From: Roseovarius bejariae
GTDB taxonomy: Bacteria; Pseudomonadota; Alphaproteobacteria; Rhodobacterales; Rhodobacteraceae
Direction: 5' to 3'
DNA length: 64,000 bases
Assembly: GCF_009669325.1 (NCBI RefSeq)
Contig: NZ_SZWE01000001.1
Span: 310,402 to 374,401, forward strand
The notes beneath the pieces are model-generated. The model saw nothing but the letters and a program-made list of their open reading frames with translations. It searched no databases and was not told the origin of the DNA. This document shows positions 1 through 64,000 of the stretch, piece by piece (position 1 is the stretch's first letter; every line of letters starts with the position of its first letter). A program made the position numbers and the translations under genes.

Positions 1-217
1 CTTCGGCGACGCGCCCGAGCATCTTTATGTCCCCTACGACTCGATCCAGACATTCGTGGACCCATCGGTGGAATTCGGCCTTCGCTTCGAGACACAAGAC
101 GAAGACGAGCCGACCGATCCAACGGATGAGCAGCCTGACGACACCGACGAAGAGCCCGAGGGCGAGGACGACCATGGTGATGCCGAGGTTGTCAGCCTAG
201 ACAGCTTCCGGAAATAG
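1..217 (+). CDS. sspB: SspB-like ClpXP adaptor, 3' end only
   Basis: Only the last 71 codons are present; the reading frame enters at base 2 and ends with TAG at 215-217. The visible part has a beta-strand-like segment (VPYDSIQTFVDPSVEFGLRF) and then a long Asp/Glu-rich tail ending VVSLDSFRK. Alphaproteobacterial SspB proteins have this layout: a folded peptide-binding domain, an acidic linker and a short conserved C-terminal peptide that docks on ClpX. The family role is delivery of ssrA-tagged substrates to ClpXP in the cytoplasm. The identification rests on this C-terminal pattern because the substrate-binding core lies outside the window. Confidence 0.75.
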   Translation, partial: FGDAPEHLYVPYDSIQTFVDPSVEFGLRFETQDEDEPTDPTDEQPDDTDEEPEGEDDHGDAEVVSLDSFRK

Positions 218-311
218 TGTGGCGTCCGACCACGGTATTCCACAGTATACATTATTGATCTTTCCGGTGCGTCAGGTATGACAAGCATAACCTAGATGCA
301 GGAGAGCCATA

Positions 312-1706
312 ATGACCGCAACCCGCACCGAAACCGATAGCTTCGGCCCCCTGGACGTGCCCGCAGACAAATACTGGGGCGCACAAACACAACGCTCGCT
401 GATGAATTTCCCAATTGGCTGGGAACAGCAGCCCGTCGCCATCGTGCGGGCGCTTGGCGTGATCAAGAAGGCTTGTGCGCAGGCCAACAAGGAGTCGGGT
501 AGCCTTGATCCGAAACTGGCCGATGCCATCATTCAGGCCGCCGGTGAGGTCTTTGAGGGCAAGTTCGACGACAACTTCCCGCTCGTGGTCTGGCAGACGG
601 GATCAGGTACACAGTCGAACATGAACTCCAACGAGGTCATCGCGAACCGTGCAATCGAGATTCTGGGCGGCGAAATCGGCTCCAAGGACCCGGTTCATCC
701 CAACGATCATTGCAACATGGGGCAGTCTTCGAACGATACCTTCCCGACCGCGATGCATATCGCCACGGCGATGAGCGTGCATGATGTTCTGCTGCCCGGC
801 CTGGAGAAACTGGCCGCGTCATTGGAAGCAAAATCCAGTGAATTCAAAGACATAATCAAGATCGGTCGGACCCATACCCAAGATGCGACCCCGCTGACAC
901 TTGGTCAGGAATTCTCGGGTTACGCACATCAGGTCCGTCAGGGGATCGCCCGCGTGAAGGCCGCACTTCCGGCGATCTACGAATTGGCGCAGGGTGGGAC
1001 CGCCGTGGGCACGGGCCTGAATACGAAAAAGGGTTGGGGTGAGACTGTCGCGGCGAATATGGCCGAAATCACGGGTCTGCCCTTTGTGACCGCGCCGAAT
1101 AAATTCGAGGCCCTGGCGGCGCATGATGCCATGGTGTTCATGTCCGGTGCGATCGCGACCGTCGCGGGGAGTTGCTATAAAATTGCCAATGATATCAGGT
1201 TCTTGGGAAGCGGCCCTCGCTCGGGCCTTGGTGAGTTGATCCTGCCCGAGAACGAGCCGGGAAGCTCGATCATGCCGGGCAAGGTGAACCCGACGCAGGC
1301 CGAGGCGCTGACGCAGGTGGCGGCGCATGTGATGGGCAATGACGCGGCGATCAAGTTTGCCGGGTCGCAGGGGCATTTCGAATTGAATGTCTACAACCCC
1401 ATGATGTCCTATAACCTGTTGCAATCCATACAACTTTTGGGTGACGCGGCGGATAGTTTCACCGAGCGTATGCTCAATGGAATCAAGGCCAACGAAGAGC
1501 GGATCGAGAAACTGATGCGCGAAAGCCTGATGTTGGTCACGGCACTGGCCCCGACCATCGGCTATGACAACGCCACCAAGGTTGCCAAGACCGCCCACAA
1601 GAACGGAACGACACTTAAAGAAGAGGCTGTAAACCTCGGATTTGTCGACGAAAAAACCTTTGACGAGGTGGTGCGCCCCGAGCAGATGATCGGGCCGAAG
1701 GACTAA
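312..1706 (+). CDS. fumC: Class II fumarate hydratase
   Basis: A 464-residue protein, the usual length for the class II (iron-independent) homotetrameric fumarase that interconverts fumarate and L-malate in the TCA cycle. The fumarase/aspartase signature [11 protein letters not shown] lies near residues 317-327, and the substrate-site segment [10 protein letters not shown] is near residue 100. The ATG at 312 has an AGGAG ribosome-binding site eight bases upstream. The gene stands alone after sspB, and the DUF4169 gene starts six bases after its stop, so they may share a transcript. The class is clear: class I fumarases are unrelated iron-sulfur proteins. Confidence 0.97.
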
Positions 1707-1711
1707 GCGAA

Positions 1712-1891
1712 ATGTCGAAACCGGTGAACCTGAATCGGTTTCGCAAGAAAAAGGCCCGGGCGGAAAAGCGCGCCCGGGCCGATGAGAACGCGGTCAAACA
1801 TGGCCGGACAAAGGCTCAGAAAGAGCTTGAAAAGTCACGCAATGTCAAAGACTTAGCGAATTTTTCGAAACACAGGCGGGATGAGGAATGA
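1712..1891 (+). CDS. DUF4169 family small basic protein
   Basis: A 59-residue, strongly basic protein starting MSKPVNLNRFRKKKARAEKR and ending in a charged segment. It matches the pattern of DUF4169, a short Lys/Arg-rich family of alphaproteobacteria with no assigned function. It lies just after fumC and its TGA overlaps the ATG of the ribbon-helix-helix gene by four bases (ATGA at 1888-1891), which indicates translational coupling. That pairing suggests a shared role, perhaps nucleic-acid related given the charge, but this is inference. Confidence 0.7.
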   Translation: MSKPVNLNRFRKKKARAEKRARADENAVKHGRTKAQKELEKSRNVKDLANFSKHRRDEE

Positions 1892-2109
1892 GCGGGCGGC
1901 CCATCAAACGCTCGCTCACCCTACGGGGGCATCGTACCAGCGTGTCTTTGGAAGAAGACTTCTGGCGCGCGTTTCGTGAAATTGCCGAAGAAAAATCCAT
2001 TCCAATCAATGCGCTAGCAGCGGAAATTGACGAGGCCCGCGGGGTGGACTCGGGCCTTGCCTCGGCCATCCGGCTTTATGTTCTGAAATACTACCGTGAC
2101 CGAGCCTGA
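1888..2109 (+). CDS. Ribbon-helix-helix domain protein
   Basis: A 73-residue protein with the ribbon-helix-helix pattern: a short beta strand (KRSLTLRGHRTSVSLEEDFW) followed by two helices. This is the DNA-binding fold of Arc/MetJ and many antitoxins; here it resembles the stand-alone alphaproteobacterial RHH_4 type. It is translationally coupled to the upstream DUF4169 gene. Three CGTACG-centred palindromes follow directly after its stop codon and are plausible binding sites for this protein or another regulator, although nothing in the sequence proves the link. A toxin partner is not evident. Confidence 0.75.
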   Translation: MSGRPIKRSLTLRGHRTSVSLEEDFWRAFREIAEEKSIPINALAAEIDEARGVDSGLASAIRLYVLKYYRDRA

Positions 2110-2194
2110 TTTTCGTACGAGTCGTACGCTTACCCCCCTATTTTCGTACGAAAATCCGGGAGGCCCGAAAAACTTTCGTACGAGTCGTACGAAA
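2110..2194. repeat. Cluster of three CGTACG palindromes
   Basis: Two near-identical inverted repeats (TTTTCGTACGAGTCGTACG at 2110-2128 and TTTCGTACGAGTCGTACGAA at 2174-2193) flank a perfect palindrome TTTTCGTACGAAAA at 2141-2154. Both long copies have GAGTC, a GANTC (CcrM methylation) site, at the centre. The cluster lies between the converging RHH gene and P450 gene. It could be an operator array or a protein-binding site; a bidirectional terminator is a weaker explanation because the long copies repeat in sequence as well as in structure. Confidence 0.8.
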
Positions 2195-2228
2195 CCCCGG
2201 CGTTCTTCGGGCCTGCACGATGAGCGCA

Positions 2229-3596
2229 CTACCCCCTCGGCGTGATCCGAAGCCAAATCCCATCCTTGCCCCGCACGGTCAGGTGGGCCACCGGCATCGC
2301 GGGGCGATCCTCGACCACCTCGAAACGATAGGCGCGGACAAGCATCGACAGCAAAAGCGGCCCTTCGATCATGGCAAAGCCCGCCCCGGTGCAAACGCGC
2401 TGACCGGCGGAAAAGGGCATGTAGGCGGTGCGCAGGCAGGTCTTGCCATTTTCGGTGGCAAATCGGGCGGGGTCAAATTCATCCGGGCGATCCCAAAGCC
2501 GTTCGTGGCGGTGCTGGTGCCATGGGCTGAGCACGATTTGCGCGCCTTTCGGCACGTCGCGGTCGCGGAAGCGTTCGGGACACGTGGTTTCACGCACCAT
2601 CATCGGCACAGGCGGATAGAGGCGCAGGGCCTCGCGGAAGACATCACGGGCAGTGCGCAGCTTGCCCACCTGTGCAAAACCGGGGCCGTCAGCGCCGTAG
2701 ACCTCTGACGCCTCTTGCGCGATCTTGTCTTGCCAGTCGGGATAAAGCGCCGAGAGGTAGAGCGCCCATGCGAGGGCCGAAGCGCTGGTTTCATGGCCTG
2801 CGAGAAAGAAGATCGCCACTTGATCGACCATCTCTTCGGTCTCGAAGCGTTCCCCCGTCAACGGGTCTTCGGTGGTCATGATCTTGGTGGCAAGGTCATC
2901 GGGAGCGGTGCCTGCCTTGATCGCCTTCATCCGGGCGGTGGTGAGTTCGGTGATCAGGCCGCGAATGGTGGCGGCGGTTTTCCTGGCCTCGGCCAGATGG
3001 AAACGCGGCACCCAACGGGGCAGCGGCAGGAAAGCGCCGAGGTTCAGGATGGGCTGTGCGCGCTGATGGTCGCGGAAGGCATGAAAGACACGGCTGGCGA
3101 TGTCGTTTTCAATGGGGATGGAAAACAACGTGCGAAAGATCACGTCGGCGGCGGCGTGGGAGGTCTCGGCCTCGATCTCATGCGGTGTACCATCTGCGAA
3201 CTGGGCAAGGCGGGTCACGGCCCCCTGCCCGGCCTTGAGCATTGCAGGGTATGTATCGCGCAACCGGCCGCCTTCGAAGGCCGGGTCGATGATCCGGCGC
3301 TGGCGTTTCCATGTCTCGCCATTGGTGACGAAAACGGAGTTTCCCAGAAGCGGCGCCAGCCCTTCACGGATGCGGTTCGATTTCGGGAAATCGTCGGGGC
3401 GATCCTTGAGCACCAGATCGACAAGCTCGGGCTGGTTGCAGAGGTAGGAGCGGAAAAACGGCGTTTTGAATTCGGCCATCCACGCGCGGTAAAGGCGCGC
3501 GGGCTGCGCCGAGAGGATGTCTTGGCGAAAGAGCCGCATGTAGCGCCAGAGGGAGACGCGGCCCTCACGGGCCGGGGGTTTGGGTGGTAGGGTCAT
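2229..3596 (-). CDS. Cytochrome P450
   Basis: A 455-residue heme monooxygenase. The I-helix oxygen-binding motif AGHETSAS lies near residue 265, the K-helix ExxR (EALRLYPP) near 322, and the heme-thiolate signature FSAGQRVCTGAG near 398. No N-terminal membrane anchor is obvious, so it is probably soluble like most bacterial P450s. Its ATG overlaps the stop of the upstream membrane hydrolase gene by four bases (3593-3596), so the two are probably co-translated. The substrate cannot be read from the sequence. A fatty-acid or terpenoid substrate would be typical, but that is only a family generalisation. Confidence 0.95.
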   Translation of the reverse strand: MTLPPKPPAREGRVSLWRYMRLFRQDILSAQPARLYRAWMAEFKTPFFRSYLCNQPELVDLVLKDRPDDFPKSNRIREGLAPLLGNSVFVTNGETWKRQRRIIDPAFEGGRLRDTYPAMLKAGQGAVTRLAQFADGTPHEIEAETSHAAADVIFRTLFSIPIENDIASRVFHAFRDHQRAQPILNLGAFLPLPRWVPRFHLAEARKTAATIRGLITELTTARMKAIKAGTAPDDLATKIMTTEDPLTGERFETEEMVDQVAIFFLAGHETSASALAWALYLSALYPDWQDKIAQEASEVYGADGPGFAQVGKLRTARDVFREALRLYPPVPMMVRETTCPERFRDRDVPKGAQIVLSPWHQHRHERLWDRPDEFDPARFATENGKTCLRTAYMPFSAGQRVCTGAGFAMIEGPLLLSMLVRAYRFEVVEDRPAMPVAHLTVRGKDGIWLRITPRG

Positions 3597-4864
3597 GCGG
3601 CCATATCCGTGAACTTATTGACAGGTGCGGTGATCATACTGGGCGATGGCGGGCGGCCTTCGAAGCGCTGCCCAAGGGTTTGCGGGCCTGCGGTGATCTG
3701 GAAATAGTCGTAATCGCCGGGCCGGTCGAAGGCGCAGAGGTATTGGAAGTGCAGCCGGAAAAAGCGCCAGCGGAGTTCTTTCCACCGTTCGGGGCTGAGG
3801 GTCTGGGTGAAGGCCGCCGAGAGGACCAGCGGGGATTTCTGCCCCTCGGGGGCCACACCGGAGACCGTCACAGGATCACAGAGCGCGAAGGCGCAGCCAT
3901 CGCCGGGGGCGGTGACATCGACCCATGTGAGTTCATCACGGGTGCAAAGATAGTGCAGATCGGCGCGCAGGCGGTGGGCCTTGGGCAGGAAAGAGACCAT
4001 CGGGACGACCTGACCGAGGCTGAGGAAGGAAAGCGTGGGGCCATCGCGTGGCACCCTGCCCTGCCGGATGAGATCCGACAGGATCGAAACGCCAAGGTGG
4101 GCCCCCGAGGAATGGCCGACGACGAGGAGTTCATCGTAATCTTCGGTCAGAGCGGCGGCGATTTCATCGGTGAATTCGGCCATGCGCGCCTCGAGCTCGG
4201 GCGGGTTGGCCCCCTTGTGGCGGGCGGAATAGGCATAGTCGTGCATCAGGTAATAGGCGAAGAACTTGTTATCCTTGGCCTTGAACCACGTCAGGAGGCC
4301 CCAAGCGGTCGGGATAAGGCCCAGCCAATAGGCCATGTGCGCGATCATACGATGGGCTGCGAAACTGGTGCTTTCCTGCCCCAGAGGCAGGAGTTGTGTC
4401 GCCGATGACAGGCCCGCACCGATGAGATGCCCCACAAGGAGCGCGATAAGCAACTGCACGATCAGAAAGCCCACCGGATAGAGGGCGGCAATGACCGGCC
4501 CCTTGCGCAGGCGCATCAGGCGCCAGAGCGCGCCCGAGGCGATATAGGCCCAGGCGGTGCGGACAAGTTGCGCGTAGGTGCCGAGGATGCCCTGTTCCAT
4601 GCTGTCGCGCACGATGTCGGACCAGACGAGGACATCGAAGGTGGTTTCGGTGGTTTCACCGTCGATCCGGCCTTTGACGTTCCAGCCGTAGCGCCCCTTG
4701 CCTTTGTCGGTTGTCTTGGGGCTCAGTGTGATGTCATAGCCGGATATACGCGCCTGTTCCGCGCCCTCTTTGCGATAGAGTTCACGGTAGCGGCGGGGGT
4801 GGATCGGATCGTACCCCGGGATATAGAAGACGCGCCTTTTACGCACAGGGCTTGGGCTGCTCAT
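3593..4864 (-). CDS. Membrane alpha/beta-hydrolase-like protein, function unknown
   Basis: A 423-residue protein with an alpha/beta-hydrolase character. It has a nucleophile elbow GHSSG near residue 250 and a following helix (AHLGVSILSDL), plus two or more hydrophobic segments around residues 120-145 and 160-190. The N-terminus begins with basic residues and then VFYIPGYDP, resembling the first strand of the hydrolase fold. I chose the ATG at 4864 because the preceding in-frame codon is only GTG. It overlaps the P450 gene by ATGA, which argues for a joint pathway. I do not recognise a characterised family; a lipase or esterase acting on a membrane lipid is a guess from the fold. Confidence 0.7.
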   Translation of the reverse strand: MSSPSPVRKRRVFYIPGYDPIHPRRYRELYRKEGAEQARISGYDITLSPKTTDKGKGRYGWNVKGRIDGETTETTFDVLVWSDIVRDSMEQGILGTYAQLVRTAWAYIASGALWRLMRLRKGPVIAALYPVGFLIVQLLIALLVGHLIGAGLSSATQLLPLGQESTSFAAHRMIAHMAYWLGLIPTAWGLLTWFKAKDNKFFAYYLMHDYAYSARHKGANPPELEARMAEFTDEIAAALTEDYDELLVVGHSSGAHLGVSILSDLIRQGRVPRDGPTLSFLSLGQVVPMVSFLPKAHRLRADLHYLCTRDELTWVDVTAPGDGCAFALCDPVTVSGVAPEGQKSPLVLSAAFTQTLSPERWKELRWRFFRLHFQYLCAFDRPGDYDYFQITAGPQTLGQRFEGRPPSPSMITAPVNKFTDMAA

Positions 4865-4950
4865 CACCTCGGACCTTATTACCGGTCAGACCCTAGCGCA
4901 GGTTTTTGGCGAGTGTAAGGCCAAGCGAAACCAAAAGGTTTGGTTTCGCT

Positions 4951-5703
4951 TTATCCCAGGGCGGCGAGCGACGGAAAGTTTTCCAGCAGCCAGAAGGAGA
5001 AATCCGAAAAGCCGCCGGTGAGCATCAGCAGGCCGATGGTCCAGAGGAGAAGGCCCATGATACGCTCGATCTGTTCCATGTGGCGTTTCATCCAGCCCAT
5101 GAGGCCCGTCAGGCGCGGCAGGAAGGCGGCGACCAGCAGGAAGGGCACGCCGAGGCCTGCGGCATAGACCGCCAGAAGGAGGGTGCCGCGGGTCACGTTG
5201 CCTTCGGAGGCGGCCATCGACAGGATCGCGCCCAGTTGTGGGCCGATGCATGGCGTCCAGCCGAAGGCGAAGGCGAGGCCAAGGATATAGGCCCCGAAGG
5301 ACGACCCGCCCTTGTCGCCCACGTCGAGCCGCGCCTCGCGATCCAGAAAGCCGATGCGATAGACGCCGACGAAATGCGCGCCGAACCCCATGACAAGCAG
5401 GCCCGCGACGGTGTTGAAGGTATCCTGGTATTGCAGGAAGGTCTGGCCGATGGCCGAAGCCGTGAAGCCGAGGAACAGGAACACCGTGGAGAGCCCCAGC
5501 ACGAAGAAAAGCGCCGGCAGGATGGCGCGGGCGCGTTTCTGGCCCTCTTGGCTGAGTTCCGTGAGGGTGACGCCGCTCATATAGGCGATATAGGGCGGCA
5601 CGATGGGCAAGACACAGGGCGAGAGGAACGAGATGACCCCTGCCATCAGCGCCACGATCATGGCGGGGAGAAGCCCCGCGTCGATGATTTCGATTCCGAA
5701 CAT
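4951..5703 (-). CDS. ccdA: CcdA-type cytochrome c biogenesis / thiol-disulfide transmembrane protein
   Basis: A 250-residue polytopic protein with about six hydrophobic segments. It has the family hallmarks FLSPCVLPIVPPYIAYMSGV near the N-terminus and FGWTPCIGPQLGAIL in the second half; each half carries one redox cysteine next to proline. CcdA passes reducing equivalents from cytoplasmic thioredoxin across the membrane for cytochrome c maturation. The ATG at 5703 is preferred because the upstream in-frame start would be TTG. It is divergent from tusA with about 90 bases between them. Confidence 0.93.
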   Translation of the reverse strand: MFGIEIIDAGLLPAMIVALMAGVISFLSPCVLPIVPPYIAYMSGVTLTELSQEGQKRARAILPALFFVLGLSTVFLFLGFTASAIGQTFLQYQDTFNTVAGLLVMGFGAHFVGVYRIGFLDREARLDVGDKGGSSFGAYILGLAFAFGWTPCIGPQLGAILSMAASEGNVTRGTLLLAVYAAGLGVPFLLVAAFLPRLTGLMGWMKRHMEQIERIMGLLLWTIGLLMLTGGFSDFSFWLLENFPSLAALG

Positions 5704-5795
5704 GGGCCCCACATAATCCAATTGCGGGGTGGCGTCACGGCACGTGATGTCACAACCCTGTGGACAGGCTGTAACAGAGCGCTTAAGTCGCGGGT

Positions 5796-6029
5796 ATGGA
5801 GATTACCGAGACCTTGGATGCGCGGGGGTTATTGTGCCCCCTGCCCGTTTTGAAGCTGCGCAAGCGGATGGCGCCGCTGGCGTCGGGGGCCTGTATCGAG
5901 ATGCTGGCCGATGATCCGGCGGCGGTGATCGATGTGCCGCATTTCTGCGCCGAATCGGGGCATGAGTTCATCGCCCTGCGCGAAGGCGACGGGCACCAGG
6001 TTTACGTGGTGCGCAAGGCAGACGGCTGA
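5796..6029 (+). CDS. tusA: TusA-family sulfurtransferase
   Basis: A 77-residue protein that opens MEITETLDARGLLCPLPVL. The CPxP motif at Cys14 carries the persulfide in TusA (SirA-like) proteins, which relay sulfur for tRNA 2-thiouridine, molybdenum cofactor or sulfur oxidation. Length and motif fit the family exactly. Its position beside ccdA suggests redox or sulfur handling but does not decide which relay it serves. ATG at 5796. Confidence 0.92.
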   Translation: MEITETLDARGLLCPLPVLKLRKRMAPLASGACIEMLADDPAAVIDVPHFCAESGHEFIALREGDGHQVYVVRKADG

Positions 6030-6149
6030 CAGGCGAGTTCCTGTCGTAAATCTCCAAGTTCGGGGCGCGGTTGCGAAGACACCGGGCGCGGCTTGCGGCA
6101 TGGGGGAGGTATCGGCCCCCTGTCCGGGCCGCCACATGGGAGATGTGCG

Positions 6150-7412
6150 ATGATACAGGTCTTGTCCGGTGTTTGGGCCCTGCTGCTTGGAATCGTGTTT
6201 ATCATGCTGGGCAATGGCATGCATTTTACCCTGATGGGCCTGCGCGGCGGGATCGAGGGGTTCTCGGCCTCGGAACTGGCGATTGTCACCTCGGGCTATT
6301 TCGCGGGCTTCCTGTCGGGCGCGCGCCTGTCGCCGGAGTTGATCCGGCGGGTGGGCCATGTACGGGTGTTCGCGGCGCTTGGCAGCCTGATGTCCGGCGC
6401 CCTCATTGCCTTTCCGCTGTTGCCCGACCCATGGGTCTGGACGATCCTGCGGGTGCTCGTGGGGTTCTGCATGTCGGGCATCTTCGTGACCGCCGAAAGC
6501 TGGCTGAACGATGCGGCCACGAACGAGACACGCGGCAAGGTCCTGTCGGCCTATATGATCGCGCAGACCCTTGGCGTTATCGGCGCGCAGGGTTTGCTGA
6601 CGCTGGGGGATGCGGGCACGGCGGTGCTGTTCATCGGGGCCTCGATCCTCGTGTCGCTGGCGCTGACGCCGATTCTGCTATCAGCCAGCCCGGTGCCTGC
6701 CGCCGAGGTGGCCCGGCCCATGCCGCTGCGCAAGCTGTTCAGCGGCGCGCCCCTGAGCACGGTGGGGATATTCCTGCTGGGGAGTGTCTATGCCGCGCAG
6801 TCGGGGATGGCCGCCGTCTTTGGCACGCAGACGGGCATGAGCACCGCCGAGGTGGCCCTGTTCATGGCCATGCTGTTCGGCGGGGCCTTGTTGCTGCAAT
6901 ATCCCATCGGCTGGCTGTCGGACCGGATGGACCGGCGCAAGTTGATCCTGGGGGCGGCCCTGCTTGGCGCGGTGGCCTGCGCGGCAGGTTGGACCTTGGG
7001 CGGGTCGATGTGGCCGCTGATGGGGGCGGCCTTCATGGCGGGCGGCACAACGATGCCGCTATACGCGCTGTTCCTGGCCTATACGAACGACTCCCTCGCA
7101 ACCGAGGACATGCCGGCGGCCTCGGGCGGGCTGGTATTTACCTTCGGTCTTGGCGCGATTGCCGGGCCGATGGTGATGGGCTGGGCCATGCAGTGGATCG
7201 GGCCTTTTGCCTTCTGGCTGGTTCTGGGGGCGACCTTCGGGATCATCGCGCTTTATGCGCTTTACCGGATGACACAGCGCGAAATGACACCGGTCGAAGA
7301 CACCGAGAGCTATCTTGGGGTTTTGCCCTCGGCCTCGCCCGTGGCGGTGGAGGCGGCGGGCGCATGGGCCGCGGAGCAGGCCGAAGCCGAGCGCGACGAC
7401 AAGGCGCCCTGA
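6150..7412 (+). CDS. MFS transporter
   Basis: A 420-residue major facilitator superfamily protein with about twelve hydrophobic segments and the inter-domain loop SDRMDRRKL (motif A-like DRxxRR) near residue 255. The first half carries GYFAGFLSGARLSPELIRRVGH, a typical loop 2-3 region. I start at 6150 (MIQVLSGVWALL) because the first membrane segment follows directly; the longer frame from 6093 adds a polar leader with no support. Resembles the YcaD/CsbX-like sugar or drug exporter group of Rhodobacterales. Substrate unknown. Confidence 0.9.
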   Translation: MIQVLSGVWALLLGIVFIMLGNGMHFTLMGLRGGIEGFSASELAIVTSGYFAGFLSGARLSPELIRRVGHVRVFAALGSLMSGALIAFPLLPDPWVWTILRVLVGFCMSGIFVTAESWLNDAATNETRGKVLSAYMIAQTLGVIGAQGLLTLGDAGTAVLFIGASILVSLALTPILLSASPVPAAEVARPMPLRKLFSGAPLSTVGIFLLGSVYAAQSGMAAVFGTQTGMSTAEVALFMAMLFGGALLLQYPIGWLSDRMDRRKLILGAALLGAVACAAGWTLGGSMWPLMGAAFMAGGTTMPLYALFLAYTNDSLATEDMPAASGGLVFTFGLGAIAGPMVMGWAMQWIGPFAFWLVLGATFGIIALYALYRMTQREMTPVEDTESYLGVLPSASPVAVEAAGAWAAEQAEAERDDKAP

Positions 7413-7430
7413 CACGCGGAATACCCCGAA

Positions 7431-7468
7431 AAGAAAACGCCGCGTCCCGAGGGGCGCGGCGTTCTGTT
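7431..7468 (-). terminator. Rho-independent terminator between MFS gene and rne
   Basis: Inverted repeat AACGCCGCG (7436-7444) and CGCGGCGTT (7455-7463). Read on the minus strand the hairpin is followed by a T-rich run (TTTTCTTTTC), which fits termination of rne. The plus-strand side is less T-rich but may also serve the MFS gene. Confidence 0.85.
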
Positions 7469-7480
7469 TGCTGATCCGGC

Positions 7481-10237
7481 TTAGCGGCCCAATGACCACC
7501 AGCCGCGTTTCTTGGGCTTGGCCGGTGTGGCCTCACTGGCCTCTGCCGGGGCGGGTGCGGCCTCTTTCGGGGCCTCCTGCACCGCCGGGGCGGGTTCCGG
7601 GGCCTCCTGAGCGACCGGGGCGGCTTCAGCGGCTTTTTCCGGCTGAGGGGCGGCCTTGGCCTTTTCCTTCGGGGCTTCGGCGGGGGCCTCCTCTTTGGGG
7701 CTGTCGGCCTTGGCCTTGGCGGTGCTGCGCGGTTTGCGCGTCCGCTTGGGCTTCTCGGCCTTGGCCTCGCCGGTGTCGGCCTTGTCGTCTGCGCCGTCTG
7801 CCTTGGTTTCGGCATCCGCGGCCTTTGTATCTTCGGCTTTTGCCTCATCGGCTTTGGCCTTGGATTTTGAGCGCGACCGCGAGCGTGTGGCCTTCTTCGG
7901 CTTGTCCTCGGAGGGTTTTTCCTCAGCCTTGTCGTCGGTCTTGGCTTCGGCGGCTTCGGAAGGCTGGGCGGCCTCGCCCCCGGACTCGGAGGGTTTCTCC
8001 CCCTCGTTGCCGTTCTGTGCCTCGCCGTTCTGGCCCTCTTCGCCCGATTTGGACTTGGAGCGGCGGCGACGGCGGCGGCGGCGCTTCTTGGGTTTGCCCT
8101 CTTCGCCGTTGTTGTCACCGTTCTCGGCAGTGTTGTCCGATTTGGCTTCGGCCGATTCTTCGGTTGAACTGTCGATGTCATCCATCAGCGAGCTGTCGAC
8201 CGACACCACCGGGGCTGTCGCCTCGGGGACATTACGGGTTGCTGTCTTGAACTTCTCGATGCTGAAATCGGGCGAGATCAGCAGCGGGTCACCCTCGATA
8301 CGAACGGACAGGCCGTAGCGCGCCTCGATTTGCGCGACATGTTCACGTTTCTGGTTCATTAGGAAGTTGGCGATGCCCACGGGGCATTTCACCAGGACCT
8401 CGCGCGAACGGCCGCGCACGCCCTCTTCCTCGATCTGGCGCAGGATCGACAGGGCGAGGTTGTCGTCCGAGCGGATCAGACCCGTGCCGTGACAGGCAGG
8501 GCATGGCTGTGTCGTGGCCTCGATCATGCCGGGGCGCAGGCGTTGGCGGCTCATTTCCATCAGGCCGAACCCCGAGATGCGGCCCACCTGAATGCGGGCG
8601 CGGTCGGTTTTCAGCTTGTCCTTCATCCGTTTTTCGACGGCGGCGTTGTTCTTGCGCTCGTCCATGTCGATGAAGTCGATCACGATGAGACCGGCCAGAT
8701 CGCGCAGGCGCAATTGGCGGGCCACCTCTTCGGCGGCCTCAAGGTTGGTCTTGAGGGCGGTTTCCTCGATCGAGCCTTCCTTGGTGGCGCGGCCGGAGTT
8801 CACGTCGATGGCGACGAGCGCCTCGGTCACACCGATGACGATGTAACCGCCCGACTTGAGCTGTACCGTCGGGTTGAACATTGAACTGAGGTAGCTTTCC
8901 ACCTGGTAACGGGCGAAAAGCGGCAGCGCGTCCTGATAGTGTTTCACGTTCTTGGCGTGGGACGGCATGATCATTTTCATGAAGTCCTTGGCGATGCGGT
9001 AGCCGCGTTCGCCTTCGACCAGAACCTCGTCAATCTCGCGGTTATACAGGTCACGGATCGACCGTTTGATCAGGTCGCCTTCTTCGTAGATCTTCGCGGG
9101 CGCGATGGATTTCAGCGTAAGTTCGCGGATCTGTTCCCAAAGGCGTTGCAGGTATTCGTAATCGCGCTTGATTTCCGCCTTGGTGCGCTTGGCCCCGGCG
9201 GTGCGGATGATCAGGCCCGCCCCGGTGGGCACGTCGATTTCCGCGGCAGTCGCCTTGAGCTTCTTGCGGTCGGCGGCGTTGGTGATCTTGCGCGAGATGC
9301 CGCCGCCACGGGCGGTGTTGGGCATCAGGACACAGTAGCGGCCCGCGAGGCTGAGGTAGGTTGTCAGGGCGGCGCCCTTGTTGCCGCGTTCTTCCTTGAC
9401 GACCTGCACCAGAAGGATCTGGCGGACCTTGATCACTTCCTGGATTTTATACCGGCGCGGGCGCGGTTTGCGCGGCGGGCGGATGTCTTCGTGATCGTCA
9501 TCGTCGGCGACGGATTCGATCGAGTCGTCTTTCGAGCTGGCGTCAGAGGGTTTTGCGGCCCCCTCGTCGGAATCGTCGTTGCCCTCATCTTTGGCGGCGT
9601 CGGCCTTGGCCGGTGCTTTGGAGGTCTTGGCAGCGCTGTCTGCGGCTTTATCCTCCGCGGTTGCGCTCGTGTCCGATGTATCGTCGGAGGGTTCCTCGAC
9701 CGGGGTTTCGGCCACGGTTTCCATGGGCGAAGAGCCCTCGGGCGTGCCTTCGGACGCTGGCGTTTCGAGGTCGATGGTTTCCATGCCGGAAATTTCGCCA
9801 TTCTCGGCGGTGGTTTCGGCCTCGGTGCTGATCACGGCATCCCCGGCCTCGGTCTTTTCGGCCTTGGTCTTGGAGCGTGACCGCGAGCGGGAGCGCGATG
9901 GTTTCTTGGGTTTCTCGTCGTCTTCCTCGCGGGCGCGCTGTGCCTCGGCATAGGCGCGTTCCTCTTCCAGCAGCGCCTCGCGGTCGGCCACGGGGATCTG
10001 GTAGTAATCCGGGTGGATTTCCGAGAAGGCAAGGAAGCCGTGGCGGTTGCCGCCGTAATCGACGAAGGCCGCCTGAAGCGAGGGTTCGACCCGTGTTACC
10101 TTGGCGAGATAGATGTTTCCGGCGAGTTGCCGTTTGTTGTCGGATTCAAAATCAAATTCCTCGACCTTGTTTCCGTCGACCACCACGACGCGGGTTTCTT
10201 CCGCGTGGGTGGCATCGATGAGCATTTTCTTAGCCAT
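7481..10237 (-). CDS. rne: Ribonuclease E/G
   Basis: A 918-residue endoribonuclease that initiates mRNA decay and rRNA/tRNA processing and scaffolds the degradosome. The N-terminal S1 domain (about 35-300) is interrupted by a roughly 160-residue acidic/Ser-Arg low-complexity insert (about 95-255). The catalytic DNase I-like domain includes AIDVNSGRATKEG near 475 and IVIDFIDMDERKN. The zinc-link CPACHGTG near 577 mediates dimerisation. A long Ala/Glu/Lys/Arg-rich disordered tail follows from about 670, containing a RRRRRRRR-type RNA-binding patch, and it ends KKRGWWSLGR. I start at MAKKML (10237) with GGATAA just upstream, not the five-codon longer frame. Confidence 0.96.
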   Translation of the reverse strand: MAKKMLIDATHAEETRVVVVDGNKVEEFDFESDNKRQLAGNIYLAKVTRVEPSLQAAFVDYGGNRHGFLAFSEIHPDYYQIPVADREALLEEERAYAEAQRAREEDDEKPKKPSRSRSRSRSKTKAEKTEAGDAVISTEAETTAENGEISGMETIDLETPASEGTPEGSSPMETVAETPVEEPSDDTSDTSATAEDKAADSAAKTSKAPAKADAAKDEGNDDSDEGAAKPSDASSKDDSIESVADDDDHEDIRPPRKPRPRRYKIQEVIKVRQILLVQVVKEERGNKGAALTTYLSLAGRYCVLMPNTARGGGISRKITNAADRKKLKATAAEIDVPTGAGLIIRTAGAKRTKAEIKRDYEYLQRLWEQIRELTLKSIAPAKIYEEGDLIKRSIRDLYNREIDEVLVEGERGYRIAKDFMKMIMPSHAKNVKHYQDALPLFARYQVESYLSSMFNPTVQLKSGGYIVIGVTEALVAIDVNSGRATKEGSIEETALKTNLEAAEEVARQLRLRDLAGLIVIDFIDMDERKNNAAVEKRMKDKLKTDRARIQVGRISGFGLMEMSRQRLRPGMIEATTQPCPACHGTGLIRSDDNLALSILRQIEEEGVRGRSREVLVKCPVGIANFLMNQKREHVAQIEARYGLSVRIEGDPLLISPDFSIEKFKTATRNVPEATAPVVSVDSSLMDDIDSSTEESAEAKSDNTAENGDNNGEEGKPKKRRRRRRRRSKSKSGEEGQNGEAQNGNEGEKPSESGGEAAQPSEAAEAKTDDKAEEKPSEDKPKKATRSRSRSKSKAKADEAKAEDTKAADAETKADGADDKADTGEAKAEKPKRTRKPRSTAKAKADSPKEEAPAEAPKEKAKAAPQPEKAAEAAPVAQEAPEPAPAVQEAPKEAAPAPAEASEATPAKPKKRGWWSLGR

Positions 10238-10690
10238 GTTATCCGTTTGCACCGCGGCAAACGCACCACGCCCTGCCCGGGTGGACCGGGGGGTGTTGTG
10301 GAATGCGGCGGGTGTCTGTTGGGCGCGATGGCGGGCGTACGGAAGGGTGCGCCGGTCTCGGCACCTGCCCCTTGCCTATGGTGTAGCGCGCGCTTCATCG
10401 CGGTTCTTCTTCTCCGGCGCTTTGCCTTGCGCCAACTCTGTCACCTGCGGGGCCGTCCGTGCGGCGGCAGGCATTCGGGTGATCCCCGGTCGGGGGATCA
10501 TATCGGTCTGTTTCGAGGTGTGGACGCAGTATTCGTCCGACAGCGGCCCTAAACAGCGAAACTCTTGCTGCGCGGGAAAATCCCGGCCTGTAGGACACAC
10601 TAAAGCGTTGAGTGGGCCAATTACAATGGGGAAAATGCATGGTGGCTGTCCGGGCGGCCCTGTCTTGGGCCACCCGTTGACGCCGCGACC
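10238..10690 (-). promoter_or_regulatory. Long rne leader / intergenic region
   Basis: There are 453 bases between the dctD stop and the rne start without a credible gene. A GC hairpin TGATCCCC-N5-GGGGATCA sits at 10480-10500. RNase E mRNAs in other proteobacteria have long structured leaders through which the enzyme controls its own level, so a leader here is plausible. I could not identify convincing -35/-10 boxes. The extent of the transcript is unknown. Confidence 0.4.
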
Positions 10691-12025
10691 TTAAAGATAG
10701 TCGGACCGTTGCAGGCCGTATTTGGCCATTTTCTCGTTCAACGTCCGGCGCGGCAGGCAAAGTTCGTCCATCACCGAGGCGATGGAGCCCTTATGACGGC
10801 GCATGGTGTTGTCAATCAGCATCCTCTCGAACGCCTCGACATATTCCTTGAGCGGTTTGCCTTCGGTGGTCATCACAGGCTGCATTTCCTGATGGTCAGA
10901 CATCAGGAGCGACGCGATGGTGCCCGAGCCGCGGCGCGATTGCAGGACGGCGCGTTCGGCCACGTTGATGAGTTGGCGCACGTTGCCGGGCCACGGCGCT
11001 TGCAGAAGCTGGGCGGCTTCCTGCGCGCTGACCTCGGGGGTATCACATCCGTAGTCATCGGCGAAATTCTCGGAAAACCGGGTGAAGAGCGTAAGGATGT
11101 CTTCGCCCCGCTGGCGCAGGGGCGGCACGGTGATCCGCAACGCGCCCAAGCGATAGAACAGGTCCGAGCGCAGGGCGTCTTCGCAGGTGCGATCCTGTTC
11201 CTGCATGTTGGAGATTGCCACGATGCGGGTTTCGGGCGGGGTGCCTTCATCGTTGATATAGGTGAGCAACCGGGCCTGGGCGGCCTCGGAAAGCGACTCG
11301 ATATCTTCAAGAACGAGGGTGCCGCCGCGCGCCTCTTCCACCGCCGGGATCTGGCTGTCTTCGGGTTGGACCGGGCCGAAGAGGCGCTTGATCAGCGCGT
11401 CTTCTTCAAGGGCGGCGCAGGACACCAGAACGAACTTCTTGCCTGCGCGGGAGCCGACGGCGTGCAGCGCATGGGCCACCAGAGTCTTGCCGGTGCCGGT
11501 TTCGCCTTCGATCAAAACGTGGCCATCGGCCTGCCCCAGATCGAGGATGTCTTCCTTGAGCCGCTCCATCACCGGCGAGACGCCGATCAGTTTTTTCATG
11601 AGTTGCCCGCCATCGGAAAGCTCGCGTCGCAAGGCGCGGCTGTCCAATGTCATGCGGCGGGCATTGGTGGCCTTCTTGGCCAGTTGGTTCATCTTGTCGG
11701 GGTTGAAGGGCTTTTCGAGAAAGTCATAGGCGCCCATGCGCATTGCCTCGACCGCCATGGGCACATCGCCGTGGCCGGTGATCATGATCACCGGCAGGCT
11801 TGAATCGGTGCCCATCAGTTTCTTGAGGAATTGCATTCCGTCCATGCCCGGCATCTTGATGTCCGAGACCACGATCCCCGGATAATCGGGGCCGAGTACC
11901 TTGAGCGCCTCTTCGGCACTTCCGAAGGCCTCGGTGTCATAGCCCGAAAGCGCCAGCCATTGGCTGATGGACTGGCGCATGTCCTTTTCGTCGTCGATGA
12001 TGGCGATTTTCATGGCACTAGGCAT
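10691..12025 (-). CDS. dctD: DctD-like response regulator with degenerate sigma54 domain
   Basis: A 444-residue NtrC-type protein. It has a receiver domain (about 5-120, phospho-acceptor in VVSDIKMPG), an AAA+ domain (about 145-375) with Walker A GETGTGKT near 172, and a Fis-type helix-turn-helix at the C-terminus (SIASVMDELCLPRRTL). The AAA+ domain lacks the GAFTGA loop: LFGPVQPEDS stands where LFGxxxGAFTGA is expected, and Walker B reads LVLED. It therefore probably cannot remodel sigma54 holoenzyme. It lies six bases after dctB and its likely signal is C4-dicarboxylate or a related TRAP substrate. The dct name is by similarity; the regulated gene is not adjacent. Confidence 0.85.
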   Translation of the reverse strand: MPSAMKIAIIDDEKDMRQSISQWLALSGYDTEAFGSAEEALKVLGPDYPGIVVSDIKMPGMDGMQFLKKLMGTDSSLPVIMITGHGDVPMAVEAMRMGAYDFLEKPFNPDKMNQLAKKATNARRMTLDSRALRRELSDGGQLMKKLIGVSPVMERLKEDILDLGQADGHVLIEGETGTGKTLVAHALHAVGSRAGKKFVLVSCAALEEDALIKRLFGPVQPEDSQIPAVEEARGGTLVLEDIESLSEAAQARLLTYINDEGTPPETRIVAISNMQEQDRTCEDALRSDLFYRLGALRITVPPLRQRGEDILTLFTRFSENFADDYGCDTPEVSAQEAAQLLQAPWPGNVRQLINVAERAVLQSRRGSGTIASLLMSDHQEMQPVMTTEGKPLKEYVEAFERMLIDNTMRRHKGSIASVMDELCLPRRTLNEKMAKYGLQRSDYL

Positions 12026-12031
12026 GTCAGA

Positions 12032-13798
12032 TCACTCCGCAGCACGGGTTTCTTCAGGTAAGATAGGGAGTTGCATTTCAAATACAGCCCCCCCGCCAAC
12101 CGCATTGCGCGCGGTCAACCGGCCCCCAAGGTCGTTGACGATCCCCGAGGAAATGGCAAGACCCAAGCCCACCCCATCACCCGGCTGCTTGGTGGTGTAG
12201 AACGGCTCGAACAGGTTTTCGATGTCTTCGATCCCGTGGCCATTGTCGCGAACGGTCAGCATGGCGGTTTCGCCACCGGCCAGCAGGATGTCGATGGCGG
12301 GATCGTCGCTGGCTTCGGTGGCGTCCATGGCATTGCGCAGCAGGTTGATGATCACCTGTTCGATACGCACCCTATCGCCCATCACGATCACCGGGTCATC
12401 GGGGATGGACCGGGTGATGGTGATCTTGCGCTGGCGCAGTTGCGGTTCCATCATGGCCAGGGCGGAATTGAGCGCTTCGCCCATTTTTACAGGCTCGAAG
12501 GCATCCCGATCCTGCCGCGCGTAGGATTTCAATTGCTTGGTGATGGCGCCCATCCGCTCGATCAGGTCGTCGATCCGCTGGAAAGAGGAGACGGCCTCGT
12601 CGGGGCGGTTGCGGGTGAGCAGAAGGCGGGCCCCGGCGAGATAGGTTTTCATCGCTGCGAGGGGCTGGTTCAACTCGTGACTGACGGCCGCCGACATCTC
12701 GCCCAGGGCGGCGAGTTTGGAGCTTTGCGCGAGGGTCTGTTCGGCCACGGCAAGGTTTTCCTGCACCCTTTCGCGTTCGGCGATTTCCCGCTGTAGCCTT
12801 GCGTTCAATGCGCGAAGCTCTGCCGACTCGCGTTGGAAAAGCGCCATGCGCACCGCCGTTTTGCGGTTCAGGAAATAGAAGGCGAGTGCGAGAAGAATCG
12901 CGAACCCCATGATTTCGAGGGCGAGAACGCCGTTCACCTTGTCGCGCACGCTGGCGTAGGTGGTAAACGACGCGATGCGCCATCCGCGGAAGGCCACGCG
13001 GCCCTCGACCCGCATCACCGCCTCGCCCTGAAGGTAGGCGTCGGCGGGCAGTGCCGTCCAATCGGCGGTGGCCTGAATGGCGCGTTCGATGGCGCTGTCG
13101 ACGGGTTCGCGGCGCAGGGCCTCGGCCTCGCTCAGGCCGCGCCAGCGGGGTTCGGTGGCAAGGATGATCTGCCCCTCGCTGTCAGTCACCAGAACGGCGT
13201 CGGAAATTCCCGCCCAGGCCCGTTCGTACTTGCCCAGGTCGACCTCGACCACGATCACGCCGGCGATCTGGTTCTGGCTGTCGATCCTGCGGGAATAGAA
13301 GAAGCGGTATTGCCCGGTCTCGTCCTCAAGCACCTGAAAAATCGTATCGCGGGAGCGCAGGGCCTCAACATAATAAGGGGCTTGGCGGTGGCTTTGGCCC
13401 AGCCTGTCACGTTCGGTCGCGGCCACGGTGCGCCCGTCGCGGTCCAGCAGGGTCAGCGAGGCGGCGCCGATTTCCTCCAGAAAGGACAGGAGGCGTTGCG
13501 TGGATTGCGTGTAATCGCCGGTGTTGAGGGCCTGGATGAGCGCCGGGTCACGGGCCAGAAGCTGTGGCACGATGGCGTTCTGGCGCAACTCGCTGAGCAA
13601 GTTGCCGCTGTAGAGAACGAGGCGTAGCTCGGCGCGGTTGCGGGTGTTCTCGGTGAAGCGGTCGGTGAGCAGCCGGTTGGTGACATAGACCACCCCAATG
13701 GCCATGGCGAGGATCGCAACAAGAGCCAGACGCGCGCGCCAACTGATGGTGCGCGTGCGGCGGCGCATGGAGTTGGATGAGGTGGGCAGCAGGCTCAT
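12032..13798 (-). CDS. dctB: DctB-like membrane sensor histidine kinase
   Basis: A 588-residue inner-membrane kinase. It has TM1 near 24-42, a large periplasmic dCache-type sensor (about 45-300), TM2 near 303-323, a coiled linker (AELRALNARLQREIAERERVQ), a HisKA box GEMSAAVSHELNQPLAAM with the phospho-His near 372, and an HATPase domain with the N box INLLRNAMDATE and G boxes DNGHGI and GVGLGLAI. Architecture and length match DctB. It is followed after six bases by the dctD-like regulator, so the pair is a cognate system. Ligand specificity is inferred from the family only. Confidence 0.88.
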   Translation of the reverse strand: MSLLPTSSNSMRRRTRTISWRARLALVAILAMAIGVVYVTNRLLTDRFTENTRNRAELRLVLYSGNLLSELRQNAIVPQLLARDPALIQALNTGDYTQSTQRLLSFLEEIGAASLTLLDRDGRTVAATERDRLGQSHRQAPYYVEALRSRDTIFQVLEDETGQYRFFYSRRIDSQNQIAGVIVVEVDLGKYERAWAGISDAVLVTDSEGQIILATEPRWRGLSEAEALRREPVDSAIERAIQATADWTALPADAYLQGEAVMRVEGRVAFRGWRIASFTTYASVRDKVNGVLALEIMGFAILLALAFYFLNRKTAVRMALFQRESAELRALNARLQREIAERERVQENLAVAEQTLAQSSKLAALGEMSAAVSHELNQPLAAMKTYLAGARLLLTRNRPDEAVSSFQRIDDLIERMGAITKQLKSYARQDRDAFEPVKMGEALNSALAMMEPQLRQRKITITRSIPDDPVIVMGDRVRIEQVIINLLRNAMDATEASDDPAIDILLAGGETAMLTVRDNGHGIEDIENLFEPFYTTKQPGDGVGLGLAISSGIVNDLGGRLTARNAVGGGAVFEMQLPILPEETRAAE

Positions 13799-13838
13799 TG
13801 CCGTAATCTACGCCCGCAGGTGCGGGGCGGCAAGGGGA

Positions 13839-14507
13839 TCAGGCCGCCACGACCTGCGAGACAAGGCTTTCGAAAAGGGCCGCGCCATCGGTGCCGCCGT
13901 GTGCCTCTTCGGCCATGCGTTCGGGGTGTGGCATCATGCCGAGCACCCGGCGGTTTTCCGACAGGATCCCGGCGATGTCATCGACCGAGCCGTTGGGATT
14001 GTCGTTGTAGGTGAAGGCGACCCGCGCCTCGCCGTGCAAGCGCTTGAGGGTCTCGGGATCGGCGAAATAGTTGCCGTCATGGTGGGCAATCGGGAAGGTG
14101 ACCGTCTGGCCCGCCTCGTAGCCGCAGGTATAGGCGCTGTCGGCGGTTTGCACGGTCAGGTCCACCGGCTTGCAGATATATTTCAGGGCCGCGTTGCGCA
14201 GCAGGACGCCCGGCAGCAGGCCGGTTTCGGTGAGCACCTGAAAGCCGTTGCAGATGCCAAGGACATAACCGCCCTTTTCGGCATGGGCGACGACCGAGCG
14301 GCAAATCGGGGAATTGGCGGCGATCGCGCCGCAGCGCAGGTAATCGCCGAAGGAGAACCCACCGGGCACGCCGATCAGGTCGATGCCCTCGGGGAGCGCG
14401 GTATCCTTGTGCCAGACCATGGAGACCTTGGCCCCTGCCCGCTCAAGCGCCACGGCCATGTCACGATCACAGTTGGAGCCGGGAAAGACGATGACGGCGG
14501 CGTGCAT
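13839..14507 (-). CDS. purQ: Phosphoribosylformylglycinamidine synthase, glutaminase subunit
   Basis: A 222-residue class I glutamine amidotransferase that supplies ammonia to PurL in step four of purine synthesis. It starts [16 protein letters not shown], has the nucleophile Cys in GICNGFQVL near 86, and a His-Glu pair in MPHPERM near the C-terminus. Its ATG overlaps the purS stop by one base (TGATG), so the start at 14507 is firm. Cotranscribed with purC and purS; purL is not in the window. Small PurQ together with PurS is the split, non-fused form of FGAM synthetase. Confidence 0.97.
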
Positions 14508-14746
14508 CACGACACCTCGACCGAGTAGCTTTCGATCACGGTGTTGGCGAGCAGCTTTTCGCACATGGCGGTCACGGTCTCGCGGGCCTTGTCGGCGTCG
14601 GTTTCGGCAAGGTCCAGTTCGATCACCTTGCCTTGGCGCACCCCTTCGACCCCGTCAAAGCCCAGTTGGCCGAGGGCGTGGCGCACGGCCTCGCCCTGCG
14701 GGTCCAGAACGCCGTTTTTCAGCATGACATGCACGCGAGCTTTCAT
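14507..14746 (-). CDS. purS: Phosphoribosylformylglycinamidine synthase subunit PurS
   Basis: A 79-residue protein beginning [20 protein letters not shown], a near-diagnostic PurS opening, with an [21 protein letters not shown] core. PurS is the small bridging subunit that lets PurQ pass ammonia to small-type PurL. It sits between purC and purQ and shares a base with the purQ start codon. Length matches the family. Confidence 0.97.
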
Positions 14747-14804
14747 CAGTCATCTTCCCGTTCTTGCATGGCGCGGGCGGCGCCGGTTCGTGTTTGATGC
14801 GCGA

Positions 14805-15566
14805 TCAGTTGATCAGCGTCGGTTTGGTCACTTGCGCGGTGTTCTTGGGCATGACGCCAAGGCGGGTGGCCACCTCGGTATAGGCATCCGTCAGGCTGCC
14901 CAGATCACGGCGGAAGACATCCTTGTCGAGCTTCTCGCCGGTTTCGATGTCCCACAGGCGGCAACTGTCGGGGCTGATCTCGTCGGCCACGATCAGGCGT
15001 TGGAAATCCCCCTCGAAGATGCGGCCGATCTCGATCTTGAAGTCCACCAGACGGATGCCGACGCCATACATGACGCCAGACAGGAAATCGTTGACCCGCA
15101 AGGCGAGGCTGAGGATATCGTCCATGTCCTGTTGGCTGGCCCAGCCGAAGGCGGCGATATGTTCTTCGGTCACCAGCGGATCGCCCAGCTTGTCATCCTT
15201 GAGGCAGTATTCGACGATGGGGCGCGGCAGTTGCGTGCCCTCGTCGATGCCAAGGCGCTTGGCCATGGAGCCCGCGGCATAATTGCGCACGATCACCTCA
15301 AGCGGCACGATCTCGCAGCTGCGCACAAGTTGTTCACGCATATTGAGGCGCTTGAGGAAGTGGTTGGGAATGCCGATGTTGGTCAGCCCCAGCATGAAGT
15401 ACTCGGACAGGATGTTGTTGAGAACGCCCTTGCCCTCGATCACAGCCTTTTTCTCGGCGTTATAGGCAGTTGCGTCGTCCTTGAAATACTGCACGACGGT
15501 GCCGGGTTCCGGCCCCTCGTACAGGGTTTTCGCCTTGCCTTCGTAGATTTTCTTGCGCCGCGCCAT
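14805..15566 (-). CDS. purC: SAICAR synthetase
   Basis: A 253-residue phosphoribosylaminoimidazole-succinocarboxamide synthase, ATP-dependent ligation of aspartate in purine synthesis. It opens [20 protein letters not shown] with the family lysines, and has [17 protein letters not shown] and [10 protein letters not shown] motifs. First gene of the purC-purS-purQ cluster on the minus strand; 58 bases separate it from purS. Length and motifs are standard. Confidence 0.97.
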
Positions 15567-15735
15567 GCAGCCTCCGTCGCTGACCGGGGATGAGTCCCGC
15601 GGGTCCTTGGCGCCCTCTTAGTGCATGGGCGGGATTGCCGCAAGACGCCATGACATGCCACTGGGGCCTTGCGATCCGCGCCGCGGGGCGGCATATCTTG
15701 GCCAACAGCAACGCCGCACTAGGGGATTGACCCAA

Positions 15736-16053
15736 ATGACCACATTCGACGATCGCGAAAACGCATTCGAGAACAAATTCGCCCATGACGAGGAAATGAA
15801 ATTCAAGGCCGAGGCCCGCCGCAACAAGCTGTTGGGGATTTGGGCGGCGGAGCTTCTGGGCAAGACCGGCGCGGATGCCGATGCCTATGCCAAAGAGGTC
15901 GTGCTGTCGGATTTCGAGGAAGCCGGCCACGAGGACGTTGTACGCAAGGTCGCCGGTGATCTGGGTGATCTGGCCGATGCCGATACGATCCGCGGCAAGA
16001 TGGACGAACTGTTGCGCGTCGCCAAGGACCAGTTGATGAAAGAAGCGGAATAA
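15736..16053 (+). CDS. DUF1476 / F1-ATPase zeta inhibitor
   Basis: A 105-residue, mostly helical, charged protein beginning MTTFDDRENAFENKFAHDEE. That N-terminus is characteristic of DUF1476, whose Paracoccus member is the zeta subunit that binds F1-ATPase and blocks hydrolysis through its N-terminal region. The start at 15736 follows from this conserved opening. It is monocistronic: purC diverges upstream and a terminator follows immediately. Function is by family, not by local context, since atp genes are not here. Confidence 0.93.
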   Translation: MTTFDDRENAFENKFAHDEEMKFKAEARRNKLLGIWAAELLGKTGADADAYAKEVVLSDFEEAGHEDVVRKVAGDLGDLADADTIRGKMDELLRVAKDQLMKEAE

Positions 16054-16081
16054 ACCGCGCCCACTACAACACGCACATACG

Positions 16082-16113
16082 AACGGGCCGCAGCGCAAGG
16101 CGGCCCGTTTTTT
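16082..16113 (+). terminator. Rho-independent terminator of the DUF1476 gene
   Basis: ACGGGCCGC (16083-16091) pairs with GCGGCCCGT (16100-16108) and is followed by six T. It lies 29 bases after the stop codon. Confidence 0.95.
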
Positions 16114-16195
16114 CGTTTGCAGTTTAATTGATATCAATGTCGGTTTGTAATGGCCCGCATAGGATTCGACATGAATTCATGCTACGGATGACGAC

Positions 16196-17113
16196 ATGCT
16201 GGATGGCCTTGGTTTTCAGACCCGGACCCATTGCCCCGCCTGTAAGGGGACTGGGATCACAGATTTGTGGAGCGGGCAGTTCAACGACGAGGGCGTGGCC
16301 CGCAACATTGACCTCTATCATTACAGCGCAGATTGGCGCAGTGCACTTGGCTCGGCTGGTTTTGCCTTGGTCGAATGCCGGGATTGCCGCTTGAAGTATC
16401 ACCGGCAAGTCATTGATGATGCGTCTCTTTATATTGTTTATGGGAAATGGGCCGATGCGGCGCAGGCCCGCCGGTTCGAGGCCGCGCATGTGGCAGACAA
16501 GGCAGATCGATGGGCCTATCACAGCAAGTTGGCAAAGCTTGTCTTGCGGCTTCGGCACCTGATTGGACGAGAGACCGACGCGCCACGTCTTTTGGACTTT
16601 GGATGTGGCGACGGGGCGCTTTTGCGGATGGCCCATGGGTTCGGTTTTGAAACCACGGGGATTGACGTGAGTGCCACGCGTAGCGGTGGGGCCATGAGCG
16701 AGGGGTATAGCATCCATCCCGACTTTGAGGCTCTGGACGCGGCCGGGGGTGGCCCTTTTGACGCGATTGTCTTGTCGCAGGTTCTGGAGCATGTGGTTGA
16801 CCCCCTTGGCCTGCTCTGCTCACTGAACGCGCGGCTTGCCTCGGAGGGCGTATTGTTCGTGGCGGTGCCGGATACCTCGGGTGTGGAGGTTCCGCGGAAT
16901 TTCCACGAGTTCACGTTGGTCCAACCCATTGAGCACATCAACGCCTTCACCCCCGACAGCCTGCGTGATCTGGCGCGGCGGGCGGGATTTGCCCCTGTCC
17001 GGCGCCCTTCGGCCTTTGTCACGACAAGTGCGCGGGATGTCTTGCGCGCCGCGGCGAACTGGATTTACCAGCCGAAAACGACGGATGTGTTTTTCAAGCG
17101 GGCCGAGCCCTGA
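16196..17113 (+). CDS. SAM-dependent methyltransferase with N-terminal zinc-ribbon-like motif
   Basis: A 305-residue protein. The N-terminus has CPACKGTG (about 13-20) and CRDC (about 62-65), which together look like a four-cysteine zinc site. A Rossmann methyltransferase domain follows with motif I LLDFGCGDGAL near 131, motif II around TGIDVSATR, and a LSQVLEHVVDP segment typical of Methyltransf_23 proteins. A similar layout occurs in methyltransferases that modify nucleotide sugars or natural products, but the substrate is unknown. It is transcribed alone between the DUF1476 terminator and the homocysteine methyltransferase gene. Confidence 0.85.
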   Translation: MLDGLGFQTRTHCPACKGTGITDLWSGQFNDEGVARNIDLYHYSADWRSALGSAGFALVECRDCRLKYHRQVIDDASLYIVYGKWADAAQARRFEAAHVADKADRWAYHSKLAKLVLRLRHLIGRETDAPRLLDFGCGDGALLRMAHGFGFETTGIDVSATRSGGAMSEGYSIHPDFEALDAAGGGPFDAIVLSQVLEHVVDPLGLLCSLNARLASEGVLFVAVPDTSGVEVPRNFHEFTLVQPIEHINAFTPDSLRDLARRAGFAPVRRPSAFVTTSARDVLRAAANWIYQPKTTDVFFKRAEP

Positions 17114-17128
17114 GCCGATTTGAACCGC

Positions 17129-17147
17129 TTGCATGATCCTCATGCAA
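17129..17147. promoter_or_regulatory. Perfect inverted repeat upstream of homocysteine methyltransferase gene
   Basis: TTGCATGA (17129-17136) and TCATGCAA (17140-17147) separated by TCC. It begins 15 bases after the methyltransferase stop and ends 87 bases before the next start. No T-run follows, so an operator is more likely than a terminator. The binding protein is unknown. Confidence 0.45.
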
Positions 17148-17234
17148 TCTATGAATTTGCCTCACGCCACCACATATGACAGGAAGCAGGCAACTGGCGG
17201 GGATGTTCCGCCAAAACCGTTTGAAAGGCGCGAC

Positions 17235-18245
17235 ATGAGCAACGCACTCAGCAAGATGATGGAAACCCGCGACTGGATTCTCGCGGACGGGGCGACGGGC
17301 ACCAACCTGTTCAACATGGGCCTGGAGTCGGGCGATGCCCCGGAATTGTGGAATGATCAGCACCCCGACCGGATCAAGAAACTGTATACGCTTGCCGTGG
17401 ACGCAGGCAGCGACCTGTTTTTGACCAATTCATTCGGCGGTAATGCCGCGCGCCTGAAGCTGCATGGTGCCGAGAAGCGGGCACGTGAACTGTCCCGCAT
17501 GGCCGCCGAGATTGGCCGTGACGTGGCCGATGCCAAGGATCGCGACATTGTCGTGGCCGGATCGGTCGGGCCCACCGGCGAGATCATGGCACCGATGGGC
17601 GAGTTGACCCACGAGATCGCCGTCGAGATTTTCCACGAACAGGCCGACGGTCTGAAAGAGGGCGGCGCGGATGTCCTGTGGCTGGAAACGATCAGCGCGC
17701 CCGAGGAATACAAGGCCGCAGCCGAAGCTTTCAAACTGGCCGGGATGCCGTGGTGCGGGACCATGAGTTTCGACACGGCGGGGCGCACGATGATGGGGGT
17801 CACCTCGGCCGATATGGTCACCATGGTCGATAAGCTCGAAAACCCGCCGCTGGCCTTCGGGGCGAACTGTGGCGTGGGCGCCGCGGATCTGATGCGCACG
17901 GTTATGGGCTTTGTCGCGCAAGGCACCGAGCGCCCGGTGATCGCCAAGGGCAATGCGGGGATTCCCAAGTACGTGGATGGGCATATCCATTACGACGGCA
18001 CCCCGGAACTGATGGCCGAGTATGCCGTTCTGGCGCGCGATGCCGGGGCCACGATCATCGGCGGCTGCTGTGGCACCATGCCCGAACACCTGTCGCATAT
18101 GCGCGAGGCGCTGGAAACGCGCCCCCGGGGTGAGCGCCCGACGCTGGAAGAGGTGGCCGAGAAGCTGGGCGGCTTTTCTTCGGCGGCGGATGGCACCGGC
18201 GAGGACGACACGCCCAAACGACGCACGCGCCGTCGCCGGGGCTAA
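17235..18245 (+). CDS. bmt: Homocysteine S-methyltransferase domain protein (split MetH / Bmt)
   Basis: A 336-residue zinc methyltransferase. It starts MSNALSKMMETRDWILADGATGTNLF and carries the three zinc-binding cysteines in GANCGVGA (near 211) and GGCCGT (near 275). Family members transfer a methyl group to homocysteine from betaine or from methylcobalamin. Full-length MetH carries this as its first module; here the protein ends after the module with an Arg-rich tail (KRRTRRRRG). A separate corrinoid protein is encoded 1.3 kb away, so this is probably the homocysteine-binding part of a split methionine synthase. The ATG at 17235 has GAAAGG upstream. It converges on the next gene with three bases of overlap. 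Confidence 0.9.
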   Translation: MSNALSKMMETRDWILADGATGTNLFNMGLESGDAPELWNDQHPDRIKKLYTLAVDAGSDLFLTNSFGGNAARLKLHGAEKRARELSRMAAEIGRDVADAKDRDIVVAGSVGPTGEIMAPMGELTHEIAVEIFHEQADGLKEGGADVLWLETISAPEEYKAAAEAFKLAGMPWCGTMSFDTAGRTMMGVTSADMVTMVDKLENPPLAFGANCGVGAADLMRTVMGFVAQGTERPVIAKGNAGIPKYVDGHIHYDGTPELMAEYAVLARDAGATIIGGCCGTMPEHLSHMREALETRPRGERPTLEEVAEKLGGFSSAADGTGEDDTPKRRTRRRRG

Positions 18246-19315
18246 AGCAGCGAAAGCTGATCGCCGGGTTGCGGCGGGGGCTTGAAGAGATCGCAGCGCA
18301 GTTTCGGCTGCGCGCGATCCAGGCCCAGTTTGCTGGCCGCCACCTCGAAGCGGCGGGCGATCATCCGGGCATATTCACCGCTGCCACGCATCCGGTGCCC
18401 CCAATTCGACGAATAATCCTCGCCGTCGTGCATCTCGCGCACACGCGCCATGACGCGCACCGCCCTGTCGGGATAATGCGTGGACAGCCATTCGCGGAAC
18501 AACGGCGACACCTCCAATGGCAGGCGCAGCATGATCCAGGAGGCCGCCGAGGCCCCCGCCCCCTGCCCGGCTTTCAGCAAGGATTCGATCTCGTGATCCG
18601 TCAGGCCCGGAACGACGGGCGAGGTCATCACGCGGACCGGCACCCCGGCCTCTGCCAGTCGTTCGATAGTGAGAAGGCGGCGCTTGGGGGATGGTGCGCG
18701 CGGCTCCATCCGGCGCGAGAGCACGGGATCAAGCGTTGTGAGCGAGATCCCCACGCGGACCAACCCACGGGCCGCCATATCCGAGAGAATATCAAGGTCA
18801 CGCTCGATCAGCGTCCCCTTGGTGACGATCGCCACCGGATGATTGAAACGGTCCAGAACCCCAAGGCACGACCGGGTGACGTCATACCTGTCTTCGAGGG
18901 GTTGGTAGGGGTCGGTATTGGTGCCGATGGCCAGGGGCGCAACACGGTAGCGCGGGGCGCGTAATTCCCGCTCCAGAACGGTCGCGGCCTCGGGGCGTGC
19001 GATGAGGCGGGTTTCGAAATCCAATCCCGGCGACATGCCAAGCCAGGCATGGGTCGGGCGGGCAAAGCAATATATGCAGCCGTGCTCACAGCCCCGATAG
19101 GGATTGATCGAACGGTCGAACGGCAAATCAGGGGACTTGTTGTAGGTGATCAACGTCCGGGGACGCTCAAGACTGACATCGGTACGCAGGGGTGCGCTGC
19201 CCGGATCGCAGGGGTCATACTCCCGCTGGTGGCGTTCGAACCGGCTTGCCGCGTTGGATGTCGCCCCCCGTCCCGGGCAACGCAGGCTTGGATCGAGTGT
19301 GATTGGGCGCGACAT
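18242..19315 (-). CDS. PA0069-family radical SAM protein
   Basis: A 357-residue protein with the radical SAM cluster motif CEHGCIYCFARP near residues 76-87 and the family opening SRPITLDPSLRCPGRGATSN. The order matches PA0069-like (SPL-related) radical SAM proteins. Their function is not established; similarity to spore photoproduct lyase hints at nucleic-acid photoproduct chemistry. The start at 19315 is preferred over a longer frame because the conserved N-terminus begins there. It sits on the opposite strand between the two split-MetH genes. Confidence 0.88.
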   Translation of the reverse strand: MSRPITLDPSLRCPGRGATSNAASRFERHQREYDPCDPGSAPLRTDVSLERPRTLITYNKSPDLPFDRSINPYRGCEHGCIYCFARPTHAWLGMSPGLDFETRLIARPEAATVLERELRAPRYRVAPLAIGTNTDPYQPLEDRYDVTRSCLGVLDRFNHPVAIVTKGTLIERDLDILSDMAARGLVRVGISLTTLDPVLSRRMEPRAPSPKRRLLTIERLAEAGVPVRVMTSPVVPGLTDHEIESLLKAGQGAGASAASWIMLRLPLEVSPLFREWLSTHYPDRAVRVMARVREMHDGEDYSSNWGHRMRGSGEYARMIARRFEVAASKLGLDRAQPKLRCDLFKPPPQPGDQLSLL

Positions 19316-19429
19316 TCCGACAAGATGGAACATTTTGGGAACATTTGCAACAAGCCCATATAGATCATGAAGGTTTTTCGAAGGTATCGGCCCGCAGAAA
19401 GGGGTAAAAGTCGGAACAAGCGCGGCCAA

Positions 19430-19459
19430 TGTCGCAATTCGGAAAGTTGCGATGCGACA
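19430..19459. promoter_or_regulatory. Inverted repeat upstream of corrinoid protein gene
   Basis: TGTCGCA (19430-19436) and TGCGACA (19453-19459) with a 16-base spacer lie in the divergent promoter region between the radical SAM and corrinoid protein genes. Possible operator; unproven. Confidence 0.3.
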
Positions 19460-19527
19460 AATTGACGAAAGCTCACACAAGACTCAATCGCGCCATTGGG
19501 GCGCCACAGATATCAAGGAAACCGCTC

Positions 19528-20232
19528 ATGTCTGACGAAGAAGACGACATCATCCTGTCGGAACTGGACGACGAGGAACTTGTCCAGCAGATGTGGGACG
19601 ACCTTTACGACGGTCTGAAAGAAGAGATCGAAGAAGGCGTCAATATCCTGCTTGAGCGCGGTTGGGCGCCCTACAAGATCCTCACCGAGGCGCTTGTTGG
19701 TGGCATGACCATCGTCGGAAAGGACTTCCGCGACGGAATCCTGTTCGTCCCCGAGGTGCTTCTGGCCGCGAACGCCATGAAAGCGGGCATGTCGATCCTC
19801 AAGCCGCTGCTGGCCGAAACCGGCGCGCCGCGCGTAGGCTCGATGGTGATCGGCACCGTGAAGGGCGACATCCACGACATCGGCAAGAACCTCGTGTCGA
19901 TGATGATGGAAGGCGCGGGTTTCGAAGTGGTCGACATCGGCATCAACAACCCGGTCGAAAACTACCTCGAAGCGCTTGAAGAGCATAAGCCGGACATCCT
20001 GGGTATGTCGGCCCTGCTGACCACAACTATGCCCTATATGAAGGTCGTGATCGACACCATGGTCGAACAGGGCATCCGCGATGACTATGTTGTCTTGGTG
20101 GGTGGCGCGCCCCTCAACGAGGAATTCGGCAAGGCCATCGGCGCCGATGCATATTGCCGCGATGCGGCCGTGGCCGTGGAAACCGCCAAGGATTACTGTG
20201 GCCGCAAGCACAACCAGGGCGCCACGGGCTAA
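19528..20232 (+). CDS. Corrinoid (B12)-binding methyltransferase protein
   Basis: A 234-residue protein with a helical cap (about 20-95) and a Rossmann B12-binding domain. The signature DIHDIGKN near residue 113 supplies the lower-ligand histidine, and VGGAPLNEEF lies near 195. This is the MetH/MtbC corrinoid module as an independent protein. With the nearby Bmt module it probably forms a split methionine synthase, as described for Roseobacter relatives; use with a methylamine or betaine methyltransferase is the alternative. The ATG at 19528 has AAGGAA upstream and a strong terminator follows the gene. Confidence 0.93.
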   Translation: MSDEEDDIILSELDDEELVQQMWDDLYDGLKEEIEEGVNILLERGWAPYKILTEALVGGMTIVGKDFRDGILFVPEVLLAANAMKAGMSILKPLLAETGAPRVGSMVIGTVKGDIHDIGKNLVSMMMEGAGFEVVDIGINNPVENYLEALEEHKPDILGMSALLTTTMPYMKVVIDTMVEQGIRDDYVVLVGGAPLNEEFGKAIGADAYCRDAAVAVETAKDYCGRKHNQGATG

Positions 20233-20256
20233 CGCCCTGCTGCATGTGCGAGATCG

Positions 20257-20291
20257 AAAACCCTTCCCATGGTGGAAGGGTTTTCTTTTTC
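20257..20291 (+). terminator. Rho-independent terminator of corrinoid protein gene
   Basis: AAAACCCTTCC (20257-20267) pairs with GGAAGGGTTTT (20274-20284), loop CATGGT, followed by a T-rich run to 20291. Confidence 0.95.
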
Positions 20292-20328
20292 AGGCGCGCT
20301 GCATATCTTTTGTGCAAGGGATAATGCC

Positions 20329-20544
20329 ATGTCGCTGGATCGTTTCGTTCTGATCGTCGTTTGCGTCGTCGCTGGCTTTGCGGCAACCGTTTGGCTAGTG
20401 GGCCTTCTGATCGCGGCCATGAACCTGCCTTTCGGCTGGCTCGCCCTGGTCCCCGCGGCAGTCGTTGGCTACGTGATCTACCGCGTGATCGACGAGCGCC
20501 TGAGCAGCGCCGAAGACGATTATTACGACAAGATGGATCATTGA
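20329..20544 (+). CDS. Small two-helix membrane protein, unknown
   Basis: A 71-residue protein starting MSLDRFVLIVVCVVAGFAA. Hydrophobic segments at about 5-30 and 33-52 are followed by an acidic C-terminal tail (DERLSSAEDDYYDKMDH). AAGGG precedes the ATG at 20329. It ends one base before the YbjQ gene, so the two are cotranscribed. I do not recognise the family. Confidence 0.75.
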   Translation: MSLDRFVLIVVCVVAGFAATVWLVGLLIAAMNLPFGWLALVPAAVVGYVIYRVIDERLSSAEDDYYDKMDH

Positions 20545-20545
20545 A

Positions 20546-20869
20546 ATGTTGCATGTCACGAGACCGGACATCGCCGGGCACAAGGTGGTTGAAACCATTG
20601 GCCTCGTGCGCGGATCGACCGTGCGGGCCAAGCATCTGGGCACCGATATCGTCGCTGGCCTGAAAAACCTCGTGGGCGGCGAGATGAGAGGCTACTCCTC
20701 GCTCATGGCCGGGGCGCGTGAACAGGCCATCGACCGGATGCTGGAAGAGGCGCGCCGCAAGGGGGCTGATGCGGTGGTCTCGCTTCGGATGGAAACCTCG
20801 TCGATCATGGGCGGGGCCTCGGAAATCGTGGCCTATGGAACGGCGGTGCGTCTTGCCCCTGCCTCCTGA
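20546..20869 (+). CDS. ybjQ: YbjQ / UPF0145 family protein
   Basis: A 107-residue pentameric-fold protein family (DUF74, formerly called heavy-metal binding). Diagnostic segments are GLVRGSTVRAKHLG, MRGYSSLMAGAREQAIDRM and NAV-type core GADAVVSLRMETSSI. Function is unknown. It follows the small membrane protein with one base between them and overlaps the DUF1638 gene, so the three form one operon. Confidence 0.93.
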   Translation: MLHVTRPDIAGHKVVETIGLVRGSTVRAKHLGTDIVAGLKNLVGGEMRGYSSLMAGAREQAIDRMLEEARRKGADAVVSLRMETSSIMGGASEIVAYGTAVRLAPAS

Positions 20870-21503
20870 GAACATCCTGACCGAAGACGGCTTTGCCGAA
20901 ACCGGGGCGCGCGGGCGCATCCTGCTGATTGCCTGCGGGGCCTTGGCGCATGAAATCCTTGCGCTCAAGCGTCTGAACGGTTGGGACCACATGGACCTGC
21001 AATGCCTGCCCGCCAAGCTGCATCTCTACCCCGAACGTATCCCGCAAGCGGTGGAAGATGCGGTTACGGAACACGGTAACAGATATGACCGCATCTTCGT
21101 GGTCTACGCCGATTGCGGGACCGGCGGGTTGTTACAGGCCAAATGCGCCGACCTGGGCGTCGAGATGGTGGAAGGCCCACATTGCTATGCCTTCTTCGAA
21201 GGCAACGCCGCCTTCGCCGCCCATGGCGACGAAGAAATTTCCGCCTTTTACCTCACCGACTTCCTCGTCAAGCAATTCGACGCGTTCGTCTGGAAGCCCA
21301 TGGGCCTCGACCGGCACCCCGAGTTGCGCGATATGGTCTTCGGCAACTACACCAAGCTGGTCTATCAGGCCCAGACCGACAACCCGGACCTGCGCGCCAA
21401 GGCCGAGGCCTGCGCCGCGCGGCTGGGGCTGGACTATGAATACCGCTTCACCGGTTACGGCGATCTGGCCGTGGCGCTCGAAAAGCAGGCCGAAAAGACC
21501 TGA
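20835..21503 (+). CDS. DUF1638 family protein
   Basis: A 222-residue protein from the ATG at 20835; a TTG at 20853 would give 216 residues and begins nearer the conserved part, so the start is uncertain. Conserved-looking motifs are LIACGALAHEI, YADCGTGG, and HCYAFFEGN. DUF1638 proteins often occur near corrinoid-dependent methyltransferases, and here a corrinoid protein gene lies 0.6 kb upstream. Several Cys/His positions could bind metal. Its precise activity is unknown. Confidence 0.85.
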   Translation: MERRCVLPLPPENILTEDGFAETGARGRILLIACGALAHEILALKRLNGWDHMDLQCLPAKLHLYPERIPQAVEDAVTEHGNRYDRIFVVYADCGTGGLLQAKCADLGVEMVEGPHCYAFFEGNAAFAAHGDEEISAFYLTDFLVKQFDAFVWKPMGLDRHPELRDMVFGNYTKLVYQAQTDNPDLRAKAEACAARLGLDYEYRFTGYGDLAVALEKQAEKT

Positions 21504-21536
21504 CACCCTTCATCTTTCCCGAAATACTCCGGGGGG

Positions 21537-21582
21537 TTTGGGCCGTCTTGCAATCGCTCCGGCGGAGCGATTGAGGCCCAAA
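21537..21582. repeat. Nested double hairpin in convergent intergenic region
   Basis: Outer arms TTTGGGCC (21537-21544) and GGCCCAAA (21575-21582) enclose an inner perfect hairpin AATCGCTCC-GGC-GGAGCGATT (21552-21572). It lies between DUF1638 and sufE, which converge. It may act as a bidirectional terminator or be a dispersed palindromic element. Confidence 0.75.
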
Positions 21583-21646
21583 CGGGGCAGCGCCCCTCAT
21601 TCAAACCAACCTGTGCGGCGCAGCCGCGCCATTTGGACAGGCCCGG

Positions 21647-22057
21647 TCAAGCCGCTTCCGCCGCCACCATGCGAATCCGTTCGATCATCGCGCGCAATCC
21701 GTTGGACCGCTGCGCCGAGAGGTGATCGTTGAGACCGAGGCGGGACAACTCGCCCGGTGCGTCCACCTTTGGCACCTCCGCGACCGGAAGGTCATTGTAA
21801 AGCGCGCGCAGAACGGAAATCAGCCCGCGGACGATCATTGCGTCGCTGTCACCCTCGAAGGAAAATACCCCGCCCTCGATCTTGGGGTGAAGCCAGACCT
21901 GGCTGGCGCAGCCCTCGACCTTAGTGGCAGGCACCTTGAGCGCGTCGTCCAGCGGTTCCATCGCCTTGCCGTGGTCGATCACGTAACGATAGCGATCTTC
22001 CCAATCCTCGAGGAACTCGAAATCGGCAACGATATTTTCAAAGGCGTCCTGGGCCAT
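21647..22057 (-). CDS. sufE: SufE-family sulfur acceptor
   Basis: A 136-residue protein with the SufE active site KVEGCASQVW, Cys50 being the sulfur acceptor from SufS, in the pathway of Fe-S cluster assembly. The N-terminal helix region (FENIVADFEFLEDWEDRYRY) is typical. No suf genes adjoin it, which is common in this group. It diverges from a lipoprotein gene. Confidence 0.94.
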   Translation of the reverse strand: MAQDAFENIVADFEFLEDWEDRYRYVIDHGKAMEPLDDALKVPATKVEGCASQVWLHPKIEGGVFSFEGDSDAMIVRGLISVLRALYNDLPVAEVPKVDAPGELSRLGLNDHLSAQRSNGLRAMIERIRMVAAEAA

Positions 22058-22183
22058 GTCCTACTCCGATATTGCTTACCTCAAGAGGTAAGGCTGGCAT
22101 CGTTGAAGGTCCAGAGCCAGCTTGCACCTTTTCAAGGGGCGCATGATAGGGTACTCGGGACAAAAGAGACAAAGGCGGTTGCG

Positions 22184-22714
22184 ATGCGGACCCTTCTTTC
22201 CCTTCTCGTGATTTCTTCGATGGCCCTGGCGGGCTGTAGCGGCTGGCGCGATTCGCGCGTGAACCCGTCCAACTGGTTCGGCAAAAGCGAACCACGGCGC
22301 GTCGTGAAGGCCGATGGCACCGAAGAGGTGAATCCGCTGATCCCCGAACGTACGGGCATTTTCGACAAGCGCCCCGAGGATGAGAGTTATGAAGGGACGC
22401 CCGTGGATCAGATCACGGCCCTGAGCATCGAGCGGACCCCCGGCGGGGCCATCGTCCGGGCGACGGGTCTGACCCTGCGGCAAGAGGCCTTCGATGCCCG
22501 TCTGGTCGATGTGAACGGCGAGGACGATGACCTGACGCCGGTGGACGGTGTGTTGACCTTCCGCCTGTCGGCGGTTCAGTCCCGGGTGGCCCCGCAAGGC
22601 CCTGAGCGGACCCGCCGCGTGCACGTCGGGCGTTTCATTTCGAAACAGACGCTCGCCGAGACCCGCGCGATCCGCGTGGTGGCCGCCCGCAACGAGCGTG
22701 TCTCGCGGCGCTGA
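22184..22714 (+). CDS. Hypothetical lipoprotein
   Basis: A 176-residue protein with a lipoprotein signal: MRTLLSLLVISSMALAGC, lipobox LAGC with Cys18. The mature part is polar and contains no motif I recognise; a strand-rich segment (GGAIVRATGLTLRQEAFDARL) lies in the middle. It is probably anchored in the outer membrane or periplasmic face. It converges on rnd. Confidence 0.85.
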   Translation: MRTLLSLLVISSMALAGCSGWRDSRVNPSNWFGKSEPRRVVKADGTEEVNPLIPERTGIFDKRPEDESYEGTPVDQITALSIERTPGGAIVRATGLTLRQEAFDARLVDVNGEDDDLTPVDGVLTFRLSAVQSRVAPQGPERTRRVHVGRFISKQTLAETRAIRVVAARNERVSRR

Positions 22715-22720
22715 AAACCC

Positions 22721-23878
22721 TTACAGTTCGACGGTCTTGATCGCCCCGCCCTTGGCGGCGAGGGCGATTTCCCCGTCACACAGGCGCATCGCGTCCTGCC
22801 CGAAGACATCGTGGCGCCAGCCGTGCAATGCGGGCACATCGCGCAGGCCCGCGGCCAAAGCATCCAGATCCGCCGCGCTGGCAATCAGCTTCGAGGCCAC
22901 GCCGTAGCTTTCCGTCTTGGCCTTGAGCAGCACGCGCAAGAGGTCGGCCAAGGCCGGGTTGACCTGTAGTTTCTCGCGACTGCGGTCGGGTTTGGGCATC
23001 TCCGCAGGCGGGCAATTCATGCCGTCTTCGACGGCCTTCAGGATTCCATCGGCCACCTCGCCCTTGCGCGCCTCGCGCAGAAGCAGACGGGAGCGCGACA
23101 GATCCTTGTGTGACGTGGGTTTTGTCGAGGCCAGCTCGACAAGTGCGTCATCCTTGAAGACCCGGTTGCGCGGGATATTGCGGGATTGCGCGTGCCCCTC
23201 GCGGAAGCGGGCCAATTCGCGGACAATGGCAAGGAACTTGGGTGAGGTATTGCGGGTTTTCACGCGCTTCCACGCCTCGTCGGGTTTCACGACATAGGTC
23301 TCGCCATCGGTCAGCGATTGCAGTTCTTCGGCGACCCATGCCGCCCGACCCGTTTCATCAAGTTTCTTTGCAAGGAATTCGTATATCTGGCGCAGGTGCG
23401 TGACATCCGCCACGGCGTATTTCTTTTGCGCCTCGGTCAGGGGGCGGCGCGACCAATCGGTGAAGCGCGAACTTTTATCGAGCTGCTGTTTGGCGATCTT
23501 GCGAACCAGCGTTTCATACCCCGCCTGATCCCCGAAGCCACAGACCATGGCCGCGACCTGAGTGTCGAAAAGCGGCGTGGGAATCACGCCCGCGTCGACA
23601 TAGAAAATCTCAAGGTCCTGACGGGCCGCGTGGAAGACCTTGACCACCGAGGTATCGCGGAAAAGGTCATACAGCGGTTCGAGGGACAGGTCGTTATCCA
23701 GAGGGTCCACCAGCACCGCGTTGCTGTCGTCCTTGCCCGGCATGGCCAGTTGCACGAGGCAGAGCTTGGAATAATAGGTGCGCTCGCGCAGGAATTCGGT
23801 ATCGACGGTGACGTAATCTTGTTTCGCGGCCTCGGCGCAGAAATCGGCAAGCTCTTGGGTGGTGGTCAGGGTTCTCAT
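22721..23878 (-). CDS. rnd: Ribonuclease D
   Basis: A 385-residue 3'-5' exoribonuclease involved in tRNA 3'-end maturation. The DEDD catalytic residues begin with VTVDTEFLRER near residue 20 and continue through KVFHAARQDLEIF and VADVTHLRQIYEFL (DEDDy tyrosine region). An HRDC domain follows in the C-terminal half (FLAIVRELARFREGHAQSRN). Length is typical. It stands alone on the minus strand. Confidence 0.95.
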   Translation of the reverse strand: MRTLTTTQELADFCAEAAKQDYVTVDTEFLRERTYYSKLCLVQLAMPGKDDSNAVLVDPLDNDLSLEPLYDLFRDTSVVKVFHAARQDLEIFYVDAGVIPTPLFDTQVAAMVCGFGDQAGYETLVRKIAKQQLDKSSRFTDWSRRPLTEAQKKYAVADVTHLRQIYEFLAKKLDETGRAAWVAEELQSLTDGETYVVKPDEAWKRVKTRNTSPKFLAIVRELARFREGHAQSRNIPRNRVFKDDALVELASTKPTSHKDLSRSRLLLREARKGEVADGILKAVEDGMNCPPAEMPKPDRSREKLQVNPALADLLRVLLKAKTESYGVASKLIASAADLDALAAGLRDVPALHGWRHDVFGQDAMRLCDGEIALAAKGGAIKTVEL

Positions 23879-23978
23879 AAACGGCTTTTCTGTTCAGGGG
23901 TTGTGACGCGCGGCGCGCCTGTTTCCCTCCGGTATAGGGAAAGACAGGGGCAATGGAAATGCCCCTGCCCCGAATGGC

Positions 23979-24569
23979 CTAAAGGTAGATCGGGTTGCGA
24001 TCGCCCTGGGCAAAGCGGCGCAGGACAGCCGGGTACAGCTTGTGCTCTTGGGTCAGGACACGCGCCGCGAGGGTATCGGGCGTATCGTCAGGCCGGATAG
24101 GGACACGGGCCTGACCGAGGATGGGGCCATCGTCCAGTTCGGGGGTGACCTCATGCACGGTACAACCGGCCTCGGCATCGCCCGCCTCGATGGCGCGGGC
24201 GTGGGTGTGGAGGCCACGGTACTTGGGCAGTAGCGAGGGGTGGATATTGAGCATCCGGCCCCTGAAAGCATCGATGAAAACAGGGGTCAGGATGCGCATG
24301 AACCCGGCAAGGCAGACGATGTCGGGATCATGTGGCTCAAGCGCGGAAATCAGCGCCTTTTCAAAGGCTTCCCGGTCACCTTTAAAATCCCTGTGGTCAA
24401 CGACTTCGGTCGCGATGCCCCGGTCGGCCGCCTTTTGGAGCCCGCCCGCATCGGCGCTGTTGGCCAGCACCACGGCGGGCCGCGCGGGGTGGTCGCCCGT
24501 CATGCTATCGACCAACGAGACCATGTTTGACCCGCCGCCCGAGATCAGGATGGCGACCCGCTTGCTCAC
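23979..24569 (-). CDS. purN: Phosphoribosylglycinamide formyltransferase
   Basis: A 196-residue GART that transfers formyl from 10-formyl-THF to GAR in purine synthesis. It starts [12 protein letters not shown] after a GTG start and carries [32 protein letters not shown] catalytic Asn-His and the DDGPILGQ segment with the catalytic Asp. The GTG overlaps the purM stop by four bases (GTGA), so the two are coupled. Confidence 0.97.
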
Positions 24570-25612
24570 GCAAGCGCCCCACTGTAGCGGACGCCCGCGC
24601 CCTTGGTGACGGTGCCCAGTTGCGCGACGGTTTCCCCTTCGGCCTCAAGCAGGGTCACAAGGTCGGTCACGTGGTCTGGTTTCACGACGAGGATCATGCC
24701 GATGCCGCAGTTGAAGGTCTTGAGCATCTCCGCCTCGGCCATACCACCCGTGGCTTGCAACCATTTGAAAACAGGTGGCAATTCCCATGTGGAAAGGTCT
24801 ACATCCGCGCCCAGATCATCGGGCAGGACGCGCGGCAGGTTCTCGGTCAGGCCGCCGCCGGTGATATGGGCCAAGGCATGCACGCCCCCTGCCCGGACAG
24901 CCGCAAGCGCCTGTTTGACGTAAAGCCGGGTGGGCGTCAGCAAGGCCGCACCAAGGGTGCCGTCGGCCCATGGGCAATCGGCGTCCCAGCCAAGGCCCGA
25001 AATCTCCACCAGCTTGCGCACCAGCGAATAGCCATTGGAATGAACTCCGTCGCTGGCCAGCCCCAGAAGCACGTCGCCTTCCGAGACACCGGCGGGCAGG
25101 TCCGCGCCGCGCTCCATGGCGCCCACGGAGAACCCCGCAAGGTCGAAATCGCCCTCGGGGTACATGCCCGGCATTTCCGCCGTTTCGCCGCCGATCAGGG
25201 CACAGCCCGACAGCTCACAGCCCTTGGCGATGCCTTCGATGATCCGCGCGGCGGTCTCGGTTTCCAGTTTTCCGGTGGCGAAATAATCGAGGAAAAACAG
25301 GGGTTCAGCGCCTTGGCAAACCAGATCGTTGACGCACATCGCCACCAGATCGACGCCCACGCCATCGACATTGCCGGTATCAATCGCGATGCGCAGCTTG
25401 GTGCCCACGCCATCGGTGGCGCCAACGAGGATGGGGTCGGTATATCCGGCGGCCTTGAGATCGAAGAGCGCGCCGAAGCCGCCCAGCCCGGCCATGACGC
25501 CGGGGCGGTTGGTGCGTTTGGCGGCGGGTTTGATCCGGTCGACAAGGGCGTTGCCCGCGTCGATATCCACGCCTGCATCCGAATAGGTGATGCCGTTCTT
25601 GCCGTCGCTCAT
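24566..25612 (-). CDS. purM: AIR synthetase
   Basis: A 348-residue phosphoribosylformylglycinamidine cyclo-ligase starting [20 protein letters not shown]. The family motifs [10 protein letters not shown] and [11 protein letters not shown] are present. A TTG two codons upstream is less likely than the ATG at 25612, which follows AAAGGG. It heads the purM-purN operon, separate from purCSQ. Confidence 0.97.
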
Positions 25613-25862
25613 GTCCAAGCCCTTTGCCGTAATCCCTGCGCGCGGGATTAGCCGATGTCAGGGGGGATGAAAAGCGCCTTGGGGCGCGCAGCGGCGCGAA
25701 TCGCGGTTAACGCGTTGAAAGGCCGCGAAAATGGCCTGCCGGTGCCACGTCGGTATTTTATCGGTATTGCGTCGGTGCGGGATCGGAGCAGGAGTTCAAT
25801 GAACAGGGCGTACGCTGCTTGCTTGACCGACCTGCCCCATCTGCTAATGACAGTCACAGGTC

Positions 25863-25939
25863 GGGCCTGTAGCTCAATTGGTTAGAGCAGAGCGCTCATA
25901 ACGCTTTGGTTGGGGGTTCGAGTCCCTCCGGGCCTACCA
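25863..25939 (+). tRNA. tRNA with CAU anticodon, probably tRNA-Ile2 (lysidine type)
   Basis: A 77-nt cloverleaf with encoded CCA. The anticodon loop CTCATAA gives CAU, so it is elongator Met or lysidine-modified Ile. The acceptor stem has C4-G69 and C5-G68, which are the TilS-positive determinants known from E. coli, so I favour Ile2. The stem also has two G-U pairs. It is followed after 23 bases by the SH3 lipoprotein gene. Confidence 0.85.
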
Positions 25940-25962
25940 TGATTAGGAAGCAGGAAGACGTC

Positions 25963-26268
25963 ATGCGCAAAACAGCCCTGTCCCTTGTCGCGTTCGCCCT
26001 GCTATCGGCTTGTGCCGATACGACGCCGGCGGCCATGGTCCAACAAGACCGGCTCGAGGTCTTTGGCGTGGAAGACGGTGATATGCTGAAGCTGCGGGCC
26101 GGGCCCGGAACGGGGTTTGACACGATTGTCGGCCTGCCCAACGGCACAATGGTTCGCGTGCGAAACTGTTCCCGCGTGGGCGGCACGCGGTGGTGCGAGG
26201 CCGCATTGGACCGGGCGCCGGGGCTGCGCGGCTATGTGTCGGAGACCTATCTGCGATCGCCCGGCTGA
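25963..26268 (+). CDS. SH3-domain lipoprotein
   Basis: A 101-residue protein with signal MRKTALSLVAFALLSAC, lipobox LSAC at Cys17. It is followed by a bacterial SH3 (SH3_3) domain (LKLRAGPGTGFDTIVGLPNG through RGYVSETYL). Such domains bind peptidoglycan or cell-wall peptides. AGGAAG precedes the ATG at 25963. It starts 23 bases after the tRNA, and could be transcribed with it. Confidence 0.88.
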   Translation: MRKTALSLVAFALLSACADTTPAAMVQQDRLEVFGVEDGDMLKLRAGPGTGFDTIVGLPNGTMVRVRNCSRVGGTRWCEAALDRAPGLRGYVSETYLRSPG

Positions 26269-26281
26269 TTGGTGCCAGGCG

Positions 26282-27571
26282 TCACCGCCCGATGACAATA
26301 TCCGCCTGTAGCCCGCCCAAGCGCTGGCTTTCACCAAGGCGCAGAGTGCCGCCATGGGCGCGGGCGATGTCGAGGGCGATGGACAGACCAAGGCCGACGC
26401 CTGTGCCCGTGTTCTGGTTGCGGGCGGGATCGAGGCGGGCGAAGGGGCGTGTGGCTTCCTCCCGTCGCTCAGGCGGGATGCCGGGGCCATCGTCTTCCAC
26501 GCGAATGCGCAGGGTTTTATCGGTGATCAGCACCGAAACTTCGGCTTTCGTCCCATAGCGGGTGGCGTTGCCGACAAGGTTTTCCACAGCACGACGAATG
26601 CCCCCCGGACGCAGGGCCACCTGCCCGTCCCCTTCGACCAGCGCCAGGGCAACCGGGACCTCGGCGCGCTGGAAATCCTCGATGATCTGGGTCACAAGGG
26701 CCACGGGATCGACCGGCTCGGGCTCCCCTTCCTGTGCGCCGCGGGCGAAGGCGAGGAATTCGTCCAGAAGACGCTCCATATCTGCGACGTCCTGTTCCAG
26801 TGGGATACGCTCGTCGTCCTCAAGCATGCTGAGGCCCAGTTTCAGACGCGTGAGAGGGGTGCGCATATCATGGCTGACGCCCGAGAGCATGAGTGTGCGC
26901 TGTTCGATCTGGCGTTCGATCCGGGCGCGCATGTCAAGGAAGGCATTGCCCGCCGCGCGAACCTCGGTTGCGCCAGAGGGGCGATACGGGACGTGGCGAC
27001 CCCGCCCAAAGGCCTCGGCCGCGCGCGCGAGGCGGGTGATTGGGCGCAGCTGATTGCGCAGGTAGAAATAGGCGATCACGGTCATCAACCCGCCGAACAC
27101 CACCATGTTGACCAAAAGCTGGTGCGGGTTGGAGGCCGACACGCGGCGGCGATCGAAACTGAGTTTGAGGGGACCATCGCGGTCATCGAAGTAGAGATGC
27201 ACGAAGTGATCATCCGGCAAATCCACCGCGGCGAGGCTTGGGAGCAATTCATCGAAATAGCGGATCACGAAGCGCCCCGTGAAATCGTACCACCGGCGGC
27301 TGTCATCGCGTGGCAAGTTTTCCGGCGCTACGGGTACAACCGTTATATTGAGGGTCTGGGCTACAAGGTTTGCCTCGGGCCCCTCTTTCAGAATCAGGCG
27401 GATCTCGCGGCTGACCGAGCGGGTCATCTGTTCGGTCACGCCCTCGAAGTGGCGCTGAATGAACACGATCGAGACCACAAGGAGCACCGTCACAACCGGC
27501 ATCAGCAGGATGAGAATCGCCCGGCCATAGAGATTGCGGGGCAGATAGGGTTTGAGCCAGCGAAACGACAT
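26282..27571 (-). CDS. EnvZ-like sensor histidine kinase, no adjacent regulator
   Basis: A 429-residue inner-membrane kinase. TM1 is near 18-38, then a periplasmic domain of about 120 residues, TM2 near 150-170, HAMP, a HisKA box SGVSHDMRTPLTRLKLGL with the His near 234 (the EnvZ-type SHDxRTPLTR), and an HATPase domain with DDGPGI and GVGLGLSI. No response regulator gene adjoins it, so its partner lies elsewhere. Stimulus unknown. Confidence 0.9.
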   Translation of the reverse strand: MSFRWLKPYLPRNLYGRAILILLMPVVTVLLVVSIVFIQRHFEGVTEQMTRSVSREIRLILKEGPEANLVAQTLNITVVPVAPENLPRDDSRRWYDFTGRFVIRYFDELLPSLAAVDLPDDHFVHLYFDDRDGPLKLSFDRRRVSASNPHQLLVNMVVFGGLMTVIAYFYLRNQLRPITRLARAAEAFGRGRHVPYRPSGATEVRAAGNAFLDMRARIERQIEQRTLMLSGVSHDMRTPLTRLKLGLSMLEDDERIPLEQDVADMERLLDEFLAFARGAQEGEPEPVDPVALVTQIIEDFQRAEVPVALALVEGDGQVALRPGGIRRAVENLVGNATRYGTKAEVSVLITDKTLRIRVEDDGPGIPPERREEATRPFARLDPARNQNTGTGVGLGLSIALDIARAHGGTLRLGESQRLGGLQADIVIGR

Positions 27572-27611
27572 GCGCTAAACCTAGCGGTGAGGCGCGGCAA
27601 GAGGAAGGCCC

Positions 27612-28535
27612 ATGGCAGAGCAAAACGAGTTTGACCCACCCGTGGGCGTTGCCGAAGATATGGGGCGCGGGGTGCGGCGGGTATTGGCGCCCAACCCTTC
27701 GCCGATGACCTTTCGGGGAACGAACACCTATTTGCTGGGCGCGCGTGAGATCGCAGTGATCGATCCCGGCCCCTTGGACGAGGCGCATCTGGAGGCGATT
27801 CTTGGGGCCGTCGGGCCCGGACAACGGATCAGCCATATTTTCGTGACTCACGCGCATCTGGATCATTCGCCCCTTGCCGAGGTCTTGGGGCGTACGACAG
27901 GCGCGCCCGTTCTGGCCTATGGTGGGCCAGACGCGGGGCGCAGCACCGTGATGCAGGCGCTGGCCGAAAGCGGACTGGTCGGTGGCGGTGAAGGTGTGGA
28001 CGCCGGGTTTTCCCCTGATGAGGTGCTGGCGGATGGCGAGGTGGTCGAGGCAGATGGCTGGAGCCTGCGGGCCCATTGGACGCCGGGCCATTTCGGCAAC
28101 CACATGTGTTTCGAAGTGGCCGATATGCTGTTTACCGGTGATCTGGTGATGGGCTGGGCCAGTTCCATGGTCTCGCCGCCCGATGGGGATTTGACGGATT
28201 TCATGGCCTCCTGCCGACGGATGCGGGCCTTGGGCGCCACCGTGATGCACTCGGGCCATGGGGCACCGATCAACGACCCTGCCACGCGGCTGGATTGGTT
28301 GATTGCACACCGTGAGGGGCGCGAGGTGGAAATCCTGCGCGCCCTGGAGGCGGGCGCGGCCACGGCACAGGAGTTGGCCGAGGCGATCTATACCGAGACC
28401 CCCCCTGCGCTGATCCCCGCCGCAACCCGGAACGTTCTTGCGCATCTCATTGATTTGGCCGGGAAAAACCGGGTTCACAGCGTGCAACACCTAAACCGTA
28501 ACAGCCGGTTTTCACTTGGGCCCATCCCCGGGTGA
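27612..28535 (+). CDS. MBL-fold metallo-hydrolase
   Basis: A 307-residue metallo-beta-lactamase-fold protein. It has the metal-binding THAHLDHSP near 79, PGHFGNHMCF (next His), DLVMGW and HSGHGAPI. A C-terminal winged-helix-like part follows (about 235-295, with AQELAEAIYTETPPAL). This matches LACTB2-like hydrolases; human LACTB2 is a ribonuclease, but for bacterial members the substrate is open. It ends 70 bases before tRNA-Asn. Confidence 0.92.
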   Translation: MAEQNEFDPPVGVAEDMGRGVRRVLAPNPSPMTFRGTNTYLLGAREIAVIDPGPLDEAHLEAILGAVGPGQRISHIFVTHAHLDHSPLAEVLGRTTGAPVLAYGGPDAGRSTVMQALAESGLVGGGEGVDAGFSPDEVLADGEVVEADGWSLRAHWTPGHFGNHMCFEVADMLFTGDLVMGWASSMVSPPDGDLTDFMASCRRMRALGATVMHSGHGAPINDPATRLDWLIAHREGREVEILRALEAGAATAQELAEAIYTETPPALIPAATRNVLAHLIDLAGKNRVHSVQHLNRNSRFSLGPIPG

Positions 28536-28605
28536 AAAGATCAAAAATTTTTGTCACAAACCCTCTGGACGGGGGGGGAAGCTATTGCTATATCCGCCCC
28601 CATGT

Positions 28606-28680
28606 TCCGGCGTAGCTCAGCGGTAGAGCAGTTGACTGTTAATCAATTGGTCGTAGGTTCGATCCCTACCGCCGGAGCCA
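28606..28680 (+). tRNA. tRNA-Asn (GTT)
   Basis: A 75-nt cloverleaf with anticodon loop CTGTTAA (GUU, Asn) and encoded CCA. Its last 16 bases (28665-28680) are repeated exactly at 35737-35752, marking it as the attachment site of an integrated element that keeps the tRNA intact. Confidence 0.97.
28665..28680 (+). repeat. attL: 16-bp direct repeat in the tRNA-Asn 3' end
   Basis: CCTACCGCCGGAGCCA, identical to 35737-35752. The bases on both sides differ between the copies, so the match is exactly 16 bp. It covers the T-stem 3' strand, acceptor strand and CCA, the usual core site of tyrosine integrases. Confidence 0.93.
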
Positions 28681-28766
28681 TTTTCCCCTTGAAAATGGAA
28701 TAATATCAATAAATTAAGCGACATGTCGCTCCGCTCGGCACACATCTGAGCACACACGGAGCACAC

Positions 28767-30167
28767 ATGGGGCTGATATTGAAGCACGTAGAGAAAACCA
28801 AATCAGGCCGCTGGCAGTATCGGCGGAGAGTTCCCAAAGAAGTCGCTGAGGTCATCGACAAGCGGGAGTTCAAGCGCGTCCTCGGGGATACCGAGCGGGA
28901 GGCGTTGAAGGTCTACCCTCAGTTCCACGCAGAGGTTGAGCGGGCCATTGAGAAGGCCAAGGGCGATGCTGGTCATGTAGCCGCCGCCGACCGGAACGAA
29001 TTGACCACGCGCCAAGCTTTCGGGATTGCCCGCGCCCGTGCTGCGTCTCTTGCCCACGATGCTGACACCGCTGAGAAGCGAGAGGCGATCATTGAGGCCC
29101 TGTCTGCCCCCTATGACCTTGATGAGGAAACCCTTGACCCCCTCAACGCGACTGAGGTGGACCGCATGGTCATCAACATTCTCAGGAACGGTGCAGAGGC
29201 GACGAAGCGCCCGGACCCGACCCTAGAGGACGCGAAAAAACTCTACTTTTCTGAGAAACAAAGAACTGACACGCCCGAACAGCTTCGCAGCCTTATGGGG
29301 CAAGTAAACCGTTCAATCCTGCTGACACAGGAGGCTTTTGGCCGTGATCCGGTGTTGACGGAAATGACTCGCGAAGACGCCCGCAATGTGCGCGACCATA
29401 TGCTTGATCAAGTTAAGGTGAATGGGGAACGGATCAGCGCGGCTTCGGTCCAGAAGTATCTGAATTTGCTCAAAGCGGTCATCAACACCGCAGCAAACGA
29501 AATGGGGCTTCCTGCAACATTCAAGAACCCCTTCAATGATCTCAAAATACCGAAACCAAAAGGTGCACCAGATGCTGGTGAAGGAGAAAAGCGCGAACCG
29601 CTGCCCCCAGAGGTGCTAAAAGCCGTGCGAAACCGTATCCTTTCCCGAGTACGCATCCCCGAAGCCAGACTTATCTGGCGCCTACTAGAAGGTACTGGCT
29701 GCCGTTTGTCGGAAGTTCGGGGCCTACGAGTTGAAGACGTGACCACAGAGGGGGAGACACCGCATATCAGTGTCGCTTGGCATGACGAAAGGCGGGTAAA
29801 AGCAGAATCGTCATTCCGGTGTGTGCCGCTGGTCGGTGACGCGCTAGAGGCTGCTAGGGAGGCCGTTGCCGCCTCCGAAGGTGATAAGTTCTTGTTTGTT
29901 CGATACCTCGGAAAGAATGGAGCGGATAATATCTCCAGCCTTCTGATGGGCCATGTCCGCAAAGAAACCGCCAACCCTAAGCATGTGGTTCACTCGCTGC
30001 GGCACAATATGAAGGATTGGCTGCGGGAGGCGGAGGTCTCGAAACAGGATCAAGACCTGATCCTAGGCCATGCTAGTTCGGACGTGGGGGACCGCGTGTA
30101 TGGGGGCAACGTGGCGAGGTTGAGAGCCGCCACAAGGGCCATGAAGAAGGCCCTCGGGGTGGATTAA
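28767..30167 (+). CDS. int: Tyrosine recombinase / integrase
   Basis: A 466-residue phage-type integrase. The N-terminal arm-binding part (KSGRWQYRRRVPKEVAEVI) resembles the DUF6538 domain of proteobacterial integrases. A core-binding domain lies at about 170-270. The catalytic domain has Arg in GCRLSEVRGL near 312, HSLRHNMKDWL (HxxR) near 408-418, LGHAS near 433 and the nucleophile Tyr in DRVYGG near 443. All catalytic residues are present, so it should be active. It starts 86 bases from attL, as expected for the integrase of this element. Confidence 0.96.
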   Translation: MGLILKHVEKTKSGRWQYRRRVPKEVAEVIDKREFKRVLGDTEREALKVYPQFHAEVERAIEKAKGDAGHVAAADRNELTTRQAFGIARARAASLAHDADTAEKREAIIEALSAPYDLDEETLDPLNATEVDRMVINILRNGAEATKRPDPTLEDAKKLYFSEKQRTDTPEQLRSLMGQVNRSILLTQEAFGRDPVLTEMTREDARNVRDHMLDQVKVNGERISAASVQKYLNLLKAVINTAANEMGLPATFKNPFNDLKIPKPKGAPDAGEGEKREPLPPEVLKAVRNRILSRVRIPEARLIWRLLEGTGCRLSEVRGLRVEDVTTEGETPHISVAWHDERRVKAESSFRCVPLVGDALEAAREAVAASEGDKFLFVRYLGKNGADNISSLLMGHVRKETANPKHVVHSLRHNMKDWLREAEVSKQDQDLILGHASSDVGDRVYGGNVARLRAATRAMKKALGVD

Positions 30168-30174
30168 TTGGGGC

Positions 30175-30756
30175 TTAGGCGGGGAGACCCTGCCGCGCTT
30201 TCCAGCCCGCTTGTGTTGCGGCTTCTCGCTCATGCAATGCACGGCTGAGGACATTTGCAGGGCTGCGCCGACTATGCCCGCTTACAGCGACTAAATTCTT
30301 GCGGCGGAGGTCCAGCCCGTTGCCATTCTGGACGGAAACCTTTTTGCCGCCCGGCAGGTTCAATATGAGGCGGGCCACGGTAATTTTTACACCCACCTTG
30401 CGGTGTTGCAGCGGGGCGTCGGTCTGGACATACGTGAAGCCGTTCGAGCGGTTTGCGAACCACAGACCATCAGCCCCAGCATCGCGCACAGACCAGTAAT
30501 CTGCCACTTCAACAAGGGCGTGAATATCACGGCGGTCATTCAAGGCCACCAGATAGCAAGCTACTCCGTCCTCATCGACACAGGGGACCGGCCAGCGGGC
30601 CTTTCGCTTGGCCTTGAGATAGTCAGCTTGCTTCGGGTGAAGATATGCCACGGCGCGTTCGTCTGCGGCCTTGAGCCGTGCAAATTCGCTTAGGGTAAGA
30701 GGGCGATAGCCCGACAATCCATTGATCTCGGGCATGAAATTCAATTCGTGTTTCAT
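30175..30756 (-). CDS. Phage-type protein with HNH/AP2-like C-terminal motif
   Basis: A 193-residue protein starting MKHELNFMPEINGLSGYRPL, with GAAAGGA upstream of the ATG at 30756. The C-terminal third (RLILNLPGGKKVSVQNGNG and then LDLRRKNLVAVSG) resembles the phage HNH/AP2 homing-endonuclease layout in which a His-x-(D/N)-x-N core is followed by LDxRxxNL. The catalytic His is not clear: NGNGLDLRRKNL stands where H(I/L)DGNxxNNRxxNL would be. It may be a DNA-binding remnant rather than a nuclease. Last gene of the leftward block; converges on the integrase. Confidence 0.6.
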   Translation of the reverse strand: MKHELNFMPEINGLSGYRPLTLSEFARLKAADERAVAYLHPKQADYLKAKRKARWPVPCVDEDGVACYLVALNDRRDIHALVEVADYWSVRDAGADGLWFANRSNGFTYVQTDAPLQHRKVGVKITVARLILNLPGGKKVSVQNGNGLDLRRKNLVAVSGHSRRSPANVLSRALHEREAATQAGWKARQGLPA

Positions 30757-31089
30757 GGGTATTCCTTTCGGGGTGTTTTTTGGGGGTGATTGAGCCTTGC
30801 CCATCTACCGCTCAGGAGGATGCCCTACCGACCCCCACGCGGTCGCGCTGGGAAAGGAAGAATACCGAACACGCGAACGCAATCGGCAGGGCACCCGCCA
30901 GAACGGCAGATAAGCAAGGCACGGTCTCCAGTGAACGGGAAAGACCCTCCCAGCCGCTAGGCGCTCAATCGGTCACAAGGCGGCGGAGGGAGGTCAGTTC
31001 AATGGAGAAGGTTGAGCGCCATCAAGGCGCGGCTAGAGGCGTCTAACGGTGCCTCTGCGGGGCTGTGTGTGAACGCCAGTGGCTGGCCC
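30757..31089. other. Gap without a supported gene
   Basis: 333 bases between two leftward genes of the element. An 88-codon rightward frame (30780-31046) has no ribosome-binding site or recognisable motif and I do not accept it. I see no tRNA, clear terminator or long repeat here. Confidence 0.5.
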
Positions 31090-31371
31090 CTACCGCATGT
31101 CATCGGGCCATTGCTCATGGTCCGCGTCATGTTCATCAAGGTCTGTCGTGCCATCGCTGGCGTTTAGCACTGCGTTGGGCACTGTCGCCTTGCGGCGTTG
31201 TTCCGCCTCCCACGTGTTCCACCAGATCACGCGACCATCCGGGCACAAGACCACCTCGCGCCGATCCTGATCGGTGGCGGCGGTGTATCCGGGCGGGAGG
31301 GAGCGTTGCCGTTCGGCGGTGCGACTATCGTGGATGACGATGGGCTGCATCTTGAACAGGCTGTAGGTCAT
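31090..31371 (-). CDS. Unknown small acidic protein of the element
   Basis: A 93-residue protein starting MTYSLFKMQPIVIHD. It has a middle segment REVVLCPDGRVIWWNTWEAE and an Asp/Glu/His-rich C-terminus. Its ATG overlaps the stop of the preceding zinc-finger gene (ATGA, 31368-31371), which is the main evidence that this shorter start, not a frame reaching 31632, is correct. I do not recognise the family. Confidence 0.65.
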   Translation of the reverse strand: MTYSLFKMQPIVIHDSRTAERQRSLPPGYTAATDQDRREVVLCPDGRVIWWNTWEAEQRRKATVPNAVLNASDGTTDLDEHDADHEQWPDDMR

Positions 31372-31565
31372 TTGCGCCCTGCCCTTGCCCGCGCCCGTTC
31401 TCGGCGGCGTTCCCTGCGAACGTGTCGCTGTTCCGTCGCGCCCCCCCGGCAGATAGCGGCGGTGTGAGAGGGAGGCACGAAGTCCAGCCCGCACATGGGG
31501 CAATTTTTGATGGGCGGAATGGCTGCGCTGCGCCGGGGTGTGATGTGGACTACGGCGCGGGTCAT
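31368..31565 (-). CDS. Small zinc-finger-like protein with basic tail
   Basis: A 65-residue protein with CPMCGLDFVPPSHTAAIC, giving Cys-x2-Cys, a His and a third Cys, like the treble-clef or CCHC fingers of small phage proteins. It ends in a run of Arg-rich residues (HVRRERRRERARARAGRK). It probably binds nucleic acid. Its ATG overlaps the stop of the 325-residue gene (31562-31565) and its stop overlaps the next start, so it is the middle of a coupled set. Confidence 0.7.
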   Translation of the reverse strand: MTRAVVHITPRRSAAIPPIKNCPMCGLDFVPPSHTAAICRGGATEQRHVRRERRRERARARAGRK

Positions 31566-32539
31566 ACGCGCACCAGTCCCATACGGACAGCCGCACCAAA
31601 GGACATTTCAGGTTGACCGGGAATGGTGACACGCCAGTCGTTCGTTAGGCGGTCATAGCGGAGGGCCTTGCGTTCCTCTGCGGGCATGTCCTCCAGCATT
31701 TCCTTGAACCCTTCCGGGTCCAACTTGGGCATATTGGCGAGGTGATCCACGGCGGCGTTGGCGATGCTTACGAAACCGTCTGTGTCACCGTTCACCACGG
31801 CCGTGCGGGCAGCGCGAAGCTGGTCCTCGCTCAAGACCTCGCTCATCATGGCGATGGAGGCGCTGGGCGCACGTTCGGACAGGGTGTTCTCTGCCTGAGC
31901 CATGTAACCGGCGTAGACCTGTTTCGCCTGAACCTCGCTAACCCCTTCGGGCAGCATGTCCAGCACCGTTTCAGGTTCGCCACCGTTCTCAACGGCGTGG
32001 CTGATAAGACCATCGGTCACATGCGCCCCGTGGAATTGATCCACACCTTGCAGAATGTCGCTGGCAACCTTGGCGCGGTGCGCGGCGGGGCTGTCGTCCG
32101 CGTCAGTATCGGTGTCAGCCGCAGCGTTCGCCTTATCGTCAGCCTGAGCGCCCTTCGGGTTGCCTTGAGAGGCAGCCTTCGGGGCATTGTCAAAAGGGAG
32201 CGGGTCGCCCTCGCGGTAGCTCTGCGGCAGGAGACCACCAGCCTTAGCGGCGTCAATCGTGGTCTCGCCCACGCCGGGAATGACCACATGGCCGGGGCGG
32301 AGTGGTGCGTTGGCATAGGCCGTGCCACCGTTCGGGCCGAAACCCTTGTTCACGGTCTCTGTCGAGAGCTGACCATCCTTCATTGTCGAGGTGTGAACAG
32401 CGGCGGTGGTGATCTTGATGTTGTCGAACGTCCCGGCCTTCTTACCGGCCTGTTGATCCTCAAGCTGTTGTTGCAGCGTGGCGAGGTCATCGGCGGAGAA
32501 GTCAGTGGGCGACATATCGACGGATTGGAAATTACTCAT
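31562..32539 (-). CDS. Unknown 325-residue acidic protein of the element
   Basis: It starts MSNFQSVDMSPTDFSADDL with GAAAGGA upstream. Residues 1-45 are polar and Gln-rich, about 115-150 are an Ala/Asp low-complexity linker, and about 160-300 are helical (MLPEGVSEVQAKQVYAGYMA, then LSEDQLRAARTAVVNGD). The C-terminus ends RMGLVRV. The acidic, linker-containing, helical-hairpin character is loosely like capsid assembly (scaffold) proteins of T7-like phages, but this is a weak impression. It is coupled to its neighbours on both sides. Function unknown. Confidence 0.75.
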   Translation of the reverse strand: MSNFQSVDMSPTDFSADDLATLQQQLEDQQAGKKAGTFDNIKITTAAVHTSTMKDGQLSTETVNKGFGPNGGTAYANAPLRPGHVVIPGVGETTIDAAKAGGLLPQSYREGDPLPFDNAPKAASQGNPKGAQADDKANAAADTDTDADDSPAAHRAKVASDILQGVDQFHGAHVTDGLISHAVENGGEPETVLDMLPEGVSEVQAKQVYAGYMAQAENTLSERAPSASIAMMSEVLSEDQLRAARTAVVNGDTDGFVSIANAAVDHLANMPKLDPEGFKEMLEDMPAEERKALRYDRLTNDWRVTIPGQPEMSFGAAVRMGLVRV

Positions 32540-32670
32540 TGGGTGTTCCTTTCAGGGTTGTTGATTTGGGGTGTCGGGTGCGCCGGGGGCGCGGTGGTCG
32601 GTGGTCTCAGAACTGCGTTCATCAGCAGTTGGAAATCACTCAGGGCAACCTTCCTGCCCATGTTCGTCAT
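32536..32670 (-). CDS. Unknown 44-residue protein coupled to the 325-residue gene
   Basis: Starts MTNMGRKVALSDFQLLMNAV and continues with a Pro/Thr-rich tail ending NNPERNTQ. Its TGA overlaps the ATG of the next gene (32536-32539). A start at 32661 is equally possible and the frame is open further upstream to 32766. The coupling is the main support; the product could be a leader or a real small protein. Confidence 0.45.
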   Translation of the reverse strand: MTNMGRKVALSDFQLLMNAVLRPPTTAPPAHPTPQINNPERNTQ

Positions 32671-33029
32671 CCCGGCTGGTGGACCATGATGGAGACGCAC
32701 GGTGCGACGTGGCGGGATGCAGAAAATGTTGAGGAAGGTTGGCCCTAATGCTGCACGTAATCCCACGGCTTCCGCACCAGCGGAGCCATGTGAACGACCT
32801 AGGCAGAGGTGATTCTATGGGGAAGCCTTAGAGGCTTTTAGGTGGGACCATAGGTGGCCCCCTCTGGTAGACTTATACAGGGATATTGAGGGGAGTGGGT
32901 GGGAGGTGATGCACCGGGTCATCAGCATAAGGGCAGCTACCTGATGAACCATGTCATCCACCTACATCTATCCTGTTAATGTAAACCTTCGGGGGCCTAT
33001 GTCCGAGGGGAGGGGGTTTTACCCAGCCA
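32671..33029. other. Gap without a supported gene
   Basis: 359 bases inside the element. It contains several G-runs and short inverted repeats but no frame with a ribosome-binding site, no clear promoter boxes and no long repeat. It may hold the promoter of the leftward coupled genes. Confidence 0.45.
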
Positions 33030-33398
33030 CTAGCGTTCGACCACAGCGCGAAGCCGTTCCGCAGCTTCCCCTACTCCTACCGGGTGTATCCCTTGAACCT
33101 CGTGGGCCTCCCTGATCTTGGACAACGCCACAGAGACGCACACGGCCACGTCAGGGGCGCTCAATGGCTTTCCGAGGCTCACCCCCTCGGCGGCCATACC
33201 AAGTTGCTCCACGGCGTCCTTGAGGGCGCTCAGGGTGTCCAGAGACGTGGGGGAAAGGGCGCTACCCCCGGCGGTGGCGTCAGCGTTAGCGTCAGCATTA
33301 GCGTCAGCGTTAGCGTAGAGGTGATCTGTAAGGGCGATAAGGTGGTCTATTACGTCGAGGGCAGGACTGGTTGCGGTGTGTCCAAGTGGTTAGTTCAT
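33030..33398 (-). pseudogene. Interrupted small gene with stop at codon 3
   Basis: From the ATG at 33398, preceded by GAAAGGA, the frame reads Met-Asn-stop (TAA, 33390-33392) and then stays open for 119 codons to 33030. The downstream frame has a start of its own (GTG at 33212, with AAGGA four bases upstream) giving a 60-residue product MEQLGMAAEGVSLGKPLSAP. The upstream half contains an Asn-Ala-Asp-Ala repeat from a 12-bp tandem repeat. Either a nonsense mutation has silenced the full gene, or only the 60-residue form is made. Confidence 0.5.
33277..33317. repeat. 12-bp tandem repeat, 3.4 copies
   Basis: Unit GCGTCAGCGTTA at 33277, 33289 (one G-to-A change) and 33301, then a partial copy. 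Read on the minus strand it encodes Asn-Ala-Asp-Ala units in the interrupted gene. Slippage-prone length variation is possible. Confidence 0.9.
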
Positions 33399-33676
33399 AT
33401 CAGCGATCCTTTCATGGTGAAGTTGCGTTAATGCTTCACTTTATAAGTCGCATGTAAGTAATTGTATATGCTAAATAAAGTTCCCATATGGGGAGCATTT
33501 TCAGCTAGCCCCACCAACACGGGACCAAGCCGTTTCTAAAGGGGCTTCTCAACGGTGTGCTTAGGGTGTCGTTAGGGTGGACCGCCGGGGCACAGGAGGG
33601 CCGATGGACAAAGACAGATAGGACAAGACAGAAGCGCGAATATCCCGCTATCTGCCCGTACATGGCCCCTTCCCGG

Positions 33677-33772
33677 TCAGCCGCCAATCAGTCTCCAGAC
33701 CCCCATTATACCGGCCAACGTGGCTATGATCATATAGCCCCAACTGATCCCGAACAGAATGATCTCAACCAT
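33677..33772 (-). CDS. 31-residue single-span membrane peptide
   Basis: Met-Val-Glu followed by a hydrophobic stretch (IILFGISWGYMIIATLAGIM) and a short tail ending RLIGG. It begins two bases after the serine recombinase stop with GGGGAGG as ribosome-binding site, so it is well placed for translation. One membrane span. Small toxins and holin-like or stress peptides have this form, but nothing identifies it. Confidence 0.55.
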   Translation of the reverse strand: MVEIILFGISWGYMIIATLAGIMGVWRLIGG

Positions 33773-33774
33773 GG

Positions 33775-34341
33775 TCACGCCTCCCCTTTCGCCTCATCAA
33801 GTATCCGGTAGACACTCGCCCTGCCGATCTCCAACCGCTTGGCGATCTCGGTACCGCCCACCCCCTCACGGTACATTTGCAAGACCTCCTCCGCCTTGGC
33901 CCGTGCGGTGGGCTTCCGGCCCTTATACTTACCCTTAGCCTTGGCCTTGGCGATCCCCTCGCGCTGACGCTCTAGCATGATCTCCCGCTCAAACTCAGCA
34001 ACACCGCCCAGCATGGTCAACATGAACTTCCCTGTTGGGGTACTCGTGTCGAGGTTCATATTCAGGATACGGAGCGCCGCGCCCCGGTCGGTCAGGGTGT
34101 CGAGGATTTCCAGCAGGTGGGCCACAGAGCGGGCCAGACGGTCCAGCTTGGTCACGACTAGGGTGTCACCCTCCCGGACGTAAGACAGGGCCTCAGCGAG
34201 CTTGTGACGCTCCCTCACGTCCACCGACGATACCTGTTCAATGAACAGACGGTCACACCCCGCCTCGTTCAACTCCCGCTTCTGCCCCTCAAGGCCAGCC
34301 TTCTGGTCCAGTGTCGAGGTTCGCGCATATCCTACCAACAT
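33775..34341 (-). CDS. Serine recombinase (resolvase/invertase family)
   Basis: A 188-residue protein with an N-terminal catalytic domain. The nucleophile Ser is in YARTSTLDQ near residue 9, VTKLDRLARS (Arg motif) lies near 65 and the long E helix includes GVAEFEREIMLERQREGI. A C-terminal helix-turn-helix follows (GGTEIAKRLEIGRASVYRIL). It resembles Tn3-type resolvases and plasmid multimer resolvases. TGTCTC repeats directly upstream are candidate binding sites. It is separate in kind from the tyrosine integrase and may have come with the protease-side segment. Confidence 0.95.
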   Translation of the reverse strand: MLVGYARTSTLDQKAGLEGQKRELNEAGCDRLFIEQVSSVDVRERHKLAEALSYVREGDTLVVTKLDRLARSVAHLLEILDTLTDRGAALRILNMNLDTSTPTGKFMLTMLGGVAEFEREIMLERQREGIAKAKAKGKYKGRKPTARAKAEEVLQMYREGVGGTEIAKRLEIGRASVYRILDEAKGEA

Positions 34342-34454
34342 GTCTCATGTCTCCTACTTGTGTCTCACAATGTCTTAGACATGATAAGCCGAGCTGTCTC
34401 AAAACGTCAAGGTAATTCTTTTGGGACGCATTACGGAACACCGTGAGACGTCTC
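34341..34454. repeat. TGTCT repeats upstream of recombinase: candidate res site
   Basis: TGTCT(C/T) occurs at 34341, 34349, 34361, 34371 and 34395, with ATGTCTTAGACAT (34370-34382) forming a palindrome. GAGACGTCTC at 34445-34454 gives another symmetric copy. Resolvases bind several such dyads beside their gene. Subsite borders cannot be fixed by eye. Confidence 0.5.
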
Positions 34455-34744
34455 GCTAGAGCTTGCCCTCTGGGACAGCGAGGGGCGATTGAACGCTAGT
34501 GGCAGAGTTTGTCGCGCGGGGAATATCGGAAGGCGGCGTTGCGGCGGCTCGACCTGTGGCAGGAGAACGAAGTCAACAGAGACCCCAGCCTATCCCGACA
34601 ACGCCACCCCCACCGGGGGGACGTGCTGTTCATTAACTGTTGAGTTCGGGGGCTCAGATTTTTTCTTCAAAATTGCTGCCACTTGTCGAAGAGTGATCCG
34701 GTCACGTATGGCGTATCCGAGTTTCATTTTTCTGGGAGGGTATC
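34455..34744. other. Intergenic region with possible gene remnant
   Basis: Nothing complete. A rightward frame from about 34453 to 34642, interrupted by TAG at 34498-34500, contains SRGEYRKAALRRLDLWQENE and could be the residue of a decayed gene. The last bases (GGGAGGG) are the ribosome-binding site of the protease gene. This, with the recombinase-side repeats, makes a 403-base stretch without an intact gene. Confidence 0.35.
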
Positions 34745-35539
34745 TTGACCTACCTGCAGAGCTACGTCGTTCCGATTTGCACCTATGACATTGATGAGGA
34801 ACGAGCCGACCTCAAGCGCCTACACGGGACAGCATTCTATTTTGGTGCGAATGGCTTCTATTTGACTGCTCGTCATGTCATCGAAGCCGCGTTGAAAGCG
34901 GCTGAACAAGACGACGTCAAAGCCGGTTTGGTGGTCAAAAGCAATCATGGTCAAGGTCTTGAAAGCATGGCCCTTGACCTCAAACAATACGAGTTTGCCC
35001 CACAGCCGTTCGATGTTGCTGTCGGGCGATCCGGATACTTTCCCAAGACCCCACTTCGAACAAACATGACCGAAGCTCACGTCTGGACCGACATTGCCGC
35101 TCTTGGATACCCCGATAGCGCCTCAGTGAAAGACCAAGATGGTCTGTGGATGAATGTTCGAGGATATCGAGGGCATATCCAGCGCCCGACAATTCCACGG
35201 GATATTGCGATTGGCACCCACCCAAACGGATTTGAGCTTAGCTTCCTGACAGGCCCCGGCTCCAGCGGCGGGCCAGTGTTCTGCGTTGATACTGAGACAG
35301 TGATTGGGGTTATTGTTGCTTCCTTTCGATCTGAGCATATCGAGGACCAAGTGGTCGAAGTTCAGAGCAATGGAGCCGAATACCGAGAGATGCGAGTGCG
35401 GGTCGAGCAATTCGGATTCGCCCATGACATTCGTGGACTGCTTGATTGGAAAGCCGATCTCTTTGAAGGTCATACACTCAGCGAAATTTCGGAAATGCCC
35501 TTTGGGCAACTGCCCTCCACGCGTGACTTGGCACCCTAG
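34745..35539 (+). CDS. Trypsin-like serine protease, probably cytoplasmic
   Basis: A 264-residue protein with the chymotrypsin-fold catalytic triad: His in LTARHVIEAA near 39, Asp in PFDVAVGRS near 90, and Ser in TGPGSSGGPVFC near 176. It lacks a signal peptide and a PDZ domain, so it is not a periplasmic DegP/HtrA. The start is TTG with GGGAGGG four bases upstream; no in-frame ATG fits better. Base composition is clearly AT-richer than the host. It is the cargo gene nearest attR. Proteases of this kind occur in some anti-phage systems, but a defence role here is inference. Confidence 0.85.
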   Translation: MTYLQSYVVPICTYDIDEERADLKRLHGTAFYFGANGFYLTARHVIEAALKAAEQDDVKAGLVVKSNHGQGLESMALDLKQYEFAPQPFDVAVGRSGYFPKTPLRTNMTEAHVWTDIAALGYPDSASVKDQDGLWMNVRGYRGHIQRPTIPRDIAIGTHPNGFELSFLTGPGSSGGPVFCVDTETVIGVIVASFRSEHIEDQVVEVQSNGAEYREMRVRVEQFGFAHDIRGLLDWKADLFEGHTLSEISEMPFGQLPSTRDLAP

Positions 35540-35736
35540 CGCACCCTATAGATTGACCGAAGCTCTACGTGAACTTGGAGCTTGCTGTTTGGCACTTCTT
35601 CTGCAAGACACAGGCACACAAATCCACCACCCTCGGCACACACGCCGGGAAATCGGGTTGGAGCGCATGTCGCGCAAAGCATTGATATAAAGGCGTTTGA
35701 GGCACATCAGACCAAGTTTGGTTCGACCCCGCCTCG

Positions 35737-35752
35737 CCTACCGCCGGAGCCA
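35737..35752 (+). repeat. attR: 16-bp direct repeat
   Basis: CCTACCGCCGGAGCCA, the same as the end of tRNA-Asn (28665-28680). GGTTCGA, the T-loop sequence, also occurs at 35720-35726, ten bases left of the repeat, as though a slightly longer tRNA fragment had once been here. Confidence 0.93.
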
Positions 35753-35760
35753 AAAGTTTC

Positions 35761-35799
35761 GAGGGCCTAGCGTAAAATCGCTGGGCCCTCTTCGTTTTT
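35761..35799 (+). terminator. Strong terminator, probably the original one of tRNA-Asn
   Basis: GAGGGCCTAGCG (35761-35772) pairs with CGCTGGGCCCTC (35779-35790), with one G-U pair, followed by TTCGTTTTT. It starts eight bases after attR, so before integration it would have stood directly behind the tRNA-Asn gene. Confidence 0.85.
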
Positions 35800-35823
35800 G
35801 AACCCGTGTCGCCTTGGAGCGTT

Positions 35824-36195
35824 TTACTCCTCGTCCTCTTCGCGATTGGGGGGATCAACATAGACAGACCAGCCATATTCGCTTTGCGACGGCGGCAGAT
35901 CCTTGGCGCGGATGTTGGCCTGAAGGAAGGTCTTGGCGATGAAATGCGCGCTGATCGGGGCGGTGAGAAACAAGAACAGCGTGATCAGCAGTTCGTGGAA
36001 CGACAGGTGCCCCTTCACCAGCCCAAAGTAGAGCATGGAGGCGATGAGCACGCCGCCCACCCCCAGCGTCGTGGCTTTCGTGGGGGCATGAAGGCGCTGC
36101 ATGGTTTCTTGCAGCTTGATCATGCCAAGCGACCCCACCAGACCGAAAATGCCAGCGATGACGATGAAGGCGGAAATGATGATCTCCAGTAGCAT
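35824..36195 (-). CDS. mrpG: Na+/H+ antiporter subunit G
   Basis: A 123-residue protein of the PhaG/MnhG family starting MLLEIIISAFIVIAGIFGLV, with three hydrophobic segments and the HAPTKATTLGVGG motif. It is a small accessory subunit of the multi-subunit Mrp cation/proton antiporter. I start at 36195; the longer frame is the antisense of mrpF. Last gene of the mrp operon; it ends in an acidic tail (PPNREEDEE). Confidence 0.94.
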   Translation of the reverse strand: MLLEIIISAFIVIAGIFGLVGSLGMIKLQETMQRLHAPTKATTLGVGGVLIASMLYFGLVKGHLSFHELLITLFLFLTAPISAHFIAKTFLQANIRAKDLPPSQSEYGWSVYVDPPNREEDEE

Positions 36196-36208
36196 GGTGT
36201 TTCCCCCC

Positions 36209-36478
36209 TTATTCGATGATGTCGCCGCGCAGAACGAAGCGGCAATAAGCGACGGTTGAGACAAATCCCACCATGGCGACCAGCATGGAGGCCTCGTAGT
36301 AAACGGCCGTGCCCTGCCAGATGCCATAGAGGATCAGCAGCGCGATGATATTGATCACCATGGTATCGAGGGCAAGGATACGATCGGCGGTGTCCGGGCC
36401 GGTGGCCATGCGCCACAGGTTCAGCAACAGGCCAAGGCCAAAGCAGACGAAGGCGAAAATCAGGGCACTGGTGATCAT
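36209..36478 (-). CDS. mrpF: Na+/H+ antiporter subunit F
   Basis: An 89-residue protein starting MITSALIFAFVCFGLGL with three hydrophobic segments and the MATGPDTADRILALDTM motif of MrpF. The start at 36478 overlaps the mrpE stop by four bases. Thirteen bases separate it from mrpG. Confidence 0.94.
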   Translation of the reverse strand: MITSALIFAFVCFGLGLLLNLWRMATGPDTADRILALDTMVINIIALLILYGIWQGTAVYYEASMLVAMVGFVSTVAYCRFVLRGDIIE

Positions 36479-36966
36479 TGGAATATCTCCTTCAATCGCC
36501 ATTCGTAGCGCGACTTGATCTCGTCGCGGACACCATCGGGATCATCGGTGTGAAGGCAATGCACGAGGATGCTGCCGCCATCCGCCGAGAGCATCGCCGA
36601 GACGGTGCCCGGCGTCATGGTGATCGTTCCGGCCAGTACGGTGATCGCCTCGGGCGAGGTGATCTCAAGCGGAACGGTGATCCAGTGGGAATGGGTGTTC
36701 TTGTTGGACTTGAAGAGGATGATCAAAGCCACCTGCACGTTCGCCACCACGATGTCCCACAGGACGATCAGGATGTATTCGGCAACCCGGAAAGGTTTGC
36801 CGATCTTCGCGCGCCGCGGCCAGTAAGGGGCTGTCATCATGGGCACCACGATGGCAAGGATCACGCCCAGCAGCACATTGCCGGAGGTCACCTTGTTGAC
36901 CAGCGCAAGCCAGACGAACAGCAATGTCAGGCTGAGGACGGGATGGGGGAAGATACGTCGGATCAT
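36475..36966 (-). CDS. mrpE: Na+/H+ antiporter subunit E
   Basis: A 163-residue MrpE with N-terminal hydrophobic segments and the ITSPEAITVLAGTITMTPGT region that defines the family. The ATG shares one base with the mrpD stop (TGATG), and its own stop overlaps mrpF. Translation of the operon is therefore tightly linked. Confidence 0.94.
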   Translation of the reverse strand: MIRRIFPHPVLSLTLLFVWLALVNKVTSGNVLLGVILAIVVPMMTAPYWPRRAKIGKPFRVAEYILIVLWDIVVANVQVALIILFKSNKNTHSHWITVPLEITSPEAITVLAGTITMTPGTVSAMLSADGGSILVHCLHTDDPDGVRDEIKSRYEWRLKEIFQ

Positions 36967-38567
36967 CAGTGTGTCTCCTCCTCTGTCCCGGTCACGGTCG
37001 GGGCCTCGCCTTCGGGCAGGACGGCCGAGATATAGTCATCGCGGTCATAGAGCTGTGCCGAGGCGCCTTCCAGGAAACCAGTGATCGGACCAGCGGCTGC
37101 GGACAGCAGGGCCAGAAGCGCGAGAGCCGCCATCGTCGGGGCCACTTCGAGGGCCGTGGCGGGTTTGGGCGCCTCGTCGGAGGGGGCTTCGCCCTCTTCC
37201 TCGCCCTCGTCTTGGGCCTTGGTCTCTTCTTCCTCGGGCACTTCTGCGGTGGACTTCCAGAACAGGATGCTGCCCGCACGCGCAAAGCCGACGATGATCA
37301 GGAGGGAGCCAAGCAGGATGGCCACCCAGCCCAAGGTCATGAAGCTGCTGTCACGGATGGCATCTAGGATCACCAGCTTACCAAGAAAGCCGCTGAGCGG
37401 GGGCATCCCGGCCATCCCGATGGCCCCGGCAAAGAAGAGCGCCGCGAAGAGGCCGTTTTGCACCGTGGGTGGTTGCGCCGTCAGGATGTCACCCGCCGCG
37501 CGGCGCGTGACCACCAGATCGGCCAAAAGAAACAGGGCCGCCGCCGAGAATGTCGAATGCACGAGATAATATAGCGCCGAGGTGGTGGCATAGGGCGTGA
37601 ACCCCGCCACGGCCAACATCATCGTCCCCATGGAGGCAACCACCGCGAAGGACAGCAGCGGCATCAGGCGCCGTGCACCGAGGACCCCCACGGCCCCCAC
37701 GGCCAGCGTCACGACCGCCGCCGGCATGAGCCATTGCGCGATCAGCCCTTCGGTTGCGGCCACGTCGGGCCCGAAGGAAATGGTATAGATACGGATGATG
37801 GCGTAGGCGCCCACCTTGGTCATGATGGCAAACAGCGCCGCCACCGGGGCCGGAGCGTTGGAATAGGTACCGGGCAGCCAGAACTGTACCGGGAAGAGCG
37901 CGGCCTTGATGGCGAAAACCACCATGAGAAGGATCGCCGCCACGCGCACGAGGGCCGCATCCTCAACCGGGACCTCGCGCAGTTTCACCGCCAGATCGGC
38001 AATGTTGAGTGTGCCAGTGGAAGCGTAAAGCGTGCCAAGGGCAAAGAGGAACAGCGTGGAGCCTGCAAGGTTCATGACCACGTATTGCAGGCCCGCCTGA
38101 AGGCGCACGCGCCCGCCGCCGTGAATCATCAAGCCATAGGACGCGATGAGCAGCACCTCGAAGAAGACGAAAAGGTTGAAGGCGTCGCCCGTCAGGAAGG
38201 CCCCGCAGATGCCCATCAACTGGAACTGGAACAGGGCGTGGAAATGGCGGCCTTTCTCGTCCCACTTGGTGGCGATGACGTGGATCAGAACGATCAGCGC
38301 CAGCGCCGAGGTCAGCAGGACCATGAGCGCCGAAAGGCGGTCGAGAACCAGAACGATACCGAAGGGCGCGGGCCAATCCCCCAAGCGATAGGCGATGACC
38401 TCGCCCCCCATGGAGGTGATGGTCAGGCCAACCGCAATGGCGAACAACAGCACTGTTCCGGCCAAAGACGCCGTCCGTGCCAAGGTGATGTCGTGGCGCA
38501 TGACAAATGCGACCATCGGGGCCAGCAGCGCAGGAAGAATGACGGGGGCAATGATCCAATGTGTCAT
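36966..38567 (-). CDS. mrpD: Na+/H+ antiporter subunit D
   Basis: A 533-residue, about 14-span protein homologous to NuoM/NuoN proton-channel subunits. It has the motif KWDEKGRHFHALFQFQLMG and VFAIKAALFPVQFWLPGTYS around the conserved Lys of the proton path. Near the C-terminus it carries a Glu-rich insert (about 440-465: EVPEEEETKAQDEGEEEGEA) in a cytoplasmic loop, longer than in typical members. The start overlaps the mrpC stop by four bases. Confidence 0.95.
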   Translation of the reverse strand: MTHWIIAPVILPALLAPMVAFVMRHDITLARTASLAGTVLLFAIAVGLTITSMGGEVIAYRLGDWPAPFGIVLVLDRLSALMVLLTSALALIVLIHVIATKWDEKGRHFHALFQFQLMGICGAFLTGDAFNLFVFFEVLLIASYGLMIHGGGRVRLQAGLQYVVMNLAGSTLFLFALGTLYASTGTLNIADLAVKLREVPVEDAALVRVAAILLMVVFAIKAALFPVQFWLPGTYSNAPAPVAALFAIMTKVGAYAIIRIYTISFGPDVAATEGLIAQWLMPAAVVTLAVGAVGVLGARRLMPLLSFAVVASMGTMMLAVAGFTPYATTSALYYLVHSTFSAAALFLLADLVVTRRAAGDILTAQPPTVQNGLFAALFFAGAIGMAGMPPLSGFLGKLVILDAIRDSSFMTLGWVAILLGSLLIIVGFARAGSILFWKSTAEVPEEEETKAQDEGEEEGEAPSDEAPKPATALEVAPTMAALALLALLSAAAGPITGFLEGASAQLYDRDDYISAVLPEGEAPTVTGTEEETH

Positions 38568-38929
38568 GCGCCACCCTCTTTCTGCGCGTCGGTGACGTCA
38601 TCTTCTTCGGTCATGTCGATGCGGTCGTGATCGGCCTCAAGGAAGGCCCCGAGGGCGAGGATCACAAGAACGGCGGTCATCCCGAAGGAAATCACGATCG
38701 CCGTCAGGACCAGCGCCTGCGGCAGCGGGTCGGTATAGGAGGCCTCGCCGTATTTTTGCAGGACGGGTGGCATGTTGACCGCCAGCCGCCCGGTGGAGAA
38801 GAGAAAGACATTGACCGCGTAAGACAGCAGCGCCAGCCCGAGGATCACGGGGAAGGCCCGCAGGCGCAGGATCAGGTAGACCCCTCCGGCGGTCAGGATG
38901 CCGACAGATGTGGCAACGACGATTTCCAT
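38564..38929 (-). CDS. mrpC: Na+/H+ antiporter subunit C
   Basis: A 121-residue NuoK-like subunit with three membrane spans and the DPLPQALVLTAIVISFGMTA motif that identifies MrpC. The start at 38929 lies one base after the mrpA stop. Its stop overlaps mrpD. Confidence 0.95.
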   Translation of the reverse strand: MEIVVATSVGILTAGGVYLILRLRAFPVILGLALLSYAVNVFLFSTGRLAVNMPPVLQKYGEASYTDPLPQALVLTAIVISFGMTAVLVILALGAFLEADHDRIDMTEEDDVTDAQKEGGA

Positions 38930-38930
38930 G

Positions 38931-41792
38931 TCAGTCGGTCTCCTTCTCGGTGGTGATGTCGAGTGATGGGTCATAATCCATCGGATCCACGTTGACGGTT
39001 TCACCGGCATAACGAGCGATGCGCGACAGGCTGTAGAGCATGAGCATCACCGCGCCCAGCACCGTGAGGAACACGCCAAGATCGAACATGAAGGCCGAGC
39101 CGAAACCGAATTTCTCGATCCCGGGCAAGTAGATATATTCATAGAAACTGGTCAGGAACGGGCGCCCAAAGAGGAAGGCCCCTGCCCCGGTCAGACCGGC
39201 CAGCACCGCGCCCCAGCCGATCAGCGAATGGTACTCGATCCGCTTGCGGCTTTGTGTCCATGCAAAGCCCGAGGCCATGTATTGCATCAAGAGCGCAATG
39301 GAGATCACGAGGCCCGCGACGAACCCGCCTCCCGGTTGGTTATGCCCGCGCAGGAAGATGTAGACGCCCACCATGACGGCAATCGGCAGCATGGCACGGG
39401 TGCCCACCACCATCATCAAAGGGTGTCGGTCGCGTGAGCGATCGGGGGGCACGGGCGCCGCGCGAAGCTTGCGGCCCGCCGGGCCATTCAGCAGTGTTTC
39501 CATCAAGGCGTAAATCGTGAGGCCTGCGATCCCCAGAACGATGATTTCGCCATAGGTGTCGTAGCCCCGGAAATCAACGAGGATGACGTTGACCACGTTG
39601 GTTCCGCCGCCGCCCGTATAGGAGTTGGCGAGGTGGTAATCGGAGATCGTGCTGAAATCGCGGGTGAGGAAAGCATAGGCGAGCCCGGCCACGGCTCCGC
39701 CCGCTGCTATGGCGATGGCCCCGTCACGCAAACGCAGGCCCGCGCCGCTTTCGCGCGGGGTGCCTTTCGGCATAAAGTAAAGCGCCAAGAGCAGCAGCAT
39801 GATCGTGACGGTTTCGACCGAGATTTGCGTCAGCGCGAGGTCGGGCGCGGACAGGTAGACGAAACCACCCGAGACCATGAGGCCGATCACCCCGATCAGC
39901 ACCAGCGCGCGGAAACGGTTGCGGTGATTTATGACCACAAGCGCCGTTGCCACCATCAAGAGCACCCAGCCCACGGCAACAACGGCCGGAATGGGCAGGA
40001 GGTCGCGCGTGGGGGGCGAAAGTGTCCCGGAGGTGAAGGCGAGATAGCCAAGCGCCGTGGTTACAGCGACAAATATCGCCAGATAGCGGCTGATGGCGCC
40101 GTTGTGCAGGGTTTCCGAAGTCGCCCGCGTCAGGCGTACCGCCGCGGCAATCAGGGTATCGAAGATGTTTTTCGCCTCGGGACGTGGGGTGGCGAGCCAC
40201 ACGCGATCCAGCGGTTTGTGCAGCAGCAAGAGGATCGCGCCGCCAACGACTGCGATGATCGACAGGTAAAGCGCGGGCGTCAGGCCGTGCCAGAGCTTGA
40301 GGTGGGCATGGGTTTCGTGGCCGGTGACCGCTGTCGCGGCCATGTTGACCACCGGCTCGGCAAGGAAGGGCATGATGCCGATTACCACGACCATCACGGT
40401 CAGCAATGCCGGTGCGGCCCACATACCGAAGGGCGGGTCATGCGGCTTGGCCGGGTAATCATCGCGTACCGGTCCGCCGAAGACGTGGAAGATGAACCGC
40501 AGGCTGTAGGCAACCGAGAACACCGCGCCAAGCGTGGCAAGGGCCGCCACGATCCACGGGTTTTCCCACCAGACGGTATGCACCGCTTCTTCCAGCATTT
40601 TTTCCTTGGAAATGAAGCCGTTGAAGGGGGCGATCCCGGCCATGGAAAGCGCGGTGATCGTGCCGATCACGGCGGTAATGGGCATGAGTTTGGCCAAGCC
40701 ACCGAGGCGCTTGATATCGCGGGTATGCGCCTCGTGATCGATAATGCCCGCAGTCATGAAGAGCGCGGCCTTGAAGGTGAGGTGGTTGATGATATGGAAG
40801 ACGGCACCAATAGCGGCGGCCTTTGTTCCAAAGCCCAGAAGCATGGTCAGCAGGCCAAGGTGCGAGACCGTCGAAAAAGCCAGAAGCGCCTTGAGGTCAT
40901 CCTTGAAGAGCGCGATCACCGCGCCCAGAACCATGGTGATCAGGCCCACTGTGGCAACGATGTAGAACCATTCGGGCGTTCCTGCGAGGGCGGGCCACAT
41001 GCGCGCCATCAGGAACACCCCCGCCTTCACCATGGTCGCCGAGTGCAGGTAGGCCGAGACCGGTGTCGGCGCGGCCATGGCGTGCGGCAACCAGAAGTGG
41101 AATGGGAATTGTGCGGACTTGGTAAAGGCCCCCAACAGGATCAGGATCAGCGCGGGCATATACCATTCCGACGCTTTGATCTGATCGCCTGCGGCAAGGA
41201 TATCGGTCAGGTTATAAGAACCCACGACATTGCCCAGGATCAACATGCCCCCGATCATGGCAAGGCCCCCTGCCCCTGTCACGGCCAAGGCCATGCGGGC
41301 GCCCTGACGGCCTTCGGGCAGGTGTTTCCAATAGCCGATGAGCAAGAAGGACGACAGCGAGGTCAGCTCCCAAAAGATCAGCAAAAGCAGGATGTTGTCG
41401 GACAGGACAATCCCAAGCATCGCGCCTTGGAACAGCAGCAGGTAAGTATAGAACTGCCCCATCGGGTCATCGCCCGAGAGGTAAAAGCGCGCATAGAGCG
41501 TGATTAGCAGGCCCACCCCGAGGATCATGCCCGCGAAAAGCAGGCCCAGACCATCAAGGAAGAAGCTGGCCGAAAGTCCCAGTTGCGGGAGCCATGCGAT
41601 TTCGGCGCGGACCACCTCGCCGTGCATCACCGAGGGCGCAAGCGTGCCCAGCATGACGATGGCAAGGATTGTCGGGGCGGCGGTGAAACTGGCACAGGCA
41701 TTGCGACCTGCCCGGATCATGATGCCGGGGACGAGGGCCCCGATGAATGGTAAAATTGCGATGATCGGTAATAGACTGCCGCCGTTGCTCAT
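38931..41792 (-). CDS. mrpA: Na+/H+ antiporter subunit A/B fusion
   Basis: A 953-residue protein. Residues 1-500 are the NuoL-like part with GYWKHLPEGRQGARMALAVT, PFHFWLPHAMAAPTPVSAYL and LHSATMVKAGVFL. From about 500 to 760 is the MrpA C-terminal extension. The last 190 residues (MVVGTRAMLPIAVMVGVYIF, GHNQPGGGFVAGL) are an MrpB domain. This A/B fusion is the PhaAB arrangement of alphaproteobacteria, so the operon encodes a complete seven-activity complex in six genes. Its job is Na+ or K+ efflux and pH homeostasis in the inner membrane. First gene of the operon. Confidence 0.96.
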   Translation of the reverse strand: MSNGGSLLPIIAILPFIGALVPGIMIRAGRNACASFTAAPTILAIVMLGTLAPSVMHGEVVRAEIAWLPQLGLSASFFLDGLGLLFAGMILGVGLLITLYARFYLSGDDPMGQFYTYLLLFQGAMLGIVLSDNILLLLIFWELTSLSSFLLIGYWKHLPEGRQGARMALAVTGAGGLAMIGGMLILGNVVGSYNLTDILAAGDQIKASEWYMPALILILLGAFTKSAQFPFHFWLPHAMAAPTPVSAYLHSATMVKAGVFLMARMWPALAGTPEWFYIVATVGLITMVLGAVIALFKDDLKALLAFSTVSHLGLLTMLLGFGTKAAAIGAVFHIINHLTFKAALFMTAGIIDHEAHTRDIKRLGGLAKLMPITAVIGTITALSMAGIAPFNGFISKEKMLEEAVHTVWWENPWIVAALATLGAVFSVAYSLRFIFHVFGGPVRDDYPAKPHDPPFGMWAAPALLTVMVVVIGIMPFLAEPVVNMAATAVTGHETHAHLKLWHGLTPALYLSIIAVVGGAILLLLHKPLDRVWLATPRPEAKNIFDTLIAAAVRLTRATSETLHNGAISRYLAIFVAVTTALGYLAFTSGTLSPPTRDLLPIPAVVAVGWVLLMVATALVVINHRNRFRALVLIGVIGLMVSGGFVYLSAPDLALTQISVETVTIMLLLLALYFMPKGTPRESGAGLRLRDGAIAIAAGGAVAGLAYAFLTRDFSTISDYHLANSYTGGGGTNVVNVILVDFRGYDTYGEIIVLGIAGLTIYALMETLLNGPAGRKLRAAPVPPDRSRDRHPLMMVVGTRAMLPIAVMVGVYIFLRGHNQPGGGFVAGLVISIALLMQYMASGFAWTQSRKRIEYHSLIGWGAVLAGLTGAGAFLFGRPFLTSFYEYIYLPGIEKFGFGSAFMFDLGVFLTVLGAVMLMLYSLSRIARYAGETVNVDPMDYDPSLDITTEKETD

Positions 41793-41963
41793 GTGCCCCC
41801 CGTTTGCCTCCCCGAAACCGGCTTCCGACTTTTGTAGCTACTTGTGAGCGCCTGTGAAAGGCGACTCTTTCCGTTTGGGACGGATTTGTCGGATAACCCT
41901 TTGCTGTCGCGCGTTAATATAGCGGAGGATAGCAAGCCGCCCACCCGAATTTCAAACCAAGAA

Positions 41964-41997
41964 ACAAAAAACGGCGCCCCGAAACAGGACGCCGTTT
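41964..41997 (-). terminator. Rho-independent terminator of katG
   Basis: AACGGCG (41970-41976) pairs with CGCCGTT (41990-41996). Read on the minus strand the hairpin is followed by TTTTTTG. It lies 48 bases after the katG stop and upstream of mrpA. Confidence 0.85.
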
Positions 41998-42044
41998 GCT
42001 TTTTCAGCATCAGGTCGGGGCCAAAAGGCCCCCCGACTTACACG

Positions 42045-44237
<2,193 letters not shown>

Positions 44238-44378
44238 TTATTGAATTTATTTGGCTCTGGCTTGAAAGACCGTATGCAGAGGGCACGCGGGATTGCGCCC
44301 GACCTCCCCCCATTTGTCTTTAGAATCAGTCTAACAAACAAGTTCCATTGGATTAAGTTGCATTTTCTGATTGCAGTG

Positions 44379-44393
44379 ATAACTTCAGCTTAT
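44379..44393. promoter_or_regulatory. Candidate OxyR half-site overlapping the oxyR start
   Basis: ATAACTTCAGCTTAT is an imperfect ATAA-N7-TTAT dyad of the length of one OxyR/LysR dyad. It overlaps the oxyR ATG at 44392. A second helical-phase copy is not evident to me. Autorepression would be the expected use. Confidence 0.3.
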
Positions 44394-45276
44394 GGATAAT
44401 TTCTCATTGAGACAATTACGTTATTTCACTGCCCTCGCACAACATGGCCATTTTGGGCGTGCCGCCGAGGCTTGTGCAATCTCGCAACCGGCCTTGTCGG
44501 TGCAAATCCGCGAGCTGGAAGCTGCGGTTGGACAGGTTTTGTTCGAACGCGGTGCGCGACAGGTCCGCCTGACCCGGTTCGGAGAAGAGTTCGCAGGCCG
44601 GGTGCGCGACATTCTGAGATCGGTCGACGAGTTGTCCGAAATGGCGCGGGTGGCGCGTACAGGGTTGTCAGGGTCGCTACGCTTGGGGGTCATCCCGACG
44701 ATTGCGCCTTATCTGCTGCCGGGTGTCATTGGGCGGTTGACCGAGGCCTACCCCGATCTGGACCTGCATGTGCGCGAAAGCATCACGCCCCGATTGCTGG
44801 AAGAACTGACCGACGGGCGTCTGGATGCGGCGATTGTCGCCTTGCCCGTCTCGGAACCTTCGCTGACCGAAGTGCCACTGTTTGACGAAAGCCTGTTATT
44901 GGTGCGCCCAGAGGCCGAGCGTGACACCCCGGTGCCACGCCCCGAAACCTTGCAGGAGATGCGGCTTTTACTGCTGGAAGAAGGCCATTGTTTTCGCGAC
45001 CAGGCCCTATCCTTTTGCCATCTGGCACAGGCGCGGGAGCGCGAAGGTCTGGATGGCAGTTCCTTGTCGACCTTGGTGCAGATGGTTGGTGCCGGACTTG
45101 GCGTGACCTTGATCCCGGAAATGGCCGTGCCGGTCGAGACACGGTCGGCCAATGTCAGCCTTGCGCGGTTTGACGATCCGCAACCGGGGCGGACGGTGGG
45201 CATGGTCTGGCGAAAATCCAGCCCGCTTTCTGAAGATCTTATGGCATTGTCCGAGGTTGTGAGCGCTGCGGCCTGA
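44392..45276 (+). CDS. oxyR: OxyR, LysR-type peroxide sensor
   Basis: A 294-residue LysR-type regulator. The winged helix-turn-helix (about 1-62) contains QPALSVQIRELEAAVG. The effector domain carries the two redox cysteines in EEGHCFRDQALSFC, near residues 200 and 209, the hallmark that separates OxyR from other LysR proteins. Peroxide forms a disulfide that changes DNA binding. It diverges from katG, its expected target. Confidence 0.96.
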   Translation: MDNFSLRQLRYFTALAQHGHFGRAAEACAISQPALSVQIRELEAAVGQVLFERGARQVRLTRFGEEFAGRVRDILRSVDELSEMARVARTGLSGSLRLGVIPTIAPYLLPGVIGRLTEAYPDLDLHVRESITPRLLEELTDGRLDAAIVALPVSEPSLTEVPLFDESLLLVRPEAERDTPVPRPETLQEMRLLLLEEGHCFRDQALSFCHLAQAREREGLDGSSLSTLVQMVGAGLGVTLIPEMAVPVETRSANVSLARFDDPQPGRTVGMVWRKSSPLSEDLMALSEVVSAAA

Positions 45277-45282
45277 TCATGC

Positions 45283-47226
45283 TCAGGCGCGTTTGCTGTC
45301 GATCCGTGCCACACCCAAGACATCCAGAACCCGCGCTTCGATATCGGCGGCATTGAGGCCAGCGGTGGCGTACATGTCTTCGGGGCTGGCTTGGTCGATG
45401 AAGACATCAGGCAAGACCATGGAGCGGAATTTCAGCCCGTGATCGAACACGCCATGATCTGCCAAAAGATGGCTGACATGGCTTCCGAAACCTCCGATGG
45501 CGCCTTCCTCGATCGTGATCAGCGCCTCGTGATTGGTCGCCAGATCGAGGATCAGCGAGGAATCGAGAGGCTTGGCAAAGCGGGCATCGGCCACCGTGGG
45601 CGTAATGCCGCGCGCGGAAAGGGCTTCGCAGGCCTTCATCACTTCACCCAGACGGGTACCGAAAGACAGGATCGCCACGCGACTGCCGTCTTGGATCATG
45701 CGGCCCTTGCCAAGCTCCAGCACCTCACCACGTTCGGGCATGTCGACCCCTTCACCTTCCCCGCGCGGATAGCGGAAGGCAATCGGCCCGTCGGTATGGG
45801 CCACGGCGGTGGCGACCATGTGTTTCAACTCTGCCTCGTCGGCGGCAGCCATGACCGTGAACCCCGGCAGGTTGGCCAGGAACGCCACATCGTAGCTCCC
45901 GGCATGGGTCGCGCCATCGGCCCCGACAAGCCCGGCGCGGTCAATCGCGAAGCGGACGGGCAAGCGTTGGATCGCCACGTCATGCACGACTTGATCGTAG
46001 CCGCGTTGCAGGAAGGTGGAATAGAGCGCGCAAAAGGGTTTCATCCCACCTGCGGCCAGACCGGCCGAAAAGGTCACGGCATGTTGTTCGGCGATGCCGA
46101 CATCGAAACAACGGCTGGGATAACGGTTTTCGAAGAGGTCCAGACCCGTGCCATCGGGCATGGCCGCTGTGATGGCACAAATCTTGTCGTCTTGCGCGGC
46201 CTCTTGCAGTAGCGCCTCGGCAAAGACCTTGGTGTAGCTGGGGGCGTTGGAGGGGGCTTTTTTCTGTTCGCCCGTCGCCACATCGAATTTCGCCGTGGCA
46301 TGGCCGCCGTCGCTACGGGTCTCGGCAGGAGCGTAGCCTTTGCCCTTCTTGGTGCAGACATGAATGAGGATCGGGCCATTGGCGCGTTGCCGAACGGTGC
46401 GCAGGACCGGCAGAAGCTGATCCATGTCGTGGCCGTCGATGGGGCCGACATAACTGAATCCCAGTTCTTCGAACAGGGTACCGCCCACGGTCATGCCCTT
46501 GAGCATTTCCTTGGCGCGCTTGGCCCCTTCCTGAAATGGCGGCGGCAGAAGTGACACCGCCCCCTTGGCGGCGGCCTTGAATTCCTGGAACGGCTCCCCG
46601 GCATAGAGACGTGAAAGGTAGGAAGACAACGCCCCGACCGGCGGGGCGATCGACATCTCGTTGTCGTTCAGGATGACGATCAGGCGCTTACCAAGGTGGC
46701 CCGCGTTGTTAAGCGCCTCAAAGGCCATGCCCGCCGACATGGCCCCGTCACCGATCACGGCGATCGCATCACCATGACCCGTGTCGCAGGCCCCGCCCAA
46801 GTCACGCGCCACGGCAAAGCCGAGGGCCGCACTGATCGAGGTGGAACTATGCGCCGCACCAAAGGGGTCGTAGGGGGACTCGGAGCGTTTGGTGAAGCCC
46901 GACAACCCGCCCTTTTGGCGCAGGGTGCGCATCCGATCACGCCGTCCGGTCAGGATTTTATGCGGGTAGCATTGATGGCTGACGTCCCAGATGATCTTGT
47001 CACGCGGGGCATCGAAGACGGCGTGCAGCGCAACAGTCAGTTCCACGACGCCAAGGCCAGCGCCAAGGTGCCCCCCGGTTTCCGAAACCGCCGCAATAGT
47101 ATCGGCGCGCAACTCATGCGCCAATTGGGTCAGTTCAGCATCGGAAAATCCCTTGAGATCCGCGGGCGATTGCACGCGATCCAAAAGCGGGGACTCGGGG
47201 TTCGGGGTCAGCGGTGGCTGCGACAT
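45283..47226 (-). CDS. dxs: 1-deoxy-D-xylulose-5-phosphate synthase
   Basis: A 647-residue thiamine-diphosphate enzyme that condenses pyruvate and glyceraldehyde 3-phosphate, the first step of the MEP isoprenoid pathway. The TPP motif GDGAMSAG...NDN lies near 155-185 and the catalytic Glu in [10 protein letters not shown] near 375. It follows ispA by 15 bases, giving an ispA-dxs operon with xseB. In this group such a cluster feeds quinone and carotenoid synthesis. Confidence 0.98.
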
Positions 47227-47241
47227 GGCGGAACGCCTTTC

Positions 47242-48171
47242 TTACACACGGCGCGAGATAACGAAGCGGGCGGCCTCGCGCAAGCAGTCGCCCTGCTCTT
47301 CGTATATATCTAGGGCTGTGCAGGCTTTGTGCACGAGTTCCGCAGCATATTCCTTGGCCCCATCAAGGCCCATGTGGCTGACGAAGGTGGCCTTGCCACG
47401 GTTTTCGTCCTTGCCGACGGCCTTGCCCATTTCCTTGGCGTCGCCCTCGATGTCCAGCACATCGTCCCAGATCTGAAAGGCCAGTCCAAGACACTCGCCA
47501 TAGGTATCAAGCGCCTGCCAATGCGCGTCATCCGCTTCAGCCAAGACCGCGCCCGCGCGGGCCGACCAACGGATCAAGGCCCCGGTCTTGCCGTGCTGAA
47601 CCTGTTTGATCTGCTCTAGGCTGTAGGGCGCATCAGAGGTTTCCGCCTCGATGTCCATCATTTGCCCTCCAACCATTCCGCGATGTCCGGCGGCAATCGC
47701 AAGCGAGCGGATCAGCGCGATCTGCACCTGCGGGGGTGTCTCCCTTGTTTCGCAAATCAATTCGAAGGCCAGGGTTTGCAAGGCGTCCCCGGCCAGAACG
47801 GCGGTGTGCTCGTTCCACTTGCGGTGTACGGTCGGTTGCCCGCGGCGCAGATCGTCATCATCCATGCAGGGCAGATCATCGTGGACCAGAGAGTAGGCGT
47901 GGATGCACTCGATGGCGAGAGCGGGCCGAAGGGCCGTGCCGGCGGAGATGCGATTCATGCGCGCCGATTCGAGCACCAGAAAGGCACGCAGGGCTTTTCC
48001 GCCGGACAGCGCATATCGCATGGCTTGCGTCAGGTCGTTGTCGCCTTCGCCCAAGGCATCCTGTTTCGCGTCGGACATCAGGTTTTGCGCCCGCTTCAGG
48101 GACTCGTCGAAGGGGCGCAATTTCAGGTCGTCGGCTTGGTCGAGGGGCCGCCCCGCAAGGTCATATTTCAT
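47242..48171 (-). CDS. ispA: Farnesyl diphosphate synthase
   Basis: A 309-residue all-helical prenyltransferase making farnesyl diphosphate from DMAPP/GPP and IPP. The first Asp-rich motif DDLPCMDDDDLRRG is near 100, with two extra residues between Asp pairs as in type II FPP synthases, and the second motif WDDVLDIEGD is near 235. Eight bases separate xseB from its ATG. Confidence 0.96.
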   Translation of the reverse strand: MKYDLAGRPLDQADDLKLRPFDESLKRAQNLMSDAKQDALGEGDNDLTQAMRYALSGGKALRAFLVLESARMNRISAGTALRPALAIECIHAYSLVHDDLPCMDDDDLRRGQPTVHRKWNEHTAVLAGDALQTLAFELICETRETPPQVQIALIRSLAIAAGHRGMVGGQMMDIEAETSDAPYSLEQIKQVQHGKTGALIRWSARAGAVLAEADDAHWQALDTYGECLGLAFQIWDDVLDIEGDAKEMGKAVGKDENRGKATFVSHMGLDGAKEYAAELVHKACTALDIYEEQGDCLREAARFVISRRV

Positions 48172-48179
48172 GGGGTGCG

Positions 48180-48422
48180 TCAGCCGGCATCGACCGGCGT
48201 GGTGCCATTGGGCGTGCCTTCGCTATCAAGCGTGATGGCGGCGACCTTTTCCTCGGCCTCTTTCAGCTTGGCCTCGCAGCGTTTCTTGAGTTCCGCGCCA
48301 CGCTCGTAAAGCGTGATCGATTCCTCAAGCGCCACATCGCCGCGTTCCAGCTTGCCCACGACCTGTTCCAGTTCTTGCATGGCCGCCTCGAACGACATTT
48401 CGGAAACGGGGGTGTCAGACAT
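48180..48422 (-). CDS. xseB: Exodeoxyribonuclease VII small subunit
   Basis: An 80-residue helical protein with the family motif SFEAAMQELEQVVGKLERGD. It is the small subunit of the XseAB single-strand exonuclease. Linkage xseB-ispA-dxs is a widespread arrangement. The large subunit is not in the window. Confidence 0.95.
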   Translation of the reverse strand: MSDTPVSEMSFEAAMQELEQVVGKLERGDVALEESITLYERGAELKKRCEAKLKEAEEKVAAITLDSEGTPNGTTPVDAG

Positions 48423-48523
48423 GGCTTTGATCCTGTGGCTGCTGATTTGGGGCCACTCTAGCGATGCTGCCGGACAGGTTCAATTCGGTTGACGTACGGT
48501 GCGGGCTGGGGAATTCTGCGGGC

Positions 48524-49492
48524 ATGAGCAATGCCCCCCATGCAACCGCCGATAATCTTGAGCAAGTACTGAACATGACCGAGCGGTTTGACGCGGCACG
48601 TGCAACAGATTCTGCCTTGGAAGACGTGGAGATTCAGGACTTACTGCGGGTGGTCAAGGGCAAGCGCGCGATCATCGCCTGCACCTTCGCTGGCCACCCG
48701 GCGGTGATGCGCATGATCCTTGAGGATGACCCAGACGTGTCGCGGCGTGAATGGGAGGAACTTTCCCGCATCTGGCCTGTAATGTCGGATGGGCCTTACC
48801 GCGTGGTGGAACCCCTGCATCATAGTGTAGCGCACAACCTTTTGGTGGTTGAACGTGCCGTGGGAACGCCGCTTTTGAAACTGCTTTGGCAAAGCGACAA
48901 AGCGGAGCGTGCGCAATACATGGAACCCGCGGCCCGATGGTTGCGGCTTTATACCGGCGGCACAGAGGAATGGCGTGGGGCACGGCATCGGCGGTGGTTG
49001 GCCAAGGCCGAGCGGGCCGCCGAGCGGCAAGCATTCGACAACTTGCGCAAGATCGAGACCGAGATCATCGCGCTTTTGCATCAGATGGCCGACCGCATGG
49101 ATGGTGCCGAGTGGCGCACGGCCATTCTGCACGGGGATTTTCACCCCAACAACCTGATGGCACGGGACGGGCGGTTGGTGGGAATCGATACCGGCGGGTC
49201 GGCGCGGATGCCCATTTACAAGGACATGGCGCGGTTTCTGGTTCATATGGGACGGCGCGGCATGATGCCCTCGGGCAAGACGCGGTTGGGCGTGGACGCC
49301 ATCGGGCTTGCCAATATGGAAGAGGTGTTTGGCCTCAATGCCTTTGAGAGGCAGTTTGCCCTGCCTTTCATGATGGGCTGCGAGGTGCTCATGCGGGTAG
49401 AGACGCGCAAACTTTCGTCGTCGCGCATCCGGCGGTCGGAAGAGATGTATAACCTCTTCCGGGATGATCTGACCGACGCCCTCGGGACATGA
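48524..49492 (+). CDS. Aminoglycoside-phosphotransferase-fold kinase
   Basis: A 322-residue protein of the APH/choline-kinase superfamily. The catalytic loop LHGDFHPNNLM lies near 205 and the metal-binding GIDTGG near 225, where IDxxG replaces the usual IDFE/W. This group contains sugar, choline and lipid kinases as well as aminoglycoside kinases, so resistance should not be inferred. Start chosen at 48524 (MSNAPHATADN); an upstream start at 48464 cannot be excluded. It converges on the HerA-like gene. Confidence 0.8.
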   Translation: MSNAPHATADNLEQVLNMTERFDAARATDSALEDVEIQDLLRVVKGKRAIIACTFAGHPAVMRMILEDDPDVSRREWEELSRIWPVMSDGPYRVVEPLHHSVAHNLLVVERAVGTPLLKLLWQSDKAERAQYMEPAARWLRLYTGGTEEWRGARHRRWLAKAERAAERQAFDNLRKIETEIIALLHQMADRMDGAEWRTAILHGDFHPNNLMARDGRLVGIDTGGSARMPIYKDMARFLVHMGRRGMMPSGKTRLGVDAIGLANMEEVFGLNAFERQFALPFMMGCEVLMRVETRKLSSSRIRRSEEMYNLFRDDLTDALGT

Positions 49493-51082
49493 TCAGCGCC
49501 CCTTGAAAAGGCCCCCCAATATGCCGCGTACGATGCGACGCCCCGTCGTGCCCTTGAGTTCCTTGACCACGGCACGCGTCAACGCCTCACCGATCCCGGC
49601 GACGATACCGCCCTCGTTCTTGCGCTTGCTGGTCGAGCGGCTAACGCCTTTGCCCGAATAGCGGCGGGCGGCGTTGAATTCGCGCATGGCCGCGGTTTCC
49701 TTTTCGGCGGCAAGCTCGGCCTCTTCGGCCTCGCGGGCGGCTTCTTCGGCACGGGAGGCAAGGATTTCGTGGGCCGAACGGCGATCAAGCACATTCTCGT
49801 ATTTTCCGGCCACAGGGGATGCGGCAATCACCTGTTCACGCTCTGACCGTGAAATCGGGCCCAGTTTTGAAGACGGCGGGCGAATGAGGGTCCGTTCAAC
49901 GACCCCCGGAACGCCATCGTCTTCGAGCATCGAGGTCACCGCCTCACCCACGCCGACATCACGAATCGCATCGACAACCTCGAAGCGTGGGTTGGGTCGG
50001 TAGGTTTCAGCGGCGCGCTTGAGCGCCTTGCGGTCACGGGCCGTAAAGGCGCGCAGGGCGTGCTGCACCCTGTTGCCCAGTTGACCCAGAATATCTTCGG
50101 GCACGTCGTCGGGATTTTGCGTGATGAAATAAACGCCGACCCCTTTCGAACGGATCAGGCGCGCGACCTGTTCAACCTTGTCCAGCAAGGCATCAGGCGC
50201 ATCATCGAACAGCAGGTGCGCCTCGTCGAAGAAGAAGACCAGCCTCGGCTTGTCCGGATCCCCGACCTCGGGGAGGTTTTCGAAAAGCTCACTGAGAAGC
50301 CAAAGCAGAAAAGTGGCATATAGGCGCGGCGACTGCATGAGGCGATCGGAGCTCAGGATACTGATACGCCCCTGCCCTTCGGGCGTGCATTGCATGATAT
50401 CCGACAGTTCAAGCGCCGGTTCCCCGAAGAACTGCGTCGCGCCCTGGTTTTCGAGGACCAGAAGTTCGCGTTGAATGGTGCCGACCGAACGTGACGAGAC
50501 GTTCCCATAGCGCAATGAAAGCTCATCTTCGTTTTCGCCCACCCAGACGAGCAATGATTGCAGGTCTTTGAGGTCAAGCAGCGGCATGCCCTGCTCATCG
50601 GCCACGCGGAAGGCAATATTGAGCACGCCTTCCTGTGCCTCGCTCAGGTTCATCAGGCGCGACAGCAGAAGCGGCCCCATTTCGGCCACCGTGGTGCGGA
50701 CCGGATGCCCCTGTTCCCCGAAAAGGTCCCAAAAGGTGACCGGGAAGGACTCATAGCTGTAGTCATCGAATCCGATGGTGCCCGCGCGCTTCATGAAGGC
50801 ATCATGCAATTTGAAGGTTTCGCTTCCAGAGGCCGCAAGGCCAGACAAATCGCCTTTTACATCGGACAAAAACACCGGAACGCCGGCCTTGGAAAAGCCC
50901 TCGGCAAGGATTTGCAGCGTCACGGTTTTCCCTGTCCCGGTGGCCCCGGCAATCAGGCCATGGCGGTTGGCATACTCCAATGACAAACCTTGCTTCACCC
51001 CATATTCTGGGCCGCCTCCGCCAACAAACACATGATTTTCCACGCCTGACCCCCTGTCCCGAGTTTTCCTTGATCTGAACAT
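49493..51082 (-). CDS. DUF853 / HerA-like ATPase
   Basis: A 529-residue FtsK/HerA-family ATPase with Walker A GATGTGKT near 50 and Walker B LVFFFDEAHLLFDD near 265. It carries the typical DUF853 opening VENHVFVGGGGPEYG and a Glu/Ala-rich helical region followed by KRKNEGGIVAGIGEALTR. Members are annotated as bipolar DNA helicases, but their function in bacteria is unclear. It carries no nuclease partner such as NurA here. It diverges from a small-RNA-like region. Confidence 0.9.
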   Translation of the reverse strand: MFRSRKTRDRGSGVENHVFVGGGGPEYGVKQGLSLEYANRHGLIAGATGTGKTVTLQILAEGFSKAGVPVFLSDVKGDLSGLAASGSETFKLHDAFMKRAGTIGFDDYSYESFPVTFWDLFGEQGHPVRTTVAEMGPLLLSRLMNLSEAQEGVLNIAFRVADEQGMPLLDLKDLQSLLVWVGENEDELSLRYGNVSSRSVGTIQRELLVLENQGATQFFGEPALELSDIMQCTPEGQGRISILSSDRLMQSPRLYATFLLWLLSELFENLPEVGDPDKPRLVFFFDEAHLLFDDAPDALLDKVEQVARLIRSKGVGVYFITQNPDDVPEDILGQLGNRVQHALRAFTARDRKALKRAAETYRPNPRFEVVDAIRDVGVGEAVTSMLEDDGVPGVVERTLIRPPSSKLGPISRSEREQVIAASPVAGKYENVLDRRSAHEILASRAEEAAREAEEAELAAEKETAAMREFNAARRYSGKGVSRSTSKRKNEGGIVAGIGEALTRAVVKELKGTTGRRIVRGILGGLFKGR

Positions 51083-51113
51083 ACAAAGTTAACTTTTCTC
51101 TGCCAGTGTATTT

Positions 51114-51195
51114 TCACCCGATACCCTATGTCCTCTTGGGATCGGGTGACTTCCTCCCTGTCAGACTGGCCGCACCCTCGGGTGCGGCCCTTTTT
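51114..51195 (+). ncRNA. Candidate small RNA 1
   Basis: A 9-bp hairpin TCACCCGAT (51114-51122) / ATCGGGTGA (51141-51149), extended inward by CCC/GGG, is followed by a single-stranded C-rich linker CTTCCTCCCTG (51150-51160) and a terminator. The linker is complementary to Shine-Dalgarno-type sequence. Rhodobacter CcsR/cuckoo RNAs also have a C-rich anti-Shine-Dalgarno motif, though not this exact one. No protein gene reads into the terminator from the left. The 5' end is unknown. Confidence 0.5.
51168..51195 (+). terminator. Rho-independent terminator, candidate sRNA 1
   Basis: GGCCGCACC (51168-51176) pairs with GGTGCGGCC (51181-51189), loop CTCG, followed by five T after one C. Confidence 0.93.
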
Positions 51196-51240
51196 GTTCG
51201 CTCAAAGGGAAGATTCTGTCGGATTTGTGCAGGTTGGCTG

Positions 51241-51269
51241 TTGACGGGTCTTTGGAACTGTCCTAGCGT
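51241..51269 (+). promoter_or_regulatory. Candidate promoter of sRNA 2
   Basis: TTGACG (51241-51246), a 17-base spacer and TAGCGT (51264-51269). The -35 box is near-consensus; the -10 box is weak. Confidence 0.4.
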
Positions 51270-51275
51270 CCCCCC

Positions 51276-51344
51276 TAATGACTAAGTCGGCCAGTCCGGC
51301 AGGGAGAAACAGGAAAAGAGACCGCGAGGTCTCTTTTTCTTTTT
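51276..51344 (+). ncRNA. Candidate small RNA 2
   Basis: From the expected start near 51276 to the terminator at 51344, about 70 nt without a frame. It includes CAGGGAG (51300-51306), which is complementary to CTCCCTG (51154-51160) in candidate RNA 1. The two RNAs could pair with each other. It could instead be a terminated leader of ialB. Confidence 0.4.
51317..51344 (+). terminator. Rho-independent terminator, candidate sRNA 2
   Basis: AGAGACC (51317-51323) pairs with GGTCTCT (51328-51334), loop GCGA, followed by TTTTCTTTTT. Confidence 0.95.
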
Positions 51345-51493
51345 GTCCGCGCAAAATCAAAGGCTTGCGCGTTGGCAATACGGCGGATTTTCGCCTTGCA
51401 AGTCAGTCTTTCATAAAGTTTTGCCCTGACATGCGCCTGGTGCCATGGTAAGCCGCGCCAGACTGAATTGAGACAATTGAAATGGGGACACTA

Positions 51494-52129
51494 ATGCCCA
51501 GACTTCTTTCGACTTTGCCGCTTGTTGCTCTGCTGACGATTGGCACCGCCCTGACCGCACAGGAAGAAAACGCGGATCAAGCCGAGACAACTCAGACGAC
51601 AGACGTGACAGAGGACGCACCGGCGACCGCAGACGCCGCTCAGGGAGAAGAACTTGATATGGGGCAAGACGTTCAGGAGAACGGCACCTATATCAAGGAA
51701 GAACACGGTGATTGGCAGATGAAATGCTTCCGCAGTGAAGCCGAGGAAGACCCCTGCCAGATGTACCAGTTGCTCCGCGAGGATGCTGGCAACCCTGTGG
51801 CTGAATTCAGCCTGTTCCGCCTGCCAGAAGGGGCGCAAGCCGTGGCCGGGGCGACCATCGTTGTACCGCTGGGTACCCTGCTGTCAGAAGAGCTGAAGAT
51901 CTCGGTCGATGGCGGCAAGGCCAAGACCTATCCTTTCCGGTTCTGCTCGATGGTGGGCTGTTTCGCGCAGGTCGGCCTGACGCAGGCCGACATCAACGCC
52001 TTCAAGGCGGGGGCCGCCGCCAACCTTCAGATCGTCCCGGCACAAGCCCCTGACCAGACGGTGAATATCAAGGCCTCCTTGACGGGCTTCACTGACGCCT
52101 ACGACAATGTGTCGGTTGCACAGAACTGA
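51494..52129 (+). CDS. Invasion-associated locus B (IalB) family protein
   Basis: A 211-residue secreted protein. The signal peptide MPRLLSTLPLVALLTIGTALTA is cleaved near residue 22, followed by a Thr/Asp/Ala-rich acidic stretch (about 25-60). The IalB domain then begins with HGDWQMKCFR and contains paired cysteines (DPCQMYQ, FCSMVGC). The start at 51494 has GGGGA upstream; an ATG at 51482 is in frame. IalB proteins are periplasmic or outer-membrane; in free-living species the role is unknown and unrelated to invasion. Confidence 0.9.
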   Translation: MPRLLSTLPLVALLTIGTALTAQEENADQAETTQTTDVTEDAPATADAAQGEELDMGQDVQENGTYIKEEHGDWQMKCFRSEAEEDPCQMYQLLREDAGNPVAEFSLFRLPEGAQAVAGATIVVPLGTLLSEELKISVDGGKAKTYPFRFCSMVGCFAQVGLTQADINAFKAGAAANLQIVPAQAPDQTVNIKASLTGFTDAYDNVSVAQN

Positions 52130-52155
52130 AGACTGATTTCGCTTTAGACATCAAT

Positions 52156-52195
52156 AGACGCCGCGCCCCGGATCGGGCGCGGCGTTTTCTTTTTG
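52156..52195 (+). terminator. Rho-independent terminator of ialB-like gene
   Basis: ACGCCGCGCCC (52158-52168) pairs with GGGCGCGGCGT (52175-52185) followed by TTTCTTTTT. Confidence 0.95.
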
Positions 52196-52211
52196 ATAGT
52201 CTGATAAATGT

Positions 52212-53423
52212 CTAGCTGAACCGACGCAGGGCAAGAACGGCGTTTAGCCCACCAAAGGCAAAAGCGTTGGACAAGGCCACGTCGACCTTTGCTTCGCGTG
52301 CCTCGTTCGGCACCACGTCCAGCGCACATTCGGGGTCAGGTTCGTCATAGTTGATCGTCGGTGCGATCACCCCGTCGCGGAGGGCCATGATACAGGCCAG
52401 AAGTTCGACCGCGCCGGTGCCTCCAATCAAGTGACCGTGCATCGACTTGGTCGACGAGATCATGAGGTTGTCGGCATGGGCGCCGAAAACATCCGCCACG
52501 GCGGCGCTTTCGGTCTTGTCATTGGCGGCGGTGCCGGTGCCATGGGCATTGATGTAGCCCACTTCGGACAGGTCCATCCGGGCATCCTGTAGTGCACCGC
52601 GAATGGCCCGGGCCGCCCCCTGCTTGGACGGCATGACGATATCCGAGGCATCCGAGGACATTGCATAACCCGCAACCTCGGCCAATATCTCGGCCCCGCG
52701 TGCGCGGGCGTGCTCATATTCTTCGAATACGAAAACACCGGCCCCCTCGCCCTGTACCATGCCGTTGCGGTTGGCCGAGAATGGGCGGCATCCGTCCTTG
52801 GACATGACGCGCAACCCCTCCCAGGCCTTCACGCCCCCGAAGCACAACATCGACTCGGACCCGCCGGTCACCATGACCGGCGTCAGCCCGCCATGCACCA
52901 TCTGGAAGGCTTGCGCCATCGCGTGGTTGGAACTGGCACAGGCGGTCGCGACCGTAAAGCTGGGCCCCTTGAGGTTGAATTCCATCGAGACATGGCTGGC
53001 CGCGGCATTGTTCATCAGTTTCGGCACGACGAAAGGATGCACGCGGTTCTTGCCGTCTTCGTAGACCGTGCGGTAATTGTCATCTAGCGTCGTCATACCG
53101 CCGCCCGAATTGCCAAGTATGACACCCGCGCGGGCGGCCAGTTCACCCGAAAACTCAAGGCCCGATTGGCCAATCGCCTCGCGCGCGGCGATCAGTGTGA
53201 ATTGTGTAAAACGATCGTAAAGCGCCAGTTGCTGACGATTGAACCGCACCTCGGGGTCATATCCCTTGACTTGACCACCGATCTTGATGGACAGCCGGTC
53301 AACATCGCGAAACTCCAGCTCGCCTATCCCGCACCGGCCCTCGCGCATCGCCTCAAAGGTTTCTGGCACGGTCTGACCGAGGGAATTGATCGTCCCTGCC
53401 CCGGTTATGACAACACGTTTCAC
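52212..53423 (-). CDS. Beta-ketoacyl-ACP synthase (KAS II type)
   Basis: A 403-residue condensing enzyme with the Cys-His-His triad: Cys in TACASSNHAM near 162, His in NAHGTGTAANDKTE near 295, and His in KSMHGHLIGGTGAVE near 330. GTG start overlapping the ACP stop by four bases (GTGA), so it is coupled to its own carrier protein. With lpxD upstream in the same direction this suggests a dedicated system for a special acyl chain, perhaps on lipid A, instead of the housekeeping FabF. Confidence 0.92.
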   Translation of the reverse strand: MKRVVITGAGTINSLGQTVPETFEAMREGRCGIGELEFRDVDRLSIKIGGQVKGYDPEVRFNRQQLALYDRFTQFTLIAAREAIGQSGLEFSGELAARAGVILGNSGGGMTTLDDNYRTVYEDGKNRVHPFVVPKLMNNAAASHVSMEFNLKGPSFTVATACASSNHAMAQAFQMVHGGLTPVMVTGGSESMLCFGGVKAWEGLRVMSKDGCRPFSANRNGMVQGEGAGVFVFEEYEHARARGAEILAEVAGYAMSSDASDIVMPSKQGAARAIRGALQDARMDLSEVGYINAHGTGTAANDKTESAAVADVFGAHADNLMISSTKSMHGHLIGGTGAVELLACIMALRDGVIAPTINYDEPDPECALDVVPNEAREAKVDVALSNAFAFGGLNAVLALRRFS

Positions 53424-53677
53424 GACTGTTCTTTCACCAGTTGTTCGATCCCGGCGATGATCGAAGACACCGATGAAATATCAAAATCGCTTTTCTCGGG
53501 CTCATTGGCATTGAAGGGAACCGAGATGTCGAATTCCTCTTCGATGGCGAAGATGCTTTCGACAAGGCCGAGGCTGTCGATTCCGAGGTCCTCCAAGGTG
53601 CTCTCCATCGTCACATCAGAGGGTTCCAATACCGCCTGTTCCGCAATGATTTTGACGACACGATCCTTGATATTCAT
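53420..53677 (-). CDS. Acyl carrier protein, specialised
   Basis: An 85-residue ACP with the phosphopantetheine Ser in LGIDSLGLVES near residue 38. It is helical and acidic. It differs from housekeeping AcpP in sequence around the motif (DSLGLVES instead of DSLDTVEL). Located between lpxD and a ketosynthase, it resembles the AcpXL-type role of carrying acyl chains for lipid A; that role is inferred from context. Confidence 0.92.
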   Translation of the reverse strand: MNIKDRVVKIIAEQAVLEPSDVTMESTLEDLGIDSLGLVESIFAIEEEFDISVPFNANEPEKSDFDISSVSSIIAGIEQLVKEQS

Positions 53678-53710
53678 GGGTATTACCTTCTGGTGTTGTC
53701 CGGCTTGGAT

Positions 53711-54802
53711 TTACTCACTCTGACTGTGGTTTGAAACAGTTTTCTTAAGGTCCGCAACATCCTTGAACAAACGCTTGAGGCGCCGCAAACCCTTGTAGAC
53801 TTCCATCTGTGCATCCATCTGGATCGCGGGATAGCCCAGCATCACGCGCCCCTTGGGCACGTTCGACATCAGTTTTGTCGCGCCTCCGGTGATGACATTG
53901 TCGCCGACAAATATATTGTCGGCCACCCCGGTCTGCCCCGCCATGATGACGTTGTTGCCCACCTTGACCGATCCGGCCATGCCCACCTGACCGCACAGCA
54001 GGCAATCGGTGCCAATCACGCAGTTATGTCCAATATGCACGAGGTTGTCGATCTTGGTACCGCTGCCGATCACCGTATCCCGTACGGTACCACGGTCGAT
54101 CGTGGAATTTGCACCGACCTCGACATCATCCCCGATGGAAACCGCCCCAAGCGAATGTATGCGCGCGTGCTTTTGCGCCTTGATCTCTCCCTGATCGCCA
54201 AGGGTCTGGCGGACCTTTTCCGCGCCCGACTCTTCGGGCGTTACATAGGAAAACCCGTCGCTGCCGACCACTGCGCCGGGCTGTGCGATGAAACGGTCCC
54301 CGATGCAGACACGGGCCCCGATGCGGACACCCTCTCGCAGGAACCCCTGCGCCCCGATGGTTACATCCGAACCGACGAAACATTGCGGGCCGACCACCGT
54401 TCCCGCCCCGAGTTTGGCGCCCTTGCCGATGACGGCAAGCGGGCCGATCACAACGCCCTCGCCAAGCTCCGCTGTGTCATCCACGACCGCCGAGGGATGC
54501 ACGCCATCGCTCCATCCCTGGCCTGGGTCCATCATGGCGCTGAGACCGGACAGGGCAAAGCGTGGCCGGGGGGAAATGATCGCCGCCTCAAGGCCAAGAG
54601 CCTGCCAATCGGCACCTTGCCAGAGCATCGCGGCACGGGCGTTGCCCTGCGACAGGCCTTCGGCATATTCAGGTTTCATGGCGAGCGCCAGTTGCGCGGG
54701 TCCGGCGTCGGCCGGTTCGGCGACGCTATCCACCTCAATGTCAACGGCGCCAAGGGCATCCGCCCCAAGCGCCGCTGCAATCTGTTCAATCGTATAGGCC
54801 AT
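53711..54802 (-). CDS. lpxD: UDP-3-O-(3-hydroxyacyl)glucosamine N-acyltransferase
   Basis: A 363-residue left-handed beta-helix acyltransferase of lipid A synthesis. The N-terminal uridine-binding domain (about 1-100) is followed by hexapeptide repeats ([20 protein letters not shown] and many more), with the catalytic His in HIGHNCVIG near 250. The C-terminal helix ([19 protein letters not shown]) binds ACP. Start at 54802; the longer frame overlaps the transpeptidase gene. lpxA, lpxB and fabZ are not adjacent, which is unusual for lpxD. Confidence 0.95.
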
Positions 54803-54828
54803 GAGTATCCCCTTATTCGGGGATGGGT

Positions 54829-56442
54829 TTATCCGCGAACCGCGCGCAGTGAAACCCCTGCCTTGCTGAGTGCATTCCAAATGCGCGCGTCCCGCCCATA
54901 GACGTCATCACGATACTGCGTCCGTCCCTTGGCTTGGGTAAAGGCCGTGCGATAGATGATATGCACGGGCACTTCCTTCTCAAGTTGGACAACAGTCTCC
55001 CGTCCGGTACTCAGCTTGGCATGAAAGAAAGCTTTGGGGTCGCTTTCCTGTTTCGACAAAAGCTCGTACGCGAACTCGAAGGGCTTGTGGAGGCGGATGC
55101 AGCCGTGGCTGTAATCCCGCTTGGCCCGTTCAAACAAGCTTTTGGCGGGCGTGTCGTGCAGGTAGATGTTGTACTTGTTCGGGAACATGAACTTCACCAA
55201 ACCCAAGGCATTACGACGCGATGGCGGCTGCTTGATCGCATAGGGAAAGTTGGATGCGTTATAGGCATTGAAATTGATGGAACTGCGACTGACCTGCTGT
55301 CCACGGCTGTTGTACAGGCGCAAATGGCCCGCAGCGTTGCGGTTGCGCTTCATCATCGGCAGGTATTCCTTGACCGCGATCGAACGCGGCACGTGCCATG
55401 TGGGATTGATGACCATGAATTCCATCACGTCCGAAAACTCGGGACTGCGGCGGTCATTCTGGTTCTTTCCCACCACGGCACGCGTGGTGAAGCTTACACG
55501 GTCGTTATCGACGATGCGCGCACTGAAGTCCGTCAGGTTCACCAAGACATGGCGCTTGCCGCGGTTCGAGTTGAGCCAGCGTTCACGCTCCATCGCCACG
55601 AGAACCGATTGCAGACGGGCCTGGACCGATGTGTTTATCGCCGTCATTGTCGCAGGGCCGGCAACGCCATCTGTGGCAAGCCCATGAGCCAATTGAAACT
55701 GCTGTACAGCCGCTTGCAGGGATTGGTCATAACTCTGGCTGGCCGAACGGCGCATGAAATCCATGGCCATCAAACGGTTCCTAAGGGCAACCACGGCATT
55801 ACCAGACTGACCCGGCTTGAGCGTTTTCGCGGGCACTTTTGGCCCCCACCCTCCGGAGGCCAGCAAACGCTCCAGCCGGATCTTTTCCTTCATCAGCCGC
55901 GCGTATTCATTGGTCTTCGGCGGCAGAACGCGAAAGAACCCCCGTGGATTGCTTTTGACGAAATTCGTCAGGTAAGACACGCGCTCCCGATAAGGCACCT
56001 GACGCTTGATACCGCTGTCGATCCGCGACGGGATCAGGGCGCCGGTCTGCATATCCCGGGCCAGTTGTAGGAATGTACGGCTCATCTCGACCTCGGCAAA
56101 GCCGCGTTCGCGGGGCGTGCGAGCCGATTTGAGTTTGGCCATGAGGCCTTCGGGGTCGTACCGGCGTGTCGGCAGGCCGTGGTCGTCTGCCGATGCAATG
56201 GCATCGAAGAGGGCCGCCCGACGGCGGCGATCCTTGCCGATGTTGCCGGTCCAGATGCCCTCGTAGTTGTTGGCCTTGTAGAATGCGGCGATGTCCCGAT
56301 CTTTGGCAGCGGCTTCGGCAACGGCCTGCTTGAAGGCCGTGACCTGCGCGGTGCCCGCGCGTGGCGTGATCATTGAGCCGATCATGACGGCCAACGCCAA
56401 CACCAACCAGCGTCCCAAACCAGTGACAGCAACCTGAGCCAT
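54829..56442 (-). CDS. L,D-transpeptidase (YcbB/LdtD type)
   Basis: A 537-residue cell-wall enzyme making 3-3 crosslinks or related amide bonds. It has an N-terminal signal segment ([20 protein letters not shown]), a peptidoglycan-binding domain near 225-280 ([20 protein letters not shown]) and a YkuD domain with the catalytic Cys in YSHGCIRLH near 447. The layout equals E. coli YcbB including the inserted capping region. It precedes lpxD by 26 bases and may share its transcript. Confidence 0.94.
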
Positions 56443-56765
56443 CGCAATTCCCCTTCCACTATTCGCGCTTCATTCTATGCTCCACTCTGTGCGGGGTGCG
56501 AGCGAGGCTGTCCATTCAAATCTGCGGCAACGCGCCATCATCGGGCCAAATTGCGACGTTCCCGCATCGGATTCTTTACATTTCTGGCACAGATCACATT
56601 TTTTGCGCAAATTCCCGCCGAAATTCCTTGCTAGATTCAAATTTAGAAAAACGCCCCTTGGTCCGTGATTCTGGATATGCAATACAGAGTGCGCATCTGG
56701 GGATGAGATGGCAGGTCCGCCGAAATGGCGGCAAACAGGTAAGCGACGGGACAGGCGCTATTCAT
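56443..56765. other. Divergent intergenic region
   Basis: 323 bases between the transpeptidase and the DUF882 gene. A frame runs in phase with DUF882 (from 56496), but has no ribosome-binding site and no signal sequence, so I take it as noncoding. I see no clear terminator or repeat; it should hold two divergent promoters. Confidence 0.5.
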
Positions 56766-57335
56766 ATGACTGACTTCAGCTCGTTGAGCATGACGCGGCG
56801 CGCGTTACTGGGTGCATTTGCAGCCACGGCAGTATCCGCAGCCCCAACATACACCAAAGCCGCAGGCTTCCTTCGTGGCGGCGGAGATATCCGCCGGATC
56901 AAGATGATGTCGCCGCGAACCGGTGAGCGCATCGATACGATCTATTGGATCGAGGGCGAGTACATCAAAGACGCCGTACGCGAGATCACCGCGTTCATGC
57001 GCGATTGGCGTACCAATGACATTCACAACATCGACCTGCGCACGATCGACATCATGGCAGCCAGCCATAATTTGCTGGATGTCAATGAGCCCTATATGCT
57101 GCTGTCCGGGTATCGCAGCCCGAAAACCAACGCGATGCTGCGCCGCCGGTCGAGTGGCGTTGCGAAAAACTCGCGTCACCTTCGCGGTCAGGCCGCGGAT
57201 TTGCGGTTGAACTCACGCTCGGTCAGCCAAATGTACCGCGCGGCGTTGTCCTGCAAAGGTGGAGGCGTCGGGCGCTACTCCAGTTCGAACTTCGTCCACA
57301 TGGATTGTGGCCCCGTTCGCAGCTGGGGGCGGTAA
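56766..57335 (+). CDS. DUF882 / YcbK-like peptidase with Tat-type signal
   Basis: A 189-residue protein. TRRALLGAFAATAVSAA near residue 10 is a twin-arginine-like signal. The mature part is DUF882, related to M15 zinc peptidases: GYRSPKTNAML, the metal-binding HLRGQAADLRL (His and Asp) and FVHMDCGP (His). These proteins sit next to YcbB-like transpeptidases in many proteobacteria, as here (divergent), and probably act on cell-wall peptides. Confidence 0.92.
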   Translation: MTDFSSLSMTRRALLGAFAATAVSAAPTYTKAAGFLRGGGDIRRIKMMSPRTGERIDTIYWIEGEYIKDAVREITAFMRDWRTNDIHNIDLRTIDIMAASHNLLDVNEPYMLLSGYRSPKTNAMLRRRSSGVAKNSRHLRGQAADLRLNSRSVSQMYRAALSCKGGGVGRYSSSNFVHMDCGPVRSWGR

Positions 57336-57361
57336 AAAATCACCCCCCTGTGGTAAACATG

Positions 57362-57393
57362 AAAACACCGGCCCAAGTAGCCGGTGTTTTTTA
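57362..57393. terminator. Rho-independent terminator between DUF882 gene and lipA
   Basis: AAAACACCGGC (57362-57372) pairs with GCCGGTGTTTT (57380-57390), followed by T-rich sequence on both strands. It serves the converging genes. Confidence 0.93.
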
Positions 57394-57424
57394 TTTGCCT
57401 CCTGATCTCAGGCACTTGGTGTCA

Positions 57425-58384
57425 TCAGGCGCCTGTTTGCGCCAAACGCTCAAGACGCGCGGCGCGTAACCTCTCAAAGTCATCACCAGCGTGATAGGAT
57501 GATCGTGTCAGTGGTGTCGCCGAGACCATCAAAAAGCCCTTGCCATAGGCCGCCTTCTCATAGCCCGCGAACTCATCGGGATGTACGAAACGATCCACCG
57601 CATGGTGTTTCGGCGTAGGTTGCAGATATTGACCGATGGTCAGGAAATCGACATCCGCGGCACGCATGTCATCCATGACCTGAAGCACGGCTTGCTTATC
57701 CTCGCCCAGCCCGACCATGATACCCGACTTGGTAAACATCGTTGGATCCAGTTCCTTGACCCGTTGCAACAGGCGCAACGAATGGAAATACCGCGCCCCT
57801 GCCCGCACTTCGGGGTATAGACCCGGCACGGTTTCAAGGTTGTGGTTGAACACATCGGGACGCGCCTGCACCACCACTTCAAGAACCGACGGGTCACAGC
57901 GCAGAAAATCGGGCGTCAGAATCTCGATCGTGGTACCGGGCGATTGCTTGCGGATGGCGCGGATGGTCATGGCGAAATGCTCGGCGCCGCCGTCTTCGAC
58001 ATCGTCACGGTCGACCGAGGTGATCACCACGTGATTCAGCCCCAGCTTCTTGACCGCATCCGCCACGCGCCCCGGCTCAAATACGTCCAGATCTTCGGGC
58101 GGCTTCCCCGTTGCGATATTGCAGAAAGAACAGGCACGCGTGCAAACCTCGCCCATGATCATCATGGTCGCATGGCCTTGGCTCCAGCATTCCCCGGCAT
58201 TGGGACAGCCCGCTTCTTCGCAGACCGTGACAAGATTATGCTCACGCATGATCTTATGCGTTTCCCGATACCCCTTGCCGTTCGGGGCCTTGACCCGGAT
58301 CCAATCCGGTTTCTTGGGCTGAGCATTGTCCGGGCGATGCGCCTTCTCGGGATGGCGTTGATCCGGGATCTTGAGGTCTCGCAC
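57425..58384 (-). CDS. lipA: Lipoyl synthase
   Basis: A 319-residue radical SAM enzyme inserting sulfur into octanoyl-protein. The auxiliary cluster motif [12 protein letters not shown] lies near 55-66, the radical [11 protein letters not shown] near 82-89, and the C-terminal RSSYHAGDD supplies the Ser ligand. GTG start at 58384; the N-terminus has the [18 protein letters not shown] typical of this group. Substrates are the E2 subunits of pyruvate and 2-oxoglutarate dehydrogenase. Confidence 0.97.
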
Positions 58385-58654
58385 GAATTTTTCCCCGCGA
58401 ATGGTTTGTTAACACTGCGTAACTATAGTGCACAGCGGTGGGGAGTACCAGTTTTGCATTGCCGCTATGCGGCCAATTTGCAGCCATGCGTAACAAGTGC
58501 CCATCGCGTTTCAAGGTGTTCAGGTGATTACCGGCCTGCTCCCGCCATACGGGGGCGGGTCGGCTCTTTTTACACGGGGGCCTCATATGGTTTGCGTGCA
58601 ACGGTATGTCAGCTATCTTGCACCAAGTTTTCGCCCAAACCCACCGGAGCAGAT

Positions 58655-59380
58655 ATGGATTGGCAAGCCCATCGGCGCGAGGCACATGCCCTCGGCCAGA
58701 CACAGGAATTTCTCAAACAGATCGTCTATGGTGGCAACGATGGTATCGTGACGACCTTTGCCATTGTCGCGGGGTTCGCCGGGGCCGCCGCCGACGGCGT
58801 TGCCCAGATCGGCGGTCTGGCCGTTTTGGTCTTTGGTCTTGCCAATCTTTTCGCCGATGCCGTCAGCATGGGATTGGGTGAATTCTTATCGGCCCGATCC
58901 CAGCATGATCTTTACAGATCGCGGCGCGAAAGCGAATTACGCGAAATCCAACAGAACCCGGAACAGGAACGCATGGAGCTTTTCGAGATTCTCCGCCAAC
59001 GCGGTCTGCCTGCCGGTGAAGCGGATACGACCACAGCCATTCTGTCCAGGCACCCGAGAATCATGGCAGACCTGATGATGACCTACGAATTCGGAATGCA
59101 GGACCCGGATGAGGACAGCCCGGCCCTGAACGGTTTGTTCACCTTTCTGTCCTTTGTCGTCTTCGGCGCGATTCCCCTTGTGCCCTATTTCCTGCTTGAT
59201 CCAACCGACACGACCTTTGCCCTATCCGTCATGGCAACCTTCTGTGCCCTCATCGGCCTTGGCCTGCTCCGCTGGAGCGCGACGCGCGAACGCATCGCGC
59301 GATCCGTGGGTGAGACCGTTTTGGTGGGCACGGTTTGTGCCGTGGTGGCCTTCATGGTGGGCTTGATCGTAGGGGGTTAA
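58655..59380 (+). CDS. VIT1/CCC1-family transporter
   Basis: A 241-residue membrane protein with the family opening EFLKQIVYGGNDGIVTTFAIVAGFAG, a first-span DAVSMGLGEFLSARSQHDLY motif, a cytoplasmic Glu-rich helix-loop (RESELREIQQNPEQERME) with metal-binding acidic residues, and three further spans. Members transport Fe2+ or Mn2+. GGAG precedes the ATG. It converges on the DUF6456 gene with four bases of overlap. Confidence 0.92.
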   Translation: MDWQAHRREAHALGQTQEFLKQIVYGGNDGIVTTFAIVAGFAGAAADGVAQIGGLAVLVFGLANLFADAVSMGLGEFLSARSQHDLYRSRRESELREIQQNPEQERMELFEILRQRGLPAGEADTTTAILSRHPRIMADLMMTYEFGMQDPDEDSPALNGLFTFLSFVVFGAIPLVPYFLLDPTDTTFALSVMATFCALIGLGLLRWSATRERIARSVGETVLVGTVCAVVAFMVGLIVGG

Positions 59381-60540
59381 CCCATCAACCCGGCGTGATC
59401 CCCGACCGTATCGTAATGTTTCCTGAGGCGCTGAAGGGCGATACGCAGCACGATCTTGCCCGAACGTGCCGACCATCCCATTCGCTTTTCGGCCTTTTCC
59501 AACCCTTCCAGGTAACAACAACACCGCAAGGCGACATCGCCAAGGCCGGGGCCCAGATCGTGCAGTGCCGTCAAGACGCGTTTTTGCGCTGCGGCCTCCG
59601 AAGGCCTTATCCCCGGCTTTACTTCCGCCATGGCATTTACGAAGGCTTCGGCGCTTTTGAGGTCCAGTTTCTGCAATTGGGCCAACTCGAAATCTTCGCG
59701 AAGACACTCACCGGCGCGAACAAGTTGTTGCGACAAGAAGGGGCGACCATCCCTGTCCTTGCGACGCGCCAAAGCGGCCATTGGTGTCTCGGCGCTGCTA
59801 TAGCGGATGCGCGTTCGCGAGTTCGACGTATTGCTTTGACCCATTGCCGACATGGTCGGCGCGCCTTTGAAATGGCACGCCGCCTCAGAGAAACCCGATG
59901 CGCGGTTTTCGGTTTCAGCCATCATCTTGTTCAGCGCCAACCGCCCCTCGCGCGTGATGTGATAGCGAGAGACACGACCCGGCATATCACAGGATATCCA
60001 GTTCTTTAGCGCCATGGCTTCGGCGATTTCCTTGTCCACGACGGCGGTGCGTCGTTCGTCATCGGAACCGGAATCCCGGATCACGATGGCTTTCTGCATG
60101 GCCTGTGCCACCGCCAGAAGTGCGTTCGCCTCACACAGCCTCGGCAAAACCCGCAAGGCTTCGGCTGACAGAAGTTCTTCGGTCAGAGGTCCTTTACCGG
60201 ACTGGACAGGGTGTTTGGAATAAGTGGCCATTTTCAGGTTCTCCTTTGTGGAAGAACCGGTTGCTCGTGCGGCGACGCGCTTTTCCAAGCGGCGCAGGGC
60301 ATGATCAAACAACAAATCGTCTCGGCGGGTTTCGCACGCTCGAATTTGTCGCAACACCGTCGACGCATGACAACCCGCCTCGCGCGCAATTGCACGTATC
60401 GACCTGCCCGTTTCTGTATGCGCGAGGTAATGTAACGCAGCCTGCGGCACCCATGACGGTACGATCCCGCCCCCATTGTTCCCAATGGGCTTGATACATC
60501 CGTCAGGCATCCGGGCCTTGCCTCTCTCTGAGTGTTGCAT
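59377..60540 (-). CDS. DUF6456 helix-turn-helix regulator
   Basis: A 387-residue protein. The N-terminus has a helix-turn-helix (SIRAIAREAGCHASTVLRQI, about 46-65). A winged-helix-like middle follows (AVVDKEIAEAMALKNWISCD, about 160-200), and the C-terminal domain corresponds to DUF6456 (RDGRPFLSQQLVRAGECLRE to HDLGPGLGDVALRCCCYLEG). The family is restricted to alphaproteobacteria and is thought to be regulatory. I start at 60540 (MQHSERGKARM) with GGGGA upstream. DUF6477 is divergently encoded 195 bases away. Confidence 0.85.
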   Translation of the reverse strand: MQHSERGKARMPDGCIKPIGNNGGGIVPSWVPQAALHYLAHTETGRSIRAIAREAGCHASTVLRQIRACETRRDDLLFDHALRRLEKRVAARATGSSTKENLKMATYSKHPVQSGKGPLTEELLSAEALRVLPRLCEANALLAVAQAMQKAIVIRDSGSDDERRTAVVDKEIAEAMALKNWISCDMPGRVSRYHITREGRLALNKMMAETENRASGFSEAACHFKGAPTMSAMGQSNTSNSRTRIRYSSAETPMAALARRKDRDGRPFLSQQLVRAGECLREDFELAQLQKLDLKSAEAFVNAMAEVKPGIRPSEAAAQKRVLTALHDLGPGLGDVALRCCCYLEGLEKAEKRMGWSARSGKIVLRIALQRLRKHYDTVGDHAGLMG

Positions 60541-60735
60541 ACAGGTATCCCCAATCGTTAATACAACCTTTACGAGCACTTATTACCGGTTCATTAATCT
60601 ATTAACGCCCGGTCAAGGATCGTTTCCCAATTGTAAACAAACGGAAAAGCCAGCGTTCGCTGACATGGAGGCAATGCAACACCCCAATAAGTTGTGCGAG
60701 TATCGGACTGTAATAATCACCGTGGGAACCTTGCA

Positions 60736-61026
60736 ATGAAAGATGTCTTAGCCACCATTCATGCCGTTCGACGCCCTGGCCTATTGATCCGTGCCGCGCG
60801 AATTGGGGCGGCTCAATATCGCCGTACAAATCATCTTATACGTCTTATTGGAGCCATGCCGCCTGCCTCTAGCGGGGCCGCCCTTGATCAACTGATAGAG
60901 TTGGAGGCAGAGATCGATAGTCAGCGCAAAAACGAACAGGCTGAGTATTCCCCAGCCCGTCACGTTGAAATCTTAATCGCGATGATGGGGGAGGCGCGCC
61001 TGTTTCGTGAAGCGCGCCACCCCTAA
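60736..61026 (+). CDS. DUF6477 family protein
   Basis: A 96-residue, mostly helical protein starting MKDVLATIHAVRRPGLLIRAAR. It matches the Rhodobacteraceae family DUF6477 (conserved RPGLLIRAAR and HVEILIAMMGEARL). The function is unknown. It lies divergent from the DUF6456 regulator and converges with the methyltransferase gene with three bases between stops. Confidence 0.85.
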   Translation: MKDVLATIHAVRRPGLLIRAARIGAAQYRRTNHLIRLIGAMPPASSGAALDQLIELEAEIDSQRKNEQAEYSPARHVEILIAMMGEARLFREARHP

Positions 61027-61029
61027 CCT

Positions 61030-62574
61030 TCAGGAGAAAGCGTCAGGCATAGAGCTTTTCTTTTCGGCGACATAAGCGGCCAAGGCTTCTGCGATAGCAG
61101 GATCCAAAGCCGGTTGTTGATAGGTGTTCAACATCTGATGCAACTTGGCATTGGCCAAGGTCATGGTGTCGCGCTCACCGTCTTCATGCCATGTCTCGAA
61201 GGGTTTGTAATCCAAGACATCCGAGCGCCAGAACGCCTCCTTGAAGTTGGCTTGCGTGTGGGCACACCCCAGATAGTGCCCCCCGGGCCCAACTTCGCGG
61301 ATGGCGTCCATTGCCTGACCGTTTTCATCCGTCGCGATGCCGGCGGCCAGCTTGTGTAGAACGCCCAGTTGATCGGCATCCATGACAAACTTCTCAAAGC
61401 TGGCCACAAGGCCACCCTCAAGCCAGCCGCAGCTATGCAGCATGAAGTTCACACCGCCAAGAAGGACCGCGTTAAAGGTATTCGCGGTCTCATAAGCGGC
61501 CTGCGCATCCGGCAACTTGGACCCGCAAAGCGACCCGCCCGACCGGAATGGAAGCCCCATGCGCCGCGCCAGTTGGCCCGCGCCATAGATGATCTGGCTC
61601 GCCTCGGGCGTGCCAAAGGTCGGCGCGCCGCTATTCATATCGATAGAGCTGACGAAGGCGCCGAAGATCACCGGTGCACCGGGGCGAATGAGCTGACTGT
61701 ATGCGATCCCGGCCATGACCTCGGCCAGAACCTGCGTCAGGGTGCCCATAACCGATACAGGCGCCATGGCACCCCCGACGATGAAGGGCGATATGATGCA
61801 GGCTTGGTTGTTGGTGGCATAGACCTCAAGCGCACCCATCATGACCTCGTCAAAGGTCATCGGCGAATTCACGTTGATCAGCGAGGTCATCACCGTGTTG
61901 TCCTGAACGAACTCCTTGCCGAACAGAATCTCGCACATCTCCACGCTGTCTTGCGCGCGGGACGGATCTGTCACCGACCCCATATAGGGTTTGTCGCTCA
62001 GGGTCATGTGCGCGTGCAACATATCAAGGTGACGCTTGTTCACCGGAATATCGGTAGGTTCGCACACGGTCCCGCCCGAATGGTGCAACCACTTCGACAT
62101 GTAGCCAAGTTTCACGAACTTCTCGAAATCGGCCATGGTCGCATAGCGACGGCCACCTTCCATATCACGCACAAAGGGCGGGCCATAGATGGGGGCACAA
62201 ACCAGCGTCTTGCCGCCGATCTCGACATTCCGCTCGGGATTGCGGGCATGTTGAGTAAATCGCGACGGCGCGGTCGCACACAACTTTCGCGCCAGACCCC
62301 GGGGGATGTGCACGCGCTCACCGCGCACGTCTGCCCCCGCCTCACGCCACCGATCAAGCGCGGCGGGGTTCTCGACGAAATTAACGCCAACTTCTTCCAG
62401 AATTGTCTCGGCATTGCGCTCGATGATCTCAAGCGCCTCATCGTCAAGCACTTCGTAAAGCGGAATGTTCCGCTCGATGTACTTGGCGGTCTCCACGCTG
62501 ACGGCTGTACGTTCTGCCCGACGGGCGGCACCACCGCCACCACGGCCACGTCTACGGGTTGCTGCTTCGGCCAT
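61030..62574 (-). CDS. MttB-family (trimethylamine/glycine betaine) methyltransferase, non-pyrrolysine
   Basis: A 514-residue TIM-barrel corrinoid methyltransferase of the MttB superfamily, with an Arg/Gly-rich N-terminus (RRRGRGGGGAARR) of about 25 residues. Core motifs include YEVLDDEALEIIERNAETIL, CEPTDIPVNKRHLDM and a C-terminal PGGHYLGCAHTQANF. The frame is continuous, so it lacks the amber pyrrolysine codon of archaeal MttB; such members use glycine betaine or other quaternary amines. It probably methylates a corrinoid protein. No partner is adjacent, although a corrinoid protein gene lies 41 kb away. Confidence 0.9.
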   Translation of the reverse strand: MAEAATRRRGRGGGGAARRAERTAVSVETAKYIERNIPLYEVLDDEALEIIERNAETILEEVGVNFVENPAALDRWREAGADVRGERVHIPRGLARKLCATAPSRFTQHARNPERNVEIGGKTLVCAPIYGPPFVRDMEGGRRYATMADFEKFVKLGYMSKWLHHSGGTVCEPTDIPVNKRHLDMLHAHMTLSDKPYMGSVTDPSRAQDSVEMCEILFGKEFVQDNTVMTSLINVNSPMTFDEVMMGALEVYATNNQACIISPFIVGGAMAPVSVMGTLTQVLAEVMAGIAYSQLIRPGAPVIFGAFVSSIDMNSGAPTFGTPEASQIIYGAGQLARRMGLPFRSGGSLCGSKLPDAQAAYETANTFNAVLLGGVNFMLHSCGWLEGGLVASFEKFVMDADQLGVLHKLAAGIATDENGQAMDAIREVGPGGHYLGCAHTQANFKEAFWRSDVLDYKPFETWHEDGERDTMTLANAKLHQMLNTYQQPALDPAIAEALAAYVAEKKSSMPDAFS

Positions 62575-62769
62575 GTTCTACCCCTGCAATGATACGCACC
62601 CCCCTCGGGTGCAGCTTCAGGAGATATTATCGCAACGCCCGGCCCGGACATCGGAGATTTGCGCCCCTTGAGGTGCTATAGCGACATCTGACACCAGACC
62701 TTGTGTCGATTTTTTACAGATTCCCATTGCCCCTTGCGCAAAACGCGCCTCGGGCCTAGTAGGCATGAC

Positions 62770-64000
62770 ATGAGCCAGACATCCCACGACCGCCTTCTTA
62801 TCATCGACTTCGGCAGCCAGGTGACGCAGCTGATCGCCCGCCGTTTGCGCGAGTTGAATGTATATTGTGAAATCCACCCGTTCCAGAACGTCACCGATGA
62901 CTTTCTCAAGGGGTTTTCCCCGAAAGCCGTGATTTTTTCCGGTGGCCCGGCCAGTGTGATTGACGAGGCATCGCCGCGCCCGCCTGCATCGGTATTCGAT
63001 CTGGGTGTGCCGATTCTGGGGATTTGTTACGGCCAGCAGGTGATGATGCACATGCTCGGCGGTCGCGTGGAACGCGGAGATGGCACCGCGGAATTTGGCC
63101 GCGCCTATGTCACCCCATCTGAGCAGCGAATCGACCTGCTGAACGGTTGGTTCCTTGAAGAGCGCGAACAGGTCTGGATGAGCCACGGCGACCACGTCAG
63201 CAAGATCGCCCCGGGTTTCGAGGTGTTCGGCACCTCGCCCAATGCGCCGTTCGCGATCACCGCCGACCTCAGCCGCAATTTTTATGCCGTGCAGTTTCAC
63301 CCCGAGGTGCACCACACGCCCAACGGCAAGACGCTTTACGAAAACTTTGTCCGCCTGGCCGGGTTCAAAGGCGACTGGACCATGGCCGCCTACAAAGACG
63401 AAGCGATCCGCCAAATTCGCGAACAGGTCGGCGACAAGCAGGTGATCTGCGGCCTTTCCGGTGGCGTCGACAGCTCGGTCGCCGCCGTGCTGATCCACGA
63501 GGCTATCGGAGATCAACTCACCTGTGTCTTTGTGGATCACGGGCTTCTGCGTCTCAACGAGGCCGAAGAAGTCGTCGGCATGTTCCGCGATCACTACAAC
63601 ATTCCGCTGATTCACGCCGATGAATCCGACCTTTTCCTAGGTGAACTTGAAGGCGTAAGTGACCCGGAGGAAAAAAGAAAAACCATTGGCCGCCTCTTCA
63701 TCGACGTGTTCCAGAAATACGCAGGCGAAATCGAGGGCGCCGAATTCCTGGCCCAGGGCACGCTCTATCCTGATGTCATTGAATCAGTCAGCTTCTCGGG
63801 TGGTCCTTCCGTTACGATCAAAAGCCACCACAACGTCGGCGGCCTGCCCGAAAAGATGGGCCTGAAACTGGTGGAACCGCTGCGCGAATTGTTCAAGGAC
63901 GAGGTGCGCGCGCTTGGCCACGAATTGGGCCTGCCTGCCTCCTTCATCGGGCGGCATCCCTTCCCCGGGCCGGGCCTTGCCATCCGCTGCCCCGGCGAGA
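62770..64000 (+). CDS. guaA: GMP synthase, 3' end missing
   Basis: 410 codons are visible. It starts at the ATG at 62770 ([20 protein letters not shown]); the ATG at 62764 stops after two codons. The glutaminase domain has Cys in [10 protein letters not shown] near 86 and VQFHPEVHH near 175. The ATP-pyrophosphatase P-loop [12 protein letters not shown] is near 230. The gene continues past the window end, and the dimerisation domain is cut off. It makes GMP from XMP. Confidence 0.97.

Follow-up and report, generated by a model that had tools for sequence, protein, structure and literature searches.

A T7-type genome-end site in a small integrative element of Roseovarius bejariae points to a satellite of T7-like phages

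The window analyzed here, a stretch of 64,000 nucleotides from Roseovarius bejariae, contains an integrative element that we consider, with a probability of about 85%, to be a phage satellite exploiting T7-like (Autographiviridae-type) podophages. The element is integrated at tRNA-Asn with its own tyrosine integrase, belongs to a recurring family whose members in other alphaproteobacteria have a similar layout and carries a site homologous to the T7-like genome end (the start of the terminal repeat), and phage virion or head-region genes are present in two of its relatives. From these features we infer excision, a helper, packaging and transfer. The original prediction had left the choice between phage satellites and compact defence islands: its satellite part is strongly supported by the T7-type genome-end site and by the virion gene of a relative, while the cargo may have defence as a further role, its protease showing weak matches to defence proteins.

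The element is 7,072 bp long and is flanked by an intact tRNA-Asn gene and exact 16-bp direct repeats with a spacing of 7,072 bp (Table 1). These limits, already proposed in the original prediction, were confirmed by ARAGORN for the tRNA, by the exact repeat and by flank comparison. In the relative G454, homology stops at window position 28681 and restarts at 35751, and in the relative G437 it stops at 28680 and restarts at 35840, giving independent support for the boundaries. An empty tRNA-Asn site was found in neither G454 nor G437, which hold other DNA there (about 30 kb and 19 kb, respectively). The right-end arm, possibly containing arm sites of the integrase, was 85% identical over 143 bp to the related element L007 and 73% over 144 bp to L004. 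As expected of phage satellites in general, the element appears to insert site-specifically by means of its own tyrosine integrase.

Table 1. Features of the element and of its integration site, in window coordinates.
Feature	Position	Strand	Evidence or remark
tRNA-Asn(gtt), intact; 3' end is the integration site	28606..28680	+	ARAGORN
attL core, 16 bp, CCTACCGCCGGAGCCA	28665..28680	+	exact direct repeat
Tyrosine integrase, 466 aa	28767..30167	+	PF00589 E 8.5e-12; DUF6538 N-terminus slightly under its cut-off
Conserved protein, 209 aa, without library family	30175..30804	-	relatives
Conserved protein, 93 aa	31090..31371	-	start overlaps preceding stop; start chosen by the analyst
Cys-containing small protein, 65 aa	31368..31565	-	phrog_32573 (unknown function) E 8.8e-5; overlaps p325 stop codon
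p325, hallmark orphan protein, 325 aa	31562..32539	-	27 homologues
Conserved small ORF, 60 aa	33030..33212	-	52% over 40 aa with L004; 49% over 35 aa with L007
Small serine recombinase, 188 aa, resolvase/invertase type	33775..34341	-	PF00239 E 1.4e-43; phrog_125 E 8.6e-64
T7-type genome-end (packaging/cleavage) site, non-coding, about 60 bp conserved	34597..34674	-	7/7 elements; strict pattern at 34616-34663; cut predicted on the minus strand between 34647 and 34646
Trypsin-like protease, 264 aa, TTG start; cargo	34745..35539	+	PF13365 E 1.1e-9
Right-end arm, conserved, ends in attR; possible integrase arm sites	35611..35753	.	similarity to L007, L004
attR core, 16 bp	35737..35752	+	exact direct repeat

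As presented in Table 1, matches to PF00589, PF00239 and PF13365 bear out the predicted contents of an integrase, a serine recombinase and a protease among mainly unrecognised small genes. The integrase shares 61% identity with that of L004 and 38-60%, over the matched parts, with those of L005, L006, L008 and L009; for the 209-aa protein, identity over the matched parts is 52% with L004, 38% with L008 and 30% with L007. The 93-aa protein is covered by the match to L004 (58%) of residues 90-180 of a longer ORF (31090-31632). Weak PADLOC matches of the protease were to PDC-M35A (8e-8), RT-Protease_XI (4.6e-7) and LmuA (8.7e-5). In agreement with the predicted lack of capsid, terminase, relaxase and replication genes, none of capsid, terminase, relaxase, primase or AlpA was found in the nine ORFs scanned with four libraries (Pfam, PHROGs, PADLOC and NCBIfam, E <= 0.1), nor was a replication gene, an excisionase or a capsid-size gene recognised in the element. 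Library scans and comparison with phage ORFs revealed no polymerase, portal, capsid, tail or terminase gene in it either, and a clear phage structural gene is absent from the window's own element (best match 29 aa at E 0.005). In this it agrees with phage satellites in general, which lack a full virion gene set of their own.

The orphan protein p325 has a low-complexity middle and a helical C-terminal half, and its frame is open in 7/7 elements. Its AlphaFold model reached a pLDDT of 75-86 at residues 211-320 (mean pLDDT 61.6, pTM 0.44), and the fold had no match at E <= 0.001 in viral and PDB structure libraries. Pfam, PHROGs, PADLOC, NCBIfam and further profile searches gave no confident family. 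There was no match in INPHARED and PLSDB at E 1e-5, and none in IMG/VR was confirmed by two pattern scans; these null searches speak against p325 as a plasmid or phage gene and also mean that no packaged copy was seen. The identification of p325 as a T7-like scaffolding protein was rejected, the scaffold ranking best of five T7-like protein groups, yet with a probability of 3.9% and E 0.011. One A1 member matched a scaffolding PHROG at E 0.012, and hmmsearch of p325 against two phage ORF sets gave nothing under E 1. A weak p325 match was also observed for G111 (E 9.5e-4).

Searching genome contigs with p325 recovered six further loci (L004, L005, L006, L007, L008 and L009), so that the check suggested in the original prediction, a search of relatives for the same gene set between repeats, returned a common core in different tRNA genes. 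Five of these relatives neighbour tRNA genes for Asn, Gly, Leu, Arg and Thr, with repeats of 16-19 bp, and the sixth, L007, has an attR of the tRNA-Asn type. Matching att repeats were present in 6/7 elements, with lengths of 7,072, 7,490, 7,026, 6,964 and 13,248 bp and 4,744 bp for a decayed copy. Conservation is not limited to one gene, as had been claimed: p325 and the serine recombinase are present in 7/7 elements and the integrase in 6/7. The serine recombinase counterpart, found in 6/6 relatives, is diverged (31-36%) in L004 and L005, and the integrase ORF is split in L005 and truncated in L006. A gene of L008 is 52% identical over 808 aa to Pasto_050, a virion protein placed at the gp15 position by the gene order of the T7-like Rhizobium phage Pasto. 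A 76-aa ORF of L009 matches the head-region gene of Pasto that is flanked by those for portal and scaffold (E 4e-10), an L009 ORF resembles the RHEph01 antirepressor (E 2.6e-10), and Rha-type regulators are present in L005 and L009.

These relatives bear on the possibility that the element descends by reduction from a temperate T7-like prophage, with integrase and genome end retained. In these hosts, some T7-like phages (RHEph01, CRP-114, CRP-171) do have an annotated integrase, and the site is of the T7-like phage kind; however, matches between element and phage integrases were short and weak (27% for L008 and 32% for L009 over parts, and none at E 0.01 for the window's own), the phage genes listed above were not recognised, and a core of non-phage genes recurs at seven loci in different tRNA genes with the p325 frame open in each. 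The recurring family weakens this explanation, which we regard as highly improbable, and the gene core and layout common to the seven loci rule out a decayed prophage as the main reading. Nor do matching att repeats, a common core and different tRNA genes agree with an origin by decay from a larger prophage or conjugative element, the outcome that the original prediction had named against itself.

The most informative part of the element is the non-coding site, which went unmentioned in the original prediction. This site, conserved in 7/7 elements, matched the annotated genome end of Pasto at E 5.1e-8 (nhmmer, 399 kb), and in the same search TRX32-1 matched about 1.1 kb past terL (E 0.0077). 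Weaker matches past terL or at the record start were observed for CRP-171 (0.059), RHEph21 (0.094), CRP-114 (1.8) and T7 (8.2), the last straddling the start of the right terminal repeat. CRP-114 had an additional internal match (3.3), the sole match of RHEph01 was internal (4.9) with none at its ends, and the ends of Lo5R7ANS, PPWS1 and Pf-WMP4 gave no nhmmer match. Counted from the first A of AAAAATCYGAG, the annotated end of Pasto (PhageTerm) and the start of the T7 repeat both follow at 17 nt. A 66-nt version of the site, compared with 50,697 phage records, matched 7 records (4 distinct phages), each at most 0.65 kb from a record end and 4/7 in annotated repeat regions; since each match had an E of about 6 and was limited to the G+C-rich core, only the placing is informative.

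The strict pattern occurred in 3/394 family genomes, namely in this element and in two decayed relatives where remnants of its integrase adjoin tRNA-Gly, with 0 matches for the reversed control and 0 in 100 shuffles of the window. It matched none of the phage records tested, the Pasto copy being split across the record ends. In IMG/VR, an earlier and too strict version of the pattern had 0 matches and the strict pattern gave six stretches, five with T7-like TerL or RNA polymerase genes; the site lies 0.3-0.75 kb past TerL in four stretches, of which two appear to come from one phage. At E 1e-5, the six stretches contained none of the 15 satellite proteins compared with them. Judged from these sequence comparisons, the element bears a helper-type packaging signal, as do phage satellites in general.

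The site also has a G+C-rich inverted repeat, plus a T-run 30-odd bases away, which together with the lack of a packaged copy could fit an integrative element moved by conjugation or other means, the site serving not for packaging but, for example, as a terminator or replication terminus. We consider this very unlikely, since no relaxase was matched in the nine ORFs, conservation extends well past the hairpin with fixed spacing, and the site is found at the end of the Pasto and T7 genomes and past TerL in the four IMG/VR stretches.

According to the satellite reading, the element would excise as a 7,072-bp circle upon helper infection and, because no replication gene was recognised, helper functions are proposed to copy this circle into concatemers. 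Within the stolen site, the helper terminase would cut 17 nt past the beginning of AAAAATC, and each normal head would take up about five to six copies joined head to tail. Once in a new cell, such a multimer may be resolved by the small serine recombinase that the family conserves, and the integrase would then place a single unit in the tRNA gene. Between the site and attR would lie a cargo bay, whose protease may here protect the host, and we would guess that p325 interferes with or redirects helper assembly or packaging. Pasto exceeds the elements of 7,072, 7,026 and 6,964 bp in length by a factor of 6.0-6.1, and T7 and the CRP phages exceed them by a factor of 5.6-5.8; the element of 7,490 bp fits a one-sixth rule worse (5.3-5.7) and that of 13,248 bp is near one third (3.0-3.2), so that a size of about one sixth of the helper genome is only a hint. 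No helper was identified for this host, the two Roseobacter T7-like phages examined showing weak site similarity (E 0.059 and 1.8). With up to three of the most repeated 19-mers of five phages, T7 being the working control, no convincing phage-type promoter common to the elements and candidate helpers was found, the closest element matches having 4 mismatches.

The stolen phage end could also be a decoy titrating the terminase on behalf of a stand-alone defence island that is itself unpackaged. This would require the site only, and variable cargo adjoins the site, including the protease with its weak defence-type matches, but the conserved integrase, several tRNA targets and the conserved serine recombinase indicate repeated transfer and leave the decoy with hardly any likelihood. 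Packaging and interference are not mutually exclusive.

The claim that the gene combination matches no described family held for the described satellite families tested (PICMI and P4-like/PICI). PICI, cf-PICI and P4-like satellites have tRNA att sites, Rha/antirepressor-type genes and a cargo bay with possible defence genes, and AlpA and replication (primase/Rep) genes define P4-like elements and PICIs. By these generally known features, the present family resembles them in its tRNA att sites, the phage-type Rha/antirepressor genes of two relatives and the cargo bay, whereas the element has no matched AlpA, replication or capsid-modifying gene and its helper is probably T7-like rather than P2- or lambda-like. 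VEIMEs and tycheposons are integrative elements of marine bacteria and proposed phage satellites; at the level of this general description, the element shares with them its integrative nature and the proposal of a satellite in marine bacteria. Both are named in PMC11389934. PMC10803314 describes PICMIs of Vibrionaceae as having a 6,110-bp prototype with an integrase and without capsid-remodelling genes, as needing int, alpA and a primase, as located next to fis and as packaged in concatemeric form, with a helper head of full size taking up 8 copies. Compared with this description, the element is similar in its small size, its integrase, the lack of recognised capsid-remodelling genes and the proposed packaging of concatemers, but differs in having no AlpA or primase match in its nine ORFs, tRNA-Asn instead of fis as target and a helper signal of the T7 terminal-repeat type. 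With T7-like alphaproteobacterial phages (Pasto, RHEph01, CRP-114, CRP-171) the family shares the genome-end site architecture, clear in Pasto and weak in the CRP phages, and one virion gene common to L008 and Pasto; unlike them, the element has an integrase family of its own, and neither a polymerase nor a structural or terminase gene was recognised in it.

Tentatively, and without quite expecting every part to hold, we propose a new satellite family that spans Rhodobacterales and Rhizobiales and would be the first we know of to hijack T7-type terminal-repeat packaging. In it, a single stolen genome-end site would let T7-like terminases load about 6 copies of the concatemer of a 7-kb circle, the incoming multimer would be reduced by a resident serine resolvase and p325 would redirect helper assembly. 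In the openly accessible literature searched, subscription papers being outside the search, no satellite was said to use T7-type packaging, although T7 is among the best-studied phages, and no mention of a phage satellite together with Rhodobacteraceae was found. The three papers that mention a phage satellite along with Autographiviridae did not, judging by their titles and abstract openings, deal with elements of this kind. Should the proposal prove true, a class of genomic parasites would become known for a large phage group, and such satellites could be found in raw genomes by means of a short DNA pattern. The multimer and resolvase idea would give a reason for a second recombinase in so small an element. 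Since a satellite would be expected to retain nothing beyond what its helper has to recognise, the question of which sequences T7-like terminases need for cutting would become testable by natural comparison.

The integration of the element is site-specific. An intact tRNA-Asn adjoins it on one side and an exact 16-bp repeat of the tRNA 3' end on the other, and it encodes an inward-reading tyrosine integrase, a small serine recombinase and a trypsin-like protease, along with small genes that have no family match. Repeat, tRNA and gene calls thus bore out the original prediction of exact 16-bp repeats, a 7.07-kb span, tRNA-Asn and an inward integrase, and the recombinase, protease and small genes predicted inside were also recovered. 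In 1-kb windows, its G+C content was 0.53-0.63 versus mostly 0.61-0.66 outside. GCACACA-type repeats near both ends are possibly integrase arm sites.

Positions of the features of the element, its site and copies of the strict pattern elsewhere
Feature	Sequence	Position	Strand	Remark
tRNA-Asn	window	28606-28680		intact
Repeat of tRNA-Asn 3' end	window	35737-35752		exact, 16 bp; 7,072 bp from tRNA copy
GCACACA-type repeats	window	28736-28768		near element end
GCACACA-type repeats	window	35611-35753		near element end
The site	window	34597-34674	minus	about 60 bp, non-coding
Strict pattern	window	34616-34663
Predicted cut	window	between 34647 and 34646	minus	predicted from sequence
Strict pattern	L108	9914-9961		decayed element near tRNA-Gly, most genes lost
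Strict pattern	L109	6161-6208		decayed element near tRNA-Gly, most genes lost
Strict pattern	L111	14099-14146		IMG/VR stretch, 14.4 kb

Comparison with genomes of two relatives confirmed the boundaries: homology to the window ended at 28681 and restarted at 35751 for G454, and ended at 28680 and restarted at 35840 for G437. An empty site, however, was seen in neither genome, the gap being filled by other DNA (~30 kb in G454, ~19 kb in G437; loci L070, L071, L082, L083). Since both carry other DNA there, the tRNA-Asn site (28680 / 35752) looks like an insertion hot spot in these alignments.

The element belongs to a recurring mobile family. Its 325-aa orphan protein, p325, had 27 homologues among 4,352 candidates scored and no confident family, single members giving weak, inconsistent matches. 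Among 60 genus genomes, p325 was found in its own genome only; its profile matched 2 of 394 family genomes (the second, G339, with a fragment) and a single-sequence search 2 of 248 (the second, G111, at E 9.5e-4). The record of one homologue (P0001), which shares 94% identity with p325 of the window, names Ferrimonas balearica, a gammaproteobacterium, as its source; this would be either a mislabelled record or a recent long-range transfer. Scanning genome contigs for p325 gave six loci, in Pelagivirga sediminicola (L004), Pseudotabrizicola sediminis (L005), Rhodovulum tesquicola (L006), Rhodovulum adriaticum (L007), a Rhizobiales isolate (L008) and Rhizobium cremeum (L009). In five of them a tRNA (Asn, Gly, Leu, Arg, Thr) adjoins the integrase, with 16-19-bp copies of the tRNA end 7,490, 7,026, 4,744, 13,248 and 6,964 bp away; the contig of L007 ends on the integrase side, and its attR is of the tRNA-Asn type. 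The proposed search of relatives gave p325 and a serine recombinase at all six loci and tRNA-end copies at five. With the window included, p325 and the recombinase were present in 7/7 elements (the recombinase of L004 and L005 is of a diverged type, at 31-36% against the window's) and the integrase in 6/7, its ORF being split in L005 and truncated in L006. The region between recombinase and attR differs among elements, holding the protease in the window, DUF6680 in L004 (PF20385, E 1.4e-51), proteins of 192 aa in L005 and 345 aa in L006, and a weak HNH match with an 826-aa protein in L008.

A gene-independent comparison revealed one short non-coding stretch common to all seven elements, between recombinase and cargo: a T7-type end site. 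Searched against 50,697 phage records, its 66-nt version matched seven records from four distinct phages (PPWS1, PPWS2, Pf-WMP4 and Lbo240-yong1) at E about 6 with the G+C-rich core alone aligned, so that the placing, not the score, is informative: all seven matches lay no more than 0.65 kb from a record end, four in annotated repeat regions. The record of Pasto, a Rhizobium phage of the Autographiviridae, gives a terminal repeat at 1-271 (PhageTerm prediction), and its end joined to its start aligned with the reverse complement of the site over most of the site's length.

A profile built from the seven elements found this Pasto junction at E 5.1e-8 when run over 399 kb of DNA from phages and hosts. 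Other T7-like phages matched more weakly. Matches past the large-terminase gene were obtained in TRX32-1 (E 0.0077), CRP-171 (E 0.059) and CRP-114 (E 1.8, with an internal match at E 3.3); RHEph21 matched at the record start by the hairpin part only (E 0.094), T7 across position 39778, where its right repeat begins (E 8.2), and RHEph01 solely at an internal position (E 4.9). The same search gave no match at the ends of Lo5R7ANS, PPWS1 and Pf-WMP4, none at E <= 10 in six host control stretches, and at best 5.3 bits in the window outside the site. The distance from the first A of AAAAATCYGAG to the start of the five-C run is 43 nt in the seven elements, Pasto and two remnants, against 41-42 nt in T7, CRP-114, CRP-171 and TRX32-1. 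Because that A precedes the genome end by 17 nt in both Pasto and T7, a cut is predicted at the tabulated position.

The strict pattern, derived from the elements, occurred once in the window and in none of 100 shuffles, with up to two mismatches allowed. It matched 11 of 107 loci compared, all elements, and no phage record among them, the Pasto copy being divided between the two ends of its record. Three of 394 family genomes contained it (reversed control, 0); in the two besides our own, G339 and G121, the site lies near tRNA-Gly with remnants of the element's integrase. When 15 satellite proteins were tested, G339 also kept a recombinase 93% identical to that of L005, a Rha-type piece and a p325 piece, and G121 just the start of the integrase. 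In IMG/VR, six stretches carried the pattern: four encode a T7-like large terminase, and in these the site follows the end of the gene by about 0.3-0.75 kb (L110 and L113 appear to be one phage); one encodes a T7-like RNA polymerase; and in the 14.4 kb of L111 neither gene was recognised and the single match was a weak one to a primase. No satellite protein was found in the six at E 1e-5. Given these tests in genomes and IMG/VR, the elements have, by all signs, copied the genome end of a T7-like phage.

Phage genes also occur in the relatives. An 811-aa protein of L008 shares 52% identity with Pasto gene 50 over 808 residues. The Pasto gene has an annotated internal capsid protein gene on either side and, by T7 gene order, takes the place of gp15. 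For the L008 protein at least 44 further homologues, none with a Pfam domain, were found among the best 8,000 candidates. In L009, a 76-aa ORF matches the small gene that Pasto has between its portal and scaffold genes (44% over 54 aa, E 4e-10), a separate ORF resembles the RHEph01 antirepressor (E 2.6e-10), and Rha-type regulators are present in L005 and L009. The window's element is without such a phage gene (best match 29 aa, E 0.005).

The element is best read as a satellite in kind. Of the two readings in the original prediction, phage satellite or compact defence island, the first is strongly supported; as for the family, a PICMI assignment was rejected by membership tests, and a P4- or PICI-like one by the defining gene sets of those groups. 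Among the satellites listed in a review of 2024 are PICI, cf-PICI, PLE, PICMI, VEIMEs and tycheposons, and neither 'T7-like' nor 'podovir' occurs in its main text (PMC11389934). The packaging route proposed for the element is without description in the open-access literature searched.

We propose that a helper phage would induce excision and that the element would be copied, helper-dependently, to concatemers. These would be cut at the site and about five to six copies packaged in a normal head, in the manner reported for PICMI, with eight copies in one head (PMC10803314). The serine recombinase may resolve multimers, an invertase role being equally likely from its sequence. For p325, scaffold-like interference is our guess; the protease, which has weak matches to defence proteins, may be a defence gene. 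T7-like phages that can integrate may serve as helpers, since three of them, from Rhodobacteraceae and Rhizobium hosts (L101, L102, L103), have an annotated integrase.
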